NCBI GenBank assembly: GCA_016872515.1
Contig: VGZR01000010.1
Span: 1 to 64,000 of the forward strand
Reading direction: 5' to 3'
DNA length: 64,000 bases
Source: SAR202 cluster bacterium
GTDB lineage: Bacteria; Chloroflexota; Dehalococcoidia; Lucifugimonadales; VGZR01
Positions 1-64,000 of the stretch are shown piece after piece. The translations under genes were made by a program, and so were the position numbers. The first letter of the stretch is position 1; each line of letters opens with the position of its first letter. The notes beneath the pieces are model-generated. The model ran no database searches and was not told the DNA's origin. It saw nothing but the letters and a program-made list of their open reading frames with translations.

Positions 1-245
1 TCGTCCACGTCCAGCGGGACTTCATCGAAGTCAACCCGTTCACCGGCGAAGTAGCGTTGCACCCTGCGGCGCAGCGCGGCCAACCGCCCGGACGATGGGT
101 CCGCTCCATCGAATTCCGCGCCAAGCTCCGCTACACACTGGTCGGGCGACGGCTGCGGCAGCGTGGCCCGGCGCACGCCGCGTTCTGAGGCGACGATGCC
201 GACCCATCCGGACTCCGTCTCGAAGATATCGAACCAGCACCTCAT
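1..245 (-). CDS. ogt: Methylated-DNA--protein-cysteine methyltransferase, truncated at window edge
   Basis: Only the first 81 codons lie in the window; the gene continues past the left edge. The reading starts MRCWFDIFETESGWVGIV and reaches a stretch resembling YFAGERVDFDEVPLD, which matches the N-terminal ribonuclease-H-like domain of Ogt/MGMT proteins that remove alkyl groups from O6-methylguanine. The catalytic PCHR motif would lie off the edge and cannot be checked. The ATG overlaps the TGA of the upstream transglutaminase-like gene by four bases (ATGA), so it is probably the last gene of the moxR operon, translated by coupling. The family call rests on the N-terminal half only. Confidence 0.75.
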   Translation of the reverse strand, partial: MRCWFDIFETESGWVGIVASERGVRRATLPQPSPDQCVAELGAEFDGADPSSGRLAALRRRVQRYFAGERVDFDEVPLDVD

Positions 246-2800
246 GCCGTCGAGCGCCGCCCGAAGGGCCTGAGCCTGCGCAGCGAGCGGCGCACCAGAC
301 CGCTGCGGACGGCCTTCCACGCGCCCGTCATCCGCTTGTACTCTTCCTCTGTCGGCTCGCGCCTTCCGTAGCGGCTGGCCGAGAAGTGCCAGGCGACCTC
401 CATTGCTTCGCTCTTGACTCGCGGAACTGTCTTGCCGACCGCCTGGGCGAAGTCCCACGGGGTCTGGCTAGGGGTGCGCCGGACACCCGCCAGAGCGCCG
501 AGCCGCCCCATGTTCGCGTAGGTGCGCTCCACGGGTGTTAGGCCGACGGTGGTCAATCGCCAAGTCCCTTGGACCAGCAGGAACAGCACGACCACTGCGC
601 CTACGAGGCTGCCCGCGGCGATGAGGATACGGCCGGGCCGCCACGAGTCGGTGGCGGCGTTACCTAGGCCTGAGCGGCCCAAGCCGATGTTGGAGATCTC
701 GGCGGGGAACTGGAACCGGTCCAACTCGCCGCGCTCCTCGCTTTCCTGTGCGTTGAAGCCTTGCAGGGCGCCTCCATCTCCCTGCAAACCCATCACCCGG
801 TCGTGCTGGTCCCAGTTGGGTGTCGGCTCGAAGTCTATCCACCCATAGCCGGGGAAGTAGGCCTGCACCCAGCCGTGGCTGTCTGAGTCGCGAACGGCCA
901 GCAGCCCGTTCTGGATGTTGGGGTCTCCGGGCGCGTAGCCCGCTGCCATCCTGGACGGCACGCCGACCGCCCGCAGCAGCACCGCCATCGAGGACGCAAA
1001 GTAGTCGCTATAGCCCGTCTTGGTCTCGAAAAGGAAGTGGTCAACCCCGTCGGCGCCGTCGGGCGGCGCCTCGATGTCTTGCGAATAGGTGAACTCGGAA
1101 CTCCGCAGGTACGCTTCGATGGCTAGTGCCTTGTCCAGCGGGGTTGGCGCGTCCTTGGTCAGCTCCGCCGCCAGGTCCCGGACACGCTGTGGCAGTTTGG
1201 AAGGCAATTGCAGATAGTGGTCGCGGATGGTGCTGCTGTACTGGGTGCTGGCGCTGCGCAGGTCGTCGTCAGTTGCGGTGGAGACGAGGGAGACCATGGC
1301 ATAGGTATCTTCCTTCGGAAGCTCCTCGGTGAACTTGAAGGAGACGATTTCAGGAGTGATGGGGTCTTTGCGCTGGAGCGTGACGCTCACGACCTGCGGC
1401 GCGCTGTTGCCGCCGTCGGGAAGGTAGCCAATCTTCGTAACCACGACATCCTTGGGGAGTTGCCTGGCGATGGTCGCCTCCGCAAAGGTGAATACCGGCG
1501 TGTTCAGGGCGGTGCGCAGGTCCTGGGCCACCTTGCGGATGTCCTCGGGCATCTCCGCATCGCCGGTTGGGTCGAACATGTCCACCTTGAACTCTTTGGG
1601 GGCCAGGGTCTCGATGACAGCATCGCGGCTCAGCCACTCTAGTTCGCCGCCCGTCAGCAGCCCTTCCGTGGTGAACTGGACTTGGACGCGCTGGGGTATG
1701 GGTGTGCGTTTAAGCGAGTCGTCCTGGGTTGGGAAAACCGTCTCTGGCCCGACGCCAATCTTCTCGGTCTTGCCCGCGACCCAGCCCTTGGACGTGTACT
1801 CGCTGTAGGTGCGGTTGAGCCAGTAGGATGGGTATTCAGTGTCGGCCCAGAAGACGACCTCGCCGTTGAACTTGATGGCGCCCAGAAAGGGGAGGTTTTC
1901 CCCGAAGAGCCGCCCGGGGAGGTTCTTCTTCGAGTTGACGCCTGTGACCAGCCGGGTGAAGCCTCCCTCCAGGTTCTCCACCGGCGACCGTGCCTTCGTC
2001 CATATCTTGGCAACGGGTCGGACGACGTAGCCATCCGCAGGGAGCATGGCAGCCACGGCCAGCACTGCTGCCATCACGCCGAGCCCCCAACCGAGTGTCG
2101 TCCAGCCGGTGGCGCGCACCGACTGGATGCCTTGCTTCTCCCATTCGCGTTCCCGCTGGAGGGTGGTCATCCGAACGATGAGCAGCATGGCCAGCAGGAC
2201 GAACGTGAAGAAGCTCACCAGCGGCTCGTTCTCCAGGAAGCTGACATGCGTGAAAAGAGACACCCCGCCCAGGACGACGGTGACCCAGAAGTTGTTGCGC
2301 CTGAAGAGGAAGTACGCGCTGAAGAAGCCGAGCACCCATGCGCCACCCAGCAGCAGCATGGTGAAGGGCAAGAGATCGGTGCTGATGCCGCCTGTGGTCG
2401 CTGCGGCGTACCAGTCGTGCAGCCGGACCCCGACCATCCGCCACTGTTCAAACAACGGTTCACCCGGCACCAGGGTTCCAACCTTCCAGAAGACGACCAA
2501 GCCTCCGAGGAGGAGTCCCGTCAGGATGAGGATGGGCCAGCCCCATTTCCAGCGCGGCTTTGCCAGCCACATACCGGCCAGGGAAGCGTACACCGCAATC
2601 TGGATGAGGCCCGGCGCTTTCGTCCACTCGGCTTGGGCCACGGTGACGGCTACCACCAGCAGGGCGCCCAGAAGGATGAGATAAGTCGCCCAACCCTGTC
2701 TTGGAGACAAGGCCGAGTAAAGGCTCGTGAGCCAAGCAGGCGGCGTCGGAAGGGTCATCCGCTGTAGCTGGGATTGCTGGATGGCCTCTCCGCTGGTCAT
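242..2800 (-). CDS. Transglutaminase-like membrane protein (TgpA type) with Ser in place of the catalytic Cys
   Basis: This 852-residue protein has an N-terminal block of about six membrane segments (residues roughly 38-260), a long extracytoplasmic region with a transglutaminase-like fold (about 540-665), one more membrane segment near 730-750 and a basic cytoplasmic tail. The core reads GYSDYFASSMAVLLRAVG and then SHGWVQAYFPGYGWIDFEPTP. The His (642) and Asp (656) of the triad are present. The nucleophile position is Ser598 (AGC, bases 1007-1009) where Cys is expected. It sits in a four-gene operon with MoxR and DUF58 proteins, the usual partners of this family, which suggests a role in cell-envelope protein processing. 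Its start overlaps the DUF58 stop (ATGA). Confidence 0.85.
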   Translation of the reverse strand: MTSGEAIQQSQLQRMTLPTPPAWLTSLYSALSPRQGWATYLILLGALLVVAVTVAQAEWTKAPGLIQIAVYASLAGMWLAKPRWKWGWPILILTGLLLGGLVVFWKVGTLVPGEPLFEQWRMVGVRLHDWYAAATTGGISTDLLPFTMLLLGGAWVLGFFSAYFLFRRNNFWVTVVLGGVSLFTHVSFLENEPLVSFFTFVLLAMLLIVRMTTLQREREWEKQGIQSVRATGWTTLGWGLGVMAAVLAVAAMLPADGYVVRPVAKIWTKARSPVENLEGGFTRLVTGVNSKKNLPGRLFGENLPFLGAIKFNGEVVFWADTEYPSYWLNRTYSEYTSKGWVAGKTEKIGVGPETVFPTQDDSLKRTPIPQRVQVQFTTEGLLTGGELEWLSRDAVIETLAPKEFKVDMFDPTGDAEMPEDIRKVAQDLRTALNTPVFTFAEATIARQLPKDVVVTKIGYLPDGGNSAPQVVSVTLQRKDPITPEIVSFKFTEELPKEDTYAMVSLVSTATDDDLRSASTQYSSTIRDHYLQLPSKLPQRVRDLAAELTKDAPTPLDKALAIEAYLRSSEFTYSQDIEAPPDGADGVDHFLFETKTGYSDYFASSMAVLLRAVGVPSRMAAGYAPGDPNIQNGLLAVRDSDSHGWVQAYFPGYGWIDFEPTPNWDQHDRVMGLQGDGGALQGFNAQESEERGELDRFQFPAEISNIGLGRSGLGNAATDSWRPGRILIAAGSLVGAVVVLFLLVQGTWRLTTVGLTPVERTYANMGRLGALAGVRRTPSQTPWDFAQAVGKTVPRVKSEAMEVAWHFSASRYGRREPTEEEYKRMTGAWKAVRSGLVRRSLRRLRPFGRRSTA

Positions 2801-4056
2801 CGGATCGCCTCCACCAACTCGCGCCGCACGGCGCCGTTCTGCTTGCTGGCGTTGTACAACTGGGACAGGGACACCGAGATGTTGTCACCCATCTTCACGA
2901 CGTAGGTGGGGATGCCGGCCAGGTCCAGTTCAGGCATGACCACCATGGAGTCGAAGAAGCCGCCGAAGGAGCGGCCATCTAGCAACACCGCGGCCACCTT
3001 GACACGGCGCTTGGTCAGCTCGCGCAGGGCCAGAGCCCAGGCCTTCCGGGGAGAAGTGGTGATGACGACAAGCGTTGTGTGGTCGGTCCACAGCCCTTCG
3101 TCCTGGGGCAGCGCCTCATCCAGATGAACGATGCTCTCGGCCTTGGCGCGGGCGAGGTACTCCATCATCCTGTCGAGCTGGCCGGGGCCGGAGTCGGCTG
3201 GCAGGAGGTACTTCTGGTCGGCATAAACGATGAGGCCGACGGGTAGCCCCAGGGCCAGGAACCGCTTAGACAGCGAGGCTCCGATGGAGACGGCATACTC
3301 GTCGGTGCTCTCCTCCAGCTTGCCGGCCTGGGTGTCGCGATGGAGGTCAATCACGATCCAGACGTCGCTAGATTGGCCCTCGTCGAACTCCTTGGACATG
3401 AGTTTGCCGAGCCGGGCCGTCGTGTTCCAGTGGACGCGGCCTAGGCTGTCGCCGTGGACGTAGTCCCGGACGCTGGAGGCATGGGGCGTCAGGTCATGGG
3501 TGCGCTTCTTGAGGGAGCTTTCGCCGGAGAGATAGGCGGCGGGCACGCTGAATTGGACGACTTCATGGATGCGAGGATAGACGACAAGGGGCTCTGTGCC
3601 CTCCAGCACGCGTTCGTTCCGGAAGAGGCCGAAGGGGTCGGAGAAGGAGGTGCGTGCAGGGCCGAGGGTGTAAAGGCCACGTTTACGTGCGTGGCCCTTG
3701 GCCGTCCAGGTCTTGCTGCTTCCAGGCCCAAGGTTCACGGCCATGCCGGTAGTGAACCCGGGCACGTCACTCAGATCCTCCACAACAACGGCTGGCCTGG
3801 GCAGCTTGCTCAGGTTGCGGGCGGTTAGCCGTTCTTCGAGGGGGTCGCCGACGCGCACGCGGCGCGAGCGGCGTTCCACGGTCACTTCAAGTGCCTTGAG
3901 GCTGAGCCATGCCCAAAGGAAGCTGACGGCCGTGGTGATGGCCATGACATAGAGGAGGTTGTAGAAGATGCCGACACCGGTCGCCAGGGCAGTGACGACG
4001 TCCACCGCCATGAGGATGACGATTAGGTAGAACCTTTTCCGAGGCCGCAACCTCAT
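2797..4056 (-). CDS. DUF58 domain protein, MoxR partner
   Basis: This 419-residue protein has two N-terminal membrane segments (about residues 10-50), a beta-rich middle resembling the DUF11/CARDB-type part of DUF58 proteins, and the DUF58 core with SVRDYVHGDSLGRVHWNTTA followed by a von Willebrand A-like segment (VWIVIDLHRD). DUF58 proteins are thought to work with MoxR ATPases on envelope assembly. The start at 4056 is chosen because GGTGAGG lies about ten bases upstream and overlaps the moxR stop; a longer frame upstream would run into the end of moxR. The stop overlaps the next gene's ATG by four bases. Confidence 0.87.
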   Translation of the reverse strand: MRLRPRKRFYLIVILMAVDVVTALATGVGIFYNLLYVMAITTAVSFLWAWLSLKALEVTVERRSRRVRVGDPLEERLTARNLSKLPRPAVVVEDLSDVPGFTTGMAVNLGPGSSKTWTAKGHARKRGLYTLGPARTSFSDPFGLFRNERVLEGTEPLVVYPRIHEVVQFSVPAAYLSGESSLKKRTHDLTPHASSVRDYVHGDSLGRVHWNTTARLGKLMSKEFDEGQSSDVWIVIDLHRDTQAGKLEESTDEYAVSIGASLSKRFLALGLPVGLIVYADQKYLLPADSGPGQLDRMMEYLARAKAESIVHLDEALPQDEGLWTDHTTLVVITTSPRKAWALALRELTKRRVKVAAVLLDGRSFGGFFDSMVVMPELDLAGIPTYVVKMGDNISVSLSQLYNASKQNGAVRRELVEAIR

Positions 4057-4069
4057 CGGACCGGGGACC

Positions 4070-5083
<1,014 letters not shown>

Positions 5084-5195
5084 GATCTAGGGATGCGAAG
5101 CCTGCCTGGGCCGGAAAGACTATAACAAACCAGTGTCAACGATTGTCGAATTGTCGGACGCGGCATAGCACACGCTACCCGTAGTGTACGCAAAA

Positions 5196-5268
5196 TGGGC
5201 GATAGAGGATTTGAACCTCTGACCCCCTGTGTGTAAGACAGGTGCTCTAACCGCTGAGCTAACCGCCC
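5196..5268 (-). tRNA. tRNA-Val (anticodon TAC)
   Basis: The minus strand folds into a cloverleaf: seven-pair acceptor GGGCGGT/ATCGCCC with discriminator A, D arm with AGCTCAGCGGTTAGAGC, anticodon stem CCTGT/ACAGG around loop CTTACAC, and T arm with GGTTCAAATCC. The anticodon TAC reads valine GUA. The 3' CCA is not encoded. It is the last of five tRNAs transcribed from a common upstream promoter. Confidence 0.95.
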
Positions 5269-5330
5269 GCGAAGGCCTGAAGGGCCTGGCCGGGGTACGA
5301 GAGGATAAGCGGATTCGGGATTGAAGAAAG

Positions 5331-5404
5331 TGCGCTTGGCGGGACTTGAACCCACGGCCTCAGCCTCCGCAGGGCTGCGCTCTATCCAACTGAGCTACAA
5401 GCGC
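5331..5404 (-). tRNA. tRNA-Arg (anticodon GCG)
   Basis: Acceptor GCGCTTG pairs with CAAGCGC, discriminator A; D arm AGCTCAGTTGGATAGAGC; anticodon stem CAGCC/GGCTG with loop CTGCGGA, giving anticodon GCG (codon CGC); T arm with GGGTTCAAGTCCC. Bacteria more often read CGN with ACG (modified to ICG), so a GCG anticodon is slightly unusual. The loop assignment is clear from the perfect stem. CCA is not encoded. Confidence 0.93.
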
Positions 5405-5433
5405 CCGAGACGAACCGCAGTGCGGTCAGATAG

Positions 5434-5519
5434 TGGTGCCGAAGGAGGGATTTGAACCCACACACCCTTTCAGGTACTACGCCCTGAACGTAGCGCGTCT
5501 GCCATTCCGCCACTTCGGC
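5434..5519 (-). tRNA. tRNA-Leu (anticodon CAG), CCA encoded
   Basis: This is a class II tRNA with a long variable arm. Acceptor GCCGAAG pairs with CTTCGGC, followed by A and an encoded CCA at 5434-5436. Anticodon stem CTACG/CGTAG encloses loop TTCAGGG, so the anticodon is CAG (codon CUG). The T arm contains GGGTTCAAATCCC. Confidence 0.95.
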
Positions 5520-5555
5520 ACTGCATTCGAGGTGCACGACCGGCCAGGTCGAGCA

Positions 5556-5631
5556 TGGTGGGCGGCCGAGGGCTTGAACCTCGGACCCCTTGCGTGTGAA
5601 GCAAGTGCTCTAACCACTGAGCTAGCCGCCC
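5556..5631 (-). tRNA. tRNA-Val (anticodon CAC), CCA encoded
   Basis: Acceptor GGGCGGC pairs with GCCGCCC, then A and encoded CCA (5556-5558). Anticodon stem CTTGC/GCAAG encloses TTCACAC, anticodon CAC (codon GUG). T arm: GAGGTTCAAGCCCTC. It closely resembles the Val-TAC gene 290 bases away, so the two may be related by duplication. Confidence 0.95.
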
Positions 5632-5739
5632 CTGGCAATGATGGTGTTAATGTGCCTGCCGGGCGGCTGCCACGGAGGGAACACCCCACGTGCGTGGTAC
5701 GCCGCTTTGGCTTGGGACATGACTCGGTGCCGGATCGGG

Positions 5740-5811
5740 TGGCAAGGACAGGGGTCGAACCTGTGACCTAGCGCTTATGAAGCGCCCGCTCTGCCTCTGA
5801 GCTACCTTGCC
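5740..5811 (-). tRNA. tRNA with CAT anticodon (elongator Met, or Ile2)
   Basis: Acceptor GGCAAGG pairs with CCTTGCC, discriminator A; anticodon stem GGCGC/GCGCT around TTCATAA, anticodon CAT. G1 pairs with C72, so it is not an initiator tRNA, which would have an unpaired first position. Distinguishing elongator Met from lysidine-modified Ile2 needs a covariance model. It is the first tRNA after the promoter at 5835-5863. Confidence 0.9.
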
Positions 5812-5834
5812 GCGAAGGGCATTTCCCAAGCCGA

Positions 5835-5863
5835 ATCATACTATACGGGTAGGGGAGCGTCAA
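5835..5863 (-). promoter_or_regulatory. Promoter of the tRNA cluster
   Basis: On the minus strand, TTGACG (5858-5863) and TATGAT (5835-5840) are separated by 17 bases, a near-consensus sigma-70 type promoter 24 bases upstream of the first tRNA. All five tRNA genes lie downstream in the same direction. Confidence 0.7.
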
Positions 5864-5976
5864 ACCAAGCGAGGCGGCAGCACCCGCTTTCCAAGGCGGC
5901 AACAGGCTGGCGTGGCCACTGGAGGCCGGAGGGCTTTCGGGCAAAGCAGCAGCCTGACGCCGACGCGCCTGCTGGC

Positions 5977-6885
5977 CTACTGAAGTCTCCCGTAGGCACG
6001 CAACTTAATCAGCGTCGCGATGGTCACCCAGGGCCGCCAGTCGAACTCGGTGACGGGTGTCCATATCCGCCACTTGACAGGCCAGCCGCCGTCGTCACGT
6101 TGTGCTTTTCGCAGCGCATCCAGGTGGATTTCAATCTCGTAACTGGAGAACCAGTGGCGGGCCAGACTGTCCGGCCTGGGCGCGTAGTCGAGTGGCGTGA
6201 AGACCTCGCCGGGGGCGTAGCCGGGTGTGATATAGACGTTGTCCAGCGAGTGGGGGTCGAGCGCGACGATGTGCCGCTTGCGGACGAGATGGCCAAGCTG
6301 TTCAGCTTCTTTTGCGGCCTTGTCGCGGTCCGGAGCGTGCTCTAGGAAAGTCAGACAGAACTCGATTTCGTAGGGGTGGCTGTCCTGGAGCGCGGCGATG
6401 CCCTTCCAGGAAAAGTCGGTAGCACCGGTGAGCCAAGGATGCATGACGCGGTTCTTGTGGAGGAGACCGGCGATGGCCGCTGTGGGCAGCAGCCAGCCGG
6501 ACGGCGCGCCGGTCCCCGGACTCCACTAGGGCGCCCGTGGCTTGTCACCGATGCTGGGCAGAACTGGCGGCACGCCGCCGTCGGACGCTGTAACGCAGGC
6601 GAGGTAATCGCGGATTCGGGTGACCAATGGGCCGCTGCAACGGCCTATCTAGTCGAGGACGCGCAGCGCGGCGCACACATGCCCCGGCTGGCTACTGGGG
6701 CCGCGGCCATCCGGCTCGAGGGCGTTGCCGAACCCGCCGTCCGCATTTTGGTATGGGAGTAGGGCAGCGAGAACGCCGTCGACGCTGCCTGAGCGGAACA
6801 GGTGGGCGAAGCGGCGCCGGTCCAGGAGGCGGCCGTTGAGCCAGATGAACCGCTCGGCGCGGTCGAGCATGTCAGCCCTTTGCAT
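5977..6885 (-). pseudogene. Prenyltransferase/terpenoid-cyclase-fold protein broken by two TAG stops
   Basis: One reading frame runs 303 codons from an ATG at 6885 (preceded by GAGGAG six bases upstream) to 5977. It is interrupted by two in-frame TAG codons, at 6649-6651 (after LRVLD) and 6526-6528 (in RAP*WSP). The frame stays protein-like on both sides: LLPYQNADGGFGNALEPDG near the N-terminus, DGGVPPVLPS between the stops, and TGATDFSWKGIAAL and DDGGWPVKW after them. The repeated DGG(F/W) motifs resemble the alpha-alpha barrel of squalene-cyclase/prenyltransferase-like proteins. The simplest reading is GAG to TAG and TGG to TAG mutations. Start choice for the intact ancestor is supported by the ribosome-binding site. 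Confidence 0.75.
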
Positions 6886-7090
6886 GGAGGACTCCTCTGG
6901 TGCCGGGGTGCCACGTACGGTTGGGCACACGGCGCAGGAAGATAGACAGCAACAGCATAGATGGTCTGCAGCGGCGTGTCTTGTAAGAATCGGAAAGCGT
7001 CGGGGCAGTCCAGCGTATGGGCTGTCAGGCAGGTGCGCCGCGACCTACCCGTCGCAACCAGACGTGCGCTGGAGCCGAGGCTGATGGCTA

Positions 7091-7264
7091 TCAGGTGGCC
7101 GTTCTGGAAGTCTTGACGGCCACGCGGTTGGCTGTCTCAGCCCTAGCCAATAGGCGAAGATTGACTATGTATCCACACATCAGGCACGCCTTGTATGCGC
7201 CGTAGACATCCATGTCGAAATGCATATCTCCTCGGCACCGGGAACAACTCTTGAAGTAAAGCAT
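7091..7264 (-). CDS. Small zinc-ribbon-like protein, 57 residues
   Basis: An ATG at 7264, preceded by AGGAAGGTG eight bases upstream, opens a 57-codon frame ending TGA at 7091. The product has two CxxC knuckles: CSRC (residues 7-10) and CLMC (27-30), separated by RGDMHFDMDVYGAYKA. This Cys2...Cys2 spacing with an acidic/aromatic connector is that of a minimal zinc ribbon. From memory, similar short proteins (CPRCxGDL...YG.Y..CLQCG) are common in Chloroflexota, function unknown; a regulatory or nucleic-acid-binding role is a guess. The gene stands alone between a pseudogene and a hydrolase. Confidence 0.65.
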   Translation of the reverse strand: MLYFKSCSRCRGDMHFDMDVYGAYKACLMCGYIVNLRLLARAETANRVAVKTSRTAT

Positions 7265-7452
7265 CGCGTCACCTTCCTCGGAGATCTGCTTCTCTCCGCA
7301 TTACAGCACCCGAACGCGCTGGCTACTGAGCGGCATTTCGCGAAAAGCGCCTGAAGCCCGCAGCTTACCCGGTGGTTTTTCACCACTTGCATGGGTAGTC
7401 AATACCTACCTGTCTGGGTAGTAGCAGACCACGAAGCGTCCTGGACCACCCC

Positions 7453-8202
7453 CTATCCGCCGCGAAGCGGTTCACCGCTGAGCAGGCGGCGGGGCAGGGT
7501 GCGCAGGAAGTCACCCCAAGTCGGTGAGTCTGGACTGCGCTCGACGAGCTGGCGCACTGCCTTGGACGCGCCGCCGACGAGAGGTGCGCCGTGGCCGCCG
7601 CAGAGGACGTCGAAATCGAGGCTGGCGAGGCGCTCCACAGATGTGCGGTAGCGGCGGCGGTCGGTGCCGGGCAGGGGCAGCGAGCGGCTGAGCCGTTTCC
7701 CATCGCTGAAGAGGGTGTCGCCGGTGAAGAGGACGCCCTTGTCCTTGAGGAGATAGGAGGTGCTGCCGGGCGTATGGCCTGGGGTGTGGATAGCCTCGAT
7801 GGCAACCGGCAACGGCAATCGCTGGCCGTCCCGGACCAAGAGGTTCACCGGCGTATGCTGGAAGAAGGGGATGGGCGTCTTGACTGCACCGAAGATGCCC
7901 AAGTAGTTGAGAGAGGCCGTGCCATTTGGGTGGAGCTTGGTGTCGTCTTGGTGGGCGACGACGGCGGCGCCGGTCGCGCGGGCGAGCCGGGATGCGCCGC
8001 TCGTGTGGTCGGGGTGGCTGTGGGTCGTGAGGATGTGGGTCACATCTTCTTGCTTGCGTCCGATGGAGCAGGCATAGTCAAGGATGTGACGGGGGCTCCA
8101 AGGAAAGCCTGAGTCCACCAGGACAAGCCCGTCGTCCTCGATGAGGTACACGCACGACCAGGCGGCGGTTGGAACTCGGTGGACGCCAGGAACGATTCTC
8201 AA
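7453..8202 (-). CDS. Metallo-beta-lactamase-fold hydrolase
   Basis: This 249-residue protein has the metal-binding THSHPDH motif (about residues 60-66), a following His in HTPGHTPGS, the bridging Asp in FTGDTLF and a final His in CGGHGAP. These are the full ligand set of a dinuclear zinc or iron hydrolase of the glyoxalase-II/lactonase type. The substrate cannot be told; candidates are thioesters, lactones or phosphodiesters. There is no signal peptide, so it is cytoplasmic. The start is a TTG (8202), the first codon giving the expected MRIVPGVHRV; no ATG is available in frame nearby. It is divergent from the aminotransferase pair. Confidence 0.85.
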   Translation of the reverse strand: MRIVPGVHRVPTAAWSCVYLIEDDGLVLVDSGFPWSPRHILDYACSIGRKQEDVTHILTTHSHPDHTSGASRLARATGAAVVAHQDDTKLHPNGTASLNYLGIFGAVKTPIPFFQHTPVNLLVRDGQRLPLPVAIEAIHTPGHTPGSTSYLLKDKGVLFTGDTLFSDGKRLSRSLPLPGTDRRRYRTSVERLASLDFDVLCGGHGAPLVGGASKAVRQLVERSPDSPTWGDFLRTLPRRLLSGEPLRGG

Positions 8203-8284
8203 GGCGATATGACCCCATGTCTAGGCGAGAATGGCAGTGCGATGGTCGGCAACACGCATCCGCAGTCTAGCGCAGCCGCTTTGC

Positions 8285-8313
8285 TTGTGGGGATATCAAG
8301 GCGGGCGTACAAT
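8285..8313 (+). promoter_or_regulatory. Probable promoter of the aminotransferase operon
   Basis: TTGTGG (8285-8290) and TACAAT (8308-8313) are separated by 17 bases, about 65 bases before the aminotransferase start. The -10 matches five of six consensus positions, the -35 only its TTG core. It faces away from the hydrolase gene. Confidence 0.45.
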
Positions 8314-8377
8314 GGCGGGGCGTTCGGCGGCCGTTTCGGTCCGTAGCTGCCCGGCCCAACTGTCCAGGAGGTCATTC

Positions 8378-9760
8378 ATGGCTAAGGTCTCAGAAACACA
8401 GGCCCTTCGCGACGCGTCGCTTCGTTATCTGTGGATGCACAACCGCGACTGGACGCAGATGGCGGAGGAGGGCGAACCCCTGGTCATCACCGAGGGGAAG
8501 GGTATTCGGGTGAAGGACTCGGAGGGTAAGACCTGGATAGACGTGAACGGCGGGTACACGTCGGTGAACGCGGGGTACGGGCGGACAGAGATTGCCGGGG
8601 CGGCATATGAGCAGGCGATGAAGACGGTGTTCGCGCCGGTGGGAACGACGACGGAGCCGGTGGTGCGGCTGGCGGCGAAGGTGGCCGAGCTGGCGCCCGG
8701 CAGCTTGAACCGCGTCTTCCTGGTCTCGGGCGGGTCTGAGGCGAACGAGACGGCCATCAAGATTGCGCGGGCCTACCAAAGGCGCAGGGGAGAGCCGGGG
8801 CGGTATAAGATCATCAGTCGGCGAGGGTCGTACCATGGCATGACGGGCGGCGTGCTGTTCACCGGCGGCGGGCCGGCCAATCCGCGCGCGGACTTCGAGC
8901 CTGTGTACCCTGGGATGCTCTATGCCCCGCAGCCGAACCCGTACCGCTGCGAGATGGGCGGAACGACGCCGTCGGAGTGCGCGGTGCGGTGCGCCCAAGC
9001 GGTCGAGGACCTGATCCTGGAAAACGGACCGAAGACCATCGCGGCGTTTATCGGCGAGCCGGTGGCTGTGCCGCAGGGCGCGGCGGTGCCCGGCGACGAG
9101 TACTGGCCGATGATTCGCCAGATCTGCGACAAGTACGGAGTGCTGCTCATAGATGACGAGGTCATCTGTGGCTTCGGGCGCACGGGCAAGTGGTTCGGCA
9201 ACCAACACTGGAACATCGTGCCGGACATCATGTCGGTGGCGAAGGGTATCGTGAGCAGCTACCTACCGGTGGCGGCGACGGTAGTGAAGGACGAGATTGC
9301 CGAGTATTTCAGCGAGCGCGACGCGACCTTGAGCCACGTGTTCACTAACGCGGGCCACCCGGTGACGGCGGCCGCAGCGCTGAAGAACATCGAAATCATC
9401 GAGAAGGAGAACCTGGTCCAGAACGCGGCGGAGGTCGGTGCCTACCTGAAGGAACAGCTCACGGGCCTGAAGGTGGACCACCCCATCGTCGGCGACGTCC
9501 GCGGGCTGGGCTGCTTCGCGGCCCTTGACCTGGTGAGTAATAAGGAGACCAAGACAGGGTTCAAGCCCGAGGACAAGATGGCGCAGCGCATGACAGACAA
9601 GCTGCGGAAGCGCGGGCTGCTGCTGCGGTCCCGGGGCGATATGCTCCACATGGGCCCGCCGCTGTGCATCACCCGCGACGACGTGGACGATATCGTCCAC
9701 GCCATAGATGTATCCCTGTGGGAGCTTGAGGGTGAGATGGGTATCGCCCGCACGACGTAG
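8378..9760 (+). CDS. PLP-dependent aminotransferase, class III (first of a tandem pair)
   Basis: This 460-residue fold-type I aminotransferase has the cofactor-binding block VSGGSEANETAIKIARAY, the Asp motif LLIDDEVICGFGRTGKWF and the Schiff-base Lys in SVAKGIVSSYLP. It belongs with omega-amino acid, 4-aminobutyrate and beta-alanine:pyruvate aminotransferases; the amino donor is not predictable. A Cys-containing stretch (PNPYRCEMGGTTPSECAVRC) lies between the small-domain halves. The ATG at 8378 is chosen over an upstream frame start because AGGAGGTCATTC precedes it and the protein then aligns at its start with the neighbour. Nine bases separate it from the next, paralogous gene. Confidence 0.88.
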   Translation: MAKVSETQALRDASLRYLWMHNRDWTQMAEEGEPLVITEGKGIRVKDSEGKTWIDVNGGYTSVNAGYGRTEIAGAAYEQAMKTVFAPVGTTTEPVVRLAAKVAELAPGSLNRVFLVSGGSEANETAIKIARAYQRRRGEPGRYKIISRRGSYHGMTGGVLFTGGGPANPRADFEPVYPGMLYAPQPNPYRCEMGGTTPSECAVRCAQAVEDLILENGPKTIAAFIGEPVAVPQGAAVPGDEYWPMIRQICDKYGVLLIDDEVICGFGRTGKWFGNQHWNIVPDIMSVAKGIVSSYLPVAATVVKDEIAEYFSERDATLSHVFTNAGHPVTAAAALKNIEIIEKENLVQNAAEVGAYLKEQLTGLKVDHPIVGDVRGLGCFAALDLVSNKETKTGFKPEDKMAQRMTDKLRKRGLLLRSRGDMLHMGPPLCITRDDVDDIVHAIDVSLWELEGEMGIARTT

Positions 9761-9769
9761 GAGCAGCCG

Positions 9770-11149
9770 ATGGCAACGACGACAGGCAAGACCGAGGAAC
9801 TCCGCGACCTCGCCAACGAACACCTGTGGATGCCGTTCCGATCGTGGGTGGACATGGAGCGGCACGATGAGCCGCTGGTCATCGAGCGGAGCAAAGGCAT
9901 CCACGTGTGGGACTCCGACGGCAGGGAGTGGATAGACGTGAATGGGGGCTACACGTCGGTGAGCGTCGGCTATGGGCGGACGGAGATCGCCCAGGCGATG
10001 CGCGACCAGATGCGGACGCTGCCCTATTGGCCCGAAGGCACCACCACTCCGCCGCTGGCCAGGCTGGTAAAGAAGCTGGCGGAGCTCACGCCGGGGAGCC
10101 TGGAGCGGACATGGCCGGTGTCGGGGGGCTCCGAGGCGAACGAGACGGCCATCAAGATTGCGCGGGCGTACCACAAGCGGCGCGGCGAGCCCGGGCGGTA
10201 TAAGATTGTCAGCCTCAAGGGCACCTACCACGGAGGAACAGGCGTGACGATGTGGCTGGGACGCCCGGCGGGCATCAACCTGTCCGACTTCGAGCCGGAG
10301 TACCCAGGGATGGTGTATGCGCCGCTGCCGAACCCGTACCGCTGCGAGAAGGGCGGCAAGACGCCGTCGGAGTGTTCCGTGCGGTGCGCCAAGGCTTTGG
10401 AGGACCTCATCGTGTTCCATGGGCCGCAGACGGTTGCGGCGGTGATTGCCGAGCCGGTGTGCTCGGGCCTGGGCGGAGTTGTCCCAGGCGACGAGTACTG
10501 GCCGTTGGTGCGCCGCATCTGCGACAAGCACGGCGTACTGCTCATTGACGACGAGGTTGTGTGCGGATTCGGGAGGACAGGCAGGTGGTTTGGCATAGAT
10601 CACTGGGATGTGGTGCCGGACATCATGACGATGGCCAAGGGGCTGGGCAGCAGCTATGTGCCGGTCGGCGCTGCCGTCGTGACCCGTGAGGTGGCTGATG
10701 CTTTCGCCGGGGAGCAGAACATCCTGCGGCAGGCGCTGACCTACGGAGGGCATCCCGTCGCGGCGGCGGTGGCCCTCAAGAACATCGAGGTCATCGAGGA
10801 AGAGAAGATGGTGGAGAACTCGGCCAAGATGGGAGCCTATTTCTTGGGGCAGCTTCGTGGCCTGGAAGAGAAACACCACATCATCGGCGAGGTGCGCGGG
10901 CTGGGGCTACTGATGGGCATTGAGCTCGTGGCTGACCGGAAGACGAAAGCAAAGTTCCCCGCGTCGCTCCGCGTCGGCGAGCGGCTGGTGGAGAAGTTCC
11001 GCAAGCAAGGGTTGTTGCTGCGGACGTTAGGCAACATCATTCAACTCGGGCCGCCGATGTGTATCACCAAGACCGAGGTGGACGAGATCGTGCGCGGGCT
11101 GGATACGGCCATCGGCGAGATAGAGACGGAACTGCCCGCGAAAGCCTGA
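9770..11149 (+). CDS. PLP-dependent aminotransferase, class III (second of a tandem pair)
   Basis: This 459-residue paralogue of the preceding gene has the same motif order: VSGGSEANETAIKIARAY, LLIDDEVVCGFGRTGRWF and the PLP Lys in TMAKGLGSSYVPVG. The insertion PNPYRCEKGGKTPSECSVRC is also shared. GGAG lies six bases before the ATG. The two proteins are alike along nearly their whole length but differ in the N-terminal region and the substrate-facing loops. They could be a tandem duplication with split specificity, or subunits of a heteromer. It is probably co-transcribed with its twin. Confidence 0.88.
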   Translation: MATTTGKTEELRDLANEHLWMPFRSWVDMERHDEPLVIERSKGIHVWDSDGREWIDVNGGYTSVSVGYGRTEIAQAMRDQMRTLPYWPEGTTTPPLARLVKKLAELTPGSLERTWPVSGGSEANETAIKIARAYHKRRGEPGRYKIVSLKGTYHGGTGVTMWLGRPAGINLSDFEPEYPGMVYAPLPNPYRCEKGGKTPSECSVRCAKALEDLIVFHGPQTVAAVIAEPVCSGLGGVVPGDEYWPLVRRICDKHGVLLIDDEVVCGFGRTGRWFGIDHWDVVPDIMTMAKGLGSSYVPVGAAVVTREVADAFAGEQNILRQALTYGGHPVAAAVALKNIEVIEEEKMVENSAKMGAYFLGQLRGLEEKHHIIGEVRGLGLLMGIELVADRKTKAKFPASLRVGERLVEKFRKQGLLLRTLGNIIQLGPPMCITKTEVDEIVRGLDTAIGEIETELPAKA

Positions 11150-11187
11150 GAAATCTATGGAACAGAGAGGGTCTTACTCGACGCGAG

Positions 11188-11865
11188 ATGTCACCTAAGA
11201 ACAACAACAGCTCTGAACCCGGCGAGTGGTCGCAGCGCGTGGCCGTCTTCATAGACGGCAGTAACCTGTACCACAGCCTGGACGAGAACTGCCGCCGCTT
11301 CGACCTGGACTTCGGGGCGTTCGCCCAGAAACTGGTCGGAAACCGGTGGCTCTACCGGGTCTACTACTACAACGTACAGCGAGACCCGGAGCGGAACCAG
11401 CAGGCGTACCAGGACCAGCAGAAGTTCTTCAGTGCGCTGTACAACACGCCATACCTGGAAGTCCGGCTTGGCACGTCGAAGCAGCGGGGCGAGGTCACGG
11501 TGGAGAAGGGCGTGGACATCATGCTGGCCACCGACCTGCTCCAGTTCGCATGGAATAACCTCTATGACGTCGCCATCCTTGTGAGTGGAGATGCCGACTT
11601 CGCCTACGCAGTGCAGCAGGTGAAGAACACCGGTAAGCATGTGGAAGTGGCGGCATTCCCGTCGAACCTGGCGTGGGAGCTGACGCAGGTGGCGGACGGC
11701 CGCATCTTCTTCACGCCCGAGTACTTCGCCGACCTCTGGACGCGTCGAGGGGGCGGCAGGGGAGGGGCGCAGGGCGATGACGGCGGGCGCCGCCGCCGCT
11801 GGCCGTTCAGCCGCCAGCGGTCTCCGGCCGCGTCTGATGAAGTCACCAAGCTGCCGCAACAGTAA
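11188..11865 (+). CDS. NYN domain protein (LabA/DUF88 family)
   Basis: This 225-residue protein has the PIN-like NYN fold: first acidic residue in VAVFIDGSNLYHSL (about residues 18-31), a second in KGVDIMLATDLLQ and a third in VSGDADFAYAVQQVK. These acidic residues form the metal-binding centre of predicted ribonucleases of this family. The last 40 residues are an Arg/Gly-rich tail (RRGGGRGGAQGDDGGRRRR), consistent with RNA binding. The start at 11188 removes an upstream extension that would overlap the end of the aminotransferase gene. The RNA target is unknown. Confidence 0.82.
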   Translation: MSPKNNNSSEPGEWSQRVAVFIDGSNLYHSLDENCRRFDLDFGAFAQKLVGNRWLYRVYYYNVQRDPERNQQAYQDQQKFFSALYNTPYLEVRLGTSKQRGEVTVEKGVDIMLATDLLQFAWNNLYDVAILVSGDADFAYAVQQVKNTGKHVEVAAFPSNLAWELTQVADGRIFFTPEYFADLWTRRGGGRGGAQGDDGGRRRRWPFSRQRSPAASDEVTKLPQQ

Positions 11866-11897
11866 GTTTCGACTTTTCCCTTCCCCTCGGCGTTTGC

Positions 11898-11903
11898 TAT
11901 ACT
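11898..11903 (+). promoter_or_regulatory. Extended -10 element upstream of purA
   Basis: TATACT at 11898-11903 is preceded by TGC, forming an extended -10 (TGCTATACT) about 50 bases before the purA ATG. No good -35 is seen at 17-18 bases. The same nonamer precedes rpsB and close variants precede rpsO and the LLM oxidoreductase. Confidence 0.5.
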
Positions 11904-11952
11904 CCCCAGGGCCTTTTGCATCGCAGTCTTGCACAGGAGCACGTCTCGGAAC

Positions 11953-13239
11953 ATGCCTGCACACGCGGTATTGGGCGCCCAGTGGGGCGACGAAGGAAAA
12001 GGAAAGGTCGTTGACTTCCTTTCGGGTCATGCCGACGTGGTGGCACGTTTTTCAGGTGGGAACAACGCCGGTCACACGGTTATGAACGAGCAGGGGAAGT
12101 TCGCCCTCCACCTGATTCCCTCCGGCATCTTCTGGCCGCAGACGGTGAGCGTCATCGGGAACGGCGCAGTGGTTGACCCCGACACGTTGCTCCGCGAGGT
12201 GACCGACCTGGAGCGGCGCGGTGTGGAACTCAAGGGCCGGCTGCTCATCAGCGAACGCGCCCACATCATCATGCCCTACCACATCATGCTGGACCGGCTC
12301 CAAGAGTCGGCGAAGGGCAGCCGTGCCATCGGGACCACGGGCCGCGGCATCGGCCCGGCCTACAGCGACAAGGCGTCTCGGAGCGGACTGCGGGCAGCCG
12401 ACCTGCTCGACCTCCGCGCCCTCAAGCCGCGACTGAAGGTCATCCTGGAGCACAACAACACCATCATCACGAGGGTCTATGGTGGTGAGCCGCTCTCGTT
12501 GGACGAGGTGTACTCCAAGTGCGTGACGTGGGCAAACCGGCTGGCACCGTTCTTCGGGAGGGTGGAGCGGCTCATCCACGAGCGGCTTGCGAAGGGCCAG
12601 GTGGTGCTCTTGGAAGGCGCGCAGGGAGCACTGCTCGACCTTGACCACGGCACATACCCGTTCGTGACGTCGTCGAACCCGACCATCGGCGGCGCGTGTG
12701 TCGGCTTGGGCATCCATCCCAAGCAGATCACCGGGGTCATCGGTGTGTTCAAGGCGTACTGCACCCGGGTTGGCAGCGGGCCATTCCCGACGGAGCTGAA
12801 GAACGAGGTCGGCGAGCGCATCCGGCATCTGGCGCAGGAGTTCGGGGCGACGACGGGTCGGCCGCGGCGGGTGGGCTGGTTCGATGCAGTGGCGGCGCGG
12901 TACAGCACGCAGGTGAACGGGTACACGTCGGTGGTGCTGACGCGGCTAGATGTCCTGGACGGGTTTCATCCCATCAAGATTTGCACGGCCTATGAACTGG
13001 ACGGGGAGCGGGTGACCGACCTGCCGGGTGGCACCGCGGAGTTTGAGCGGTGCAGGCCCGTGTACGAGGAGCACCCGGGCTGGGACAAGCCAACCGCAAG
13101 CGTGACGAACCACAAGGACCTGCCGGAGGGGGCACGCTCGTACGTGGAGCGGCTGCAGGAACTCATCGGGGCGCCCATAGACATCATTTCGACCGGGCCG
13201 AAGCGGCACGAGACCATCACAGTCAGGCCGGTCATTTAG
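11953..13239 (+). CDS. purA: Adenylosuccinate synthetase
   Basis: This 428-residue enzyme forms adenylosuccinate from IMP, aspartate and GTP in AMP synthesis. The GTP-binding loop GAQWGDEGKGKVVD is at residues 7-20, the IMP-binding GGNNAGHTV near 35-43, and TTGRGIGPAY, FVTSSNPTIGG and the C-terminal guanine-binding STGPKRHETI region are all present, so the gene is complete at the usual length. The ATG at 11953 is used; AGGAG lies 13 bases upstream. A slightly longer frame (from 11929) is possible. It is followed by a decayed toxin-antitoxin locus rather than other purine genes. Confidence 0.96.
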   Translation: MPAHAVLGAQWGDEGKGKVVDFLSGHADVVARFSGGNNAGHTVMNEQGKFALHLIPSGIFWPQTVSVIGNGAVVDPDTLLREVTDLERRGVELKGRLLISERAHIIMPYHIMLDRLQESAKGSRAIGTTGRGIGPAYSDKASRSGLRAADLLDLRALKPRLKVILEHNNTIITRVYGGEPLSLDEVYSKCVTWANRLAPFFGRVERLIHERLAKGQVVLLEGAQGALLDLDHGTYPFVTSSNPTIGGACVGLGIHPKQITGVIGVFKAYCTRVGSGPFPTELKNEVGERIRHLAQEFGATTGRPRRVGWFDAVAARYSTQVNGYTSVVLTRLDVLDGFHPIKICTAYELDGERVTDLPGGTAEFERCRPVYEEHPGWDKPTASVTNHKDLPEGARSYVERLQELIGAPIDIISTGPKRHETITVRPVI

Positions 13240-13324
13240 GTGGAGGCGAGGCGGGCGGAAACCGCCTGAGTTGTAAAAAGGTTCGCTTGGTCATACGTAC
13301 GAACGGGCGGTAGGATGTCTGTAT

Positions 13325-13543
13325 CTGGTTAAGTCACTCGCCAAGGCGCCTGAGGAAGTGGGGAAACTGCCGGAAGATGACCAAGATGCGATTGCATCTT
13401 GGTTGTTGGAGAAACTGGCCTCAGAGCGGCGCTGGAGCAAAGCCTTCGCCGCATCTCAAGGCAGGTTGGCATCGCTGGCAGACGAGGCACTACAAGAGCA
13501 TCGTCAGGGCCGGACCCGTCCGCTGAATGCCTGGGGCGCGTGA
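13325..13543 (+). pseudogene. Antitoxin-like small protein, start unclear
   Basis: The frame encodes LVKSLAKAPEEVGKLPEDDQ followed by DAIASWLLEKLASERRWSKA and an Arg/Pro-containing end (RQGRTRPL). The stretch LPEDDQDAIASWLLEKL and the short length match antitoxins that pair with RelE/ParE-like toxins. No ATG or ribosome-binding site fits: the first usable start is GTG at 13358 within the conserved part, while homology-like sequence extends upstream to at least 13325. The stop overlaps the toxin's GTG by four bases (GTGA), the coupling expected of such pairs. Because the partner is frameshifted and the start is missing, the locus looks decayed. Confidence 0.5.
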
Positions 13544-13811
13544 ATTCGCACACAACAGCGACGTTTCGCCGCCAGCTCGCGCGCTTGCCCACGGCCACCC
13601 GGCAACAGGCGCAGGAAGCCAACGGCCTTTTCAAAGTTCACCCATTCCGCACCCAAGTCTCCGGTTCAAGCAAGTGCAAGCGCGTCGCTCCACCAACCCA
13701 GTCCGGATCTCCCTTCGCTATCGAGCGCTCGGGGTCCGTGAAGGCGGCGACATCGTCTGGTTCTGGATCGGGTCCCACGCAGCTTGCGACCGCCTCTTGA
13801 GGCGGCGATGA
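13540..13811 (+). pseudogene. RelE/ParE-like toxin, frameshifted
   Basis: From GTG 13540 the frame reads HTTATFRRQLARLPTATRQQ and AQEANGLFKVHPF, then loses sense. From about 13650 the next frame reads HPSLRFKQVQARRS...VRISLRYRALG...GGDIVWFWIGSHAACDRLLRR. Joined, these give a typical RelE-superfamily toxin of about 90 residues, whose C-terminus commonly reads YRALG..DGD.I.WFWIGSHADYD. The shift corresponds to two extra bases (or one lost) near TTCCGCACCC. It probably no longer makes an active mRNA interferase, unless the indel is an assembly error. Confidence 0.6.
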
Positions 13812-13929
13812 CGATTAGCAGGTTGGGGCGCTAGTCTACCGAAGCAAGACCCCTGCGGCGTGTTTGCGGCTGCAGTTCAGGTCTCTCCCGCATCCGCCAG
13901 CAGGACGGCTTCTCTGGAGAAAAGCGTCC

Positions 13930-14841
13930 CTAGCCAGTGGCGGCCTGGGCGGGCGCCTGGAGGTCTATGTGGTACCTGGCCATTAGGTCATCAAGCTTCA
14001 TAGCGGTGGCGTCGTCGGGCTCGACGAGCGGGAGACGCGGTTTGCCGACGGCGAAGCCCGCCTTGCCGACGGCGTACTTGATGGGGATGGGGTTGGTGAC
14101 GATGAAGATGCCTTTGAAGATGTCGAGAAGGCGGCGGTGTTTGGCTGCGGCGGCCTCGATGTTGCCCTCCAGGACGAGGCCCATCATCGCCTTGATCTGG
14201 TTGCCGACGAGGTGGGAAGCGACCGAGACGACGCCGTAGCCGCCGGCGCACATGATGAAAAAGGTCTTGTTGTCGTCCCCGCTCCAGACCTTGAAGTCGG
14301 CACGGGCTCCGGAGATGATGCGGGCGACCTGGTCGAGGTCGTCAGAGGCCTCCTTGACGCCGGCGATGTTGTCTATCCTGCTGAGGCGAACCGTGGTGTC
14401 GGAGGTCATGTTGAGGCTGGTGCGCCCTGGGACGTTGTAGAGGATGCCGGGGATGTGAACGGCCTCGGCGATAGCCTTGAAGTGCTGATACAGCCCGTCC
14501 TGTGGGGGCTTGTTGTAGTAAGGGACGGTCATGAGGATGGCGTCCACGCCCTCACGCTCGGCCTCTTTGCTCAGTTCGATGCTCTCGGCGGTGTTGTAGT
14601 TCGTACTGCCGGCGACGACGGCGGCGCGCTTGCCGACGGCCTTCTTGACCTCGGCGAAGAGCCGCAGCTTTTCCTCGGTGGACAGGGTCGGCGACTCGCC
14701 GGTGGTGCCGGAGACGACAAGACCGTCGCTGCCGGAGTCCACGAGGGCATTGGCAAGCTTGCCTGCCTCCTTGTAGTCCACCTGGCCGCGCTCGTCGAAG
14801 GGGGTGACCATCGCGGTCAGCAGTCTGCCTATCTGCGCCAT
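13930..14841 (-). CDS. dapA: 4-hydroxy-tetrahydrodipicolinate synthase
   Basis: This 303-residue TIM-barrel enzyme condenses pyruvate with aspartate semialdehyde, the first step committed to lysine and diaminopimelate. Visible are GTTGESPTLSTEEK near residue 45, the catalytic Tyr in GILYNVPGRT and the Schiff-base Lys in AGVKEASDDLDQ. Length and motifs are standard. The ATG at 14841 overlaps the end of asd by 13 bases, so the two genes are translationally linked and probably co-regulated. A second DHDPS-family gene at 60358 lacks this context. Confidence 0.93.
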   Translation of the reverse strand: MAQIGRLLTAMVTPFDERGQVDYKEAGKLANALVDSGSDGLVVSGTTGESPTLSTEEKLRLFAEVKKAVGKRAAVVAGSTNYNTAESIELSKEAEREGVDAILMTVPYYNKPPQDGLYQHFKAIAEAVHIPGILYNVPGRTSLNMTSDTTVRLSRIDNIAGVKEASDDLDQVARIISGARADFKVWSGDDNKTFFIMCAGGYGVVSVASHLVGNQIKAMMGLVLEGNIEAAAAKHRRLLDIFKGIFIVTNPIPIKYAVGKAGFAVGKPRLPLVEPDDATAMKLDDLMARYHIDLQAPAQAATG

Positions 14842-15896
14842 GATTGTGCCTTCCTTTGCCTAAGCAGCAGGCCCCTCTTCAGGACGTCCTCTGCGATCTG
14901 GATGGCGTTGAGCGCCGCGCCTTTGCGGAGGTTATCGGACGAGAGCCAGAGGGCGATGCCGTTGGGGTGGGAGAGGTCCTTGCGGATGCGGCCCACCAGC
15001 ACATCATCAATGCCCTCGGCCTCGATGGGCATAGGGTAGAGGGCCGAGGCGGGGTTGTCCACCACTCGGATGCCGATGCTCTCGGAGAGCACCTCGCGGA
15101 CGGTGGCGACAGCCATCGGGCGCTCGAACTCGACATGGACGGCCTCGGAGTGGCCGACCAAAACGGGGACGCGCACACAGGTAGCCGAGAGCGGCAGGTC
15201 GGGCAGATGGAGGATCTTCCGCGTCTCGCCGACCATCTTCATCTCTTCCTTGGTGTAGCCGGTGTCCTCAAAGTTATCTATGTGGGGGAAGAGGTTGTAG
15301 GCGATGCGCTGCGGCAGGTCGTTGGCAGCGACAGTCCGGCCTTCGTGCAGCAGTCGGGTCTGGTCGAGAAGCTCAGCGACCGCTTTGGAGCCCTTGCCGG
15401 AGACGGACTGGTAGGTGTCCACGACGACGCGGCGCACGGGGTTGAGGTGGTTGAGGGGCTTCAGCACCATGACGAGCGGTGTGGTGGAGCAGTTCGGGAT
15501 GGAGATGATGCCTTGGTGGCCGTCCAGGTCGTCGGCGTTGACCTCGGGCACGACGAGGGGGACGTTCGGGTCCATGCGGAACGTGGAACTGTCGTCTATG
15601 ACGAGTGCGCCCTGTTGGACAGCGATGGGCCCGTACTCCCTGCTGGCCTTGCCGCTGGCGGAGATGAAGGCGATGTCCACCTGGCTGAACAGCTCGGGGG
15701 TGGCGGGCTCGACGATGTGCTCTTGCCCATTGACGAGGAGGCGTTTGCCCCAGGAGCGCTCGGTGGCGCAGAGGCGTAGGGCAGTGTAGGGGAACTTGCG
15801 CTCCTCCGCGATGCGGAGGAAGACCTTGCCGACCGCTCCGGTGGCGCCGACGACCGCGACTCTACAACCTTCCACGTGAAACTCCAGACGATTCAT
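14829..15896 (-). CDS. asd: Aspartate-semialdehyde dehydrogenase
   Basis: This 355-residue NADP enzyme reduces aspartyl phosphate to aspartate semialdehyde. The Rossmann loop VAVVGATGAVGKVFLRI is at residues 13-29, the active-site Cys lies in IPNCSTTPLVMVL, and the substrate region RVPVLVGHSEAVHVEF follows. It belongs to an operon with dapA downstream (13-base overlap). On the other side, 53 bases separate it from a DUF262 gene that splits it from dapB. No aspartokinase is in the window. Confidence 0.94.
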   Translation of the reverse strand: MNRLEFHVEGCRVAVVGATGAVGKVFLRIAEERKFPYTALRLCATERSWGKRLLVNGQEHIVEPATPELFSQVDIAFISASGKASREYGPIAVQQGALVIDDSSTFRMDPNVPLVVPEVNADDLDGHQGIISIPNCSTTPLVMVLKPLNHLNPVRRVVVDTYQSVSGKGSKAVAELLDQTRLLHEGRTVAANDLPQRIAYNLFPHIDNFEDTGYTKEEMKMVGETRKILHLPDLPLSATCVRVPVLVGHSEAVHVEFERPMAVATVREVLSESIGIRVVDNPASALYPMPIEAEGIDDVLVGRIRKDLSHPNGIALWLSSDNLRKGAALNAIQIAEDVLKRGLLLRQRKAQSWRR

Positions 15897-15949
15897 GAGA
15901 TAGGCAAATCATACGCATAGAAGGGGAGGAAATCCAGGGCCGAGGTGAG

Positions 15950-17743
15950 CTAGAGAGCCTCGAAGTAGGCCTGGATTCTGTGCGCCATGAGCGTGCGCCG
16001 CTGCACAAGGAAATCATCGTAGGTAAGAATCTCGCCGTCGAGCAGGGACTCCGGCACGCAATTCATCCGGAGGTTGGTTCGCATCTCCCCACTGTCTGTG
16101 ATTCCACCGTAGCGCTTCTTGCCGCCGCTCGCCTGCTCAGCCAGTTCTTGGAAGTACTGATCAGGCGGCTTGTCCCCGATGGCGATATTAATCTCGCTCT
16201 GGGCCAGGACGAAGTTAGCAATCTGGTTGTAACGACCGCGCGAAAGGCCCTGTTTCTTCAGGTGGTTGCGAGGGTAAACGTGGTGCACGTCGCTGCGGTT
16301 CAGGAGCAGGTCCCGCACGGTGATATCGCGCGAGAGGAATCCCAAGTCTCCAAACTTCACTTGCGCAGCCTGATAAACTAGGAAGTACGGACTTATCGTG
16401 GAAGATGTGTCCATCTCCTGGGGGAGAAGAGTAGTCCAGTAGCTTTCCGATAGTTCGGCCTGGATGACCGACTCCACATAAGCAACCAGGCCCCGCGCCT
16501 CAATTTGGCGAATATCGAAGTCAAACGTCGTCTCCGGGCTTCCGGCGTACCGCCCACGGAGGACAGACATGACGTACCAACGCCGCGCGAGCCGCTCGAG
16601 ATCATCGGCGGGCTGGTTCTCAGTTCGCCCCCGCAGGTACAGGACATAGACGAAGTTAACGGCGTTTTGGGTTCGAATCAAGTCCCTTGTCACAAATCCC
16701 GCCGATCGGAGAATCATCGTGATTCGGTCGAAGTGTGTCTTGTTGATGAAGTCGAGAATGCCCTGCTTGAGCTGTGCGAAAGCCTGTTCGGCGATTGCCT
16801 CCTCATACTGCTTGTTCTCGAAGTTCCGGCCCGAGAGCAAGGCCACGAGGTCCTGAAGTCTGCCCCGCCGGAACTGGGAGGTAAATGCAACGCGGAGCAT
16901 GTCAGTATAGGACGGGTCGTAGAGGTCGTCGCTAACGTCCTTGAGCCAGCGCATCTTCTGCATGAACTCCGAAGCCGCGAATGCCGAATCGCCCTTTTCG
17001 ATTCGCACTAAGAACTCCGGCGCCACCGCTAGGTGGCAGAAATAGTCAATCGCTTTGCGCAATAGATTGCCGCCGTAGCGTTCATCGGCCGCTATCTTCG
17101 ACATGACGAAATCGGCCTGGCTAAGAGTCGCTCCAGCGGAATTCACGCGGATGAATATCTCAGTAACCGTTTCGATGTCGAGGTCTCCCGCTAGCTCAAT
17201 CACTCCAACGTGGTTGTTGATAATCTTTCGTAACTTCTCAAAGGTGCCAAAAAGGTGGTCTTCGTCCATGCCCGGGTTAGCCAATGCATACTGCTTAGTG
17301 ATTTGAAGGAGCCGCGCATCCGGCGAGAAGAGGGCGGCGACGTCGGGAATCCAGGACGCGTCTTTCTGGATGGCGGGGTTTGAGACCTCGAACTGTTCTT
17401 CCCGCGGGTGGAATGCAATCCGGATACGGACGGTCTCGTAGTCCTTAGTCATGACCTCTTGGCCGAGGAGCGCTGCCATAAGTGAGGTTACGCGCTGCTG
17501 GCCGTCGATTAGGATTCGCTTGCCCGCAGAAGGGGTTCCGTCTTTGAGCCGAACTGTCGGGTTGCGCCAAGCGATGAGATAGCCGATGGGGTAACCCTGG
17601 TACAGCGAGTCGAGGAGGTTGCGAACTTTTGTGGCGTCCCAGACGAAGGGGCGCTGAATCTCAGGGATGGCAATCTCTCCTGACTTGACCCAAGTCAGGA
17701 TGGTCTCAATCGGATGTGGGGTAACCGAGTATCGCTGCGCCAC
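15950..17743 (-). CDS. DUF262/HNH protein, GmrSD-type restriction-like
   Basis: This 597-residue protein has an N-terminal DUF262 domain with [20 protein letters not shown] (about 25-44) and the hallmark DGQQRVTSL (about 80-88), which binds or hydrolyses nucleotide in GmrS-like proteins. The C-terminal third carries an HNH-like nuclease motif, [15 protein letters not shown] with [11 protein letters not shown]. This architecture matches single-chain GmrSD/type IV modification-dependent restriction proteins active against phage with modified DNA; whether this one is active is untested. Sampled stretches are near 52% G+C, clearly below the dap genes on both sides, so transfer is likely. It lies 13 bases after dapB, starting at a GTG. 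Confidence 0.85.
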
Positions 17744-17756
17744 AGTTCAATCACCG

Positions 17757-18548
17757 TTAGAGGCCGAGTACCTTCTCGAGGCCGACGGTGAGGCCGGGAT
17801 GCTTGACCACATACCTGACGGCGGCGACAACGCCGGGCATGAAGCTCTCGCGGCTGATAGAGTCGTGGCGGATGGTGAGGGTCTGGCCTAGCCCGCCGAA
17901 GACGAGCTCGTGGTGGGCGACGCGGCCCGGCAGACGGGCGGAGTGGACATTAACGCCCTGGAGCGTTCCGCCACGGCTGCCTGCCAGGGTTTCCTTCTTG
18001 GTCTCGTTGGAGAGGAAGGGCTTGCCCCTGCCCTCGGCGGCGGCGCGGGCGATGGCTAGGGCCGTGCCGGACGGGGCGTCAACCTTTTGCTCGTGGTGGG
18101 TCTCCAGCAGGTCGGCGTAGTCGAAGTGCTTGCCCGCGATGCGTGCAAGATGCATCATCAGGACGGCGCCGACGGCGAAGTTGGGCGCGATGAAGACGCC
18201 AACGCCGTTCTGCTCGGCAAACCTCTTCGCCTCAGCCAGCTCGGTTTCTTTCAGGCCGGTGGTCCCGACGACGACATGGGCCTTATTCGCTGTCGCGGCG
18301 CGGATGGCGGCGATGGCGCCCTCGGCGCTGCTGAAGTCCACAACGACGTCGGCGGTGATATTGATGGCGCCAAGCGATGTGGCTAGTGGGATGGAGCGGG
18401 AGCCGTCGGGCAGGCGCAGGGTTTCGGACTGGGCCTTGGCGTCCACCGCGCCGACCGGCGTCATGTCCTTTTCCTTGGAGACGGCGTTGAGCACCTCTTG
18501 CCCCATCTTCCCCTGGGCACCGTGAACGATGACCTTGATGATGGACAT
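17757..18548 (-). CDS. dapB: 4-hydroxy-tetrahydrodipicolinate reductase
   Basis: The 263-residue enzyme has the dinucleotide-binding VIVHGAQGKMGQEVL at the N-terminus, VVDFSSAEG and VVGTTGL in the middle, APNFAVGAVLM, the catalytic ETHHEQKVDAPSGTAL and a closing GVVAAVRYV region. It converts the DapA product to tetrahydrodipicolinate. GGAGGG lies eight bases upstream of the ATG. It is the first gene of the minus-strand dap group; a weak promoter (TTCCTG-N17-GATAAT, minus strand, near 18590-18620) precedes it. Confidence 0.94.
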   Translation of the reverse strand: MSIIKVIVHGAQGKMGQEVLNAVSKEKDMTPVGAVDAKAQSETLRLPDGSRSIPLATSLGAINITADVVVDFSSAEGAIAAIRAATANKAHVVVGTTGLKETELAEAKRFAEQNGVGVFIAPNFAVGAVLMMHLARIAGKHFDYADLLETHHEQKVDAPSGTALAIARAAAEGRGKPFLSNETKKETLAGSRGGTLQGVNVHSARLPGRVAHHELVFGGLGQTLTIRHDSISRESFMPGVVAAVRYVVKHPGLTVGLEKVLGL

Positions 18549-18654
18549 GAGGTCAACCCTCCAAATGCTTACCGCTCGTTAGGGCTGAATTATCGCGCAA
18601 GGGAGGGAAAACAGGAACCCCCCGAGGAGAACGTGGAGACGTCCTTAGAAATCG

Positions 18655-18681
18655 TAGGGGCGGGTTTGAAACCCACCCCTA
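18655..18681. repeat. Palindromic repeat between dapB and pnp
   Basis: TAGGGGCGGGTTT (18655-18667) and AAACCCACCCCTA (18669-18681) form a 13-base inverted repeat with one mismatch around a single base. A diverged copy occurs inside recG at 58077-58105. Between the convergent ends it could also stop transcription, but no T-run follows on the minus strand. Confidence 0.65.
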
Positions 18682-18700
18682 TGTGTCTTAGGCGAGGCCT

Positions 18701-21055
18701 TTATGGTCTGTAGCCTGGGCCTGGCCGATTCCGCGGTGGGCCTCCCGGTCCGCCACCTGGCCGGCGTGGGCCGAATCCACCGGGGCGGGGTCCGCCCGGT
18801 CCACCACGGGGGCCGCCTCGCGGGGGGCCGCCCCTGTGCGGCGGGCCGCCGGACCTGGGGGGGGCCCCTGGGCCGCGGAAGGCTGGCCGGGGCGGGCCGG
18901 CGAAGGCGCGTTCCTCCTGCCCCTCGTCGCCCTCGGACGGCAGCGGTGGCTGGCGGTCTCCATCGTCCTCGCCGCCGCCATCGGCCTCCAGCAGAGCGCG
19001 GCGCGACAGGCTGATGCGCCCGTTGGAGTCGATGTCTTTGACCTTGACGGTGATCTCGTCGCCGACAGAGACCACGTCCTCGACCTTGGCCACGCGGTGG
19101 TTAGCAAGCTCGCTGATGTGCACCATGCCGTCGGTGCCGGGGAGTATCTCGACGAAGGCGCCGAAGTCGAGGATTTTGACGACGCGTCCAGTGTAGATCT
19201 CGCCGACCTTGGCGCCTTTGGTCATGTTTTCGATGATGTCGAGGGCCTTCTGGGCGGCCTCGGAATCCGGCGAACCGACGTACACGGTGCCGTCGTCCTC
19301 GATGTCCACGGTGGCCTTGGTCTGCTCGATGATGCTTCTAATCATCTTGCCGCCTGGACCGATGACCATCCCAATCTTCTCCACGGGGATGGTGATGCGG
19401 AACATCCTGGGAGCGTACTTACTCATCTCCTTGCGAGGCTCGGGGATAGCGTCGCGCATCTTGTCGAGGATGGCCAAGCGTGTCTCGTGGGCCTGGTCGA
19501 GGGCAGCGCGGACGACAGCGAAGCTGATGTGTTTGACCTTGATGTCGAGTTGGATGGCCGTGATGCCCTTGGATGTGCCGGCAACTTTGAAGTCCATGTC
19601 GCCGATGTGGTCTTCCTTGCCCTGGATGTCGGTCAGGGTCACGAACTTGCCATCGTTGCCGGTGATGAGCCCGATGGAGATGCCGGCGACGGGAGCTTTG
19701 ATGGGAACGCTGGCGTCCAGGAGGGCGAGGGTGGAAGCACAGACGCTGGCCATCGAAGTGCTCCCGTTGGAGCTTAGGATCTCGGAAACCACGCGGATGG
19801 TATAGGGGAACTGAGACTCATCAGGGATGACGGGGAGCAACGCGCGCTCCGCGAGGGCGCCGTGACCAATCTCGCGGCGGCCCGGAGAGCCGACCCGCTT
19901 GGCCTCGCCGGTGGAGTAAGGCGGGAAGTTGTAGTGGAGCATGAAGCGCTTGCTGTCGCGAGGGTGGAGGGTGTCGAGCTTTTGGGCGTCGCCGACAGAG
20001 CCCAGGGTGATGACACCAAGGGCTTGGGTCTCGCCGCGGGAGAAGAGGCCGGTCCCATGCGTGCGGGGAAGCAGGCCGACCTCGCAGGAGATGGGCCTGA
20101 GCTGGCGGATGTGCCGCCCGTCGGGACGGGCGCCCTCCTCCAGGATACGGCGGCGGAACTCTTGATTCACTAGAGATTCCAGGGCCTCGGCGACCTGGCC
20201 GGAATCGTGGCTTTCGCCGAGCTTGGCGACCACCTCGGCCTCGAGGGACTCGAGTTGGCTCTTGTCGCCAGGTGAGCCGGTGGCAGCCCTCACGGCAGCG
20301 GGGATGCGTCCCGCGGCGAGTTCGGCGACCTTGGCCTCCAGGCCGTCTGGAAGCGCGGCAGGGACATACGAAGCCTTGGGTTTGCCCATCGCGCGGACGA
20401 GCTCGTTCTGGAACTCGATGAGCGTGAGGTTCACTTCTTGCGCCCGCTGGATGGCCTCAAAAACCCGGTCTTCCGACAGCTCTGAGGCGCCCGCCTCTAT
20501 CATAGCCACGCCGTCCTTCGTCCCGGCCACCACTAGGTCGAGTTGGCTTTCCTCGATCTGCTGGTAGGTTGGGTTGACGATGAACTCGCCGTTGACGTAG
20601 CCGATCCTCGTGGCTCCTAGTGGGCCTTCGAAGGGGATGTCGGAGATGGAGAGCGCTGTGGAGGCTCCGATGATGGATGGGATGTCCAGCGGGTTCTCCA
20701 TATCCGCTGAAAGCGCGGTGGAGATGATTTGGACTTCGTTGCGGAAGCCTTTGGGGAACAGCGGGCGGAGCGGCCGATCGGTAAGCCGATCCGTGAGGAT
20801 AGCGTCAGTGGAAGGACGGCCCTCCCTCCGGAAGAAGCTGCCAGGGATCTTCCCTCGGGCGTAGAGCCGCTCCTCGAAGTCCACGGTGAGGGGGAAGAAG
20901 TCCACCCCCACCCGGGGCGCGGCCATGGTTGCGGTGACAAGGACGACGGAGTCCCCGTAGCGCACCAGCACCGAGCCGTTAGCCTTCTGGGCCAGCTTGC
21001 CGCTTTCGAAAGATAGCGTTTTACCGCCTATGACGGTCTGAAATGAGGAAGCCAT
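18701..21055 (-). CDS. pnp: Polyribonucleotide nucleotidyltransferase with Gly/Pro/Arg-rich tail
   Basis: This 784-residue phosphorolytic 3'-5' exoribonuclease has two RNase PH domains (about 5-230 and 310-540; FFPLTVDFEERLYARGKIPG and ILSSNGSTSMASVCASTLAL), a KH domain with IGPGGKMIRSI near 575 and an S1 domain (GRVVKILDFGAFVEILPGTDG). The last 85-90 residues are a low-complexity tail of Gly, Pro and Arg (RGGPPRGGPRGGPGG and similar), longer than in most PNPases. The downstream position after rpsO is the classic rpsO-pnp order. In many bacteria PNPase represses its own mRNA through the leader; the 70-base gap to rpsO may serve this. Confidence 0.95.
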   Translation of the reverse strand: MASSFQTVIGGKTLSFESGKLAQKANGSVLVRYGDSVVLVTATMAAPRVGVDFFPLTVDFEERLYARGKIPGSFFRREGRPSTDAILTDRLTDRPLRPLFPKGFRNEVQIISTALSADMENPLDIPSIIGASTALSISDIPFEGPLGATRIGYVNGEFIVNPTYQQIEESQLDLVVAGTKDGVAMIEAGASELSEDRVFEAIQRAQEVNLTLIEFQNELVRAMGKPKASYVPAALPDGLEAKVAELAAGRIPAAVRAATGSPGDKSQLESLEAEVVAKLGESHDSGQVAEALESLVNQEFRRRILEEGARPDGRHIRQLRPISCEVGLLPRTHGTGLFSRGETQALGVITLGSVGDAQKLDTLHPRDSKRFMLHYNFPPYSTGEAKRVGSPGRREIGHGALAERALLPVIPDESQFPYTIRVVSEILSSNGSTSMASVCASTLALLDASVPIKAPVAGISIGLITGNDGKFVTLTDIQGKEDHIGDMDFKVAGTSKGITAIQLDIKVKHISFAVVRAALDQAHETRLAILDKMRDAIPEPRKEMSKYAPRMFRITIPVEKIGMVIGPGGKMIRSIIEQTKATVDIEDDGTVYVGSPDSEAAQKALDIIENMTKGAKVGEIYTGRVVKILDFGAFVEILPGTDGMVHISELANHRVAKVEDVVSVGDEITVKVKDIDSNGRISLSRRALLEADGGGEDDGDRQPPLPSEGDEGQEERAFAGPPRPAFRGPGAPPRSGGPPHRGGPPRGGPRGGPGGPRPGGFGPRRPGGGPGGPPRNRPGPGYRP

Positions 21056-21124
21056 GCGTGTATGTCCTTACTGCCTGAAGATGGCGCTAAGGGCAAAAAG
21101 AAGACAGCCCCGATGGAATCGAGA

Positions 21125-21394
21125 CTATCTCCGAAGCCCTAGCCGAGCGATGAGTGACCGGTAGCGGTCAACGTTTGTATGACTGACATATCGGAGCAGG
21201 CTGCGGCGCTGGCCCACGAGCCTGAGCAAGCCTCGTCTAGACGACTCGTCGTGGCTGTGGGTCCTGAGGTGTTCGGTCAGCCCGTTAATGCGGGCGGTGA
21301 GCAAAGCTACCTGGACTTCGCTGGAGCCTGTGTCCTTCTCGTTGGTCCGATACTGCTCTGTGACGGCTAGTTTCTGTGTCTTGTCCAGTCCCAT
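21125..21394 (-). CDS. rpsO: 30S ribosomal protein S15
   Basis: This 89-residue protein, full length for S15, contains [22 protein letters not shown] and [22 protein letters not shown], the helix-helix RNA-binding core that contacts 16S rRNA. The ATG at 21394 is chosen as it gives the standard MGLDKTQK start; an upstream in-frame codon would add 11 atypical residues. It is transcribed from the promoter at 21448-21477 and followed by pnp. Confidence 0.96.
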
Positions 21395-21447
21395 TACGTT
21401 GGAGATCCGACCTGCTCTTTCTCTCACATCTTTTTTAACCAGAGGTC

Positions 21448-21477
21448 ATTCTAGCACACCACTCCGGCGCGGAGCAA
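21448..21477 (-). promoter_or_regulatory. rpsO promoter with extended -10
   Basis: On the minus strand TTGCTC (21472-21477) and TAGAAT (21448-21453) are 18 bases apart; the -10 is preceded by TGC (TGCTAGAAT). It lies 54 bases before the rpsO start and points away from rpsB. Confidence 0.65.
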
Positions 21478-21490
21478 ACCGGGGCCGCGT

Positions 21491-21519
21491 TTACCCGTTT
21501 CGAAGCCATGTGCTATACT
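21491..21519 (+). promoter_or_regulatory. rpsB operon promoter with extended -10
   Basis: TATACT (21514-21519) is preceded by TGC (TGCTATACT); TTACCC (21491-21496) is 17 bases upstream. It lies about 60 bases before the rpsB start and is back to back with the rpsO promoter. Confidence 0.65.
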
Positions 21520-21580
21520 CCGCAAGATTGCGCACGCAGGTGAGCGGGCGCTGTACTGACCATCAGGAAGGGCAGGTTGC

Positions 21581-22465
21581 ATGGTTCAACAGACTCAGAA
21601 AGATCCAACTCCTCCACCACCAGCTCCGTGGGCTGCGCCTGAAGAGGCCCCGGTCATGCAGGGCCCGGTGACGATGAAAGCCCTGCTGGAGGCGGGCGTC
21701 CACTTCGGCCACCAGAAGCGGCGGTGGAACCCGAAAATGAAAAAGTACATCTTCTCCCACCGCAACGGCATCCACATCATAGACCTTCAACAGACGTTGA
21801 AGATGCTGGAGCAGGCGAAGGCCTTCGTCACCGAGGTGGCCGTCAGCGGACAGAAAATCATCTTCGTGGGCACCAAGAAGCAGGCGCAGGACACCATCGC
21901 CTCCGAGGCCAGGCGTAGTGGGAGCTACTACGTCACTACCCGCTGGCTTGGTGGGACGTTGACGAACTTCAAGACCATCCAAAGCCGACTGGATCACCTC
22001 GTGAAACTCGAAGAGCGGAAGAAGGCTGGTGAGTTCGCACGGTTGTCCAAGCTGGACTCCGGTAAGCTGGACGAAGAAATCACGCGGATGAACAAATACT
22101 TCGGCGGCATCAAAGAGATGACGCAGATGCCCGGAGCCTTGTTCGTTGTGGACATCGGGAAAGAGGCCATCGCGGTCGAGGAGGCAAAGCGGGTAGGGGT
22201 GCCGGTGGTCGCGCTGGTGGACTCGGACTCCGACCCCAACAAGGTGGACTACCCCATCCCAGGCAACGACGACGCCATCCGCTCTATACGTCTTGCGACC
22301 AGCCAAATGGCGGAAGCAGTCATCGAAGGCATGAACCGCAGGGCCCGAGTGGAGTCCGAGGAGGCCGCCTCGAGGGCAGAGGAAGCCGCAGCTTCGAAGA
22401 CTTCCGCACCACCCATGCCAAGCGAGGAAGGGCTCGAGGTCGGCGAGGACGACGCGGACTACTGA
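21581..22465 (+). CDS. rpsB: 30S ribosomal protein S2
   Basis: The 294-residue protein has the S2 signatures [23 protein letters not shown] (read in parts: [23 protein letters not shown]) and [39 protein letters not shown]. It carries an extra N-terminal stretch of about 25 residues ([11 protein letters not shown]) and an acidic Ala/Glu-rich C-terminal tail, both outside the conserved core. It starts the translation operon rpsB-tsf-pyrH-frr. S2 joins the small subunit late, at the head-body junction. Confidence 0.95.
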
Positions 22466-22514
22466 GCCCGCACCGCCGCCCTAGCGATCACTTGGGACCG
22501 TTTCAGGAGGCACT

Positions 22515-23021
22515 TTGGCAGAAGTAAGCATTGACGTAATCAAAGAGCTTCGCGAGCAGACCGGGGCAGGCGTCATGGACTGCAAGCGTGCCCTCGCCGA
22601 AGCTAATGGGGATGTCGAGAAGGCCAAGGACATTCTCAAGCAGCGCGGCATGAAAATCGCCGCCAAGAAGGCTTCCCGCTCCACGAACGATGGCTTGGTC
22701 CACGCGTACATCCACAGCGGGAGCCGCGTGGGGGCGTTGGTGGAACTGAACTGCGAGACGGACTTCGTCGCGCGCACCGCCGAGTTCCAAGAGTTGGCGC
22801 ACGGCATCGCAATGCAGGTGGCGGCCATGTCGCCGAAGTATGTGGACAAGGTTGATATCCCCGCTGGCGAGAAGGCCGACCCGCGAGAGGTCGCCCTGCT
22901 CCAGCAGCCGTATATCAAAGACCCCTCCAAGACTCTCCAAGATGTCCTCAACGAAGCGGTAGGCAAGGTAGGGGAGAACATCAAGGTGCGCAGGTTCGTC
23001 AGGTTCGCTCTGGGGGAGTAG
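22515..23021 (+). CDS. tsf: Elongation factor Ts (short form)
   Basis: The 168-residue protein has the N-terminal UBA-like [20 protein letters not shown] and the core [18 protein letters not shown], the elements that contact EF-Tu and displace Mg-GDP. It ends with [12 protein letters not shown]. At 168 residues it is the short form with one core subdomain, as in cyanobacteria and Thermus, rather than the 280-residue E. coli type. It lies 49 bases after rpsB with AGGAGG upstream; its start is TTG. Confidence 0.94.
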
Positions 23022-23026
23022 CGCCT

Positions 23027-23767
23027 GTGGCAACAGGAAAGGCCGCCTACCGACGGGTCTTGCTGAAACTGAGCGGCGAGTCCTTCAAAGGCAAGCGGGG
23101 TCACGGCCTTGACCCGGTGGCCGTGGACTACAACGCAAGCCAGATCAAGCTGATCCATGAAATGGGTGTGGAAGTGGGCGTGGTGGTGGGCGGAGGCAAC
23201 ATCTGGCGAGGCGCCCAGGCCGAGACGGACGGCATGGACCGGGTTTCAGCTGACTACGCTGGCATGCTGGCGACGGTCATCAACGCGCTGGCGCTGCAGG
23301 ATGCGCTCGAACGGCACCACAGCATTGACACCCGCACGCAGACAGGCATCGCCGTCCAGCAGGTGGCCGAGCCCTACATCCGGCGGCGCGCCATCCGTCA
23401 CCTGGAAAAAGGCCGCGTGGTCATCTTCGCGGCAGGCACAGGCAACCCCTATATGACAACCGATACAGCAGCGGCATTGCGCGCCATGGAGACCGACGCA
23501 GACATCCTCTTGATGGCCAAGTACAACGTGGACGGCGTGTACGCCGCTGACCCGAAGAAATACCCCAGCGCCGCCAAGTACGACTTCATCACCTACCGCG
23601 ATGCCATGGACCAGCGCCTGGGCGTCATGGACGCCACCGCGCTCTCGCTGTGCATGGAGCACGGCCTGCCCATCGTGGTGTTCGACCTTTCTGTTCCCGG
23701 CAACGTGGCGAGGATACTCAAGGGAGAACACATCGGCTCGCTGGTAGCGGAATCGCGCACCCGCTAA
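23027..23767 (+). CDS. pyrH: UMP kinase
   Basis: This 246-residue hexameric UMP kinase of the amino-acid-kinase fold phosphorylates UMP with ATP. Visible motifs are [74 protein letters not shown] and [12 protein letters not shown]. The GTG start is five bases after the tsf stop, indicating coupled translation. Usually allosterically activated by GTP and inhibited by UTP. Confidence 0.95.
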
Positions 23768-23800
23768 GCAACGCGTTTGGCTCGGAGGGAGTGTTAAGCC

Positions 23801-24364
23801 ATGACCACCGTCTCGACGCTCATCGTAGATTCTGAAGCCAGGATGAAGAAGTCGCTGGAATCTCTCCGGAAGGAGTTGGCAAGCGTCCGGACGGGCCGGG
23901 CCAGCCCAGCCCTTCTAGAAGGCGTGATCGTTGCATACTACGGCGCGCCGATGCCCATCAACCAACTGGCGACCATCAATGTCCCTGAAGCACGGGTGTT
24001 GCTCATCCAGCCGTGGGACAAGCAGGCGCTGAAGGACATCGAAAAGGGCATCTTGGCCTCGGACCTTGGGCTGACGCCTAACAACGACGGCACTGTGATA
24101 CGCATCAACATCCCTGTCCCCACCGAGGAGCGGCGGCGCGAACTGGCAAAGACGGTGGGGAAGCGCACGGAGGAAGGGCATGTCGCCGTCCGCAACATCC
24201 GACGTGAGGGGATGGATAGGTTCAAGGCGATGGAGAAGAACAAAGAACTGAGCGAGGACCAGTCCAAGAAGGCCCAAGAGCAACTCCAACGGCTGACGGA
24301 CTCCCATATCCAGAAGATGGATGCGTTGCGCAAAGAGAAGGAAGCCGAGGTCATGGAGATATGA
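23801..24364 (+). CDS. frr: Ribosome recycling factor
   Basis: The 187-residue protein has the RRF pattern: SLRKELASVRTGRASPALLEG, YYGAPMPINQLATINVPEAR, PNNDGTVIRINIPVPTEERR and the long helical C-terminus ending near HIQKMDALRKEKEAEVMEI. With EF-G it splits post-termination ribosomes. The GGAG upstream of the ATG is clear. Its stop overlaps the uppS start by four bases (ATGA). Confidence 0.95.
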   Translation: MTTVSTLIVDSEARMKKSLESLRKELASVRTGRASPALLEGVIVAYYGAPMPINQLATINVPEARVLLIQPWDKQALKDIEKGILASDLGLTPNNDGTVIRINIPVPTEERRRELAKTVGKRTEEGHVAVRNIRREGMDRFKAMEKNKELSEDQSKKAQEQLQRLTDSHIQKMDALRKEKEAEVMEI

Positions 24365-25116
24365 CGCCAGCGCCGGACAAGGACGCCAACGGAGCGTCCT
24401 CGTTGGGCGCAGCTCCGGTCCCCACTCACGTCGCTGTCATCATGGATGGCAACGGACGGTGGGCGAATGGACGAGGCTTGTCCCGCTCCGACGGGCACCG
24501 CGCCGGTACGGAGAACATCCGGCGTATCATAAGGGCATTCGCCCAACATGGTGTCAAACACTTGACGCTCTACGCCTTCTCCACGGAAAACTGGGAACGC
24601 CCGACCGAAGAGGTGGGTGCGCTGATGGAACTATTGGGCGAGGCCGTTCGCAACGAGACCGAGCTGCTGCACAAGGAGGGCGTGCGCATCCGCCACCTGG
24701 GACGGTTCGACCGCTTGTCACCCCGTCTTCAGCGTGCCATCCAGAAGAGCGTTGAACTGACCAAGCGCAACACCCACATCAACCTGAACGTGGCCTTCGA
24801 TTATGGCGGGCGGGAGGAGATCCTCCAGGCGGTGCGGGCGATGCTGAGCGATGGCGTGCGGCCTGACGAAGTGAATGAGGGACTCTTGGAAGGCCATCTA
24901 TACACCGCTGGCCTGCCCGACCCCGACCTCATCATCCGCACTGCTGGGGAGATGCGGATAAGCAACTTCTTGTTGTGGCAAGCGGCATACGCCGAGTACT
25001 ACACCACCCCCACGCTCTGGCCGGACTTCGGGGAGGGCGAGGTGGAACTGGCGCTGACGGCGTACGCACAGCGGCAGCGCCGCTTTGGGCGGGTTGCGCC
25101 AGCCGAGGTCCGTTAA
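24361..25116 (+). CDS. uppS: Isoprenyl (undecaprenyl) diphosphate synthase
   Basis: This 251-residue cis-prenyltransferase makes the C55 lipid carrier for peptidoglycan precursors. Conserved features are HVAVIMDGNGRWAN (catalytic Asp in MDGNGRWA), SDGHRAG, LTLYAFSTENWERP, LNVAFDYGGREEI and DLIIRTAGEMRISNFLLWQ. The first 20 residues are an unconserved extension. The pyrH-frr-uppS-cdsA-dxr order is common in bacteria and supports the call. Confidence 0.95.
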   Translation: MTPAPDKDANGASSLGAAPVPTHVAVIMDGNGRWANGRGLSRSDGHRAGTENIRRIIRAFAQHGVKHLTLYAFSTENWERPTEEVGALMELLGEAVRNETELLHKEGVRIRHLGRFDRLSPRLQRAIQKSVELTKRNTHINLNVAFDYGGREEILQAVRAMLSDGVRPDEVNEGLLEGHLYTAGLPDPDLIIRTAGEMRISNFLLWQAAYAEYYTTPTLWPDFGEGEVELALTAYAQRQRRFGRVAPAEVR

Positions 25117-25190
25117 ACGCTGGCCCATGGCGGCCACGCCTCGACCCGGGCTGAAGTAACTGACTTTTCTTGGCCGGTGTGGCTGCTGGG

Positions 25191-26084
25191 ATGAAACGTC
25201 CTCCTCCTCAAGCCGAGTCCTCTAACGCCACCGAGGCCCACAACCTCACGGCGGGCGAGGCCGCGCCGCGCATGAGCAACCTTGCCAGGCGGACGGTTAC
25301 CGCCGCCGTCGGGCTGCCGCTGCTGGCACTCGTCGTGTGGGCAGGGTCGCCGTGGGTGACGGTCGTAGCGGCCATCGTCGCCGCGGTGGGTGCAGCCGAG
25401 TTCTCCGCCATGCTTTCGCGCAAGGGGCGGCGTCCGGTGGTTATCGTGGCGGCGCTGCTCGCCGCCGCGCTGGTGGTAGCGGGGCACTTCGTCGCAGATG
25501 GGCGTGCTGCATATCGTGTGGTTCTGCCGGTGCTGGGCGCTGGGGCGTCGGCCGCCCTGGCGTGGTCGGCGATGCGGCGCTCTTCGGCTGTCGCAGGCGA
25601 TGCAGGACTAACAGCGGTTGCGGCGCTGTACGCAGGGGGATTGCTGCTGTTCGTGCCGCTCGTGCGTGCCGAGCCGGACGGCCGTGAGTGGCTGTTCCTG
25701 CTTTTCATCGGCGTGTTCGCGACCGACATCTGCGCGTACGCGGTTGGCAGAACGGTGGGACGGCACAAGATGGCGCCGTCCATCAGCCCAGGCAAGACGT
25801 GGGAGGGCGCAGCGGGCGGGCTGGCGGGTGCGCTTGCCGGGGTGGGCATCGCAGCCTGGGGTTTCGGTCTAGGGTTGGCCGTATGGGAGGCCCTCGTGCT
25901 GGGAGCACTGATGGCGGTCGTCGGCCAGGCGGGAGACCTTTTCGAGTCGAAGCTCAAGCGGACTGCGGGTGTGAAGGACTCGGGACGGCTCATGCCAGGC
26001 CACGGAGGGCTGCTCGACCGGCTGGACTCCATCCTCTTCAACCTGCCGATGTTATACTTGTTCGTGCTATGGGCCACACGGTAA
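25191..26084 (+). CDS. cdsA: Phosphatidate cytidylyltransferase
   Basis: CdsA makes CDP-diacylglycerol from phosphatidate and CTP. The protein is mostly membrane segments (about seven to eight), with the family's C-terminal signature region: TDICAYAVGRTVGRHKMAPSI, SPGKTWEGAAGG and DSGRLMPGHGGLLDRLDSI. The start is uncertain: 25191 (MKRPPPQ) is given, but GTG 25170 and ATG 25272 (MSNLARRTV, right before the first membrane segment) are possible, none with a strong ribosome-binding site. Its end overlaps dxr by 16 bases. Confidence 0.88.
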   Translation: MKRPPPQAESSNATEAHNLTAGEAAPRMSNLARRTVTAAVGLPLLALVVWAGSPWVTVVAAIVAAVGAAEFSAMLSRKGRRPVVIVAALLAAALVVAGHFVADGRAAYRVVLPVLGAGASAALAWSAMRRSSAVAGDAGLTAVAALYAGGLLLFVPLVRAEPDGREWLFLLFIGVFATDICAYAVGRTVGRHKMAPSISPGKTWEGAAGGLAGALAGVGIAAWGFGLGLAVWEALVLGALMAVVGQAGDLFESKLKRTAGVKDSGRLMPGHGGLLDRLDSILFNLPMLYLFVLWATR

Positions 26085-27208
26085 AGGGACTGGCCATACT
26101 GGGCTCCACGGGCTCCATCGGGACCCAGACACTCGACATCGTCCGCACCTTTCCAGACCGCTTCCGGGTGGTCGGCTTGGCGGCACGAAAGAGCTTCGAC
26201 GTCTTGGAGTCACAGGTCAGAGAGTTCCGACCGAAGCTCGTCTCCTACGAAGGGGGCCATGCGCACACGGCTGCCCTTCGTGACCTAGGCTGCCGGGCTT
26301 GCTCTTTGGACGATATGGTGCTGGACCCGGACGTGCAGATGGCGGTCACTGCCACCGTGGGCGATGTAGCTCTGGGACCGACCATCACGGCGCTGAAGGC
26401 TGGCAAGGACGTCGCCCTCGCCAACAAAGAGTCTATCGTGATGGCCGGAGAGTACCTCACGAAGCTGGCGCGGAAACACAACGCAACGTTGCTGCCGCTG
26501 GACAGCGAGCCCAATGCCATATGGCAGTGCATGAGGGGTGAGGACCGGAAGATCGACCGGCTCATCATCACCGCGTCGGGCGGCGCCATGCGCCACGCAT
26601 CCCTGGAGGAGTTGGCGACGGTAACTCCGGAGCGGGCGCTGAAGCACCCGACGTGGAAGATGGGGCCGAAGATCACCATAGACTCGGCAACGCTGATGAA
26701 CAAGGCCTTTGAGGTCATCGAGGCGCGGTGGCTCTTCGACGTCCCGTGGGAGCGCATCGAGGTGGTCATCCACCCGCAGAGCATCATCCACTCCATGGTC
26801 GAGTTCGAGGATGGCTCCGTGAAGGCGCAGCTCAGCCCGCCGGACATGCGGCTGCCCATCCAGTACGCGCTCTTCTATCCGAAGCGTGTACGCAACACGA
26901 AACTTCAGCGGTTCGACCCGGTGAAGACCGGCGCGCTGACCTTCGAGCGGATGCAGCCCGAGCGGTACCCCTGCTTCGAGCTGGCGATGGAGTACGGGCG
27001 CAGAGGCGGGACGTGGCCCGCGGTGCTGTGCGGCGCCGATGAGGCGGCGGTGAGCGCGTTCTTGGGAGGGCGGCTCGGGTTCTTGGGGATGGCGCCGGTC
27101 ATCATGAAGGCGCTGGAGGCGCACAAGTCGGTCGCCGACCCGACGCCGGAGCAGTCGCTCCAGGCGGCGAAATGGGCTAGCGAGCGGGTGACCTCGCTGG
27201 TCGCGTAG
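26069..27208 (+). CDS. dxr: 1-deoxy-D-xylulose-5-phosphate reductoisomerase
   Basis: This 379-residue enzyme performs the second step of the MEP isoprenoid pathway, with NADPH. Motifs: LAILGSTGSIGTQTLDIV (nucleotide binding), ALANKESIVMAGEYL, LPLDSEPNAIWQC (metal ligands Asp and Glu), TASGGAMRHASLEEL, TWKMGPKITIDSATLMNKAFE and VVIHPQSIIHSMVEF. The ATG at 26069 lies inside the end of cdsA; a much longer upstream frame is spurious. With ispG downstream it shows use of the MEP route. Confidence 0.95.
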   Translation: MGHTVKGLAILGSTGSIGTQTLDIVRTFPDRFRVVGLAARKSFDVLESQVREFRPKLVSYEGGHAHTAALRDLGCRACSLDDMVLDPDVQMAVTATVGDVALGPTITALKAGKDVALANKESIVMAGEYLTKLARKHNATLLPLDSEPNAIWQCMRGEDRKIDRLIITASGGAMRHASLEELATVTPERALKHPTWKMGPKITIDSATLMNKAFEVIEARWLFDVPWERIEVVIHPQSIIHSMVEFEDGSVKAQLSPPDMRLPIQYALFYPKRVRNTKLQRFDPVKTGALTFERMQPERYPCFELAMEYGRRGGTWPAVLCGADEAAVSAFLGGRLGFLGMAPVIMKALEAHKSVADPTPEQSLQAAKWASERVTSLVA

Positions 27209-27217
27209 GGAGTACCT

Positions 27218-28414
27218 GTGTTCAATCTGAACTGGCTCTACATCATTCCCGTCCTTGGCTTCCTGGTCTTCATTCACGAGTTGGGGCACTTCCTCACGGC
27301 CAAGCGGTTCGGCATCAAGGTCACCGAGTTTGGCTTTGGGTTTCCGCCTCGGCTGGCCGGCGTGAAGTTCGGCGAGACCATCTACTCTATCAACCTCATT
27401 CCGATCGGCGGATTCGTGAAACTGGTGGGCGAAGAGGACCCGACGGACCCGAGGAGCTTCGCGCGCCAATCGGTGCTGAAGCGGGCCATCGTGCTGTCGG
27501 CTGGGTCGTTCATGAACTTCGTGGTGCCGGTGGTGATGTTCACAGTGCTCTTCATGCTGCCACATGAGGAGATCGTGGGTGGCTCGGTGGTCATCAGCGC
27601 GGTAGCGCCTGGCTCACCGGCCCAGGAGGCCGGATTGAGGCCTGGTGACACCGTCCTACAGGTGGATGCTCAGCCCATAGACGGCACGACCGAGTTCATC
27701 GCGAAGGTGCGCGAGAAGGTGGGCCTGCCGGTCGAGCTGACGGTGCGGCGGGGCGCAGCCGTGAGCGGCATGCGCTCCTCTCCGGAGTTTGCACTCGTCG
27801 AGACCGTCACAGTCGTCCCCAGGGCCAACCCGCCGACATTGAATATCGTGGAGGAGGTCACCGACACGGCCACGCAGGTCTCGGTGCGGGACGCGCGCCG
27901 CTATGACGGAAACGCGAAGGTCGGCGATAAGCTGACCCAAGGCCCCATGGGAGTGCTCATCGGCCTGGCGAACCCACGCATCGAGGGGCGTAGCGACCCG
28001 TTCTGGGTGGCGTTCCCTAACTCCTTCAGGGCGATGTGGAGCGTCCTGGTCACTACCAGAGACGGTCTGGCCCAGGGCATCTCGTCGGGCACGAACCCGG
28101 GCGTCACCGGGCCCATCGGCATCGCACAGGCGACGGGCGAGGTGGTGGAGCAGCAGGGAGTCTATTGGATATTCCCGCTCACAGCGCTGCTCAGCTTGAG
28201 CCTCGCGGTCATCAATATCCTGCCGATACCCGCGCTGGACGGCGGTCGGCTGTTGTTCGTCATCATCGAGTGGGTGCGCCGAGGCAAGCGTATCTCGCCG
28301 AAGAAGGAAGGGCTGGCGCACCTGATAGGCTTCGCGCTGCTCATCGGTTTCATCCTCTTCGTCAGCTATTTCGACGTGCTGCGCCTCTTGAGGGGCGAGA
28401 GCATCCTGCAGTAA
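27218..28414 (+). CDS. rseP: RIP metalloprotease (site-2 protease)
   Basis: This 398-residue membrane protease has the zinc motif HELGH in FLVFIHELGHFLTAKRFG (first membrane segment), a PDZ domain around residues 125-180 (AVAPGSPAQEAGLRPGDTVLQV), and the third ligand region NILPIPALDGGRLLFVIIE. Such enzymes cut transmembrane anti-sigma factors or signal-peptide remnants. GGGAG precedes the GTG start. The dxr-rseP-ispG order is widespread, although functions are unrelated. Its target here is unknown. Confidence 0.93.
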   Translation: MFNLNWLYIIPVLGFLVFIHELGHFLTAKRFGIKVTEFGFGFPPRLAGVKFGETIYSINLIPIGGFVKLVGEEDPTDPRSFARQSVLKRAIVLSAGSFMNFVVPVVMFTVLFMLPHEEIVGGSVVISAVAPGSPAQEAGLRPGDTVLQVDAQPIDGTTEFIAKVREKVGLPVELTVRRGAAVSGMRSSPEFALVETVTVVPRANPPTLNIVEEVTDTATQVSVRDARRYDGNAKVGDKLTQGPMGVLIGLANPRIEGRSDPFWVAFPNSFRAMWSVLVTTRDGLAQGISSGTNPGVTGPIGIAQATGEVVEQQGVYWIFPLTALLSLSLAVINILPIPALDGGRLLFVIIEWVRRGKRISPKKEGLAHLIGFALLIGFILFVSYFDVLRLLRGESILQ

Positions 28415-28452
28415 AGTAGCGGGCTGTACCGGTAGAAGTCCCGGAGGTCGAG

Positions 28453-29607
28453 TTGATCAAGCGAAGGGTCTCCAAGGCGCTCCATGTTGGCAAGGTGAAG
28501 GTCGGGGGCGACGCGCCGGTCAGCGTGCAGTCTATGACCAAGACCGACACGCGCAACGTAGCCGCGACCGTGGCCCAGATCAAGGCACTGGAGGAAGCTG
28601 GCTGTGAAGTCATCCGGTGCGCAGTGCCGGACATCGAGGCGGCTAAGGCGCTGAAGGACATCAAGCGGCAGGCACGGATACCCGTCATCGCCGATATCCA
28701 TTTCCACTACCAGCTCGCCCTGGAGGCGTTGAACAGCGGGGTGGACTGCCTGCGGCTGAATCCCGGGAACATTCGCGACAAGGAGAAGGTGGTGGCGGTG
28801 GTGCGGGAGGCGAAGGCGCGGCAGGTGCCCATCCGCATCGGGGTCAACTTCGGCAGCCTGCCCCCAGTCGGGGCCATCGGCCTGTCCGGCGGGCTGTCGC
28901 GCCACGCCGACGGCGTGAACCGACTGCCCAAGGCTGGCGAGGCGAAGGAAGGCCAGTACAGCGTCGTGGACCACATGGTCCAGACGGGCCTGTGGGAGAT
29001 AGGCATCCTGGAGGATTTGGACTTCGACCTCATCAAGATTTCGCTGAAGGCGTTTGACATAGACACGACAGTGGAGGCGTACCGCCGGATGGCGGACCTG
29101 GTGCCGTACCCGCTGCACCTGGGCATCACCGAGGCGGGCACAGCAAAGGCGGGAAGCATCCGCAGCGCCATCGGTCTGGGCGCGCTGCTGTATGAGGGCA
29201 TCGGCGACACCATCCGCGTGTCGTTGAGCGATGACCCGGTGGAAGAGGTCTATACCGGCTTCGAGATACTCAAGTCGCTCGGATTGCGCAAGGAAGGCGC
29301 GGTCCTGGTGGCGTGCCCCAGCTGCGGGCGGGCCGACGTGGACATCCGCACGCTGGCCAACACTGTCGAGGGCCTATTGAAGAAGACCAAGACCCCGGTG
29401 AAAGTGGCGGTCATGGGGTGCGAGGTCAACGGCCCAGGCGAGGCGAAGGACGCGGACGTGGGCATCGCGGCAGGCGCGGGCAGGGCTATCATCTTCCGCA
29501 AAGGACAGAAAGCGCGAGTGGTCGGCGAGGCCGACATGCTCTCCGCCCTGATGGAAGAGGTGGCGAAGGCGGAGAAGGAGTTGCTGGCGGTGAAGGCGGG
29601 GGCGTAG
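28453..29607 (+). CDS. ispG: 4-hydroxy-3-methylbut-2-enyl-diphosphate synthase
   Basis: This 384-residue [4Fe-4S] enzyme of the MEP pathway (GcpE) has an N-terminal TIM barrel (SVQSMTKTDTRNVAATVAQI, VIADIHFHYQLALEAL, GVDCLRLNPGNI) and a C-terminal cluster domain with Cys in ACPSCGRADVD and MGCEVNGPGEAKDADVGIA. The start is TTG 28453 with GGAGG five bases upstream. It probably uses ferredoxin as reductant; a ferredoxin is at 50224 but not linked. Confidence 0.95.
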   Translation: MIKRRVSKALHVGKVKVGGDAPVSVQSMTKTDTRNVAATVAQIKALEEAGCEVIRCAVPDIEAAKALKDIKRQARIPVIADIHFHYQLALEALNSGVDCLRLNPGNIRDKEKVVAVVREAKARQVPIRIGVNFGSLPPVGAIGLSGGLSRHADGVNRLPKAGEAKEGQYSVVDHMVQTGLWEIGILEDLDFDLIKISLKAFDIDTTVEAYRRMADLVPYPLHLGITEAGTAKAGSIRSAIGLGALLYEGIGDTIRVSLSDDPVEEVYTGFEILKSLGLRKEGAVLVACPSCGRADVDIRTLANTVEGLLKKTKTPVKVAVMGCEVNGPGEAKDADVGIAAGAGRAIIFRKGQKARVVGEADMLSALMEEVAKAEKELLAVKAGA

Positions 29608-29647
29608 GCTGCGGCGGTTGTACGAAGAACCCAGCAGGCATGAATCG

Positions 29648-29693
29648 AAGAGGTCTGGGGGTGTCCTCCAGACCTCTTGTCTTACAGAGGTCT
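29648..29693 (+). promoter_or_regulatory. Two-state hairpin over the proS ribosome-binding site
   Basis: AAGAGGTCTGG (29648-29658) pairs perfectly with CCAGACCTCTT (29668-29678). A second copy of AGAGGTCT (29686-29693) also pairs with the AGACCTCT inside the right arm, and this second copy contains the AGAGG that serves proS (ATG 29701, ten bases on). The two pairings are mutually exclusive: one frees and the other hides the ribosome-binding site. No T-run follows, so translational rather than transcriptional control is suggested. This is inference from base pairing alone. Confidence 0.55.
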
Positions 29694-29700
29694 AAAGTAC

Positions 29701-31431
29701 ATGCTGGTTTCAAAGCTGTTTGGGAAGACGTTGCGGGAGAGTCCGGCCGAGGCGGAGTTGGTCAGCCACAAGCTGATGCTGCGCGCCGGAAGCATCTATC
29801 AGGTCGGCTCTGGCATCTATAGCTACTTGCCGTTGGCGTGGCGATCGCTGAGGAAGATCGAGCAGGTCATCCGCGAGGAGATGGACGCGGCGGGCAGCCA
29901 GGAGCTTCGACTGTCGGTCCTTCAGCCCCGCGAGCTATGGGATGTGACGGGGCGGACAGCAGCCTTCGGCCCCGACCTGATGACCCTCAAAGACCGGCGG
30001 GAGCGGACGCTGGTGGTGGCGCCCACGCACGAGGAGGTCCTGACCTCGGTGGTCAAGGCCAACGTGAACAGCTACCGCGACCTGCCGCTCATTCTGTACC
30101 AGATTCACACCAAGTTCCGGGACGAACCTCGGCCTCGAGGCGGCCTTATCCGTGTCCGCGAGTTCGACATGAAGGACGCGTACAGCTTCGACGCTGACCA
30201 GGAGGGGTTGGACCGCAGCTACGAGGCGATGGTGCGGGCCTATAAGCATATCTATGCCCGCTGTGGCCTGGACGTGGTGATGGTAGAGGCGGACAGCGGC
30301 GCCATCGGTGGCAAGGACTCCCACGAGTTCATGCTGCTGGCGGACTCGGGCGAGGACACCGTTGTCGTTTGCTCCGGCTGCGGTTACGCGGCGAATGTTG
30401 AGAAGGCGGTGTCGAAGAAGCACCACCAGGCCCACGAGCCGCAGGCCCCTGTGGAGCTGGTGCATACGCCTGGGGTCAAGACCATCGGGGAGTTGGCGAA
30501 GTTCCTCGGAGTGCCAGCCGCCAAGACGCTCAAGGCGGTGTTCTACGCGATGGATGGCGAGGTGGTCGTCGTGGCCATACGGGGCGACCTGGACGTGAAC
30601 GAGGTCAAGCTGAAACGCGCGCTGAAGACGAAGGACTTGCGGCTGGCGACGCCGGAAGAAGTGGCGGCGGCGGGTCTGGTGGCGGGTTCGGCCTCGCCGG
30701 TGGGCCTCAAGGGCCGCCTCAAGACGGTGGCCGATGACTCCGTCGAATTGGGGTCCAACTACGTGGCTGGAGCCAACAGGCTGGACTACCACCTGAAGAA
30801 CGTGAACTACCCCCGCGACTTCCAGATAGATGTGGTGGCGGACATCGCCCTGACGCAGGACGGCGACGCCTGTGCCAAGTGCGGCAGGCCGCTTTCGGCG
30901 CGGCGCGGCATCGAGGTGGGCCATGTGTTCAAGCTAGGGACGACGTACAGCGAGGTGATGGGGGCGCGGTTCCTGGACAAGAACGGGATGCAGCAGCCTA
31001 TCATCATGGGCTGCTACGGCATCGGCCTGGGGCGGCTGCTGGCCGCGGCCATCGAGCAGCACCACGACGAGAAGGGCGCCATCCTCCCGGCGCCCATCGC
31101 GCCGTACCACGTGTGGATCGCGGCGCTGAACGTGGAGTCGCCGGAGGTGGCGCAAGCAGCAGAAGCGTTGCACGGCGCGCTGGAGCGGGAGGGCGTGGAG
31201 GTGCTGTACGACGACCGGCCGGAGTCGGCGGGCGTGAAGCTGAACGACGCGGACCTGGTTGGCCTCCCGGTGCGGGTCGTGGTCAGCCCGCGCAACCTGA
31301 AACAGGGCGTGGTGGAGGTCAAGGAGCGTGCCAGTCCCGACGCCATCCGCGTCGCGGTCGGGGAGGCGCCGGCCAAGATCAAGGAGCTGGTGAGCGCGGG
31401 CATCGCCGCTGCCAATGCGCGGCGCATGTAA
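29701..31431 (+). CDS. proS: Prolyl-tRNA synthetase (bacterial type)
   Basis: This 576-residue class II synthetase is of the long bacterial form with an editing insertion. Motif 1 is near LVSHKLMLRAGSIYQVGSGIYSYLPLAWR (read in parts), motif 2 in KFRDEPRPRGGLIRVREFDMKDAYSFD, the INS editing domain lies about 225-390 (AAKTLKAVFYAMDGEVVVVA), motif 3 in MGCYGIGLGRLLAAAIEQ, and the anticodon-binding domain follows. A CxxC pair and another (CSGCGY, CAKCGRPL) flank the insertion. The ATG 29701 is chosen for its AGAGG and the MLVSKLFGKTL start. Confidence 0.95.
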   Translation: MLVSKLFGKTLRESPAEAELVSHKLMLRAGSIYQVGSGIYSYLPLAWRSLRKIEQVIREEMDAAGSQELRLSVLQPRELWDVTGRTAAFGPDLMTLKDRRERTLVVAPTHEEVLTSVVKANVNSYRDLPLILYQIHTKFRDEPRPRGGLIRVREFDMKDAYSFDADQEGLDRSYEAMVRAYKHIYARCGLDVVMVEADSGAIGGKDSHEFMLLADSGEDTVVVCSGCGYAANVEKAVSKKHHQAHEPQAPVELVHTPGVKTIGELAKFLGVPAAKTLKAVFYAMDGEVVVVAIRGDLDVNEVKLKRALKTKDLRLATPEEVAAAGLVAGSASPVGLKGRLKTVADDSVELGSNYVAGANRLDYHLKNVNYPRDFQIDVVADIALTQDGDACAKCGRPLSARRGIEVGHVFKLGTTYSEVMGARFLDKNGMQQPIIMGCYGIGLGRLLAAAIEQHHDEKGAILPAPIAPYHVWIAALNVESPEVAQAAEALHGALEREGVEVLYDDRPESAGVKLNDADLVGLPVRVVVSPRNLKQGVVEVKERASPDAIRVAVGEAPAKIKELVSAGIAAANARRM

Positions 31432-31461
31432 CCGCTCTGCCGTTGAGGAGGGGGAGCCGTG

Positions 31462-32959
31462 ATGCGGTATGTGAACTCGTTGACACCCTACCTCATCGTC
31501 TTCACGGTGAGTGGCTGCGTCCTCATCACGGAGATCTTGGCCGGACGAATCTTGGCCCCGTTCATCGGAGTGTCGGTGTACACCTGGACGAGCATCATCG
31601 GCATCCTGCTGGCCGGCATCAGCGTGGGCAACTACCTGGGGGCGCGTGGCCGACCGGTTCCCGTCGCAGTTCACGCTGGGTATCATCCTCTTGTTGGGCG
31701 GGCTGTCCACGCTGGCTGTGCTGCCGCTCATCAACCTGGTGGCAGGTGCGGTGGACGGCATGCCCATCATGGGCCGCATCGTGCTGCTGACGGCGCTGCT
31801 GTTTTTGCCGCCGAGCCTCATCCTGAGCATGACCACGTCGGTGGTGATACGGCTGCACATCAAGGACGTGACCCGCGCGGGCAACCTGGTGGGCAAGCTG
31901 TATGCGGTCTCCACGGCGGGCAGCATCCCGGGCACGTTCCTCACGGGCTTTTTCCTCATCCAGTGGATGGGGACGCGGCCCATCCTGCTGGCCGTGGCGA
32001 CGGGCAACTTGTGGCGGGCCAGGGCGCCCGCGCTCGCCGCGTTGGTGCTGCTGGCGGGGTTCGTCGGCGTGCTCAGCCTCGGCTTCGCCACCAAGTCTCT
32101 GGAGACCGGCTGTCTCCGCGAGAGCAACTACTTCTGCATCACGATTCGGGAAGACACGATCGAAGGCCATCCCGTCCGTATACTCATCCTCGACCGGTTG
32201 CTGCACAGCCACGTGGCCATGGACGACCCCAAGTTCCTCGTCTATGGCTACGAGAAGGTCATGGCCGACCTGGCGACCCATCTGGCGCAGCGCGAACCGG
32301 ACATGCGGACGCTGTCCATCGGGGGTGGCGGTCATACGCTGCCGCGGTTCATCGAGGAGTCCTACCCCCGGAGCACGGTGGAGGTCATCGAGATAGACCC
32401 GCAGGTGACGGCGGTGGTCTTTGACTACCTGGGATTGCGGCGAGACACCAGGATCGTTTCGTACAACAAGGACGCGCGGATGGCGGTGCCTGAGTTGGAG
32501 AAGGGTGCGTATGACCTGGTCGTGACCGACGCGTTCAACGATGTGTCGGTGCCATACCACCTGACGACGCAGGAGTTCAACGAGCAGGTGAAAGCGCTGC
32601 TGACGCCCGATGGCATATACATGGTCAACGTGGTGGACAAGCTGCACAGCGGCAGGTTCCTTCGGGCGTACGTGAACACCCTGCGGGAGACGTTTCCCTA
32701 CGTGTACCTGCTGACGGACGACTCCTCCTGGGACTTCGACGAGCGGTACGCCTATGTGGTGGTGGGAGTGCAGCAGCCCCTGTCCATCACGGGCGTGCAC
32801 ATCTCCAACGTGGCCGAGGGGCGTGGCGCCGGGACCACCGACTTCATGCCGTTCGGGAGGTTCCTGCACTGGCTGGGTGAGGCGGAGACGGTTGTGCTCA
32901 GGGATGACTTCGCCCCCGTGGACAACATGCTGGCCCCGCTGTACTTGGAGAGCCGGTAA
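31462..32959 (+). pseudogene. Spermidine-synthase-like membrane protein, frameshifted in a G-tract
   Basis: From ATG 31462 (GGAGGGGGAG upstream) the frame reads membrane segments TPYLIVFTVSGCVLITEILA and IGILLAGISVGNYLG, then loses sense after the run of five G at 31638-31642. The +1 frame carries on as GRVADRFPSQFTLGIILLLGG with more membrane segments, then a Rossmann methyltransferase/polyamine-synthase-like domain (LSIGGGGHTLPRFI, VEVIEIDPQVTAVVFDYL, VVTDAFNDVSVPYHL) to 32959. Joined, it is a fused transporter-like/SpeE-like protein of about 500 residues. The family is usually annotated as fused MFS/spermidine synthase; true substrate unknown. Indel could be real, phase-variable or an assembly error. 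Confidence 0.75.
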
Positions 32960-33006
32960 CCGCGAGTTTTCTCACGACTCTTGGAACCTCATCTTCCTCT
33001 GACAGG

Positions 33007-33180
33007 ATTCCCGATTGCCTGATTTGCTAGGTACTGAATCGAGGATATTGAACCCCGCGAACAACCCGAGATGGCCGCACATCATTGAATCGGGCATTCA
33101 TGGCTTCACACAGCCGTCTGTGGTCAGAAAAGAGTGTCGATTGATCAATTTGAGACCTGGTGAATCGGGCAATCGGGAAT
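33007..33180. mobile_element. MITE-like element with 18-base terminal inverted repeats
   Basis: ATTCCCGATTGCCTGATT (33007-33024) and AATCGGGCAATCGGGAAT (33163-33180) are inverted repeats matching at 17 of 18 positions. They bound a 174-base AT-richer segment with no convincing gene. A related GAATCGGGC also occurs inside. No target-site duplication is evident, so it may be an old element or a recombination/regulatory structure. It fills most of the 330-base gap before the LLM gene. Confidence 0.45.
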
Positions 33181-33186
33181 TTTGGG

Positions 33187-33215
33187 TTGCCGCCCACATA
33201 TGCTGGTGCTAGAAT
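33187..33215 (+). promoter_or_regulatory. Promoter of the LLM oxidoreductase gene
   Basis: TTGCCG (33187-33192), 17 bases, TAGAAT (33210-33215), with TGC directly before the -10. It lies 75 bases before the start codon and immediately downstream of the inverted-repeat element. Confidence 0.6.
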
Positions 33216-33289
33216 GCCGGTGGCGCTTTGCCAACGCAGGATGAGCGGCCTGAGAAGCGCACTCTCACCATTCTGAAAGGTCAAGAACC

Positions 33290-34507
33290 ATGTCGCTTCC
33301 ATCCCGGCTGAAGTTCGGCATCTTCATGGCCCCGTTTCACTGGCAGCACGAGAACCCGACGCTGGCCCTGGAGCGGGACATCGAGACCATCAAGTGGCTC
33401 GACACCCTAGGCTACGACGAGGCCTGGATAGGGGAACACCACAGCGGTGGGTGGGAGACCATCGCCTCGCCGGAGATGTTCATCGGCGTGGTGGCGCAGC
33501 ATACCAAGAACATCAAGCTGGGTACGGGCGTCATCAGCCTGCCGTACCACCACCCCCTTATGGTAGCGAATCGCATGATTCTGCTCGACCACCTGACCCG
33601 CGGGCGGGTGATGATGGGTGTGGGGCCTGGCGCGCTGGTGGGCGATGCCTACATGCTGGGTATCGACCCGCCGACGCAGCGCCGCCGGATGGAGGAGTCG
33701 CTGGGCATCATCCTGCGGCTGTGGGCGGAGACGGAGCCAATCACCTACGAAGGCGAGTGGTTCACGTTGAAGGAGGCGCGGGTGCACCTGCGGCCCTACA
33801 CGCAGCCGCATCCGCTGGTGGCGGTGGCCGCCTCGTCGTCGCCCGCGGGCATGGTGACCGGCGGCAAGTTCGGCACGACCATCCTCTCTCTGAACACCGT
33901 CCGTTTCCCCGGGCTCATCCCAGACCACAAGAAGTTCTGGACTATCGCCGAGGAGACGGCGGCGCAGCACGGGAAGAAGGTCAACCGCCACGATTGGGGC
34001 CTGGTGCAGCACGTGTTCCTGGCCGAGAGCCGCAAGGAGGCGATGGCTGCTGCGCGGGAGAAGGCCGGGTACTATCAGCGGGACTATTTCGAGAAGACGC
34101 TGGGCGTCGAGAACGATTTTAAGGGCCCCCGCGACAGGGTCATTGACAACATGGTGGAGAACGGGAGCTGGTGTGTGGGCACGCCCGATGACCTGGTGGC
34201 GCACATCAAGAAACTGGACGACGAGTCCGGCGGCTTCGGCAGGCTGCTGGTTCAGGCCACCGAGTGGGGCACGCGGGAGCAGGTGCTCCACAGCTACGAG
34301 CTCATCGCGCGGTACGTGATGCCCAAGTTCCAGGGCTCCAACGTCAGCCTCGTCGAGTCGCAGAAGTGGTCCGAGGAGAAGATGCCCTATCTCAACTCCC
34401 TGCGGGCCAAGGCGATGGACCGGGCGAAGGCCGACTACCTAGCCCGGAAGGGTGGCTCAGGGAACGGCGCGAAAGCCGGGGCGAAAGCCGCAGCGAAGAA
34501 GCGGTAG
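33290..34507 (+). CDS. LLM-class flavin-dependent oxidoreductase (limonene monooxygenase-like)
   Basis: This 405-residue bacterial-luciferase-fold protein has LKFGIFMAPFHWQHENP, WLDTLGYDEAWIGEHHSGGWE, NIKLGTGVISLPYHHPLMVANRM and LDHLTRGRVMMGVGPGALVGDA, the pattern of two-component, FMNH2-dependent monooxygenases near limonene 1,2-monooxygenase. The C-terminal 20 residues are a Lys/Ala tail. No flavin reductase is adjacent. An SDR gene follows 83 bases downstream, so the pair may oxidise and then dehydrogenate a hydrophobic compound; this is inference. Multiple paralogues of this family are reported for SAR202 bacteria. Confidence 0.87.
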   Translation: MSLPSRLKFGIFMAPFHWQHENPTLALERDIETIKWLDTLGYDEAWIGEHHSGGWETIASPEMFIGVVAQHTKNIKLGTGVISLPYHHPLMVANRMILLDHLTRGRVMMGVGPGALVGDAYMLGIDPPTQRRRMEESLGIILRLWAETEPITYEGEWFTLKEARVHLRPYTQPHPLVAVAASSSPAGMVTGGKFGTTILSLNTVRFPGLIPDHKKFWTIAEETAAQHGKKVNRHDWGLVQHVFLAESRKEAMAAAREKAGYYQRDYFEKTLGVENDFKGPRDRVIDNMVENGSWCVGTPDDLVAHIKKLDDESGGFGRLLVQATEWGTREQVLHSYELIARYVMPKFQGSNVSLVESQKWSEEKMPYLNSLRAKAMDRAKADYLARKGGSGNGAKAGAKAAAKKR

Positions 34508-34590
34508 CGCGGCGACGCCACGGACGGCGGGCCGCGTGTCTATCCCATGGTTTAGCATGTGTATTACTTTGCTTGTTTTGGAGGATAACC

Positions 34591-35427
34591 GTGAGACTCA
34601 AGGGTAAAGTTGCGATCGTTACCGGAGGCGGCTCCGGCATCGGCGGCGCTATCGCCACACGGTTCGCCAAAGAGGGCGCGTCGGTGGTGATTGCCGACCT
34701 CGACCCCGTCCGCTCCGAGAAACTCATCGCGCAGATCAAGGCGGACGGCGGCAAGGCCGCCTACGCGAAGCTCGACGCCATGAAGTACACCGACGCGGTG
34801 GCGATGGTGGACACAGCGGTCAAGACCTTCGGCCACCTGGACATCCTCGTGAACAACGTGGGCGGGGGGAAGGGCAACGGGCTCGAGGAGCTAGACGAAG
34901 CGACATGGGATTGGAACATGAACTTCGCCCTGAAGCCTGCGTTCCTCTGCTCCAAGGCCGCGATGCCGAAGCTGCTGGAGCGTCCCGGCGCGGCCGTCGT
35001 CAACATCTCCTCCATCAACGGACTGACGGCCATCGGCCTGGAGGCGTATGCCGCCGCCAAGGCGGGCCTGGTCCTCTTTACCAAAAACCTCGCCCTCAAG
35101 TACGGCCCCAAGGGCGTCCGGTCCAACGTCATCGCCCCCGGCACGACGAGGACAGACTTCTGGATTCCCGCGGAACAGAAGGACCCCGACATCTTCAACC
35201 GCATTGGCAAGGTCTATCCTATGGGCAGAGTGGCCCGCCCGGACGACATCGCCAACGCTGCGCTGTTCCTCGCCTCGGACGAGGCATCCTTCGTGAATGG
35301 TGTCGTGCTCCCCGTGGACGGCGGTTTCACCGCCGGCACCAACATCTTCGACCAGGCTGCCCGCGGGGGCGGCGCCGCTGATGCGATCTGGGGGACAGAC
35401 GCCACCAAGCAGGAGCGGAAGAAGTAG
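34591..35427 (+). CDS. SDR family oxidoreductase
   Basis: This 278-residue short-chain dehydrogenase has the NAD-binding TGGGSGIGGAIA at residues 10-21, NNVGGGKG in the NNAG position, catalytic Ser in VVNISSINGL, and Tyr and Lys in YAAAKAGLV. The final VNGVVLPVDGGFTAG is typical. The GTG at 34591 is used because GGAGG is eight bases upstream; the much longer open frame upstream overlaps the preceding gene. Acidic D after the beta-2 strand (IADLDP) suggests NAD rather than NADP. Substrate unknown. Confidence 0.87.
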   Translation: MRLKGKVAIVTGGGSGIGGAIATRFAKEGASVVIADLDPVRSEKLIAQIKADGGKAAYAKLDAMKYTDAVAMVDTAVKTFGHLDILVNNVGGGKGNGLEELDEATWDWNMNFALKPAFLCSKAAMPKLLERPGAAVVNISSINGLTAIGLEAYAAAKAGLVLFTKNLALKYGPKGVRSNVIAPGTTRTDFWIPAEQKDPDIFNRIGKVYPMGRVARPDDIANAALFLASDEASFVNGVVLPVDGGFTAGTNIFDQAARGGGAADAIWGTDATKQERKK

Positions 35428-35729
35428 GAACGGCCTCTCGACGCTTCTGCTCTTTCCCTGCCCGTTTGAGCTGACCGGCTTTGCCGCACGACCACCCCGT
35501 TGCGTGGGGTACGTGCTTCATGGGGAACGGACCCCCATGCATAACTCCATCGCATCGTCTTTTCCCATTCGGCCTTATAGCTGATTTCCCTTCGATGTAT
35601 TCGGAGACAGAGTGTCAAAAGATATGGCTTGGCACTCTTGGATCATAAGTATAGACTTAGTCGTGCAATTGCAGTACACGACCAATCTATGCTCATGTGT
35701 ACAGTGCATCATGTGAACGGAGTAACAGA
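35428..35729 (+). promoter_or_regulatory. Leader region of the iron importer with a palindrome
   Basis: This 300-base gap has no gene. AGAGTGTCAA (35609-35618) and TTGGCACTCT (35629-35638) form a 10-base inverted repeat with one mismatch, a G-U pair in RNA. The right arm contains TTGGCA, which could be the -35 of a promoter with TATAGA about 15 bases on, so the palindrome may be an operator. It is not a Fur or DtxR consensus. The remainder is AT-richer than the genes and shows no further structure. Confidence 0.4.
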
Positions 35730-37247
35730 GTGGTTAAGGAATCCGGTTTCTGGACTGTAGCGGTTGCTCTGGTCATAGTCTTGGTTGCGGCGGTCGCTTG
35801 TGGCGAAGAGACGACTCCCACGGTGGCGGCGGCGACATCGGTGCCGCCCACGCCGACCATCGCTGTCCCCACGGTCGCGGTGGAGCGCACCGTACGGGCC
35901 GAACCCGACCCCGTGGCCGACCCTGAGGCGAAACTGACGTCGAGTGGACCGGCGGACACAGTGGTGGAGGTAGGGCTGGCCGAGTGGTCGGTTCGCCCGG
36001 CCGTGAGCGAAGTTCCGCCGGGGAGGATCGAGTTCGAGGCGGAGAACAAGGGCACGGAGCCTCACGAGCTAGTGGTCCTGAAGACGGACCTCCCTGCTGA
36101 CAGCCTGGTGCTCGAACAAGACGAGCCAACTGTGGACGAGGCCGCATCGGGCTTGCTCATCGGCGAGATCGAGGAGGACGAGCTGCCCGCTGGGGCATCG
36201 GCGGAGGGGAAGTTTGACCTTGTTCCAGGCAACTACGTGCTCTTCTGCAACGTCCCCGAACACTACCGGAAGGGTATGAGGGTGGCGTTCAAGGTCACGA
36301 CGGCGACGAGAGCATCGGGCAGCCTGGTGGTCTATTCGGGCCGCTCGGAGTCATTGGTCGGGCCGCTCATCGAGCAGTTCAGGGCCGCGACTGGTATCAA
36401 GGTCGAGGTGAAGTACGGCGGGACGGGTGAGATTGCCGCGACCATCCTGGAGGAGGGCACGAATAGCCCGGCGGACCTCTTCTTCGCCCAAGACCCTGGC
36501 GGGCTGGGTGCGGTGGCCGAAGCGGGGTTGTTCAATCGGCTGCCCGATGTTGTCCTGTCGAGGGTACCTGACTGGGCGCGTTCGCCCGATGGCCTGTGGG
36601 TGGGCATTTCGGGCCGAGCCAGGGTCGTGGCCTACAACACTGGCAAACTGTCCGTGGCTGGCCTACCCGACTCGATAGAGGAGTTCACGGATTCCAAGTG
36701 GAAGGGCAAGATCGGATGGGCGCCGACCAACGGCTCGCTCCAGGCCATGGTCACGGCGATGCGCGTCCTGTGGGGCGACGAGCGGACCGAGCAGTGGCTG
36801 GAAGGCATCCAGGCCAACGAGCCGAAGGTGTACCCCAACAACACCTCCGTCGTCGCGGCGGTGGGCTCCGGCGAAGTCGAGGTGGGATTCGTCAACCACT
36901 ACTACCTCTACCAGTTCCTCCAGGAGCAGGGCGAGGGATTCCCAGTGCGCAACTACCATATCCGCGACGGCGGGCCGGGCGGCATCGTCCTGGTGGCCGG
37001 GGCGGGCATCCTCAAGACAGCCAAGAACAAGGAGAACGCCGAGCGGTTCATCGAGTTCATGCTGTCCACCGTGGCCCAGCAGTACTTCGCCAGCGCAACA
37101 TTCGAATACCCCCTAGTGGATGGTGTGCGCGTCCATCCGCTGCTCACGCCGCTGGATCAGATCGCGAACCCCGGCACCGACATGGCGGCGCTGGCCGACC
37201 TGCAAGGGACCCAGACCTTGATGCGCGAGGTGGGCGTGATACCCTAA
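35730..37247 (+). CDS. Iron(III) ABC transporter binding lipoprotein with fused cupredoxin domain
   Basis: This 505-residue protein has an N-terminal lipoprotein-type signal (WTVAVALVIVLVAAVACGEE), a Thr/Pro/Val-rich linker, then a cupredoxin domain (about residues 75-195) with all type-1 copper ligands: His in EPHELVVLK, and Cys, His, Met in LFCNVPEHYRKGM. From about 200 follows a periplasmic iron-binding domain (LVVYSGRSESLVGPLIEQF, GTGEIAATILEEG) including the FbpA-type tyrosine pair NHYYLYQ. The GTG at 35730 is chosen for GGAG seven bases upstream and the signal-peptide start. Permease and ATPase genes follow directly. The fusion suggests redox handling of iron at capture. Confidence 0.85.
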   Translation: MVKESGFWTVAVALVIVLVAAVACGEETTPTVAAATSVPPTPTIAVPTVAVERTVRAEPDPVADPEAKLTSSGPADTVVEVGLAEWSVRPAVSEVPPGRIEFEAENKGTEPHELVVLKTDLPADSLVLEQDEPTVDEAASGLLIGEIEEDELPAGASAEGKFDLVPGNYVLFCNVPEHYRKGMRVAFKVTTATRASGSLVVYSGRSESLVGPLIEQFRAATGIKVEVKYGGTGEIAATILEEGTNSPADLFFAQDPGGLGAVAEAGLFNRLPDVVLSRVPDWARSPDGLWVGISGRARVVAYNTGKLSVAGLPDSIEEFTDSKWKGKIGWAPTNGSLQAMVTAMRVLWGDERTEQWLEGIQANEPKVYPNNTSVVAAVGSGEVEVGFVNHYYLYQFLQEQGEGFPVRNYHIRDGGPGGIVLVAGAGILKTAKNKENAERFIEFMLSTVAQQYFASATFEYPLVDGVRVHPLLTPLDQIANPGTDMAALADLQGTQTLMREVGVIP

Positions 37248-37254
37248 GCCCTTC

Positions 37255-38906
37255 ATGCAAGGAGACTCTTCGTCGCAAGTCTTGACCGTTCGCCTGGCCG
37301 ACCTGACCCGTGCCAGGACGCGCAGAGGCCTCAGCAGCCTGCCTTCCTTATGGCTGCTGGGGCCTTCGGTGTTCATCGCCCTGGCGATGCTCGTGCCCGT
37401 GGCCTACCTCGCGCTGCGGAGCGCAGGGGCCAGCGATTCGGCGTGGGAATTGCTGTTCCGGGCCAGGACGGCATGGACGCTGGGCCGCACGGCGCTGTTG
37501 GCGGTCTCGGTCACCGGCGTGGCAGTGCTGCTGGCGGTGCCGCTGGCGTGGCTGACGGCGCGGAGCGACCTGCCGTGGCGGCGCTTCTGGGGCGTCGTTT
37601 CGGTGCTGCCGCTGGTCATCCCCAGCTATGTGTCGGCGTTCCTTGTGGTGTCGGCCCTCGGCCCGCGCGGACTGCTGCAGCAGATGTTGGAGCCGCTGGG
37701 CGTCGAGCGGTTGCCGGAGATCTACGGGCTACCCGGCGCCACGCTGGCACTGGGGCTATTGACGTACCCGTACGTACTGCTGACAGTCCGGGGCGCGATG
37801 GAGAATCTGGATGCATCGCTGGAGCAATCGGCGCGGAGCTTGGGCTACGGCCCGTGGCGTGCCTTCTGGCACGTGACGCTGCCCCAGCTCCGGCCCGCCA
37901 TCGCGGCGGGGGCGCTGCTGGTGGCACTCTACACGTTGAGCGACTTCGGCGCGGTGTCGTTGATGCGCTACGAGACGTTTACCTGGTCCATCTACCAGCA
38001 GTATCAGTCGGCCTTCGACCGTTCCGTAGCCGCCGTGCTCTCTCTGGCGTTGGTGGCGATGGCTACGGCCATCCTGGTGCTTGAGAGCCGCAGCCGAGGG
38101 AGGATGAAGTACTACCGCAGCGGGTCGGGCGCGTCCCGCCGGGCCGGAGTCACCAGGCTTGGCCGGTGGCGGTGGCCCGCGGCCGCGTTCTGCGGCATAG
38201 TGGCATCGCTGGCACTGGCCCTGCCCGTGGCCATCTTGGGGTACTGGCTGGCGCGCGGCATCGCCGCTGGGGAGGCGTTGTCGCCCCTTTGGTCGGAGGC
38301 GCGGAACTCGCTGTACGGCTCTGTGCTGGCGGCGCTGGTGGCCGCTGCACTGGCGGTTCCCGCCGCTGCGCTGCTGGTGCGCCATCCGGGCAAGCTGAGC
38401 CGGGGGCTGGAGTTCACGAGCTACGTTGGGTATGCGCTGCCGGGCGTGGTGGTGGCCTTAGCGCTGGTCTTCTTCGGAGCGAACTACGCCAGGCCGGTGT
38501 ACCAGAGCATCTGGCTGCTGGTCTTCGCCTATGTCGTCCTATTCTTCCCTGTGGCACTGAGCGCGGTGCGGTCGGCGATGGTGCAGATCAATCCACGTCT
38601 CGAGGAGGCGGCGCGCGGCCTCGGGCTGTCGCCGCCGAAGGTGATGGCGCGTGTGACATTTCCCCTGCTGCGGCCTGGCGTGTTGGCGGGGGCGGCCCTG
38701 GTCTTCCTGGTTGCGATGAAGGAGCTGCCCGCTACCATCATCCTCGGGCCGCTGGGGTTCGCGACGCTGGCGACGGCCATCTGGTCGGCCTCGTCGGAGG
38801 CGTTCTTCGCGAGGGCTGCGGCGCCGGGGCTGCTGCTCATCCTGCTGTCGTCCGTGCCCATGGCCTTCCTGGTGGTGCGTCTGCGCTCACCCGAAGGGAC
38901 GCGCAC

Positions 38907-38910
<4 letters not shown>
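37255..38910 (+). CDS. Iron ABC transporter permease (FbpB type)
   Basis: The 551-residue protein has about twelve membrane segments in two homologous halves. Each carries an EAA loop that docks the ATPase: EQSARSLGYGPWRAFWHVTLP and EEAARGLGLSPPKVMARVTFP (first and second half). This two-in-one arrangement is typical of Fe(III) permeases such as FbpB/SfuB. It starts eight bases after the binding protein and its TGA overlaps the ATPase GTG (GTGA). Confidence 0.92.
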
Positions 38911-39965
<1,055 letters not shown>

Positions 39966-40071
39966 GGCCGAGACGCTCTAGGCCGTACCTGAATCCGGAT
40001 TACTTTCAGCAGGTAAAGGTACCCACTTCTTTGTTGACTTGAAGTGGTCGATTCTGTCGCGTAGGGCTACC

Positions 40072-40410
40072 TCATGCTCCTGAGTTAGCTGACCAGACGT
40101 AACCTTGACGTCTAATTAGGTAGGTAACAATATCGTAGGTTGGGCGTATCAAGTGAGCAAATCGTTGCTCCCATATTTCTGCGTCGAACTTCTTGATACT
40201 CCAGGGCTTACCTTCCTCCTGCAAGGGATCAAAACAGATCCTAAAACTGCCGCCAGCTTGTAACCGAGTCCACTTCCCCGCCTTGTGTTCCTGGACATAC
40301 AGTCCTAGCTCATTGGCCCAGCAGCGCATACCAAGGGGCAGCCGAGATTTCGTGAATGAGATTAGTCCGAGGGCATTCAGAAGTTCCTCCGCTCGTTTGT
40401 CGTCTGCCAT
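40072..40410 (-). CDS. Hypothetical protein, low G+C
   Basis: I do not recognise this 112-residue protein. It is soluble-looking, with no membrane segment, and contains AEELLNALGLISFTKSRLPL, RLQAGGSFRICFDPLQEEG and EQRFAHLIRPTYDIVTYLI. The ATG at 40410 is preferred over one five codons earlier because GGAGGG then lies seven bases upstream. Its base composition (about half G+C in the stretches counted) is clearly below neighbouring genes, which suggests recent arrival. No linked partner gene is evident. Confidence 0.6.
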   Translation of the reverse strand: MADDKRAEELLNALGLISFTKSRLPLGMRCWANELGLYVQEHKAGKWTRLQAGGSFRICFDPLQEEGKPWSIKKFDAEIWEQRFAHLIRPTYDIVTYLIRRQGYVWSANSGA

Positions 40411-40434
40411 ATTCTGACCCTCCATACAGTCGTC

Positions 40435-41406
40435 TCATAGAGGCGGGGCTTCCCAATTGCCGATGACCTTTCGGCGGCCGCTGCTCGAGCTATTAAGGAA
40501 GTCGTTCAACACAGTCAGGAATCCGGTGGGGTTGTCACCGGGGACGAGGTGTCCGGCGTTGGGGACGATGGCGAGGCGCGCGTTGGGGATACGCCGGGTC
40601 ATCTCTACAGCCGTGGCCTCTGAGATGGTGTCGCTGCGTGCTCCGCGGACGACTAGGGTCGGGCAGGCCAAGGACTCAAGGTAACCCCAGAGCTGCGCCA
40701 CCTCTTTCGGACTGGGCTTGGCGTTCCTCCCCGGCGTGCGCAGCACCCTGTCGTACTTCCACGTCCACTTGCCGTTGGGGAGATGCTTGAGGTTGCGAAC
40801 GACGCTGCCCCGGAGCTGCTGCCGGGTTCGCATGGGGTACAGCTCCAGCAGGTGGGTGACGAAGTCGTCAGGCGAGTCGAGGTTGTCCACCGTCTCCACG
40901 AAACGGCGCACCTTGTCCGAGCCTGCGGCTTCCCAGACTGGCGCGGCTTCGACGATGGCGAGCGCCGAGACGGCGTCGAGGTGCCTGGCCGCGTGGACGA
41001 AGGCATTGCGCCCGCCCATGGACAGGCCGACGAGGATGGGGCGTTTCGCCCCGAGGTGGGCGATGAACGCGGACAGGTCGGCGACGTAGGCATCGAGGGT
41101 GTAGTTGCCGTTGGGCGCCCACTCACTGTCGCCGTGGCCTCGCTGGTCCAGTGACACCGCGTGGTACCGGTCGCACAGCGACAGGCAAGTAAAGTCCCAG
41201 GAGTGGCAGGTTTGAGCGAAGCCGTGGAGGAAGATGACTGTGGGCGCATTCGTGTTGCCCCAGTCCAGATAGTGGAGGCGTAGGCCGCTGGACTGGAATG
41301 TCTTGTCGGCGGGGGTGACGTCCTTCTTGAACGGGATGCCCATCGCCCGCGCGGCGTCGTATAGCGGCAGCCCGCCCGGTGTCGGTTGCGTTTCCAGTTT
41401 CGGCAC
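40435..41406 (-). CDS. Alpha/beta hydrolase
   Basis: This 323-residue alpha/beta-fold hydrolase has the oxyanion-hole motif VIFLHGFAQTCHSWD, nucleophile elbow GLSMGGRNA (Ser), an acidic region VVRGARSDTIS and the catalytic His in NAGHLVPGDNP. It could be an esterase, C-C hydrolase or haloalkane-type enzyme; the sequence does not decide. The start is a GTG at 41406 directly after AAGGA, too close for an ideal ribosome-binding site, so a later Met (41358) is possible. It is 30 bases downstream of the amidase gene and probably co-transcribed. Confidence 0.85.
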   Translation of the reverse strand: MPKLETQPTPGGLPLYDAARAMGIPFKKDVTPADKTFQSSGLRLHYLDWGNTNAPTVIFLHGFAQTCHSWDFTCLSLCDRYHAVSLDQRGHGDSEWAPNGNYTLDAYVADLSAFIAHLGAKRPILVGLSMGGRNAFVHAARHLDAVSALAIVEAAPVWEAAGSDKVRRFVETVDNLDSPDDFVTHLLELYPMRTRQQLRGSVVRNLKHLPNGKWTWKYDRVLRTPGRNAKPSPKEVAQLWGYLESLACPTLVVRGARSDTISEATAVEMTRRIPNARLAIVPNAGHLVPGDNPTGFLTVLNDFLNSSSSGRRKVIGNWEAPPL

Positions 41407-41436
41407 TCCTTCGATAGTTTCAGAGGAACAAATCTA

Positions 41437-42849
41437 TCACACAGGCGGTCGGCGTTTGTGCCAATCTGTCGCCTGCTCGTGGGCGTGGGCAGCCTGGAGC
41501 AGTGTAGCCTCGCGGAACGGCCGGGCTGCGAGCTGAATGCCGATGGGCAGGCCCCTCTTCGTGAAGCCGCACGGCACGGAGGCGGCGGGCATCCCGCTCA
41601 TGTTGAACGGCCTGGTGAGCCATGACAGCACGTCGCGGGCGTTCCGTGGTCCGGCCTTGGCCGGCACCATCACCTCGTCGAAACGCGGTGCCGGTATGGG
41701 AGATGTGGGCGTCAGCAGCAGGTCGCATCGTCGCATGGCGGCCAGCAGTTCACGGTTGTACCACGACCGGGCCTGCTGGCAGCGGATGTAGTCTATCGCG
41801 GAGATGCCCATGCCCGCCTCCAGCACCTCGCGGACGTCGCCGCCCAGGCCGGCGGCGCACCGCTGGAGGATAGGGCGGGCGAACTCGGCGAACTCGGCCA
41901 CGGCGATGGTGGTGGAGATGTCCAGTGTTCGCTCCAGCGCAGGGATGGACACTTCGTCCACAACGGCGCCGAGAACCTCCATGACCTTTGCGGCCTGCCG
42001 GACCGCGCGCTCCACCTCGCGGTCGGCTACGTCGAAGAAGAACTCTTTGGGTATGCCGATCCGCATCCCCTCGATGCCTCGGCCCAGCAGCCGCGTGAAG
42101 TCCTCGGAGGGCCTTCGGGCCGACGACGGATCCGATGAGTCGTGGCCCGCCAAGGCGTTGAGCACCAGCGCCGTGTCCTTCACATTACGGGCGATCACGC
42201 CAACGGTGTCGAGGCTGAAGGCGACCGGTTGCACGCCCACACGGCTGATGCGACCGAAGGTGGGCTTGAGGCCCGCGACGCCGCAAAGGGCGGGTGGCAC
42301 CCTGACCGAGCCGCCGGTGTCGGTGCCCAGCGCGGCCATGCACAGCCCTGCGGCCACCGCCGCGGTGGAGCCCCCGCTGGACCCGCCGGTGACTCGCTCA
42401 GTATCCCACGGGTTGCGGGCTGGGCCGGTATGCGGATTTTCGCTGGTGGGGCCGAAGGCCAGCTCGTGGAGCTGGTGCTTGCCGATGATGACTGCCCCGG
42501 CAGTTTTCAGGCGGGCCGCCGCAGCGGAGTCGGCGGTGGCGGTGTGGTCGCGGTAGAGCTTCGAGCCGGAGCTGGTCACGACGCTCTTCACGTCGAAGAC
42601 GTCCTTCAAGCCGATGGGGATGCCGTGCAATGGTCCGGCGCGCTTGCCTTGGCGCAGCGCCTTCTCCGCCCTGCGGGCCGCTGCCATCGCCTCGTGCTCC
42701 ATGACGGTCAGATAGGCGTTCACGCGGCCATTGAGGGCGGCGATGCGCTCAAGGTGGGCTTTGGTCAGTTCCACGGGCGAAACGGAACCGTCGGCGATGC
42801 GGCGCGAGGCCTCGGCGACGGTGAAGTAGCAGAGTTCGCTAGGCGCCAT
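41437..42849 (-). CDS. Amidase signature family enzyme
   Basis: This 470-residue enzyme has the Ser-cisSer-Lys triad: Lys in GIPIGLKDVFDVKSV, and the Gly/Ser-rich VTGGSSGGSTAAVAAGL with ALGTDTGGSVRVPPALCG downstream. It is GatA/AtzE-like, but no gatB is present, so it is more likely a stand-alone amidase or allophanate/biuret-type hydrolase than part of a tRNA amidotransferase. The ATG lies just five bases after the stop of a small AtzG-like gene, which supports an AtzE-type complex. The alpha/beta hydrolase follows. Confidence 0.88.
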   Translation of the reverse strand: MAPSELCYFTVAEASRRIADGSVSPVELTKAHLERIAALNGRVNAYLTVMEHEAMAAARRAEKALRQGKRAGPLHGIPIGLKDVFDVKSVVTSSGSKLYRDHTATADSAAAARLKTAGAVIIGKHQLHELAFGPTSENPHTGPARNPWDTERVTGGSSGGSTAAVAAGLCMAALGTDTGGSVRVPPALCGVAGLKPTFGRISRVGVQPVAFSLDTVGVIARNVKDTALVLNALAGHDSSDPSSARRPSEDFTRLLGRGIEGMRIGIPKEFFFDVADREVERAVRQAAKVMEVLGAVVDEVSIPALERTLDISTTIAVAEFAEFARPILQRCAAGLGGDVREVLEAGMGISAIDYIRCQQARSWYNRELLAAMRRCDLLLTPTSPIPAPRFDEVMVPAKAGPRNARDVLSWLTRPFNMSGMPAASVPCGFTKRGLPIGIQLAARPFREATLLQAAHAHEQATDWHKRRPPV

Positions 42850-42853
42850 CAGA

Positions 42854-43057
42854 CTACGGGTTCGCAGGCGGGAAGCCGATGGCCGGTTCGGACTGACGGA
42901 CGTGGCTGGCGTCCAAGCGGTCTGCCTGTTCGGCCAGGAGCCGTGCCAGGGGCAAGGCGCCTTCCACCCTCCGCGGCGTCAGGACGACCAGGGCGAGTTC
43001 TGCTCGCAGGCGCAGGCCGTCGGACATGCTACCGAGTTGGCGGCGGGGGCGCTTCAC
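42854..43057 (-). CDS. Putative AtzG-like (DUF4089/GatC-like) amidase partner
   Basis: This small protein of about 57-67 residues reads LRAELALVVLTPRRVEGALP, LARLLAEQADRLDASHVRQS and ends EPAIGFPPANP. The pattern of two short helices followed by ...(E)PA.xF.P resembles GatC and AtzG/DUF4089 proteins, small subunits that bind amidases. Position immediately before the amidase, five bases apart, fits. GTG 43057 overlaps the stop of the frame-shifted FHA reading; ATG 43027 is an alternative start. Similarity is by eye only and could be coincidental in so short a protein. Confidence 0.45.
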   Translation of the reverse strand: MKRPRRQLGSMSDGLRLRAELALVVLTPRRVEGALPLARLLAEQADRLDASHVRQSEPAIGFPPANP

Positions 43058-43066
43058 CAACCGGCT

Positions 43067-43445
43067 CTACGGCACCAGCTCTTCTTGGGCGAAGGAGAGC
43101 ACCTGGGGGGCACGCTCCAGAGGGTGCCGGGAGTCTCGTTCCGGAAGATAAAGACCACTTGGCTCCCCCCGATGCGGATGCGGTCTCCATGCCGCAGGAC
43201 GCGTTCTCCGTCGGCGATGCGCTCGCGGTTGACGAAGTTGCCGCTGGTGCTGTTGAGGTCGCGCACGACATAGCCGCCGGCGGTCTCCATTACGAGGGCG
43301 TGCCTGCGTGAGACGCTGACCTCGTCCACCACCAGGTCATTGTCGGGCCTTCGGCCCAAGGTAAGTGCCTTGCCGGTCAGCGTCACAGTCTGGCCGCTGT
43401 CGGGCCGCCATGTATGGTTAGCGTCGCCTTGGCGGACTCCGCCAT
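43067..43445 (-). pseudogene. FHA domain protein with two apparent frameshifts
   Basis: The central frame clearly encodes a phosphothreonine-binding FHA domain: LTLGRRPDNDLVVDEVSVSRRHALV, DLNSTSGNFVNRERI and DGDRIRIGG (RHGDRIRIGGSQVVFIF). Upstream, a neighbouring frame from ATG 43445 gives MAESAKATLTIHGG, which would join at PDSGQTVTL if one base were restored. Downstream, a third frame gives LERAPQVLSFAQEELVP and a stop at 43067 if a CT duplication is removed. As sequenced, only a GTG-started 110-residue product (43054-43386) is open. FHA proteins usually read Ser/Thr kinase signals; no kinase is nearby. Confidence 0.55.
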
Positions 43446-43543
43446 GCCCCCATCCCTACTATTGCTACAGGCGGAAACGCCACCTATCAGGGAGGCGCTC
43501 GCTGGTGAGATTTTACAACGGGCGGGTTTCTGCGGCTAGAAGG

Positions 43544-44845
43544 CTATTTTTCGGCGATACTGCGCCCCTCTTGGGCAACCGCGGCTTCAGATATGGCGGC
43601 TCCTAGCCCGCGTATCCCCGGGTTGAGCAAGGCTGGCCCCAAGGCGAAAGCGGTCACTGCCAGGCCGCCCGCGGCCACGGCCCATGGTGCGCCGATGAAG
43701 TGGGCGGCGACGCCGGCCAGCAGGCCCCCGAGGAGCATGAAGCTCCACGTGGCCCCCACAAGGCCCATGACGCGGCCACGCAGGTAGTCCGGCACCATCG
43801 CCTGGATCGAACCCATCACCGACACCATGTAGGCAGACATGAACAGCCCAGCTAGGAACATCAGCACGATGGCCAGCGGGTAGGAGCCGATGTATCCGGC
43901 TGTGAGGGCGAATGCGGCTACTGCCAGCCCGCTGAAGGCAGCGCCGCCGACGATGAGCGGCCCCCGGCGCTGGCCGCCGCGCGCGACGCCAAGTGCCAGC
44001 GTGGCCATCAGGCTCCCGACGCCGCTGGCGCCAAGCAGCACACCTTGACCCTGCGGCCCCACATGCAGGATGTTGTCAGCGAAGACAGGCATCATCAGCA
44101 GGTAACCCATCCCGAATAGGCTAACGAACACCGACATGCCCACGAGGAACTTGAAGACGGGGTCCTTTCTGATGAAGCGGAACCCTTCCATCATCTGGCG
44201 GGACGAACTCTCGCCGGGCCCGGCCTCGGTCTGATGTTTGGGCAATGTGAGCATGATGCCGGCCATGAGGAAGAAGCTGCCCGCGGCCATGAACAGCACC
44301 ACGCTGGTGCTGGTGAGAGCGATGAGTACACCGGCCAAAGCCGGAGCTGCGATTCGGGTCGCTTGCCACACAGAGATGTTCATCGCGACCGCGCTGAGCA
44401 ATGCCCGACGTTCCACCAAGTGGGGATAGAAGGCTTGGCGGGCGGGCTGGTCAAAGGCGAAGATGCCTCCCGCTAGGGCGGCTAACGCAAGGATCTGCCA
44501 GGGGCGTACGACCTCGAATAGGTCGAGAAACGCGAGCAGGACCGCGATGACGGCGAGCAAGAGTTGGGCCACCACGACCAGCTTCCGGCGGTCTTTCCGG
44601 TCCGCAACCGAGCCGCCCACGGGAGCGAGGAGGATCGCCGGAAGCGCTGTGGCCGCGCCCACGGCGCCGAGGATGACGGGCGAATCAGTCAGTTCGTGCG
44701 TCAGCCAGAGGACGGCGAAGTCGCGGAGGTTGAAGCCGGTAACTGAGGCCAGGAGTCCCAGCCAGTAGGCGCGGTAGGCAGGGTATTGGAACGCGGGAGG
44801 AAGGGCGAACCTCCGGCGCGCAGCCGCCGGTGCGGCAGTCTCCAT
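43544..44845 (-). CDS. Major facilitator superfamily transporter
   Basis: This 433-residue protein has twelve predicted membrane segments. The loop between segments 2 and 3 is GGSVADRKDRRKLVVV, the MFS motif A variant, and the pattern fits the enterobactin-exporter/drug-efflux-like MFS_3 group (LPAILLAPVGGSVADRKDRR). Substrate unknown; export is more likely than import. It is downstream of glmS on the same strand with a 50-base gap; no clear ribosome-binding site precedes the ATG. Confidence 0.85.
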   Translation of the reverse strand: METAAPAAARRRFALPPAFQYPAYRAYWLGLLASVTGFNLRDFAVLWLTHELTDSPVILGAVGAATALPAILLAPVGGSVADRKDRRKLVVVAQLLLAVIAVLLAFLDLFEVVRPWQILALAALAGGIFAFDQPARQAFYPHLVERRALLSAVAMNISVWQATRIAAPALAGVLIALTSTSVVLFMAAGSFFLMAGIMLTLPKHQTEAGPGESSSRQMMEGFRFIRKDPVFKFLVGMSVFVSLFGMGYLLMMPVFADNILHVGPQGQGVLLGASGVGSLMATLALGVARGGQRRGPLIVGGAAFSGLAVAAFALTAGYIGSYPLAIVLMFLAGLFMSAYMVSVMGSIQAMVPDYLRGRVMGLVGATWSFMLLGGLLAGVAAHFIGAPWAVAAGGLAVTAFALGPALLNPGIRGLGAAISEAAVAQEGRSIAEK

Positions 44846-44897
44846 GGTCTGATCTACGCTCTGGCCGTGCCCGGAGACTTAGAGCGACACCCCGCCA

Positions 44898-46742
44898 TCA
44901 CTCGACCGTCACCGACTTGGCGAGGTTGCGGGGCTGGTCCACATCGCAGCCGCGCTGGACGGCGATGTGGTAGGCGAACAACTGTAGCGGCACCGACATG
45001 AGCAGAGGGTATAGATACGGCGACACCTTTGGGATGTAGATGACATCGTCGGCCTTCTCGGCGATGGCCTTGTCACCCTCTGTGGCGACGGCGAGGACAC
45101 GGCCCCCTCGCGCCTTCACCTCGTTGACGTTGCTCAGCATCTTCTCGTACAGGCCGTCCTGAGGCATCAGGGCGACCACTGGCATCTCGTTGTGGATGAG
45201 GGAGATGGGGCCGTGCTTCATCTCACCGGCGGGATAGCCTTCGGCGTGGATGTAGCTGATCTCCTTGAGTTTGAGTGCTCCCTCCAGGGCCAGCGGGTAG
45301 TTCAGGCCACGCCCCAGGTAAAGGAAGCTGGGGTAGTGAGCGTACTTGTGGGCCAGCTGCTCGTACTGCTTGGCATTGGTGAGGATGCCGCCCAGAAGTT
45401 GTGGCAACCTGACCATATCGGGCACGAGACCGGACAGGTGGCCGTTGCCGTTGCGCTCCATGCGGGCCGCCAGGTGTTGGGCCAGCATGAACAGCACCGC
45501 AAGAGAGCAGGTGAAGGTCTTGCTGGAGGCCACACCGATCTCCAGGCCCGCCCGGATGAGCAGCGTGCCGTCCGCGAGACGGGTGCTCTGTGTCCCTTCG
45601 TAGTTGCACAGCGTAAGCTGGCGCGCCTTCTTCTCCTGCGCCAACTCCATCGCCGCCAGCGTATCGGCGGTCTCGCCCGACTGGCTGACCGAGACGACCA
45701 AGGTGCGCTCGTCTATCAGGGGGTCGCGGTAACGGAACTCGGAGGAGTTGTCCACCTCGGCGGGGATGCGGGCCAGGGACTCGAACCACATCCGTCCCAC
45801 CATCGCCGCGTGCAGGCTGGTGCCCATGCCCACCAGAACGACCCGTTGGAGGCCGCGCAGCTCCTGGCCGGAGTAAGGCACCTCGTTCAGGAAAATCCTG
45901 TTGTCTTCGAAGGAGATGCGCCCCCGCATGGAGTTCATCACCGCCTCGGGCTGCTCGTAGATCTCCTTGAGCATGAAATGTTTGAACTCGCCCTTGACTG
46001 CGGAGACGCGGTCGTAGGGGGCCTGGGTGATGGTCTTCTGGACCACCGTACCGTCGAGGCGGCTATACCGGGCCTCATGCGGCGTGATGACCACGGCCTC
46101 GCCGCCGGCGAGATAGGCGACCTTGCGGGTGTGGGCGACCAGGGCCGGCAGGTCGCTGGCCAGGAACATCTCGTTTTTGCCATAGCCGACAACGATGCCG
46201 CCCGCGTTGCCGAGACGGAAGGCGACTAGTTTGCCGGGCTCGCGGCTGGAGGCGACGACCACGGCGTGGGCGCCACGTAACTGTTTGGCCGCCATCCGGA
46301 CGGCCTCTTCCAGCGGGTACTCCTGGGCCATGTACGACTCGATGAGGTGCGGGATGCACTCGGTGTCGGTCTGCGAGACGTACTCATGGCCCTGTTTGGT
46401 GAGTCCATCGCGCAGTTCGACGCAGTTCTCGACGATACCGTTGTGGGCGACGACCACCTCGCCGTGGCAGTCCACATGGGGGTGGGCGTTGCGCTCGGTG
46501 GGGCCTCCGTGGGTGGCCCAGCGGGTATGGCCGATGCCGCAGACGCCCACGGGCATGGTCCGCTCAACCTGCGAGCGCAGAACTGACAGCCTGCCTGGAG
46601 ACTTATGGACGATTGGCTGGTCGCTGGGATCGAGGACGGCGATGCCCGCACTGTCGTAGCCCCGGTACTCGAGATTGGCCAGGCCCTCCAGAAGGATGGA
46701 GGCTGCCTGTTGGTTGCCGGTGTATCCGATGATGCCGCACAT
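44898..46742 (-). CDS. glmS: Glutamine--fructose-6-phosphate aminotransferase (isomerizing)
   Basis: This 614-residue enzyme makes glucosamine-6-phosphate for peptidoglycan. The N-terminal glutaminase domain starts MCGIIGYTGN with catalytic Cys2 and has GIGHTRWATHG; two SIS sugar-isomerase domains follow (VLVGMGTSLHAAMVG, SVSQSGETADTLAAM, LYLGRGLNYPLALEGALKLKE), ending QPRNLAKSVTVE with the conserved C-terminal Lys-Ser-Val-Thr-Val-Glu. Just three bases separate it from plsC, so no glmS ribozyme fits upstream. Confidence 0.96.
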   Translation of the reverse strand: MCGIIGYTGNQQAASILLEGLANLEYRGYDSAGIAVLDPSDQPIVHKSPGRLSVLRSQVERTMPVGVCGIGHTRWATHGGPTERNAHPHVDCHGEVVVAHNGIVENCVELRDGLTKQGHEYVSQTDTECIPHLIESYMAQEYPLEEAVRMAAKQLRGAHAVVVASSREPGKLVAFRLGNAGGIVVGYGKNEMFLASDLPALVAHTRKVAYLAGGEAVVITPHEARYSRLDGTVVQKTITQAPYDRVSAVKGEFKHFMLKEIYEQPEAVMNSMRGRISFEDNRIFLNEVPYSGQELRGLQRVVLVGMGTSLHAAMVGRMWFESLARIPAEVDNSSEFRYRDPLIDERTLVVSVSQSGETADTLAAMELAQEKKARQLTLCNYEGTQSTRLADGTLLIRAGLEIGVASSKTFTCSLAVLFMLAQHLAARMERNGNGHLSGLVPDMVRLPQLLGGILTNAKQYEQLAHKYAHYPSFLYLGRGLNYPLALEGALKLKEISYIHAEGYPAGEMKHGPISLIHNEMPVVALMPQDGLYEKMLSNVNEVKARGGRVLAVATEGDKAIAEKADDVIYIPKVSPYLYPLLMSVPLQLFAYHIAVQRGCDVDQPRNLAKSVTVE

Positions 46743-46745
46743 ATC

Positions 46746-47465
46746 CTAAGGTTCCTTGGAGAGGGTCGTACCCGCGGCCTTCTGCGGGACCGCCACAGCC
46801 GCTGGCCCTGCTGCCTCCCTGCGGGCTTTCAAGCGCTCTCTATACTCCCCACGGTACTCCTCCGGCAACAAAGCCGCAATCCGCTCCATGACCATCTGCG
46901 CCAGCGACTCAACGACGGCCTTGTCCGGCTTGCCCTCGATGACCGGCAGCGAGAAGGGCGTGCCGATGTTGACTCTGAGTTTGCCGGTGGGGTTGAAGTG
47001 GCGCAGGAGGCCGCCTATGTGCTCGGTGCCCGTGATGCCTACGGGAAGGATAGGGGCCTGGGTTTGTAGGGCAAGCCGTGTGACGCCGGACTTGGCCGGG
47101 CCCATCGAGCCGCGGTTACGTGTGCCTTCGGGGAAGAGCACAAGAGCCTGGTCGTGGCTGAGCCGCTCCCGCGCCCAGCGGTAGGCGGCGACGTCCATCC
47201 CGTCCCGGTCGAGAGGAAAAGCGCCATAGTTGTAGAGGAACCATCTGGCGATGGGGTTGCCAAAGATGTTTTCCTTGGCCAGGAACTGGATGGTCCGGGG
47301 GATGGAGCATGTCAGGAGGGACGGGTCGAAGTTGCTTTGGTGGTTGGCCACGATGATGAGCGGGCCCATGGGCGGAACGTTCTCGCGGCCCGAGACCTTC
47401 CAGTCTGCGAAGAGCCGCAGCGTGCCCTTTTGCAGGAAGACGCAAACTGGCTGTAGGTATGGCAT
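46746..47465 (-). CDS. plsC: 1-acyl-glycerol-3-phosphate acyltransferase
   Basis: This 239-residue acyltransferase has the catalytic HxxxxD box in VANHQSNFDP, FLAKENIFGNP, LFPEGTRNRGS (glycerol-phosphate binding) and PVGITGTEHIGG, the four PlsC motifs. It makes phosphatidate, the substrate of CdsA encoded elsewhere in the window. The start overlaps the cmk stop by one base, and glmS follows after three, so cmk-plsC-glmS is one operon. The plsC-cmk pairing occurs in many bacteria. Confidence 0.93.
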   Translation of the reverse strand: MPYLQPVCVFLQKGTLRLFADWKVSGRENVPPMGPLIIVANHQSNFDPSLLTCSIPRTIQFLAKENIFGNPIARWFLYNYGAFPLDRDGMDVAAYRWARERLSHDQALVLFPEGTRNRGSMGPAKSGVTRLALQTQAPILPVGITGTEHIGGLLRHFNPTGKLRVNIGTPFSLPVIEGKPDKAVVESLAQMVMERIAALLPEEYRGEYRERLKARREAAGPAAVAVPQKAAGTTLSKEP

Positions 47466-48133
47466 CAGCGGTGCTTCAAAAGCTCCAGTATCCTTTGCAC
47501 GACTTGGTCAACGGTGAGTGAGTCGGTGTCCACCTCCACCGCATCCTCGGCGGGCCGGAGCGGCGAGTCTGCGCGCTCGGTGTCTATCTTATCACGCAGG
47601 GCGAGGCCGGCGAGGACTTCGTCGTAGTTGACCTCTTTCCCGTGCGTCTTCTGCTCCTCATGCCGCCGGGTGGCGCGTACTTCGCGGGAGGCCTTCAAGA
47701 ACACCTTGAGCGTCGCATCTTTCAAGACCACGGTGCCGATGTCCCGGCCCACCATAACGAGCGGCCCTTCCAGAGCCACCTTGCGCTGTAGTGCGACCAT
47801 AGCAGCACGGACAACGGAGACGGCGGCGACGAGAGAGACCGCCTGCTCGACGTCACGCTCGCGCAGATGAGAGGCCGTGTCTTCGCCATCCACCAGGAGC
47901 CTTTGGCCGTCGCTGCCGCCTTCAAGTCGCATGTCGAGGGTCTTGGCCAGCTTCGCGAGCGCCGAGCCATCCTTGGGATCTATGCCACGTCTCAGGGTGG
48001 CCCACGCGAAGGCGCGGTACATCGTGCCGGTGTCTAGGAACCGGATGCCTAGCCGCCGGGCCACCGCGCGGCCGACGACGGTCTTGCCCGAGGCGACGGG
48101 CCCGTCTATCGCTATCGTAAGGTGGCTAGGCAA
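47465..48133 (-). CDS. cmk: Cytidylate kinase
   Basis: This 222-residue enzyme phosphorylates CMP and dCMP. The P-loop IAIDGPVASGKTVVGRAVA is at residues 6-24, followed by FLDTGTMYRAFAW, the CMP-binding VGRDIGTVVLKDATLKVFL and the Arg-rich lid REVRATRRHEEQ. The length is normal. It is the first gene of the cmk-plsC-glmS operon, with the promoter at 48196-48225. Confidence 0.95.
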   Translation of the reverse strand: MPSHLTIAIDGPVASGKTVVGRAVARRLGIRFLDTGTMYRAFAWATLRRGIDPKDGSALAKLAKTLDMRLEGGSDGQRLLVDGEDTASHLRERDVEQAVSLVAAVSVVRAAMVALQRKVALEGPLVMVGRDIGTVVLKDATLKVFLKASREVRATRRHEEQKTHGKEVNYDEVLAGLALRDKIDTERADSPLRPAEDAVEVDTDSLTVDQVVQRILELLKHR

Positions 48134-48195
48134 TGGGGGCAGGCATGTTCGAAAGCTGAAGGCCCCTTAGTAGTATCCGATTGCGTTGCAAGCCG

Positions 48196-48225
48196 ATTAT
48201 ATGCTTCGGCTTCTCCACAGGACAA
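48196..48225 (-). promoter_or_regulatory. Promoter of cmk-plsC-glmS
   Basis: On the minus strand TTGTCC (48220-48225) and a perfect TATAAT (48196-48201) are 18 bases apart, 63 bases upstream of the cmk ATG. It overlaps the opposing promoter at 48214-48242. Confidence 0.65.
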
Positions 48226-48242
48226 GCGAGGATAGGTATAAT
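48214..48242 (+). promoter_or_regulatory. Promoter of the 48280 membrane protein gene
   Basis: TCCACA (48214-48219), 17 bases, perfect TATAAT (48237-48242), 38 bases before the ATG at 48280. Its -35 is interleaved with the -35 of the divergent cmk promoter. Confidence 0.55.
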
Positions 48243-48279
48243 TCCATCCATCCGAATCACCTAAGCGCCGCCGGAGTCT

Positions 48280-48771
48280 ATGCTTAGCCAGCACGTCCAA
48301 CTGCAAGAAGGCGAACAGGTACTCTTCGAGAACGAGCGCGTCGTGCTGACCAATCAGCGCGTGCTCGCCAACTTCAAGACCACCGGCAACGGCACGACAC
48401 CCCGCGACCAAGCGCTCATCAAGGACATTGCCACGGTCCAGCAGGTATTCGGGGGCCAGGAAAGCCGCCTGGGGCTCGGGCTCAAGCTCTTAGGCGCGGG
48501 AGTTGCGCTGGGTGCCTTGCAGCTTATCTGGTATTTTGTGCTTGGCTCCATCCCGCGCCACGTGGAGGGACTGCTCTTTTTGGTGAGTGCGGTGCTGGCC
48601 GGAGTGGGCGGCTACATGCTCGTGACCAGCTTCGTCAGGGTGATGCCACACACCACCGTCTTGTTCATCATCTTCGGACGGAAAGAGATCGCCGTAACCT
48701 TCCCCGGGAAGTTCAACGAAGAGGCTGACAAGCTCGCCAACGCCTTCGCCAGGGCGAAGCGGGCGCTGTGA
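48280..48771 (+). CDS. Membrane protein of unknown function
   Basis: This 163-residue protein starts with a hydrophilic part (EGEQVLFENERVVLTNQRVL), resembling the bacterial PH-like domain seen in small membrane proteins, where the phrase LTNQRVL is frequent. Two membrane segments follow (LGAGVALGALQLIWYFVLG and LLFLVSAVLAGVGGYMLVTS) and then a soluble tail ending EEADKLANAFARAKRAL. No enzyme motif is visible. It stands alone, divergent from cmk. Confidence 0.7.
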   Translation: MLSQHVQLQEGEQVLFENERVVLTNQRVLANFKTTGNGTTPRDQALIKDIATVQQVFGGQESRLGLGLKLLGAGVALGALQLIWYFVLGSIPRHVEGLLFLVSAVLAGVGGYMLVTSFVRVMPHTTVLFIIFGRKEIAVTFPGKFNEEADKLANAFARAKRAL

Positions 48772-48785
48772 CAGAGGTGTCCATC

Positions 48786-48871
48786 TTCTCTGTCATGCTG
48801 GAGCGAAGCGAAGCATCTCAAGGCGGAGAGAACGACAGTAAGAGACCCTTCGTTTGGCTCAGGGCGACAGG
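48786..48871. repeat. Degenerate inverted repeat of the TGAGCGAAGCGAAG type
   Basis: CTGTCATGCTGGAGCGAAGC (48794 on) continuing GAAGCATCTC, and a distant right arm GAGACCCTTCGTTTGGCTCA with GGGCGACAG near 48842-48871, are imperfect inverted copies. The motif resembles a dispersed palindromic repeat often seen in Chloroflexota intergenic DNA. It sits between a plus-strand and a minus-strand gene end and could aid termination. Confidence 0.5.
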
Positions 48872-49224
48872 GGCTGGATGCGCTTGTACAGCGCGTGGCG
48901 CCGGTTGAGGGTGTAGGGGCGCACCTCGGCGGGCCAGCGGCCTCGCTCCACCGCGTCGCCCCACGCGGCGCTGGTGAGCACCCCTGGGCTTTCCACCTCA
49001 TACACCGCGAGGTAGCGCGGTTCCCCCGCAACGCCGACTTTCTTGCGTTCGCCGCCCATCAGCAACTCGAACTCCTGGGCACGGAACCGCGCGGCACTCA
49101 GGACACCCGGCACCTTGAGCAGTTCCGGCACGTGCTCCCGGTCATAGACCTCGTTGAACACGGGCTCCCGCTGCGGCTGCACGTCCATGCGAACGGCGAA
49201 GAGATAGCGGCTGGTGATCGGCAT
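48859..49224 (-). CDS. Dimeric alpha-beta barrel (EthD-like) protein
   Basis: The 121-residue protein reads MPITSRYLFAVRMDVQP, then FNEVYDREHVPELLKVPGVL and EPRYLAVYEVESPGVL, the two beta-alpha-beta repeats of ferredoxin-like dimeric barrels such as EthD and DUF4286 proteins. The function is unknown; related folds serve in degradation pathways. The ATG at 49224 has GGGGAGGTGCC upstream. It lies 56 bases after the SDR on the same strand and may be co-transcribed. Confidence 0.72.
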   Translation of the reverse strand: MPITSRYLFAVRMDVQPQREPVFNEVYDREHVPELLKVPGVLSAARFRAQEFELLMGGERKKVGVAGEPRYLAVYEVESPGVLTSAAWGDAVERGRWPAEVRPYTLNRRHALYKRIQPLSP

Positions 49225-49280
49225 CGCGGCACCTCCCCGATGTGTTCGTGAGGGCGGCCGATCGTGGCCGCCCATTGGGC

Positions 49281-50006
49281 CTACCCCCTGCCCAGGTACT
49301 TCTGCTCCACCGGCAGGACGATGGCCTCCAGCATGTTGGCATAAGGCGGCAGTGCAGCCATCGTGAGGGCGGCCATGGCGATGTCGTCGGGCTGCATCAT
49401 CGGCTCCGCGCCGCGGGCGCTGGGCGACCGGAGTTCGGTTACGGTGTTCCCTGGGTGGAGGCAGCTTGCCGCGATGCCGAAGTCGCGGCCTTCAAGGGCG
49501 GTGGACTTGGTGAGGCCGACGAGGCCGTGCTTGCTGGTGGCATAGGGCGCGGAGTTTGGGCGCGGCATCTGAGCCGATATGCTGCCGATATTGATGATGC
49601 GCCCGCCACGCTGCTTCTTCATGACCTTCATCGCCTCACGGGTGCATAGGAACACCCCCGTCAGGTTGACCTCCATGACCTTGCGCCATGTCTCCAGCGA
49701 CAGTTCGTCCAGCGGGCCGCCGTCGAAGGCGCCGGAGTTGTTGACCAGGATGTCCACCTTGCTCAGTTCCTTGACCACGCGTTGAAAGAGGGAGATGACC
49801 TGGGCTTCGTTGGTCACATCCGTGGGGACAACCAGCGTCTTGGCGCCGTGGGAGCGCATCTCGACCGCTGTCTCGTCCAGATGCTGCCTGTTGCGGGAGG
49901 CCAAGACGATGCTGGCGCCCTCCTTGGCGAAGGCGCGCGCGATGCCGCGCCCGATGCCCGTGCCTGCTCCGGTGACGATGGCCACTTTGCCGTCTAGTTG
50001 ACCCAT
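49281..50006 (-). CDS. SDR family oxidoreductase
   Basis: The 241-residue protein has GAGTGIGRGIARAF at residues 13-26, NNSGAFDGG, NIGSISAQM with the catalytic Ser, and YATSKHGLVGL with the Tyr and Lys. An Arg after beta-2 (LASRNRQHL) suggests NADPH use. The start at 50006 (MGQLDGKVAIVTG) is chosen over an upstream extension; GGAG lies 11 bases before it. Substrate unknown. It is divergent from the ferredoxin gene. Confidence 0.87.
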   Translation of the reverse strand: MGQLDGKVAIVTGAGTGIGRGIARAFAKEGASIVLASRNRQHLDETAVEMRSHGAKTLVVPTDVTNEAQVISLFQRVVKELSKVDILVNNSGAFDGGPLDELSLETWRKVMEVNLTGVFLCTREAMKVMKKQRGGRIINIGSISAQMPRPNSAPYATSKHGLVGLTKSTALEGRDFGIAASCLHPGNTVTELRSPSARGAEPMMQPDDIAMAALTMAALPPYANMLEAIVLPVEQKYLGRG

Positions 50007-50117
50007 GTTGTTGAACACTCCTTGGTGTATTTCGCGCCGCGCGAACTCTGCCGCTGGGGAGTGTAGCCTATTCGTCAGCGCATGGCTACCAAGCGCGGCC
50101 ATGGGCGCGGCGTTGCA

Positions 50118-50147
50118 TTGAAATGAACAAAAGCGCCGAGCTATAAT
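50118..50147 (+). promoter_or_regulatory. Ferredoxin gene promoter
   Basis: TTGAAA (50118-50123), 18 bases, perfect TATAAT (50142-50147), the best promoter match seen in the window. The start codon lies 77 bases downstream, preceded by AGGAGG-like TTCAGGAGG (around 50204-50212). Confidence 0.75.
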
Positions 50148-50223
50148 GCATTGCGGACTTGAACGAGATACCGCCGAGTCCCGGTGTGACGGGGCCGAGG
50201 CATTCAGGAGGTTGGGGAGCGAG

Positions 50224-50475
50224 ATGACTTATATCATCGCCGAGCCGTGCGTCAACGTGAAGGACGGGGCCTGCGTGGACGTCTGTCCGGTTGACTGCAT
50301 CTACACGAAGCCCGAGGACAACCAGTACTACATCAATCCGGCCGAGTGCATAGACTGCGCCGCCTGCGAGCCGGTCTGTCCGGTGACGGCCATCTTCGCT
50401 CAGGACGATGTGCCTGAGCAATGGAAGGGCTTCATAGACCTCAACTACAAGTACTTCGGGCAGACGCGCCAGTAG
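50224..50475 (+). CDS. Ferredoxin, seven-iron (3Fe-4S/4Fe-4S) type
   Basis: This 83-residue protein has MTYIIAEPCVNVKDGACVDV then CPVDCIY, and CIDCAACEPVCPVTAIF. The Cys-x7-Cys-x3-Cys-Pro spacing in the first motif and the regular CxxCxxC...CP in the second match the 7Fe ferredoxins of Thermus and actinobacteria (FdxC/FdxA). A C-terminal helix (WKGFIDLNYKYFGQ) is normal for that group. It donates electrons at low potential; possible clients include IspG. ATG 50224 is chosen, as the upstream extension is atypical. Confidence 0.92.
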   Translation: MTYIIAEPCVNVKDGACVDVCPVDCIYTKPEDNQYYINPAECIDCAACEPVCPVTAIFAQDDVPEQWKGFIDLNYKYFGQTRQ

Positions 50476-50504
50476 CCGAAGAGAACGGACAATCGGACCT
50501 GCTT

Positions 50505-50541
50505 GGCCCGGGTGCGCTGAGATGCGGCCCGGGCCTATTTT
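50505..50541 (+). terminator. Probable Rho-independent terminator after the ferredoxin gene
   Basis: GGCCCGGG (50505-50512) and CCCGGGCC (50528-50535) form a perfect GC stem followed directly by TATTTT. It lies 30 bases after the ferredoxin stop and 34 bases before the aconitase start, so aconitase may depend on readthrough or another promoter. Confidence 0.6.
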
Positions 50542-50574
50542 CGCGGAGTATGCTTTGCTGTAGGAGGCCATGCC

Positions 50575-52860
50575 TTGTCAGTCATCGAGTCCACCCCCGA
50601 GATGGTCGGCAAGACCTACGAGACCATGAGGCAGAACATCAAGACCGTCCGCGGCAAGCTCAACCGCCCACTGACCTTGGCCGATAAGATTCTCCTCGGA
50701 CACTTCGACGATGCGGCAGGTCAGGGCGAGATGGTCCCCGGCAAGACCTACCTGCTCCTGCGGCCCGACCGCGTCGCCCTCCAGGACGTGCTCGGCCAGA
50801 CCGTGATGCTGTCCTTCATGCAGACCAAGCGGACGCGGACGGCGGTGCCCACCACCGTCCACTGCGACCACCTCATCCAGGCCAGGGTCGAGGGCATCTC
50901 CGACCTGCTCAACGCCAAGGAGGAGAGCAAAGAGGTATTCGACTTCCTAAAGTCGGCGTCGGCGAAGTTCGGCGTCGGCTTCTGGGGGCCGGGCTCCGGC
51001 ATCATCCACCAGGTCGTGCTCGAGAACTATGCCTACCCTGGCGCGCTCATCATCGGCACCGACTCGCACACGCCCAACGCAGGAGGCCTCTGTGCCTGCG
51101 CCGTGGGTGTAGGCGGCGCTGACGCGGTGGAGGTCATGGCCGGCCTGCCTTGGGAGGTGCTCTACCCCAAGCACATCGGCGTCCACCTGACGGGCGAGAT
51201 GAACGGCTGGACGGCCCCCAAGGATGTCATCGTTTATCTGGCGGGCGCCCTGACCGTCGAAGGCGGCACCAACGCCATCGTCGAGTACTTCGGCCCTGGC
51301 GCCAAGTCCATCTCCTGCACCGGCAAAGGCACTATCACCAACATGGGGGCGGAACTCGGCGCGACCACCTCCATCTTTCCCTACGACGAGCGCATGGAGA
51401 AATACTTGCGAGCCACCAACCGCGCAGCGCTGGCCGGCCTGGCCAACCAGAACCGCGACCTGCTCCGCGCCGACAAGGAGGTCGAACAGAGGCCGCAGGA
51501 CTTCTTCGACCGCGTCGTGGAGATAGACCTCTCCAAGCTGGAGCCGCACATCTCCGGCCCTCACTCGCCGGACCGCGTGCGGTCCATCTCGACACTGGCC
51601 TCCGATGTGAAGGAGCCCGGTAACAAGTTCATAGATAAGATTGACACCGCCCTCATAGGCAGTTGCACTAACTCCTCCTACGAGGACATGAGCCGCGCCG
51701 CCGACGTCGCCGAGCAGGCTCGCAAGCACGGCCTGAAGTTGGCCGCGCCCCTGCTCGTGACCCCAGGCTCGGAGCAGGTTCGGGCTACCATCGAGCGTGA
51801 CGGCCAGATGGACTCGCTCAAGAAGGTTGATGCCACTGTGCTCGCCAATGCCTGCGGACCGTGCATCGGCCAGTGGAAGCGTGAGAAGCTGCTCGACGGC
51901 ATTCCCAACACCATCGTTACCTCCTACAACCGCAACTTCCCGCGCCGCAACGACGGCCGCTCCGAGACGATGAACTTCATCGCCAGCCCGGAGATGGTCG
52001 TGGCCCTGGCCCTGGCGGGCAGACTGTCGTTCAACCCGCTCAAGGACACGCTGACGGGCGCGGACGGCAAGCCGTTCAAGCTAGAACCGCCCAAACCCGC
52101 GCCAGAGGTGCCGCCGTCCGGTTTCGCCAAAGGCCAGTCGGCCTACGTCGCCCCGCTGGAGGACGGCAGCGGCATCCAGATCACCATTGACCCCAGGAGT
52201 GAGCGCCTTCAGAAGTTGGAGCCCTGGCCCGCCTGGGACGGCAAGGACTACGTGAAGCTGCCCGTGCTGGTCAAGGTGAAGGGCAAGTGCACCACCGACC
52301 ACATCTCCCCCGCTGGCCCGTGGCTGCGGTTCCGGGGCCACTTGGAGAAGTTCAGCGACAACATGTTCATGGGCGCCATCAACGCCTTCACCGGCGAGAC
52401 CGGCAAAACCAAGAACCAGGTGACCGGCGAGGCAGGCCAGGCGGTGTCCAAGGTTGCCCGCGCATACAAGGCCCAGGGGCTGCGCTGGGTCGTCGTCGGC
52501 GACAACAACTACGGCGAGGGCAGCAGCCGCGAGCACGCGGCCCTGTCGCCGCGCCTGCTGGGTTGCGCCGCCGTCATCGCCCGCGGCTTCGCACGCATCC
52601 ACGAGTCCAACCTCAAGAAGCAGGGCCTTTTGCCGCTGACCTTCACCGACCCAAAGGACTACGACAACATACGCGAGGACGACCGCATCAGCCTCGTTGG
52701 CCTCAAGGACTTGGCGCTAGGCAAGCCCGTCAAGTGCACCATCCACCACGCCGACGGCACCGAGGAGACCCTGATGCTCAACCACTCTTTCGGCGAAAAA
52801 CAGGTCGCCTGGTTCCGCGTAGGCTCCGCCCTCAACTTGTTTCACCAGAAGACAGCCTAG
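50575..52860 (+). CDS. Aconitate hydratase
   Basis: The 761-residue enzyme interconverts citrate and isocitrate. Cluster ligands are the Cys in LIGSCTNSSYEDM and two Cys in ANACGPCIGQWKR; DSHTPNAGGLCACAVGVGGA is present, and the C-terminal swivel domain has GDNNYGEGSSREHAAL. The length and sequence style are nearest the mitochondrial-type aconitase rather than bacterial AcnA (about 890 residues) or AcnB. The start is TTG at 50575 with GGAGG nine bases before; an ATG just upstream is out of frame. Confidence 0.92.
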   Translation: MSVIESTPEMVGKTYETMRQNIKTVRGKLNRPLTLADKILLGHFDDAAGQGEMVPGKTYLLLRPDRVALQDVLGQTVMLSFMQTKRTRTAVPTTVHCDHLIQARVEGISDLLNAKEESKEVFDFLKSASAKFGVGFWGPGSGIIHQVVLENYAYPGALIIGTDSHTPNAGGLCACAVGVGGADAVEVMAGLPWEVLYPKHIGVHLTGEMNGWTAPKDVIVYLAGALTVEGGTNAIVEYFGPGAKSISCTGKGTITNMGAELGATTSIFPYDERMEKYLRATNRAALAGLANQNRDLLRADKEVEQRPQDFFDRVVEIDLSKLEPHISGPHSPDRVRSISTLASDVKEPGNKFIDKIDTALIGSCTNSSYEDMSRAADVAEQARKHGLKLAAPLLVTPGSEQVRATIERDGQMDSLKKVDATVLANACGPCIGQWKREKLLDGIPNTIVTSYNRNFPRRNDGRSETMNFIASPEMVVALALAGRLSFNPLKDTLTGADGKPFKLEPPKPAPEVPPSGFAKGQSAYVAPLEDGSGIQITIDPRSERLQKLEPWPAWDGKDYVKLPVLVKVKGKCTTDHISPAGPWLRFRGHLEKFSDNMFMGAINAFTGETGKTKNQVTGEAGQAVSKVARAYKAQGLRWVVVGDNNYGEGSSREHAALSPRLLGCAAVIARGFARIHESNLKKQGLLPLTFTDPKDYDNIREDDRISLVGLKDLALGKPVKCTIHHADGTEETLMLNHSFGEKQVAWFRVGSALNLFHQKTA

Positions 52861-53125
52861 GCGCTCAGGCGCCTAGCGCCACCACATTGGCGCCACGGCA
52901 TAGGCGCGCCCTGAACCCCGAACGCCCACCACGGGCGGGCGCGGGCCGCGCGGTATGCCTTAGGCCCCCCCGAGGGCCTCGACAGCCTGCGCGATGCAGC
53001 CCGACCTTCGCCGTTCCATGCATCTCTCGTGTAGGTCGAAATCTTGGGTGTGTGCGCTCCCCCCCCTCCCCCTCCCACACGGGGAGACACAGAGGGGACG
53101 TTTCACGTGACGGTCAACATGACGG
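52861..53125. other. Non-coding gap with a pyrimidine tract
   Basis: No credible gene is seen in these 265 bases after aconitase. It holds a C/T-rich run at 53057-53078 (eight C in a row, then CTCCCCCTCCC) and several GGCGC-rich segments. No terminator with a T-run is apparent. Confidence 0.5.
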
Positions 53126-53551
53126 CTAAGATGACGGTTTCCCTGTCGCGGGCGACGCTACCCCCAGGACAGTGGGGACAGGGGCATAGAACATTGGAGG
53201 CAGTGTAGGGTGTCGCCGCTGTCCTGGTAGGGATGTCGCAGGTGTCGCAGTGGCGTCGCCATGGGCGGAAGCAGGTTCCTCCTCGGCCATCTTGAGGATG
53301 TAGAGGTTCGAGGTCCTATTGCCCTCAGCGTCTTACCTGGACCGTACCTCAACGAGCCCCTGCTTCACCAAGGCAGCCAGGTGCTTCTGCGTGTTCCGAC
53401 GATTGATTCTGCAGTGCTTGGCGAGGAGGGGGACGCTCGGCCAGCATCTGCCCTTTTTGTCGGCGTGATACGCGAAAGCCAGAAGGACTATCTTCGTCGT
53501 GCTAAGAAGGCACTCCTTCTTCCACGCCCATGTGCAAGCTTCCACCGACAT
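53126..53551 (-). pseudogene. Helix-turn-helix (replication-initiator-like) protein with premature TAA
   Basis: From ATG 53551 the frame reads LSTTKIVLLAFAYHADKKGR, CWPSVPLLAKHCRINRRNTQ and KHLAALVKQGLVEVRSR before TAA at 53333-53335. The same frame continues as DAEGNRTSNLYILKMAEEEP to a stop at 53126. The first part is a winged-helix domain as in phage/plasmid replication proteins and DnaD-like regulators; the phrase NRTSNLYIL is the usual continuation. One base change would restore it. It is isolated and may be a remnant of a mobile element. Confidence 0.6.
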
Positions 53552-53634
53552 AGGTGCACCCCGCAAAGAACATTAGTGCTATTGTAGGGGCCCAAATCGC
53601 GAAGTGTGAAATGTCAACAGGAGGGGCATCCTTG

Positions 53635-54900
53635 CTATAGCTTGAACAGGTCGCGGATTGTCTGGATATGCTGTTTGCTGGCGGGCTGCTTGAGAGTCAC
53701 CGTGGGGTCGTGGAGGAGCTTTTTCACCAGGGCCTTCGTCAGCGTCTCCACCGTCGCGCGCTCCTCGGGCGAGAGGTTGTTGAGCCTGTGCAGCGCCCGC
53801 TCCAGCTCGCCCTCGCGGATCACCTCGGCACGCTGCTGGAGCAGCTTGACCATGGAGACCGCCTCCTGTGACTCCCACCAGCGTATGAACTTGGCCAGTT
53901 CCTCTTCTGCGATCGCCTCTGCTTCTGCGGCGTGCGCTTGGCGCTGCTGCAGGTTCTCCTCGGCGATAGCGGAGAGGTCATCGATATTGAACAGCCGCAC
54001 GTCGGGCAGGGAGCCAGCGGCCGGGTCCACGTTGCGCGGAACGCCCATGTCCATGATGAACAACGGGCGGGTGACGCGGGCCGAGTTCGTGCTCGCGATG
54101 TCCTCGGCGGTCAGCAGGCGCTCCGGCGCCTCGGTGGCTGTGACGAGTACGTCGGCCTGGGCGATGCGTTCACGCAACTCCTCGAAGGGGACAGGCCGGG
54201 CGGCGAACTCGCGCGCCAGTTCTTCGGCACGTCCGGCGGTGCGGTTGGTCACCATTAACTCGCCGACGCCGGAGGTCCGCAGCGCCCTCGCCATCAACTT
54301 GCCTGCCTCGCCTGCGCCGACCAGCAGCACTGTCAGGCGGCCCAGGCTCTGCCCTGAGCTCGTCGAAGGCTCGCCCAGCTCCTGCTGGACGAGCCGTACG
54401 CCCGCGTAGCTCATGGACAGGGCTTTGCGCCCCAGGTCGGTCTCCTCCCGGACCCGCCGTCCCGTGCGGATTGCGCCGTGGAACAACCTCGACAGCGGCA
54501 CCTGGACGCGTTGGACATCGGAGACGGCTGTCAGCGCGTTCCTCACCTGGCCGAGGATCTCGTGCTCCCCCAGAACCATCGAGTCCAACCCGCTGGCTAC
54601 ACGGAACAGGTGGCGGGCAGCCTCGGCATCGCGCAGTTCGAACATGTGCGGGGCGATGCTCTCGCGAGACAAGCCGTGGAACTCAGAGAGGAAGTCGAGG
54701 ACCTGCGAGGCGGTCTTGCCCGGGCTGTGCGAGGCGGAATAGACCTCGGTGCGGTTGCAAGTGGAGACGATGATGGAGTCGCCCGCCCGCTCTCTGAGGA
54801 CAGGCAGGGCTTCGAGGAGCTGTTTGCGGGAGAAGGCCACCCGCTCCCTCGTCTCTAGCGGCGTGGTACGGTGGCTCAGACCGACGAGAACGATATGCAC
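53635..54900 (-). CDS. hemA: Glutamyl-tRNA reductase with repeat-encoded insertion
   Basis: This 421-residue enzyme reduces Glu-tRNA to glutamate semialdehyde, starting C5 tetrapyrrole synthesis. Motifs: VGLSHRTTPLETRERVAF, IIVSTCNRTEVYSAS (catalytic Cys), LGEHEILGQVRNAL, Rossmann VLLVGAGEAGKLMARAL and a C-terminal dimerisation helix region. Just before the Rossmann loop an extra EPSTSSGQSLG appears, encoded by a palindromic repeat (54352-54369). The GTG at 54900 is the start that gives VHIVLVGLSHRTT, with GGAG 13 bases upstream. hemA lies 50 bases after rpmB; no other haem genes are near. Confidence 0.93.
   Translation of the reverse strand: MHIVLVGLSHRTTPLETRERVAFSRKQLLEALPVLRERAGDSIIVSTCNRTEVYSASHSPGKTASQVLDFLSEFHGLSRESIAPHMFELRDAEAARHLFRVASGLDSMVLGEHEILGQVRNALTAVSDVQRVQVPLSRLFHGAIRTGRRVREETDLGRKALSMSYAGVRLVQQELGEPSTSSGQSLGRLTVLLVGAGEAGKLMARALRTSGVGELMVTNRTAGRAEELAREFAARPVPFEELRERIAQADVLVTATEAPERLLTAEDIASTNSARVTRPLFIMDMGVPRNVDPAAGSLPDVRLFNIDDLSAIAEENLQQRQAHAAEAEAIAEEELAKFIRWWESQEAVSMVKLLQQRAEVIREGELERALHRLNNLSPEERATVETLTKALVKKLLHDPTVTLKQPASKQHIQTIRDLFKL
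54352..54369. repeat. Palindromic repeat inside hemA
   Basis: CCCTGAGCTCGTCGAAGG is a CTTCGAC-AGCTCAGGG type palindromic repeat, of a kind that occurs in intergenic DNA of many bacteria. Here it is read in frame on the minus strand as PSTSSGQ within glutamyl-tRNA reductase. Confidence 0.55.
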
Positions 54901-54950
54901 GCTGGAGTTGGCACTCCTGTTGGCGGAGGGCGGATGACAGCGGGGGAACG

Positions 54951-55142
54951 CTAAACTTTCGCCGAGGACTTGGACTGCGTCCGGAGGCAGCGGCTGCAGA
55001 TGCTGACCTCCTTGGCCACGCCGCCGGGGTAGATGGTCGCGCGCTGGATATTCGCCAGCCATTTCTTGCGGGTACGCACCTTGGAGTGGCTGACGTTATA
55101 GCCGGACTGGCCGGCCTTTTGACAGATGAAGCACTTTGCCAT
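54951..55142 (-). CDS. rpmB: 50S ribosomal protein L28 (zinc-binding form)
   Basis: The 63-residue protein reads MAKCFICQKAGQSGYNVSHS, then TRKKWLANIQRATI and ICSRCLRT. It is the C+ version of L28, with two CxxC pairs (CFIC, CSRC) that bind zinc; the C- version lacks them. The ATG at 55142 is used; a longer open frame upstream is not L28-like. Divergent from the fakA-like gene, with which it is commonly paired in bacteria. Confidence 0.95.
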   Translation of the reverse strand: MAKCFICQKAGQSGYNVSHSKVRTRKKWLANIQRATIYPGGVAKEVSICSRCLRTQSKSSAKV

Positions 55143-55258
55143 GTAGGTTTTGACCAAGATATAGCGTTCGGTTAGAATTGGGCCGTCCTGTGGCGTCCCT
55201 TGTCCAATCGTGATAGATGGAACAAAGATAACACACCTCGTTCCCACCGGCAACCATC

Positions 55259-56908
55259 ATGGCTCGTAAGGCAAAGGCGTCTCTTGCCAGGGCGGCGCTG
55301 ACCGGGGCCAGCCTGCGCGCCATGTTCGCTGGCGCGGCCAAGCTGCTCGAGGCCAACGTCGAACAGGTCAACGCGCTGAACGTCTTCCCCGTGCCCGATG
55401 GCGACACCGGCACCAACATGTTCCTGACCCTGCGCGAGGTGTCTAAGGCCGCGTGTACAGCCCGCGGCGACTCGGCCTCCGACGTCGCCAGGGCCATGGC
55501 GGACTCCGCGCTCCGCCAGGCCCGCGGCAACAGCGGCGTCATCCTGTCCCAGTTCTTCAAGGGCATCGCCGAGGGACTCGACGGCAAGGCCGAGTTCGAT
55601 GCGATAGACCTCGCGGGAGCCCTCCAAAGCGCCAGGGACTACTCGTATCAAGCGGTCGGGAAGCCGGTCGAGGGCACTATGCTGACCGTCATCCGCCGCG
55701 TAGCCGAGGTCGCGCATGAGGATGCGGCCTCGTGCGCAACCGTCCTCGAACTGCTGACCCGCGCGTGCGCTGTCGCCAAGGAGACGGTCGAGGCTACCCC
55801 ATCCATGTTGCCGGTACTGCGGCAGGCGGGAGTGGTGGACGCGGGAGGGTGGGGGCTGTACATCGTCCTGGAGGGCGTCCGGCGCGCCCTCGCGGGTGAG
55901 TCCACCGTCCCGGCGGCGCTGCCCGTGGCGGGCGTGAACGGGGCCGTGGCCCTCTCCCGCGAGTTCCTGGCGGCGGTTGAGCACGAGCTATACGGCTACT
56001 GCACCCAGCTGCTCATCTCCGGCCGTGGCTTGGACGTCGAGGGCATCCGGGGCAGGCTGATGGGTATGGCGAGGTCCGTGGTCGTGGTGGGCGACGGTGC
56101 GGCGGTGAAGGTGCACGCGCATACCGATGATCCCGGCGCCATCCTGACGTTCGGTGCATCCCTCGGGCACCTCAGTCAAGTCAAAGTGGACGACATGGAT
56201 GCTCAGCGCCAGGGCTTTTCCGCCATGCACCGTGGCAAGCAGGGGGAAACCAAGGCCGTCGCGCTGGTGGCCGTTGCCTCCGGCGATGGGCTGCGCCGGC
56301 TGTTCGAAAGCCTGGGCGCGGACGTGGTCGTGGACGGCGGCGACACCATGAACCCGAGTGTCGAGCAGCTTCTCGATGCCATCCAGTCGTGTCCGTCGCA
56401 GAACGTGATACTCCTTCCCAACAACAAGAACATCGTGCCGACCGTCGTCCAGGCCGCCGGCATGGCGACGAAGTCCGCCAAGGCGGTGGCCTCCACGACC
56501 ATTCCCCAGGGCATCGCGGCGGCCCTCAGCTACGGGGCAGAGAAGGAGTTCGACGCCTGCCTCTCGGATATGGGGGCGGCGCTTGGCACGGTCAAGACCG
56601 TCCGGGTCACCGAGGCGACCAGGAGCGTGACGCTCGACGGCGTGGAAGTGAAGAAGGGCCAGAAGATCGGGCTCGTGGAGGAGAGTGTGGTCGCGGCGGG
56701 AGAGGAAGCGGGTCCAGTGCTGCGCGCCACGCTGGAGAAGGCGGGCCTCGATGAAGGCCAGCTTGTTACACTCTACTGGGGCAAAGGGCTCGATGGGTCC
56801 TGCGCCCTGTCGGATATGGAAATCCTAAAGGAAGCCTTTCCCCGTGCTGAATTCGAGTTGGTCAACGGTGGGCAGGCGCACTACTCTTACATCGCCTCTA
56901 TCGAATAG
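55259..56908 (+). CDS. DAK2-domain protein, fatty acid kinase FakA-like
   Basis: This 549-residue protein has an N-terminal DhaL/DAK2 nucleotide-binding domain: NVFPVPDGDTGTNMFLTL (Asp residues hold Mg-ATP), ALRQARGNSGVILSQFFKG. A middle linker domain follows, with a C-terminal part (VILLPNNKNIVPTVVQAA) typical of YloV/FakA. FakA phosphorylates fatty acids presented by a DegV-like FakB, and a degV gene follows after 18 bases, which supports the call. The ATG at 55259 has no strong ribosome-binding site. Confidence 0.9.
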   Translation: MARKAKASLARAALTGASLRAMFAGAAKLLEANVEQVNALNVFPVPDGDTGTNMFLTLREVSKAACTARGDSASDVARAMADSALRQARGNSGVILSQFFKGIAEGLDGKAEFDAIDLAGALQSARDYSYQAVGKPVEGTMLTVIRRVAEVAHEDAASCATVLELLTRACAVAKETVEATPSMLPVLRQAGVVDAGGWGLYIVLEGVRRALAGESTVPAALPVAGVNGAVALSREFLAAVEHELYGYCTQLLISGRGLDVEGIRGRLMGMARSVVVVGDGAAVKVHAHTDDPGAILTFGASLGHLSQVKVDDMDAQRQGFSAMHRGKQGETKAVALVAVASGDGLRRLFESLGADVVVDGGDTMNPSVEQLLDAIQSCPSQNVILLPNNKNIVPTVVQAAGMATKSAKAVASTTIPQGIAAALSYGAEKEFDACLSDMGAALGTVKTVRVTEATRSVTLDGVEVKKGQKIGLVEESVVAAGEEAGPVLRATLEKAGLDEGQLVTLYWGKGLDGSCALSDMEILKEAFPRAEFELVNGGQAHYSYIASIE

Positions 56909-56926
56909 GCCGGGTCAGGAGGGCCG

Positions 56927-57775
56927 ATGCCAGTCAAGATTGTGACGGACAGCCTGGCAGACCTGCCGCAGGACGTAGCCAAGTCGCTGGGCATCGAGGT
57001 CGTTCCGTTGTTCGTGCGCTTCGGCACGGAAGAGTTCAAAGACCGCGTCAGCCTCTCCGCCGACGAGTTCTACCGCAGACTCCTGTCGGGCCAGACGCCC
57101 TCCACCGCGGTCCCGGCGGTTGGGGAGTTCGTCGAGGTGTATGAGCGGCTGGCGAACAACGGTGACAGCATCGTGTCCATCCACGTCTCGTCGAAGGTCA
57201 GCGGCACCTTCAACTCGGCGGTGCAGGGAGCCAAGCAGGCTTCCGTGAAGTGCCCCATCGAGGTGATGGACTCGCTCCAGGCCTCGATAGCGCTCGGGCT
57301 CATCGTCATGGCGGCCGCGAAGTCCGCCATGAGGGGCGATACCCATGCCGAGGTCGTACAGGTGGCGAAGGGCGCGATGGAGCGCAGCCAGTGCGTGACC
57401 ATGCTCGATACGCTTGAATACCTTGAGAAGGGCGGGCGCATCGGCAAGGCTCAGGCGTTGCTCGGCTCGTTGCTGAGCTTCAAGCCGATGATTGGGCTGC
57501 GCGACGGCGAGGTGCACGCCTTCGACCGGCCCCGGACACGCGCCAAGGGCCTCGCCCGCCTGAGGCAGTACGCGGCGGAGTGGTCGCCCGCTGAGGGCTA
57601 CTGCCTCATGCACAGCACCACGCCCGACGAGGCGCAGAAGCTCCTGGACGAACTCAGATCGTCTATCTCCAGCCAGTGGCCCCCGTTCGTCGCGCGCTAC
57701 GGGCCGGGCCTCGGCACCTACGTCGGCCCGGGCGCCCTGGGCATCGCCGTGCTCCGCGCGGCCCGGCCAGCCTGA
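56927..57775 (+). CDS. DegV family protein, fatty-acid-binding FakB-like
   Basis: The 282-residue protein has the DegV N-terminus VKIVTDSLADLPQDVAKSLG, then TPSTAVPAVGEFVEVYERL, SIHVSSKVSGTFNSAVQGA and ALGLIVMAAAKSA, and a C-terminal second lobe with GPGLGTYVGPGALGIAVL. DegV proteins hold a fatty acid in a cavity between lobes. Next to the fakA-like gene it most likely presents exogenous or recycled fatty acids for phosphorylation. Operon with the neighbours on both sides; GGAGG lies upstream. Confidence 0.92.
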   Translation: MPVKIVTDSLADLPQDVAKSLGIEVVPLFVRFGTEEFKDRVSLSADEFYRRLLSGQTPSTAVPAVGEFVEVYERLANNGDSIVSIHVSSKVSGTFNSAVQGAKQASVKCPIEVMDSLQASIALGLIVMAAAKSAMRGDTHAEVVQVAKGAMERSQCVTMLDTLEYLEKGGRIGKAQALLGSLLSFKPMIGLRDGEVHAFDRPRTRAKGLARLRQYAAEWSPAEGYCLMHSTTPDEAQKLLDELRSSISSQWPPFVARYGPGLGTYVGPGALGIAVLRAARPA

Positions 57776-57791
57776 GCGACGGACAGGGCCC

Positions 57792-60275
57792 GTGGCATCC
57801 GCCTCCAGCAATGCCCCGCCTGGTTCGAAGGTCGAGGCCCTCGCCAAGATTCTGGAGCTTGAGAAGCAGAAAGGCTACCAGGACAAGGCTGTGGGCGGCG
57901 GCCTCGACGCCTTCCTCCAGCGCTGGGCTGCGGAGTTGCGTCCCGCCCTTGGCAGCCTCAGCACCTACTCTTCGCTGGCGCCGGACGAACGGCGCCAGTG
58001 GGCTGCCAGGGTGCTCTCTCGAATCGCCGCACAGCCGGTCGCCGTGCCTCCCACGCAAGACCAGGCCCAACGTACCGCAGGAGCGGGCTTCAAACCGGCC
58101 CCTGCCCCGGGGATGCGGCGTGCTATCGAGCGTCCTAAGCCACCCCCTCCCAAAGCGATCTATCTTTCCGACGGCGCTCTCGTGTTGAAGTGGATGAGGC
58201 GCGGCGACATCGCCAGGCTCAAGAAGCTGGGCGTGGAGACAGTCCGGGACCTCGTCTATCTCTTCCCGTTCAGACACAACGACTTCGCCAACATCAGCAA
58301 GGTCTCGGAGTTGGAGTACGGCAAGGAGCAGACCGTCGCGGTAAGCGTGTGGGAGGCGACGAGGACGCAGCTTGGCCCCAACCCCAGACGCGCCTCGACC
58401 CAGGCGGTGCTGGGCGACGAGACGGGCAATGTGCGGGCGGTGTGGTTCAATCAGGGGTTCTTGGCCGACAAGCTCCGTCCAGGCACCAAGATGTTGCTGA
58501 GCGGCAAGGTCAGCGTCTTTCGGGGGCAGTTCGTCTTCGAGTCGCCGGAGTACGAGGTCCTGCGCGGCCAGGAAGAGCTGCTGAGCGCGGCCCGCCTGGT
58601 GCCCGTGTACCCCAGCACCGACGGGCTGTACCAGAAGTCTCTGCGGCGCTACGTGAAGCAGGCCGTGGACGCTGGCCTGCCCCAGCTCGAAGAGTTCCTG
58701 CCCTCGGACATCCGCCACCGCGAAGGGCTGATGGGGCTGCACGACGCCGTCGCCCAAATGCACTACCCGGACTCCACGGCCGACTGGAACGCCGCGCGCC
58801 GCCGACTCGCCTTCGACGAGCTCCTGGTCGTCCAGCTCGCCGTGCTCCAGCGCCGCCGCGCCTGGCAGTCCCAGCGGGTGGGCATCCCCCTCCGCATCGC
58901 GCAGGCGACCGACGGCTTCCTGGCCTCACTGCCCTTCGCTCTCACCGGCGCACAGAAGGACACCATTCAGGAGGTCCTGGCCGACCTGACCAAGGACACG
59001 CCGATGGCCCGCATGTTGCAGGGCGACGTGGGCAGCGGCAAGACGGTCGTCGCACTCACAGCCCTGGTCGCCGCCATCGCCGGCGGCTACCAGGGTGCCA
59101 TCATGGCCCCCACCGAGATCCTCGCCGAACAGCACTATCTGTCCATGCGGCGCCTCCTCTCGGGGGGGACGGCCTTCGAGCATCCAGGGGCCATCGCCTC
59201 AATCAAGGCCCCGTGGTCTCCGAAGCCCATCACGGTCGCGCTGCTGGTCGGCAGCCTCACTAAGCGGGTGAAGGACGACGTCCAGCGGCTCGTCTCCTCC
59301 GGCCAGGTGGACCTGGTCATCGGCACCCACGCGCTCCTCCAGTCGGGGGTGGAGCTTCCCAGGCTGGCCGTCGCCGTCGTGGACGAGCAGCACCGCTTCG
59401 GTGTCATGCAGCGGGCCTCGCTGAGTGAGAAGGGGCCGCGGCCCCATCTCCTGGCCATGTCCGCCACGCCCATCCCCCGCTCGTTGTACCTGACGCTGCA
59501 CGGCGACCTGGACATCTCGGTCCTCGACGAGATGCCGCCCGGCCGCAAGGAGGTGCGCACCCGCCTGGTACCACCCGACAGCCGCGAAACGGCCTACGAG
59601 TTCATCCGGCGCGAGGTGAAGGCGGGCCGCCAGGCCTTCGTCGTCTGCCCGCTCATCGAGGAGTCGGAAGCCATCCAGACCCGCGCGGCCGCGGCGGAGT
59701 ACGAGCGGCTTTCGACCCAGGTGTTCCCCGACCTGCGGCTGGGCCTTCTCCACGGGCGGCTGCCCCTTCGCGAGAAGGAGCGCGTCATGGACGCTTTCCA
59801 GAAGCGCGAGCTCGACATCCTCGTTTCCACGCCGGTCATCGAGGTCGGCATTGACATCCCCAACGCCACCGTGATGGCCATCGAGGGGGCCGACCGGTTC
59901 GGCCTGGCCCAATTGCACCAATTGCGGGGCAGGGTAGGGCGGGGCGGGCACCAGAGCTACTGCCTCCTCCTGGCCGACGCGCCCGGCCAGGACGCGCTAG
60001 AGCGGCTGAAGCTGGTCGAGCGCCTCCACGACGGCTTCCGCCTGGCCGAGGAGGACCTGCGGTTGCGGGGGATAGGGGACTACATCGGGACGCGGCAGAG
60101 CGGAATCTCCGAGTTCAAGGTCGCCCAGTTAACGGACCGGGACATGGTGGCCATGGCCCTGCGGGAGGCTGTCCAGCTGCTGGAGGCCGATCCCGACCTG
60201 AGTCGACAGGAACACGTGGGTATAGCGCGGCTCCTGGAGCGGTACACTGAGGCCATAGCCGCTGGCTTCAGCTAA
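57792..60275 (+). CDS. recG: ATP-dependent DNA helicase RecG
   Basis: This 827-residue helicase reverses stalled replication forks and processes Holliday junctions. There is an N-terminal helical region (1-90), a wedge/OB domain (about 150-290), then helicase motifs: GDVGSGKTVVALTA (Walker A), APTEILAEQH, VVDEQHRFGVMQR (DExH), MSATPIPRSL, VCPLIEESEA, GIDIPNATVM and LRGRVGRGGHQSYC. A low-complexity linker at about 95-120 contains GAGFKPAPAPG, encoded by a palindromic repeat at 58077-58105. The GTG at 57792 follows degV by 16 bases. Confidence 0.95.
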   Translation: MASASSNAPPGSKVEALAKILELEKQKGYQDKAVGGGLDAFLQRWAAELRPALGSLSTYSSLAPDERRQWAARVLSRIAAQPVAVPPTQDQAQRTAGAGFKPAPAPGMRRAIERPKPPPPKAIYLSDGALVLKWMRRGDIARLKKLGVETVRDLVYLFPFRHNDFANISKVSELEYGKEQTVAVSVWEATRTQLGPNPRRASTQAVLGDETGNVRAVWFNQGFLADKLRPGTKMLLSGKVSVFRGQFVFESPEYEVLRGQEELLSAARLVPVYPSTDGLYQKSLRRYVKQAVDAGLPQLEEFLPSDIRHREGLMGLHDAVAQMHYPDSTADWNAARRRLAFDELLVVQLAVLQRRRAWQSQRVGIPLRIAQATDGFLASLPFALTGAQKDTIQEVLADLTKDTPMARMLQGDVGSGKTVVALTALVAAIAGGYQGAIMAPTEILAEQHYLSMRRLLSGGTAFEHPGAIASIKAPWSPKPITVALLVGSLTKRVKDDVQRLVSSGQVDLVIGTHALLQSGVELPRLAVAVVDEQHRFGVMQRASLSEKGPRPHLLAMSATPIPRSLYLTLHGDLDISVLDEMPPGRKEVRTRLVPPDSRETAYEFIRREVKAGRQAFVVCPLIEESEAIQTRAAAAEYERLSTQVFPDLRLGLLHGRLPLREKERVMDAFQKRELDILVSTPVIEVGIDIPNATVMAIEGADRFGLAQLHQLRGRVGRGGHQSYCLLLADAPGQDALERLKLVERLHDGFRLAEEDLRLRGIGDYIGTRQSGISEFKVAQLTDRDMVAMALREAVQLLEADPDLSRQEHVGIARLLERYTEAIAAGFS
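58077..58105. repeat. Palindromic repeat inside recG
   Basis: GCAGGAGCGGGCTT-C-AAACCGGCCCCTGC is an imperfect palindrome that aligns with the intergenic copy at 18655-18681 (19 of 24 central positions alike). In recG it is translated in frame as AGAGFKPAPA in an interdomain linker. Confidence 0.5.
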
Positions 60276-60278
60276 TCA

Positions 60279-60307
60279 TTGACTCGCCCTTCCAGCGCCG
60301 ATAAGAT
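60279..60307 (+). promoter_or_regulatory. Probable promoter of the DHDPS-family gene
   Basis: TTGACT (60279-60284), 17 bases, TAAGAT (60302-60307), 51 bases upstream of the ATG at 60358. The -35 matches five of six consensus positions; the -10 four. Confidence 0.5.
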
Positions 60308-60357
60308 TAGGCTGTCTTCTTTCGTTCATTTCTTCACAATAGGGCCGACGGAGCGGT

Positions 60358-61323
60358 ATGGCTGACTACCGGAAGAGCGAGGCCAAGGAGTGGGCCCGCG
60401 AGACCCTGCGGGGCCAGTGGACCACCCTCATGACGCCCTTTACGCCCGGCGACGACGTGGATGAACCGGGCCTCCGTCGCAACATCCGCCACATCCGCAG
60501 CCTCGGCACTCGCGGCGGCGGCTGCACCTGGGGCATGGGCGAGTTCTGGAGCCTCACCCGCGAGGAGCGCCTGCGCGTCTTCGATGTCGTCGCCGATGAG
60601 GCCAACGGCGAGTGGCCCATCGCCGCCCACGTCACCCACACCTCCCTCAAAGAAGTGGACATCCTCGCCAACCATGCCAAGGTGTCTGGCTTCGACCTGC
60701 TCATACTGGCCGCCCCCTATATGGTCACCAAAACCGAACAGCAGGTCATAGACTTCACCCGCCGCGTGGCCGAACAGACCGACCTGGCCATCATGTTCTA
60801 CAACTCGCCCCAGTTCGGCATCGTCCTGAGCCCCCAGGGGCTCCAGAAGCTGTGCCAGATTCCCAACATCGTCGGCGTCAAGGAGGCCAGCTTCAACCAG
60901 CAAATCTCCATAGGCACCCACCTTCTCGTCGGCAAGGACGCCATCATCAGCACCCCTGACGAGTGGATCCTGTTCAAGGGCAAAGAGTTGGGGTTTGAGC
61001 AGCAGGTCATGTTCGCCAACACCTCCGACTGGCGGTTTGACCGCCCCGGCCGCAACCACTACGTCACCTTCATCGAGAAGGCCACCACCGGCGACCTGGA
61101 CAAGGACTACTACGAGAAGCACATCCGGGCGGTCAAGACCCTCTCGGACAAGTGGTGGGGGCGCACCGTACAGAAGTTCGGCGGCGCGCTGCCCGCCTCG
61201 CTGTGCAAGTACTGGGGCGAACTGATGGGCATGGCCGGTGGGCACGTCCGCCCACCGCTGGCTGACCTTTCGCCGGAAGACAAGGAAGAGTTGAATCGCG
61301 ATTTAGTGGCGGCCCGCCTCTAG
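60358..61323 (+). CDS. Dihydrodipicolinate synthase/N-acetylneuraminate lyase family protein
   Basis: This 321-residue TIM-barrel aldolase keeps the class I active site: Tyr in IMFYNSPQFGIV and Schiff-base Lys in VGVKEASFNQQ. An unusual GGGCTWGMGEFWSLTREERL replaces the GTTGE loop of DapA (compare TTGESPTLSTEE), so the carboxylate-binding part of the pocket differs and it is probably not a lysine gene. Pyruvate-dependent aldol cleavage or condensation with another aldehyde is likely. It precedes the MfnB homologue by 182 bases; whether they act together is unknown. GGAG lies four bases before the start. Confidence 0.82.
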   Translation: MADYRKSEAKEWARETLRGQWTTLMTPFTPGDDVDEPGLRRNIRHIRSLGTRGGGCTWGMGEFWSLTREERLRVFDVVADEANGEWPIAAHVTHTSLKEVDILANHAKVSGFDLLILAAPYMVTKTEQQVIDFTRRVAEQTDLAIMFYNSPQFGIVLSPQGLQKLCQIPNIVGVKEASFNQQISIGTHLLVGKDAIISTPDEWILFKGKELGFEQQVMFANTSDWRFDRPGRNHYVTFIEKATTGDLDKDYYEKHIRAVKTLSDKWWGRTVQKFGGALPASLCKYWGELMGMAGGHVRPPLADLSPEDKEELNRDLVAARL

Positions 61324-61407
61324 GCGCGCATATCTGACACATCTAAGGGAGTGGGGGGCTTTGGACGAAAGCCTCGCTTTATCTAGAAAAGGACTGCCTT
61401 TCACATT

Positions 61408-61447
61408 CCTCCTCCCCCTAGAGGGGGGAGAACCAAGGTGGGGGTGA
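61408..61447. repeat. GC-rich palindromic repeat before the MfnB homologue
   Basis: CCTCCCCCTAGAGGGGGGAG forms a stem and is followed by AACCAAGGTGGGGGTGA. A related unit, CCCTCCCCTAGACATGGGGG with AGGG, lies at 62518-62544 after the same gene, so two similar repeats flank it. Confidence 0.55.
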
Positions 61448-61505
61448 ATGCGTGCTCCCAACCACGACATAGAGTTCTTATGGAAAGCCAGGGAGTGACA
61501 ACAAC

Positions 61506-62495
61506 ATGCTGTTGATGGTAAGCGTGCAGAACTTGGCAGAGGCGTTCCAGGCCGTCAAGGGCGGCGCCGACATCGTGGACGTGAAGAACCTCCAGGAAGC
61601 CCTGGTCGGCTCGGCGCATCCCATGGTGGTCAAGCAGGTGCGCGAGGCTGTGCCCATGGAGCGGCATGCCAGCGTTACCCTCGGCGTCGTCCCCAACCAG
61701 GTCGGCACGGTGGCGATGGCGGTCTATACCGCAGGCAGCCTCAAAGCCACCTCGGTCAAGGTCGGGTTCATGAAGACTGAGTACCCCCTCGCCGCCGAGA
61801 TCCTCAAAGCCTCCCGTGAGGCCCTGAATGGCACCGAGACCAAGCTCATCGGCTCCCTCTTCGCCGACAACCCCCTTTACGACGGCCTCGACCCCCACCT
61901 GATGGTCAAGCTCGCCAAAGAGGGCCAGTGCGACGGCTTCCTCATCGACACCCTCACCAAAGACGGCCGCAACCTGTTCGACTTCATGTCCGAGCCTGAG
62001 CTTCGGGACATGGTCTTCGAGGGGAAGCAGGCGGGCCTGAGCACCGCCCTGTCCGGCCATCTACGCGTGGACAACCTCGACGAACTCGCCCGCATCAACC
62101 CCGACATCGTCGGCGTGCGCGGCGCCGTCTGCCAGAAGGGCGACCGCTCCAGCGGCGTGTACTGGGAGGCCGTCGCCGAGTTCAAGCGCCAGGTTGACCT
62201 GCGCAAGAGCGGCGAGGTGAACGTCTTCGGCTCCCCCGTCGCAGTACCTGGCCACACTACGAACGGCTCCAACGGCGGCTGGATCGTCATAGATGGGACC
62301 GGTAAGACCTGTGCAGGCATCCTCGCCGCCCTCACCGCCCAGGTGGACCGCGACAGCCACTCCTTCGTCGAGGTCATCATCCCGGACGTGCTCAACACCT
62401 ACGACGTCATCGTCTGGGCCGAGAAGGGCCGCCACAGCATCCTCACCCAGCGCAAGGACGACACCGGCGCCACCCGGATGCTCATCCGCCCATAG
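61506..62495 (+). CDS. MfnB (DUF556) homologue with a TusA-like C-terminal domain
   Basis: This 329-residue protein has an N-terminal TIM barrel of the (5-formylfuran-3-yl)methyl phosphate synthase family. The residues known or proposed to be catalytic in archaeal MfnB are found at matching places: Asp25 and Lys27 (ADIVDVKN), Lys85 (TSVKVGF), and Asp148 and Lys152 (LIDTLTKDGRNLFDFM). About 95 extra C-terminal residues follow a Gly/Asn linker: GGWIVIDGTGKTCAGILAAL and VIVWAEKGRHSILTQ, with one Cys where TusA-like sulfur carriers have CPxP. Archaeal MfnB makes the furan of methanofuran from glyceraldehyde-3-phosphate. No methanofuran genes are near, so the product here is open. Confidence 0.75.
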   Translation: MLLMVSVQNLAEAFQAVKGGADIVDVKNLQEALVGSAHPMVVKQVREAVPMERHASVTLGVVPNQVGTVAMAVYTAGSLKATSVKVGFMKTEYPLAAEILKASREALNGTETKLIGSLFADNPLYDGLDPHLMVKLAKEGQCDGFLIDTLTKDGRNLFDFMSEPELRDMVFEGKQAGLSTALSGHLRVDNLDELARINPDIVGVRGAVCQKGDRSSGVYWEAVAEFKRQVDLRKSGEVNVFGSPVAVPGHTTNGSNGGWIVIDGTGKTCAGILAALTAQVDRDSHSFVEVIIPDVLNTYDVIVWAEKGRHSILTQRKDDTGATRMLIRP

Positions 62496-62517
62496 GTGCG
62501 GGACAGGGGGCGTCGCG

Positions 62518-62568
62518 TCCCCCTCCCCTAGACATGGGGGAGGGCCTATGGCTCCGCTGCGGAGCCAT
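62518..62568. repeat. Two hairpins between the MfnB homologue and pheA
   Basis: CCCTCCCC-TAGACAT-GGGGGAGGG (about 62520-62544) is followed by a perfect 9-base palindrome ATGGCTCCG-CTG-CGGAGCCAT (62548-62568). The convergent genes end on either side, so the hairpins may terminate both, though no T-run follows. The first unit resembles the repeat at 61408. Confidence 0.6.
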
Positions 62569-62585
62569 CGGGGTGAGGGCAGGGA

Positions 62586-63458
62586 CTACTGGGCCGACGG
62601 CTTCGCCTTCGGGTACGACCCGAACACCTTCAACATCGAGACCTGGCGCTTCATCTGGTCGAGCGCCGTCTTCACCTTCGGGTCCTCTCTGTGCCCCTCC
62701 ACGTCTATTAGGAAGATGTAGCGGCCAAGGCTTTGCTTCGTAGGCCGCGACTCCACCTTCGCCAGGTTGAGGCCAAGCTCGGCGAAGCACTTCATCACGC
62801 CGTACAGCAGCCCCGGCCTGTCCGCATCGAACGAGAAGCAGATGGAAGTCTTGTCCGCGCCGGTCGGCGGACGGTCCGAGGTGGCAAGAACGACGAACCT
62901 GGTCACGTTGTTCGGGTTGTCCTCGATGTTCCGCGCAAGCACGGCCGCCCCGTAAAGCTCTGCTGCCCGTAGCGTGCCGATGGCGGCGGCGCGCGCGTCG
63001 CTCTTCTTGAGCTGCTCCACCGCCGCTGCGGTGCTGAGCGAGGCCACCAACTCCGCGTTCGGGAACCGCTCCGTCAGGAAGCCCCTGCACTGCGCCAGCG
63101 GCTGCGGGTGGGAGTGGATGACCCGTATGTCTCCTAGCCTCGTCCCTGGCCGGGCGAGCAGGTTGTTGTGGATGGGCAGCACCAGTTCGTGCCGGATGAA
63201 TAGATTGGAGTCGTGGATGAGCAGGTCGAGCGTGAACGTCACCGAGCCTTCGAGGCTGTTCTCGATAGGCACAACGCCCTCGTCTACCTTTCCTTGTTCC
63301 ACAGCGGCGGCCACGGCCGGTATCGAAGGGCAGGCGGCGTACTGCGCTTGCGGATCGTACGCGATGGCCGCCTCTTCGGAGAACGTGCCGGCAGGCCCCA
63401 TGTACGCCAGTCTCTTTTTCAAGGCTTGTGATACCCCTCTCTGAACATCCTTAGTCAA
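62586..63458 (-). CDS. pheA: Prephenate dehydratase
   Basis: This 290-residue stand-alone enzyme converts prephenate to phenylpyruvate in phenylalanine synthesis. The catalytic domain has LAYMGPAGTFSEEAAIAY, GVVPIENSLEGSVTFTLDLL and the TRF motif in NNVTRFVVLA. A C-terminal ACT regulatory domain follows (PGLLYGVMKCFAELGLNLAK) with ESRPTK, the phenylalanine-binding ESRP motif, so feedback inhibition is expected. No chorismate mutase domain is fused. The ATG at 63458 is used; a Met at residue 20 starts the conserved part. Confidence 0.94.
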   Translation of the reverse strand: MTKDVQRGVSQALKKRLAYMGPAGTFSEEAAIAYDPQAQYAACPSIPAVAAAVEQGKVDEGVVPIENSLEGSVTFTLDLLIHDSNLFIRHELVLPIHNNLLARPGTRLGDIRVIHSHPQPLAQCRGFLTERFPNAELVASLSTAAAVEQLKKSDARAAAIGTLRAAELYGAAVLARNIEDNPNNVTRFVVLATSDRPPTGADKTSICFSFDADRPGLLYGVMKCFAELGLNLAKVESRPTKQSLGRYIFLIDVEGHREDPKVKTALDQMKRQVSMLKVFGSYPKAKPSAQ

Positions 63459-63833
63459 TCTTGCGTGATTCCCAGGAGCCGGTCAGGCTGCTCGCGCACG
63501 CATGGTCGAAGCCATGGCCGCAGCGATTCTATGGGCGAGTATTTGGGAGTGTCAACGTTGGGTCCGTGTTTTCGGCATTTTAACTCTAAGGGTTATCCCT
63601 TATAGCTTTGGCCGTCGCACCTAAGGAACGCCCGATTGTTCAAGGGGTCTCGGGTTGTTAGGGAATGTGTGTTTGGCGTGTTCGTGAACGGCTGGAAGGT
63701 TGCTATCCCATGTCCGGCAAGGACCTAGGGGTATGAACTGGTTCAGATAGATGTGAGACAGTTGCGAGGGTAAGGAACCAGAGGCCATCCTTCTGGGTGA
63801 GATCACGATCATCCATAAAGGAGGACCTCTCGC
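63459..63833. other. Intergenic region before the transposase
   Basis: No gene is seen in these 375 bases. A small palindrome, TAAGGG-TTAT-CCCTTA, lies near 63589-63604. From about 63752, TGTGAGACAGTTGCGAGGGT could be the left terminal repeat of the insertion sequence whose transposase starts at 63834; the other end is outside the window. Confidence 0.35.
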
Positions 63834-64000
63834 ATGCGCATCGTAGGATCACCCCGATCCTTCCGGCAACTGGCGCGGCACCGGCCGTTGGCGCTTTCGG
63901 AACGCGCGGCAATCCGTTTGCGCCTGGTGTCGGCCTGGATGGCCCTGCGGGCCCGTGGAGCCGGCAGCCAGGAAGCAGCGGAGGTGGTGGGTGTGAGCCG
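63834..64000 (+). mobile_element. Transposase, N-terminal part (runs off window)
   Basis: An ATG at 63834, with AGGAGG nine bases upstream, opens a frame of at least 55 codons to the right edge. The visible part reads SFRQLARHRPLALSERAAIR, LRLVSAWMALRARGAGSQEA and AEVVGVSR, a helix-turn-helix start typical of IS481/IS3-like transposases, where VGVSR is usually followed by ATLYRW. The catalytic DDE core is outside the window, so the family is a guess. Confidence 0.6.

What the first reader, a model, noticed from the sequence alone, without database searches (positions are those of the whole stretch)
61506..62495. MfnB-type furan synthase homologue with a sulfur-carrier-like tail in a bacterium
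All catalytic Lys/Asp positions of archaeal MfnB are kept, with Lys27 and Lys85 at identical numbers, yet there are no methanofuran or one-carbon genes around. A TusA-like C-terminal domain with a single Cys suggests a different product, perhaps sulfur-containing. A DHDPS-family aldolase with an altered pocket lies upstream and might be a partner.
Basis: partly seen in the sequence, partly recalled or inferred. Interest (0 to 1): 0.62.

Follow-up and report, generated by a model that had tools for sequence, protein, structure and literature searches.

The report
Aldolase–furan synthase–TusA three-domain enzyme
Uncultured Chloroflexota bacteria (SAR202 and relatives) carry a conserved enzyme pair, in many species a single fused protein, that joins an aldolase, a furan-ring-forming enzyme known from the methanofuran coenzyme pathway, and a small sulfur-carrier-like domain, although they lack the methanofuran and one-carbon marker genes that were tested, so they probably make an unknown furan-type compound.

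Summary
ORF 61506-62495 is a 329-aa protein. Residues 1-230 are a PF04476/MfnB-type 4-HFC-P synthase (3e-55; 38% to MJ1099) with D25, K27, K85, D151, K155 and R217 (MJ numbering) kept. The tail is a real TusA-fold domain: all 57 homologous tails scanned hit Pfam TusA (best 2e-7), AF2 pLDDT is 96, and E. coli TusA is a full-length match (TM 0.77/0.71). Its single Cys is invariant (81/81), as is TusA's Asp51, but the CPxP motif and IscS-docking residues are gone.

It lies immediately upstream in 79 of 80 loci from other genomes, is fused to MfnB-TusA in 26 (one origin), and occurs in exactly the same 11 of 294 class genomes. Its alpha-keto-acid motif GxxGE has an invariant Trp in place of the first Gly.

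FTR, MCH and MfnF are absent from all 11 carriers tested, so methanofuran is very unlikely. I read the unit as a furan-forming enzyme for an unknown metabolite. The product, the aldolase's reaction and any sulfur role are undemonstrated. It is a new architecture built on known families.

The parts
60358..61323 (+). DHDPS/NAL-superfamily class I aldolase, 321 aa (obligate partner; fused N-terminally to the furan synthase in 26 of 80 homologous loci). Schiff-base K175 and Y148 kept; alpha-keto-acid motif GxxGE replaced by W58-G/N-M-G-E62.
   Evidence: PF00701 2.4e-30; 59/59 relatives hit PF00701; AF2 pLDDT 93.9, Foldseek best YagE/DapA TM 0.80/0.86; residue counts over 74 sequences
61506..62195 (+). 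MfnB-type (PF04476) 4-HFC-P synthase domain, residues 1-230
   Evidence: Pfam 3.2e-55, MJ1099 1.4e-40, catalytic D25 K27 K85 D148 K152 R214 kept
62196..62273 (+). Variable linker between the furan-synthase and TusA-like domains
   Evidence: gappy, poorly conserved columns in A1
62274..62492 (+). TusA-fold C-terminal domain, residues 257-329, with invariant C269, D263, D300, W304, H310
   Evidence: 57/57 family members hit Pfam TusA, best 2.3e-7; AF2 pLDDT 96, beta-alpha-beta-alpha-beta-beta; Foldseek TusA 1dcj TM 0.77/0.71, rmsd 2.0; residue counts
60279..60307 (+). sigma-70-like promoter match just upstream of the aldolase gene (weak)
   Evidence: one match, 0.2 expected in shuffles

Best explanation
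The unit is a furan-forming multi-domain enzyme encoded by two adjacent genes (aldolase; MfnB-TusA), fused into one ~700-aa polypeptide in one sub-clade. Most likely reading: the MfnB domain uses Lys27 chemistry to condense two triose-phosphate units (GA3P eliminated to a methylglyoxal enol, plus DHAP) into a phosphorylated furan aldehyde of the 4-HFC-P type. The DHDPS-like domain, a second Schiff-base enzyme (K175/Y148), acts on the same pathway by direct hand-over, most likely on the furan aldehyde with a short keto or aldehyde co-substrate. The TusA-like tail is a dedicated single-Cys carrier or docking domain for the intermediate or for sulfur, not fed through the standard TusA-IscS interface. 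Shown: domain identities, conserved catalytic residues, obligate partnership, absence of FTR, MCH and MfnF. Inferred: that the furan ring still forms, the direction of hand-over, the aldolase co-substrate, the Cys role, the end product.
For: Catalytic residues of MfnB invariant over 59 rows. Aldolase directly upstream on the same strand in 79 of 80 loci from other genomes, median gap 43 bp among 53 separate pairs, fused in 26; the exception keeps it elsewhere in its genome. Fusion has a single origin, SH-aLRT 94. MfnB-TusA and this aldolase subfamily occur in exactly the same 11 of 294 class genomes. No other operon partner is conserved, so the unit looks self-contained. TusA fold; Cys 81/81, Asp51 81/81, Asp45 77/81. 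FTR, MfnF and MCH absent from 11/11 carriers with positive controls. The MfnB mechanism is as reviewed in PMC11365854.
Against: The MfnB domain scores below NCBIfam's equivalog cut-offs (182 vs 341 bits). It has clade-specific changes at positions shared by the archaeal, Streptomyces and Azospirillum homologues compared (D61 to V) or by some of them (K65 to Q, S188 to H in MJ numbering), so the product need not be 4-HFC-P. The aldolase motif that normally binds an alpha-keto-acid carboxylate is broken, which argues against simple pyruvate use. CPxP and IscS-docking residues are lost in the tail. No product, co-substrate or downstream gene is identified.
Confidence: 0.5

Rival explanations
1. 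The aldolase works upstream: like archaeal KD(P)G aldolases of the same superfamily it cleaves a 2-keto-3-deoxy sugar (phosphate) and hands glyceraldehyde(-3-phosphate) to the MfnB domain.
For: Fusion order aldolase-MfnB and short linker (25-80 aa) fit substrate hand-over; MfnB's known substrate is GA3P; 38/59 members match Arch_KDGaldase weakly; Foldseek top hit is YagE, in the same superfamily.
Against: GA3P is a housekeeping metabolite that needs no dedicated supply; GxxGE has Trp for its first Gly in 74/74 sequences; no sugar-acid genes are conserved next to the unit.
Confidence: 0.2
2. The MfnB domain has changed its reaction and no furan is made; both barrels perform another aldol or dehydration sequence on a phosphorylated sugar.
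For: Only 38% identity to MJ1099, whereas Streptomyces homologues keep 59%; V61, Q65 and H185 are invariant in this clade but differ from the compared homologues; below equivalog cut-offs.
Against: All compared catalytic and phosphate-binding residues (D25, K27, K85, D151, K155, R208, R217) are kept across the family.
Confidence: 0.2
3. It is the first step of a methanofuran or methylofuran-like one-carbon coenzyme.
For: PF04476 homology; proteobacterial methylotrophs use MfnB/Orf22 for methylofuran (PMC8141765), as in the Azospirillum locus.
Against: FTR, MCH and MfnF (TIGR03123) absent from 11/11 carrier genomes with positive controls; other one-carbon markers were not searched.
Confidence: 0.02
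4. The TusA-like tail is only a structural, oligomerisation or regulatory module and its Cys carries nothing.
For: CPxP lost in 81/81 and IscS-docking residues not conserved; no stand-alone TusA found in G000 and some other carriers.
Against: Cys 81/81, Asp51 81/81, Asp45 77/81 and exactly one Cys in 80/81 tails indicate selection on a reactive Cys site.
Confidence: 0.3

Closest known systems
MfnB, 4-HFC-P synthase (PF04476; MJ1099, PDB 4rc1/4u9p)
   Same: TIM-barrel family, D25/K27/K85/D151/K155/R208/R217 kept, 38% identity over residues 1-230
   Different: C-terminal TusA-fold domain, obligate aldolase partner or fusion, clade-specific V61/Q65/H185, no FTR, MCH or MfnF in the genome
Orf22 (bacterial MfnB of methylofuran synthesis, methylotrophs; Azospirillum locus L120)
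   Same: Bacterial PF04476 protein
   Different: Single-domain, embedded in a formylmethanofuran/methylofuran-type cluster, about 30% identical to ours
Streptomyces PF04476 proteins in an ALDH-ADH-methyltransferase operon (L118, L119)
   Same: Bacterial MfnB homologue outside a methanofuran cluster
   Different: Single-domain, 59% identical to MJ1099 but 35-36% to ours, different partners
TusA / YhhP (PF01206; PDB 1dcj, 3lvj)
   Same: Beta-alpha-beta-alpha-beta-beta fold, Cys19, Asp45, Asp51 and Asp13 equivalents kept
   Different: CPxP replaced by CAx(I/V); R27, R31, M24, F58 not kept; covalently attached to a furan synthase
DHDPS/NAL superfamily (DapA, NAL, KdgD, YagE)
   Same: TIM barrel, Schiff-base Lys and conserved Tyr
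   Different: First Gly of GxxGE replaced by invariant Trp, DapA Arg138 replaced by Phe153, below all curated NCBIfam cut-offs

Membership tests
4-HFC-P synthase family (PF04476) | Match above Pfam gathering score | tested here: met
   187.8 bits vs 22.4 cut-off
4-HFC-P synthase family (PF04476) | Catalytic D25, K27, K85, D151, K155 and R217 | tested here: met
   Aligned with MJ1099 and invariant in the 59-row alignment
(5-formylfuran-3-yl)methyl phosphate synthase equivalog (NCBIfam) | Score above equivalog cut-off | tested here: not met
   182.4 vs 341 and 174.2 vs 304 bits
(5-formylfuran-3-yl)methyl phosphate synthase equivalog (NCBIfam) | Makes 4-HFC-P from GA3P | not testable with these tools
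   needs a 280-nm assay
Methanofuran/methylofuran pathway | FTR, MCH, MfnF present in the genome | tested here: not met
   0 of 11 carriers, positive controls in methanogens
TusA family (PF01206) | Sequence match | tested here: met
   57/57 members match at E<=1, best 2.3e-7; the window member alone is 14.3 bits vs 28.6 cut-off
TusA family (PF01206) | Fold | tested here: met
   AF2 pLDDT 96; 1dcj TM 0.77/0.71, though Foldseek E is only 1e-2
TusA family (PF01206) | Cys plus Asp45/Asp51 | tested here: met
   81/81, 77/81, 81/81
TusA family (PF01206) | CPxP motif | tested here: not met
   Pro20 to Ala in 79/81, Pro22 to Ile/Val in 81/81
TusA family (PF01206) | IscS-docking residues M24, R27, R31, F58 | tested here: not met
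   roles from PMC2854127
TusA family (PF01206) | Accepts persulfide sulfur | not testable with these tools
   biochemistry needed
DHDPS/NAL superfamily (PF00701) | Fold, Schiff-base Lys, Tyr | tested here: met
   PF00701 2.4e-30; K175 and Y148 74/74; TM 0.80/0.86
DHDPS/NAL superfamily (PF00701) | GxxGE alpha-keto-acid motif | tested here: not met
   W58 in 74/74 in place of the first Gly; G61-E62 kept (motif role PMC5380162)

The most novel reading that the evidence does not exclude
A previously undescribed biosynthetic system: a fused aldolase-furan synthase-TusA enzyme that builds a furan (possibly thio-furan or chain-extended furan) metabolite or cofactor in SAR202/Dehalococcoidia, unrelated to methanofuran, with the TusA-like Cys carrying sulfur or the intermediate.
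Probability: 0.4. Interest if true: 0.82.

Novelty: new variant of a known kind. Interest (0 to 1): 0.62.

Why it matters
SAR202 and related Chloroflexota are uncultured, and much of their chemistry is unknown. A dedicated furan-ring former with an aldolase and a carrier-like domain, retained even in genomes of 1.2-1.3 Mb, points to an unrecognised metabolite or cofactor. Because the unit looks self-contained and is naturally fused in many species, it can be expressed as one protein and tested directly, which would also show how MfnB chemistry is used outside one-carbon metabolism.

Tried and rejected
Methanofuran/methylofuran route: rejected for the markers tested. Wider operon partners: neighbours such as prephenate dehydratase, Trk potassium uptake genes, RecG, DAK/DegV-like and UbiD/UbiA recur but vary in position and are often on the other strand; read as synteny. 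PDB hmmsearch with the tail profile gave no hits, so the TusA assignment rests on Pfam per-member hits and fold. Rfam on 60000-64000: none. Phage records: no match. Plasmid MfnB homologues: none covers 80% of the query, and the listed ones stop at about residue 240. The phylum-wide profile search gave two weak tail-only matches, both TusA-type proteins, and one weak match (9e-4) in a frame with stops, judged spurious. The genome-contig scan kept 80 of 156 relatives, so the other 76 were not examined. One literature search of open papers with PF04476-type terms found nothing.

Full report
What is there. The ORF at 61506-62495 (+) encodes 329 aa. Residues 3-226 match PF04476 (4-HFC-P synthase) at 3.2e-55 and MJ1099 at 1.4e-40. 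In an alignment with MJ1099, two Streptomyces homologues, an Azospirillum one and five relatives of the window protein, D25, K27, K85, D151, K155, R208 and R217 (MJ numbering) are all kept, and the corresponding positions are invariant in the 59-row family alignment. The protein is single-copy in its genome.

The tail. For the window sequence alone the TusA match is weak, but every one of 57 homologous tails hits Pfam TusA, best 2.3e-7. AlphaFold2 gives pLDDT 96 with the order beta-alpha-beta-alpha-beta-beta. In Foldseek, E. coli TusA (1dcj) is a full-length match, TM 0.77/0.71 and rmsd 2.0 A; E-values are modest (about 1e-2) because the domain is short, and unrelated alpha/beta proteins are interspersed. 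A phylum-wide profile search also picked up two TusA-type proteins through the tail alone, weakly. Aligned with E. coli TusA, the acceptor Cys19 is present in 81/81, Asp45 in 77/81, Asp51 in 81/81; Pro20 and Pro22 of CPxP are gone, and the IscS-contacting M24, R27, R31 and F58 are not conserved (residue roles from PMC2854127). A PF01206 search found no match at E <= 0.001 in G000 and in four of the other seven carriers searched; since that search also failed to report most of the MfnB-attached tails themselves, divergent TusA copies could have been missed.

The partner. The gene upstream (60358-61323) is a DHDPS-superfamily protein (PF00701, 2.4e-30). A genome-contig scan kept 80 loci, all with the full MfnB-TusA protein at 63-79% identity, titled Chloroflexi/Chloroflexota, SAR202 or Dehalococcoidia except two (L076 Planctomycetota, L088 Actinomycetota). 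In 79 of 80 the aldolase lies directly upstream on the same strand; in 53 it is a separate gene (median gap 43 bp) and in 26 it is fused, with linkers of 25-80 aa. In the window itself the gap is 182 bp. The one exception has the aldolase elsewhere in its genome. The fused form is one side of a branch in the tree (SH-aLRT 94). In a sample of 294 genomes of the class, MfnB-TusA and the aldolase (E <= 1e-60) occur in exactly the same 11; the naive chance is about 3e-20, which ignores shared ancestry. Carriers are patchy across families, and two of about 1.3 Mb and one of 1.2 Mb keep the unit. No third gene is consistently linked.

The aldolase pocket. K175 (Schiff base) and Y148 are invariant in 74/74, but the alpha-keto-acid motif GxxGE reads W-(G/N/A)-M-G-E, with W58 in 74/74 (M60 is Ile once). 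DapA's substrate Arg138 is Phe153 (alignments; Arg138 role from general knowledge). AF2 pLDDT is 94 and the nearest solved folds are YagE and DapA, TM about 0.80/0.86 at 21-23% identity. NCBIfam scores are all far below cut-offs. So this is a class I Schiff-base enzyme of unassigned specificity. The invariant aromatic residues W58, F63 and W64 would suit a ring substrate such as a furan aldehyde; that is inference.

What it is not. FTR, MCH and MfnF (TIGR03123) are absent from 11/11 carriers while controls in methanogens ring. Other one-carbon markers were not searched. The proteobacterial methylofuran context, seen in Azospirillum (PMC8141765), is therefore very unlikely here. Streptomyces plasmids show a third context: MfnB with aldehyde dehydrogenase, alcohol dehydrogenase and methyltransferase. 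PF04476 thus probably already serves different products in bacteria.

Mechanism. For archaeal MfnB, one GA3P loses phosphate to a methylglyoxal enol, another isomerises to DHAP, and the two condense and cyclise (PMC11365854). With the catalytic residues kept, the most likely activity is the same type of furan formation. V61, Q65 and H185 are invariant in this clade and differ from MJ1099's D61, K65 and S188, so the exact substrate pair or product may differ. I infer that the aldolase and the furan synthase exchange an aldehyde intermediate, because fusion and exact co-occurrence indicate that they work together. The direction (furan aldehyde out, or triose in) is not decided. The tail's Cys with its two Asp looks reactive, but the sulfur-delivery interface of TusA is gone; a carrier of sulfur from another donor, a carrier of the intermediate, or a structural role all remain.

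Verdict. It is a new architecture of known families with an unknown product. Confidence is high for domains and partnership, about 0.5 for the mechanism.

Noticed in passing
L118:9001-13263; L119:8980-13350 (Streptomyces plasmids): MfnB homologue (59% to MJ1099) followed by aldehyde dehydrogenase, alcohol dehydrogenase and SAM methyltransferase: looks like a separate bacterial furan pathway.
   Followed up: partly
L121:4995-5948; L122:4995-5948 (Ensifer, Ruegeria plasmids): DHDPS-family proteins sharing the window aldolase's N-terminal (YxKxxAK) and C-terminal (KYWxELxGxxGGxVRxP) signatures sit next to 3-hydroxyanthranilate 3,4-dioxygenase and aspartate dehydrogenase genes.
   Followed up: partly
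62586-63458 (-): Prephenate dehydratase gene convergent with the unit; a prephenate dehydratase-like gene lies within four genes downstream in 39 of 80 loci, almost always on the other strand.
   Followed up: partly
61405-61450: G/C-rich palindromic stretch (CCTCCCCCTAGAGGGGGGAG) in the 182-bp gap between the two genes; the motif around it occurs once in the window.
   Followed up: partly
L076, L088: Contigs labelled Planctomycetota and Actinomycetota carry the unit inside the Chloroflexota tree; mis-binning or gene transfer, not resolved.
   Followed up: no
L104:982-3177: A 731-aa Chloroflexota protein reads like a pyridine nucleotide-disulfide reductase with rhodanese-like, TusA and DsrE-like parts in one chain (by eye, apart from the TusA profile match).
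   Followed up: no
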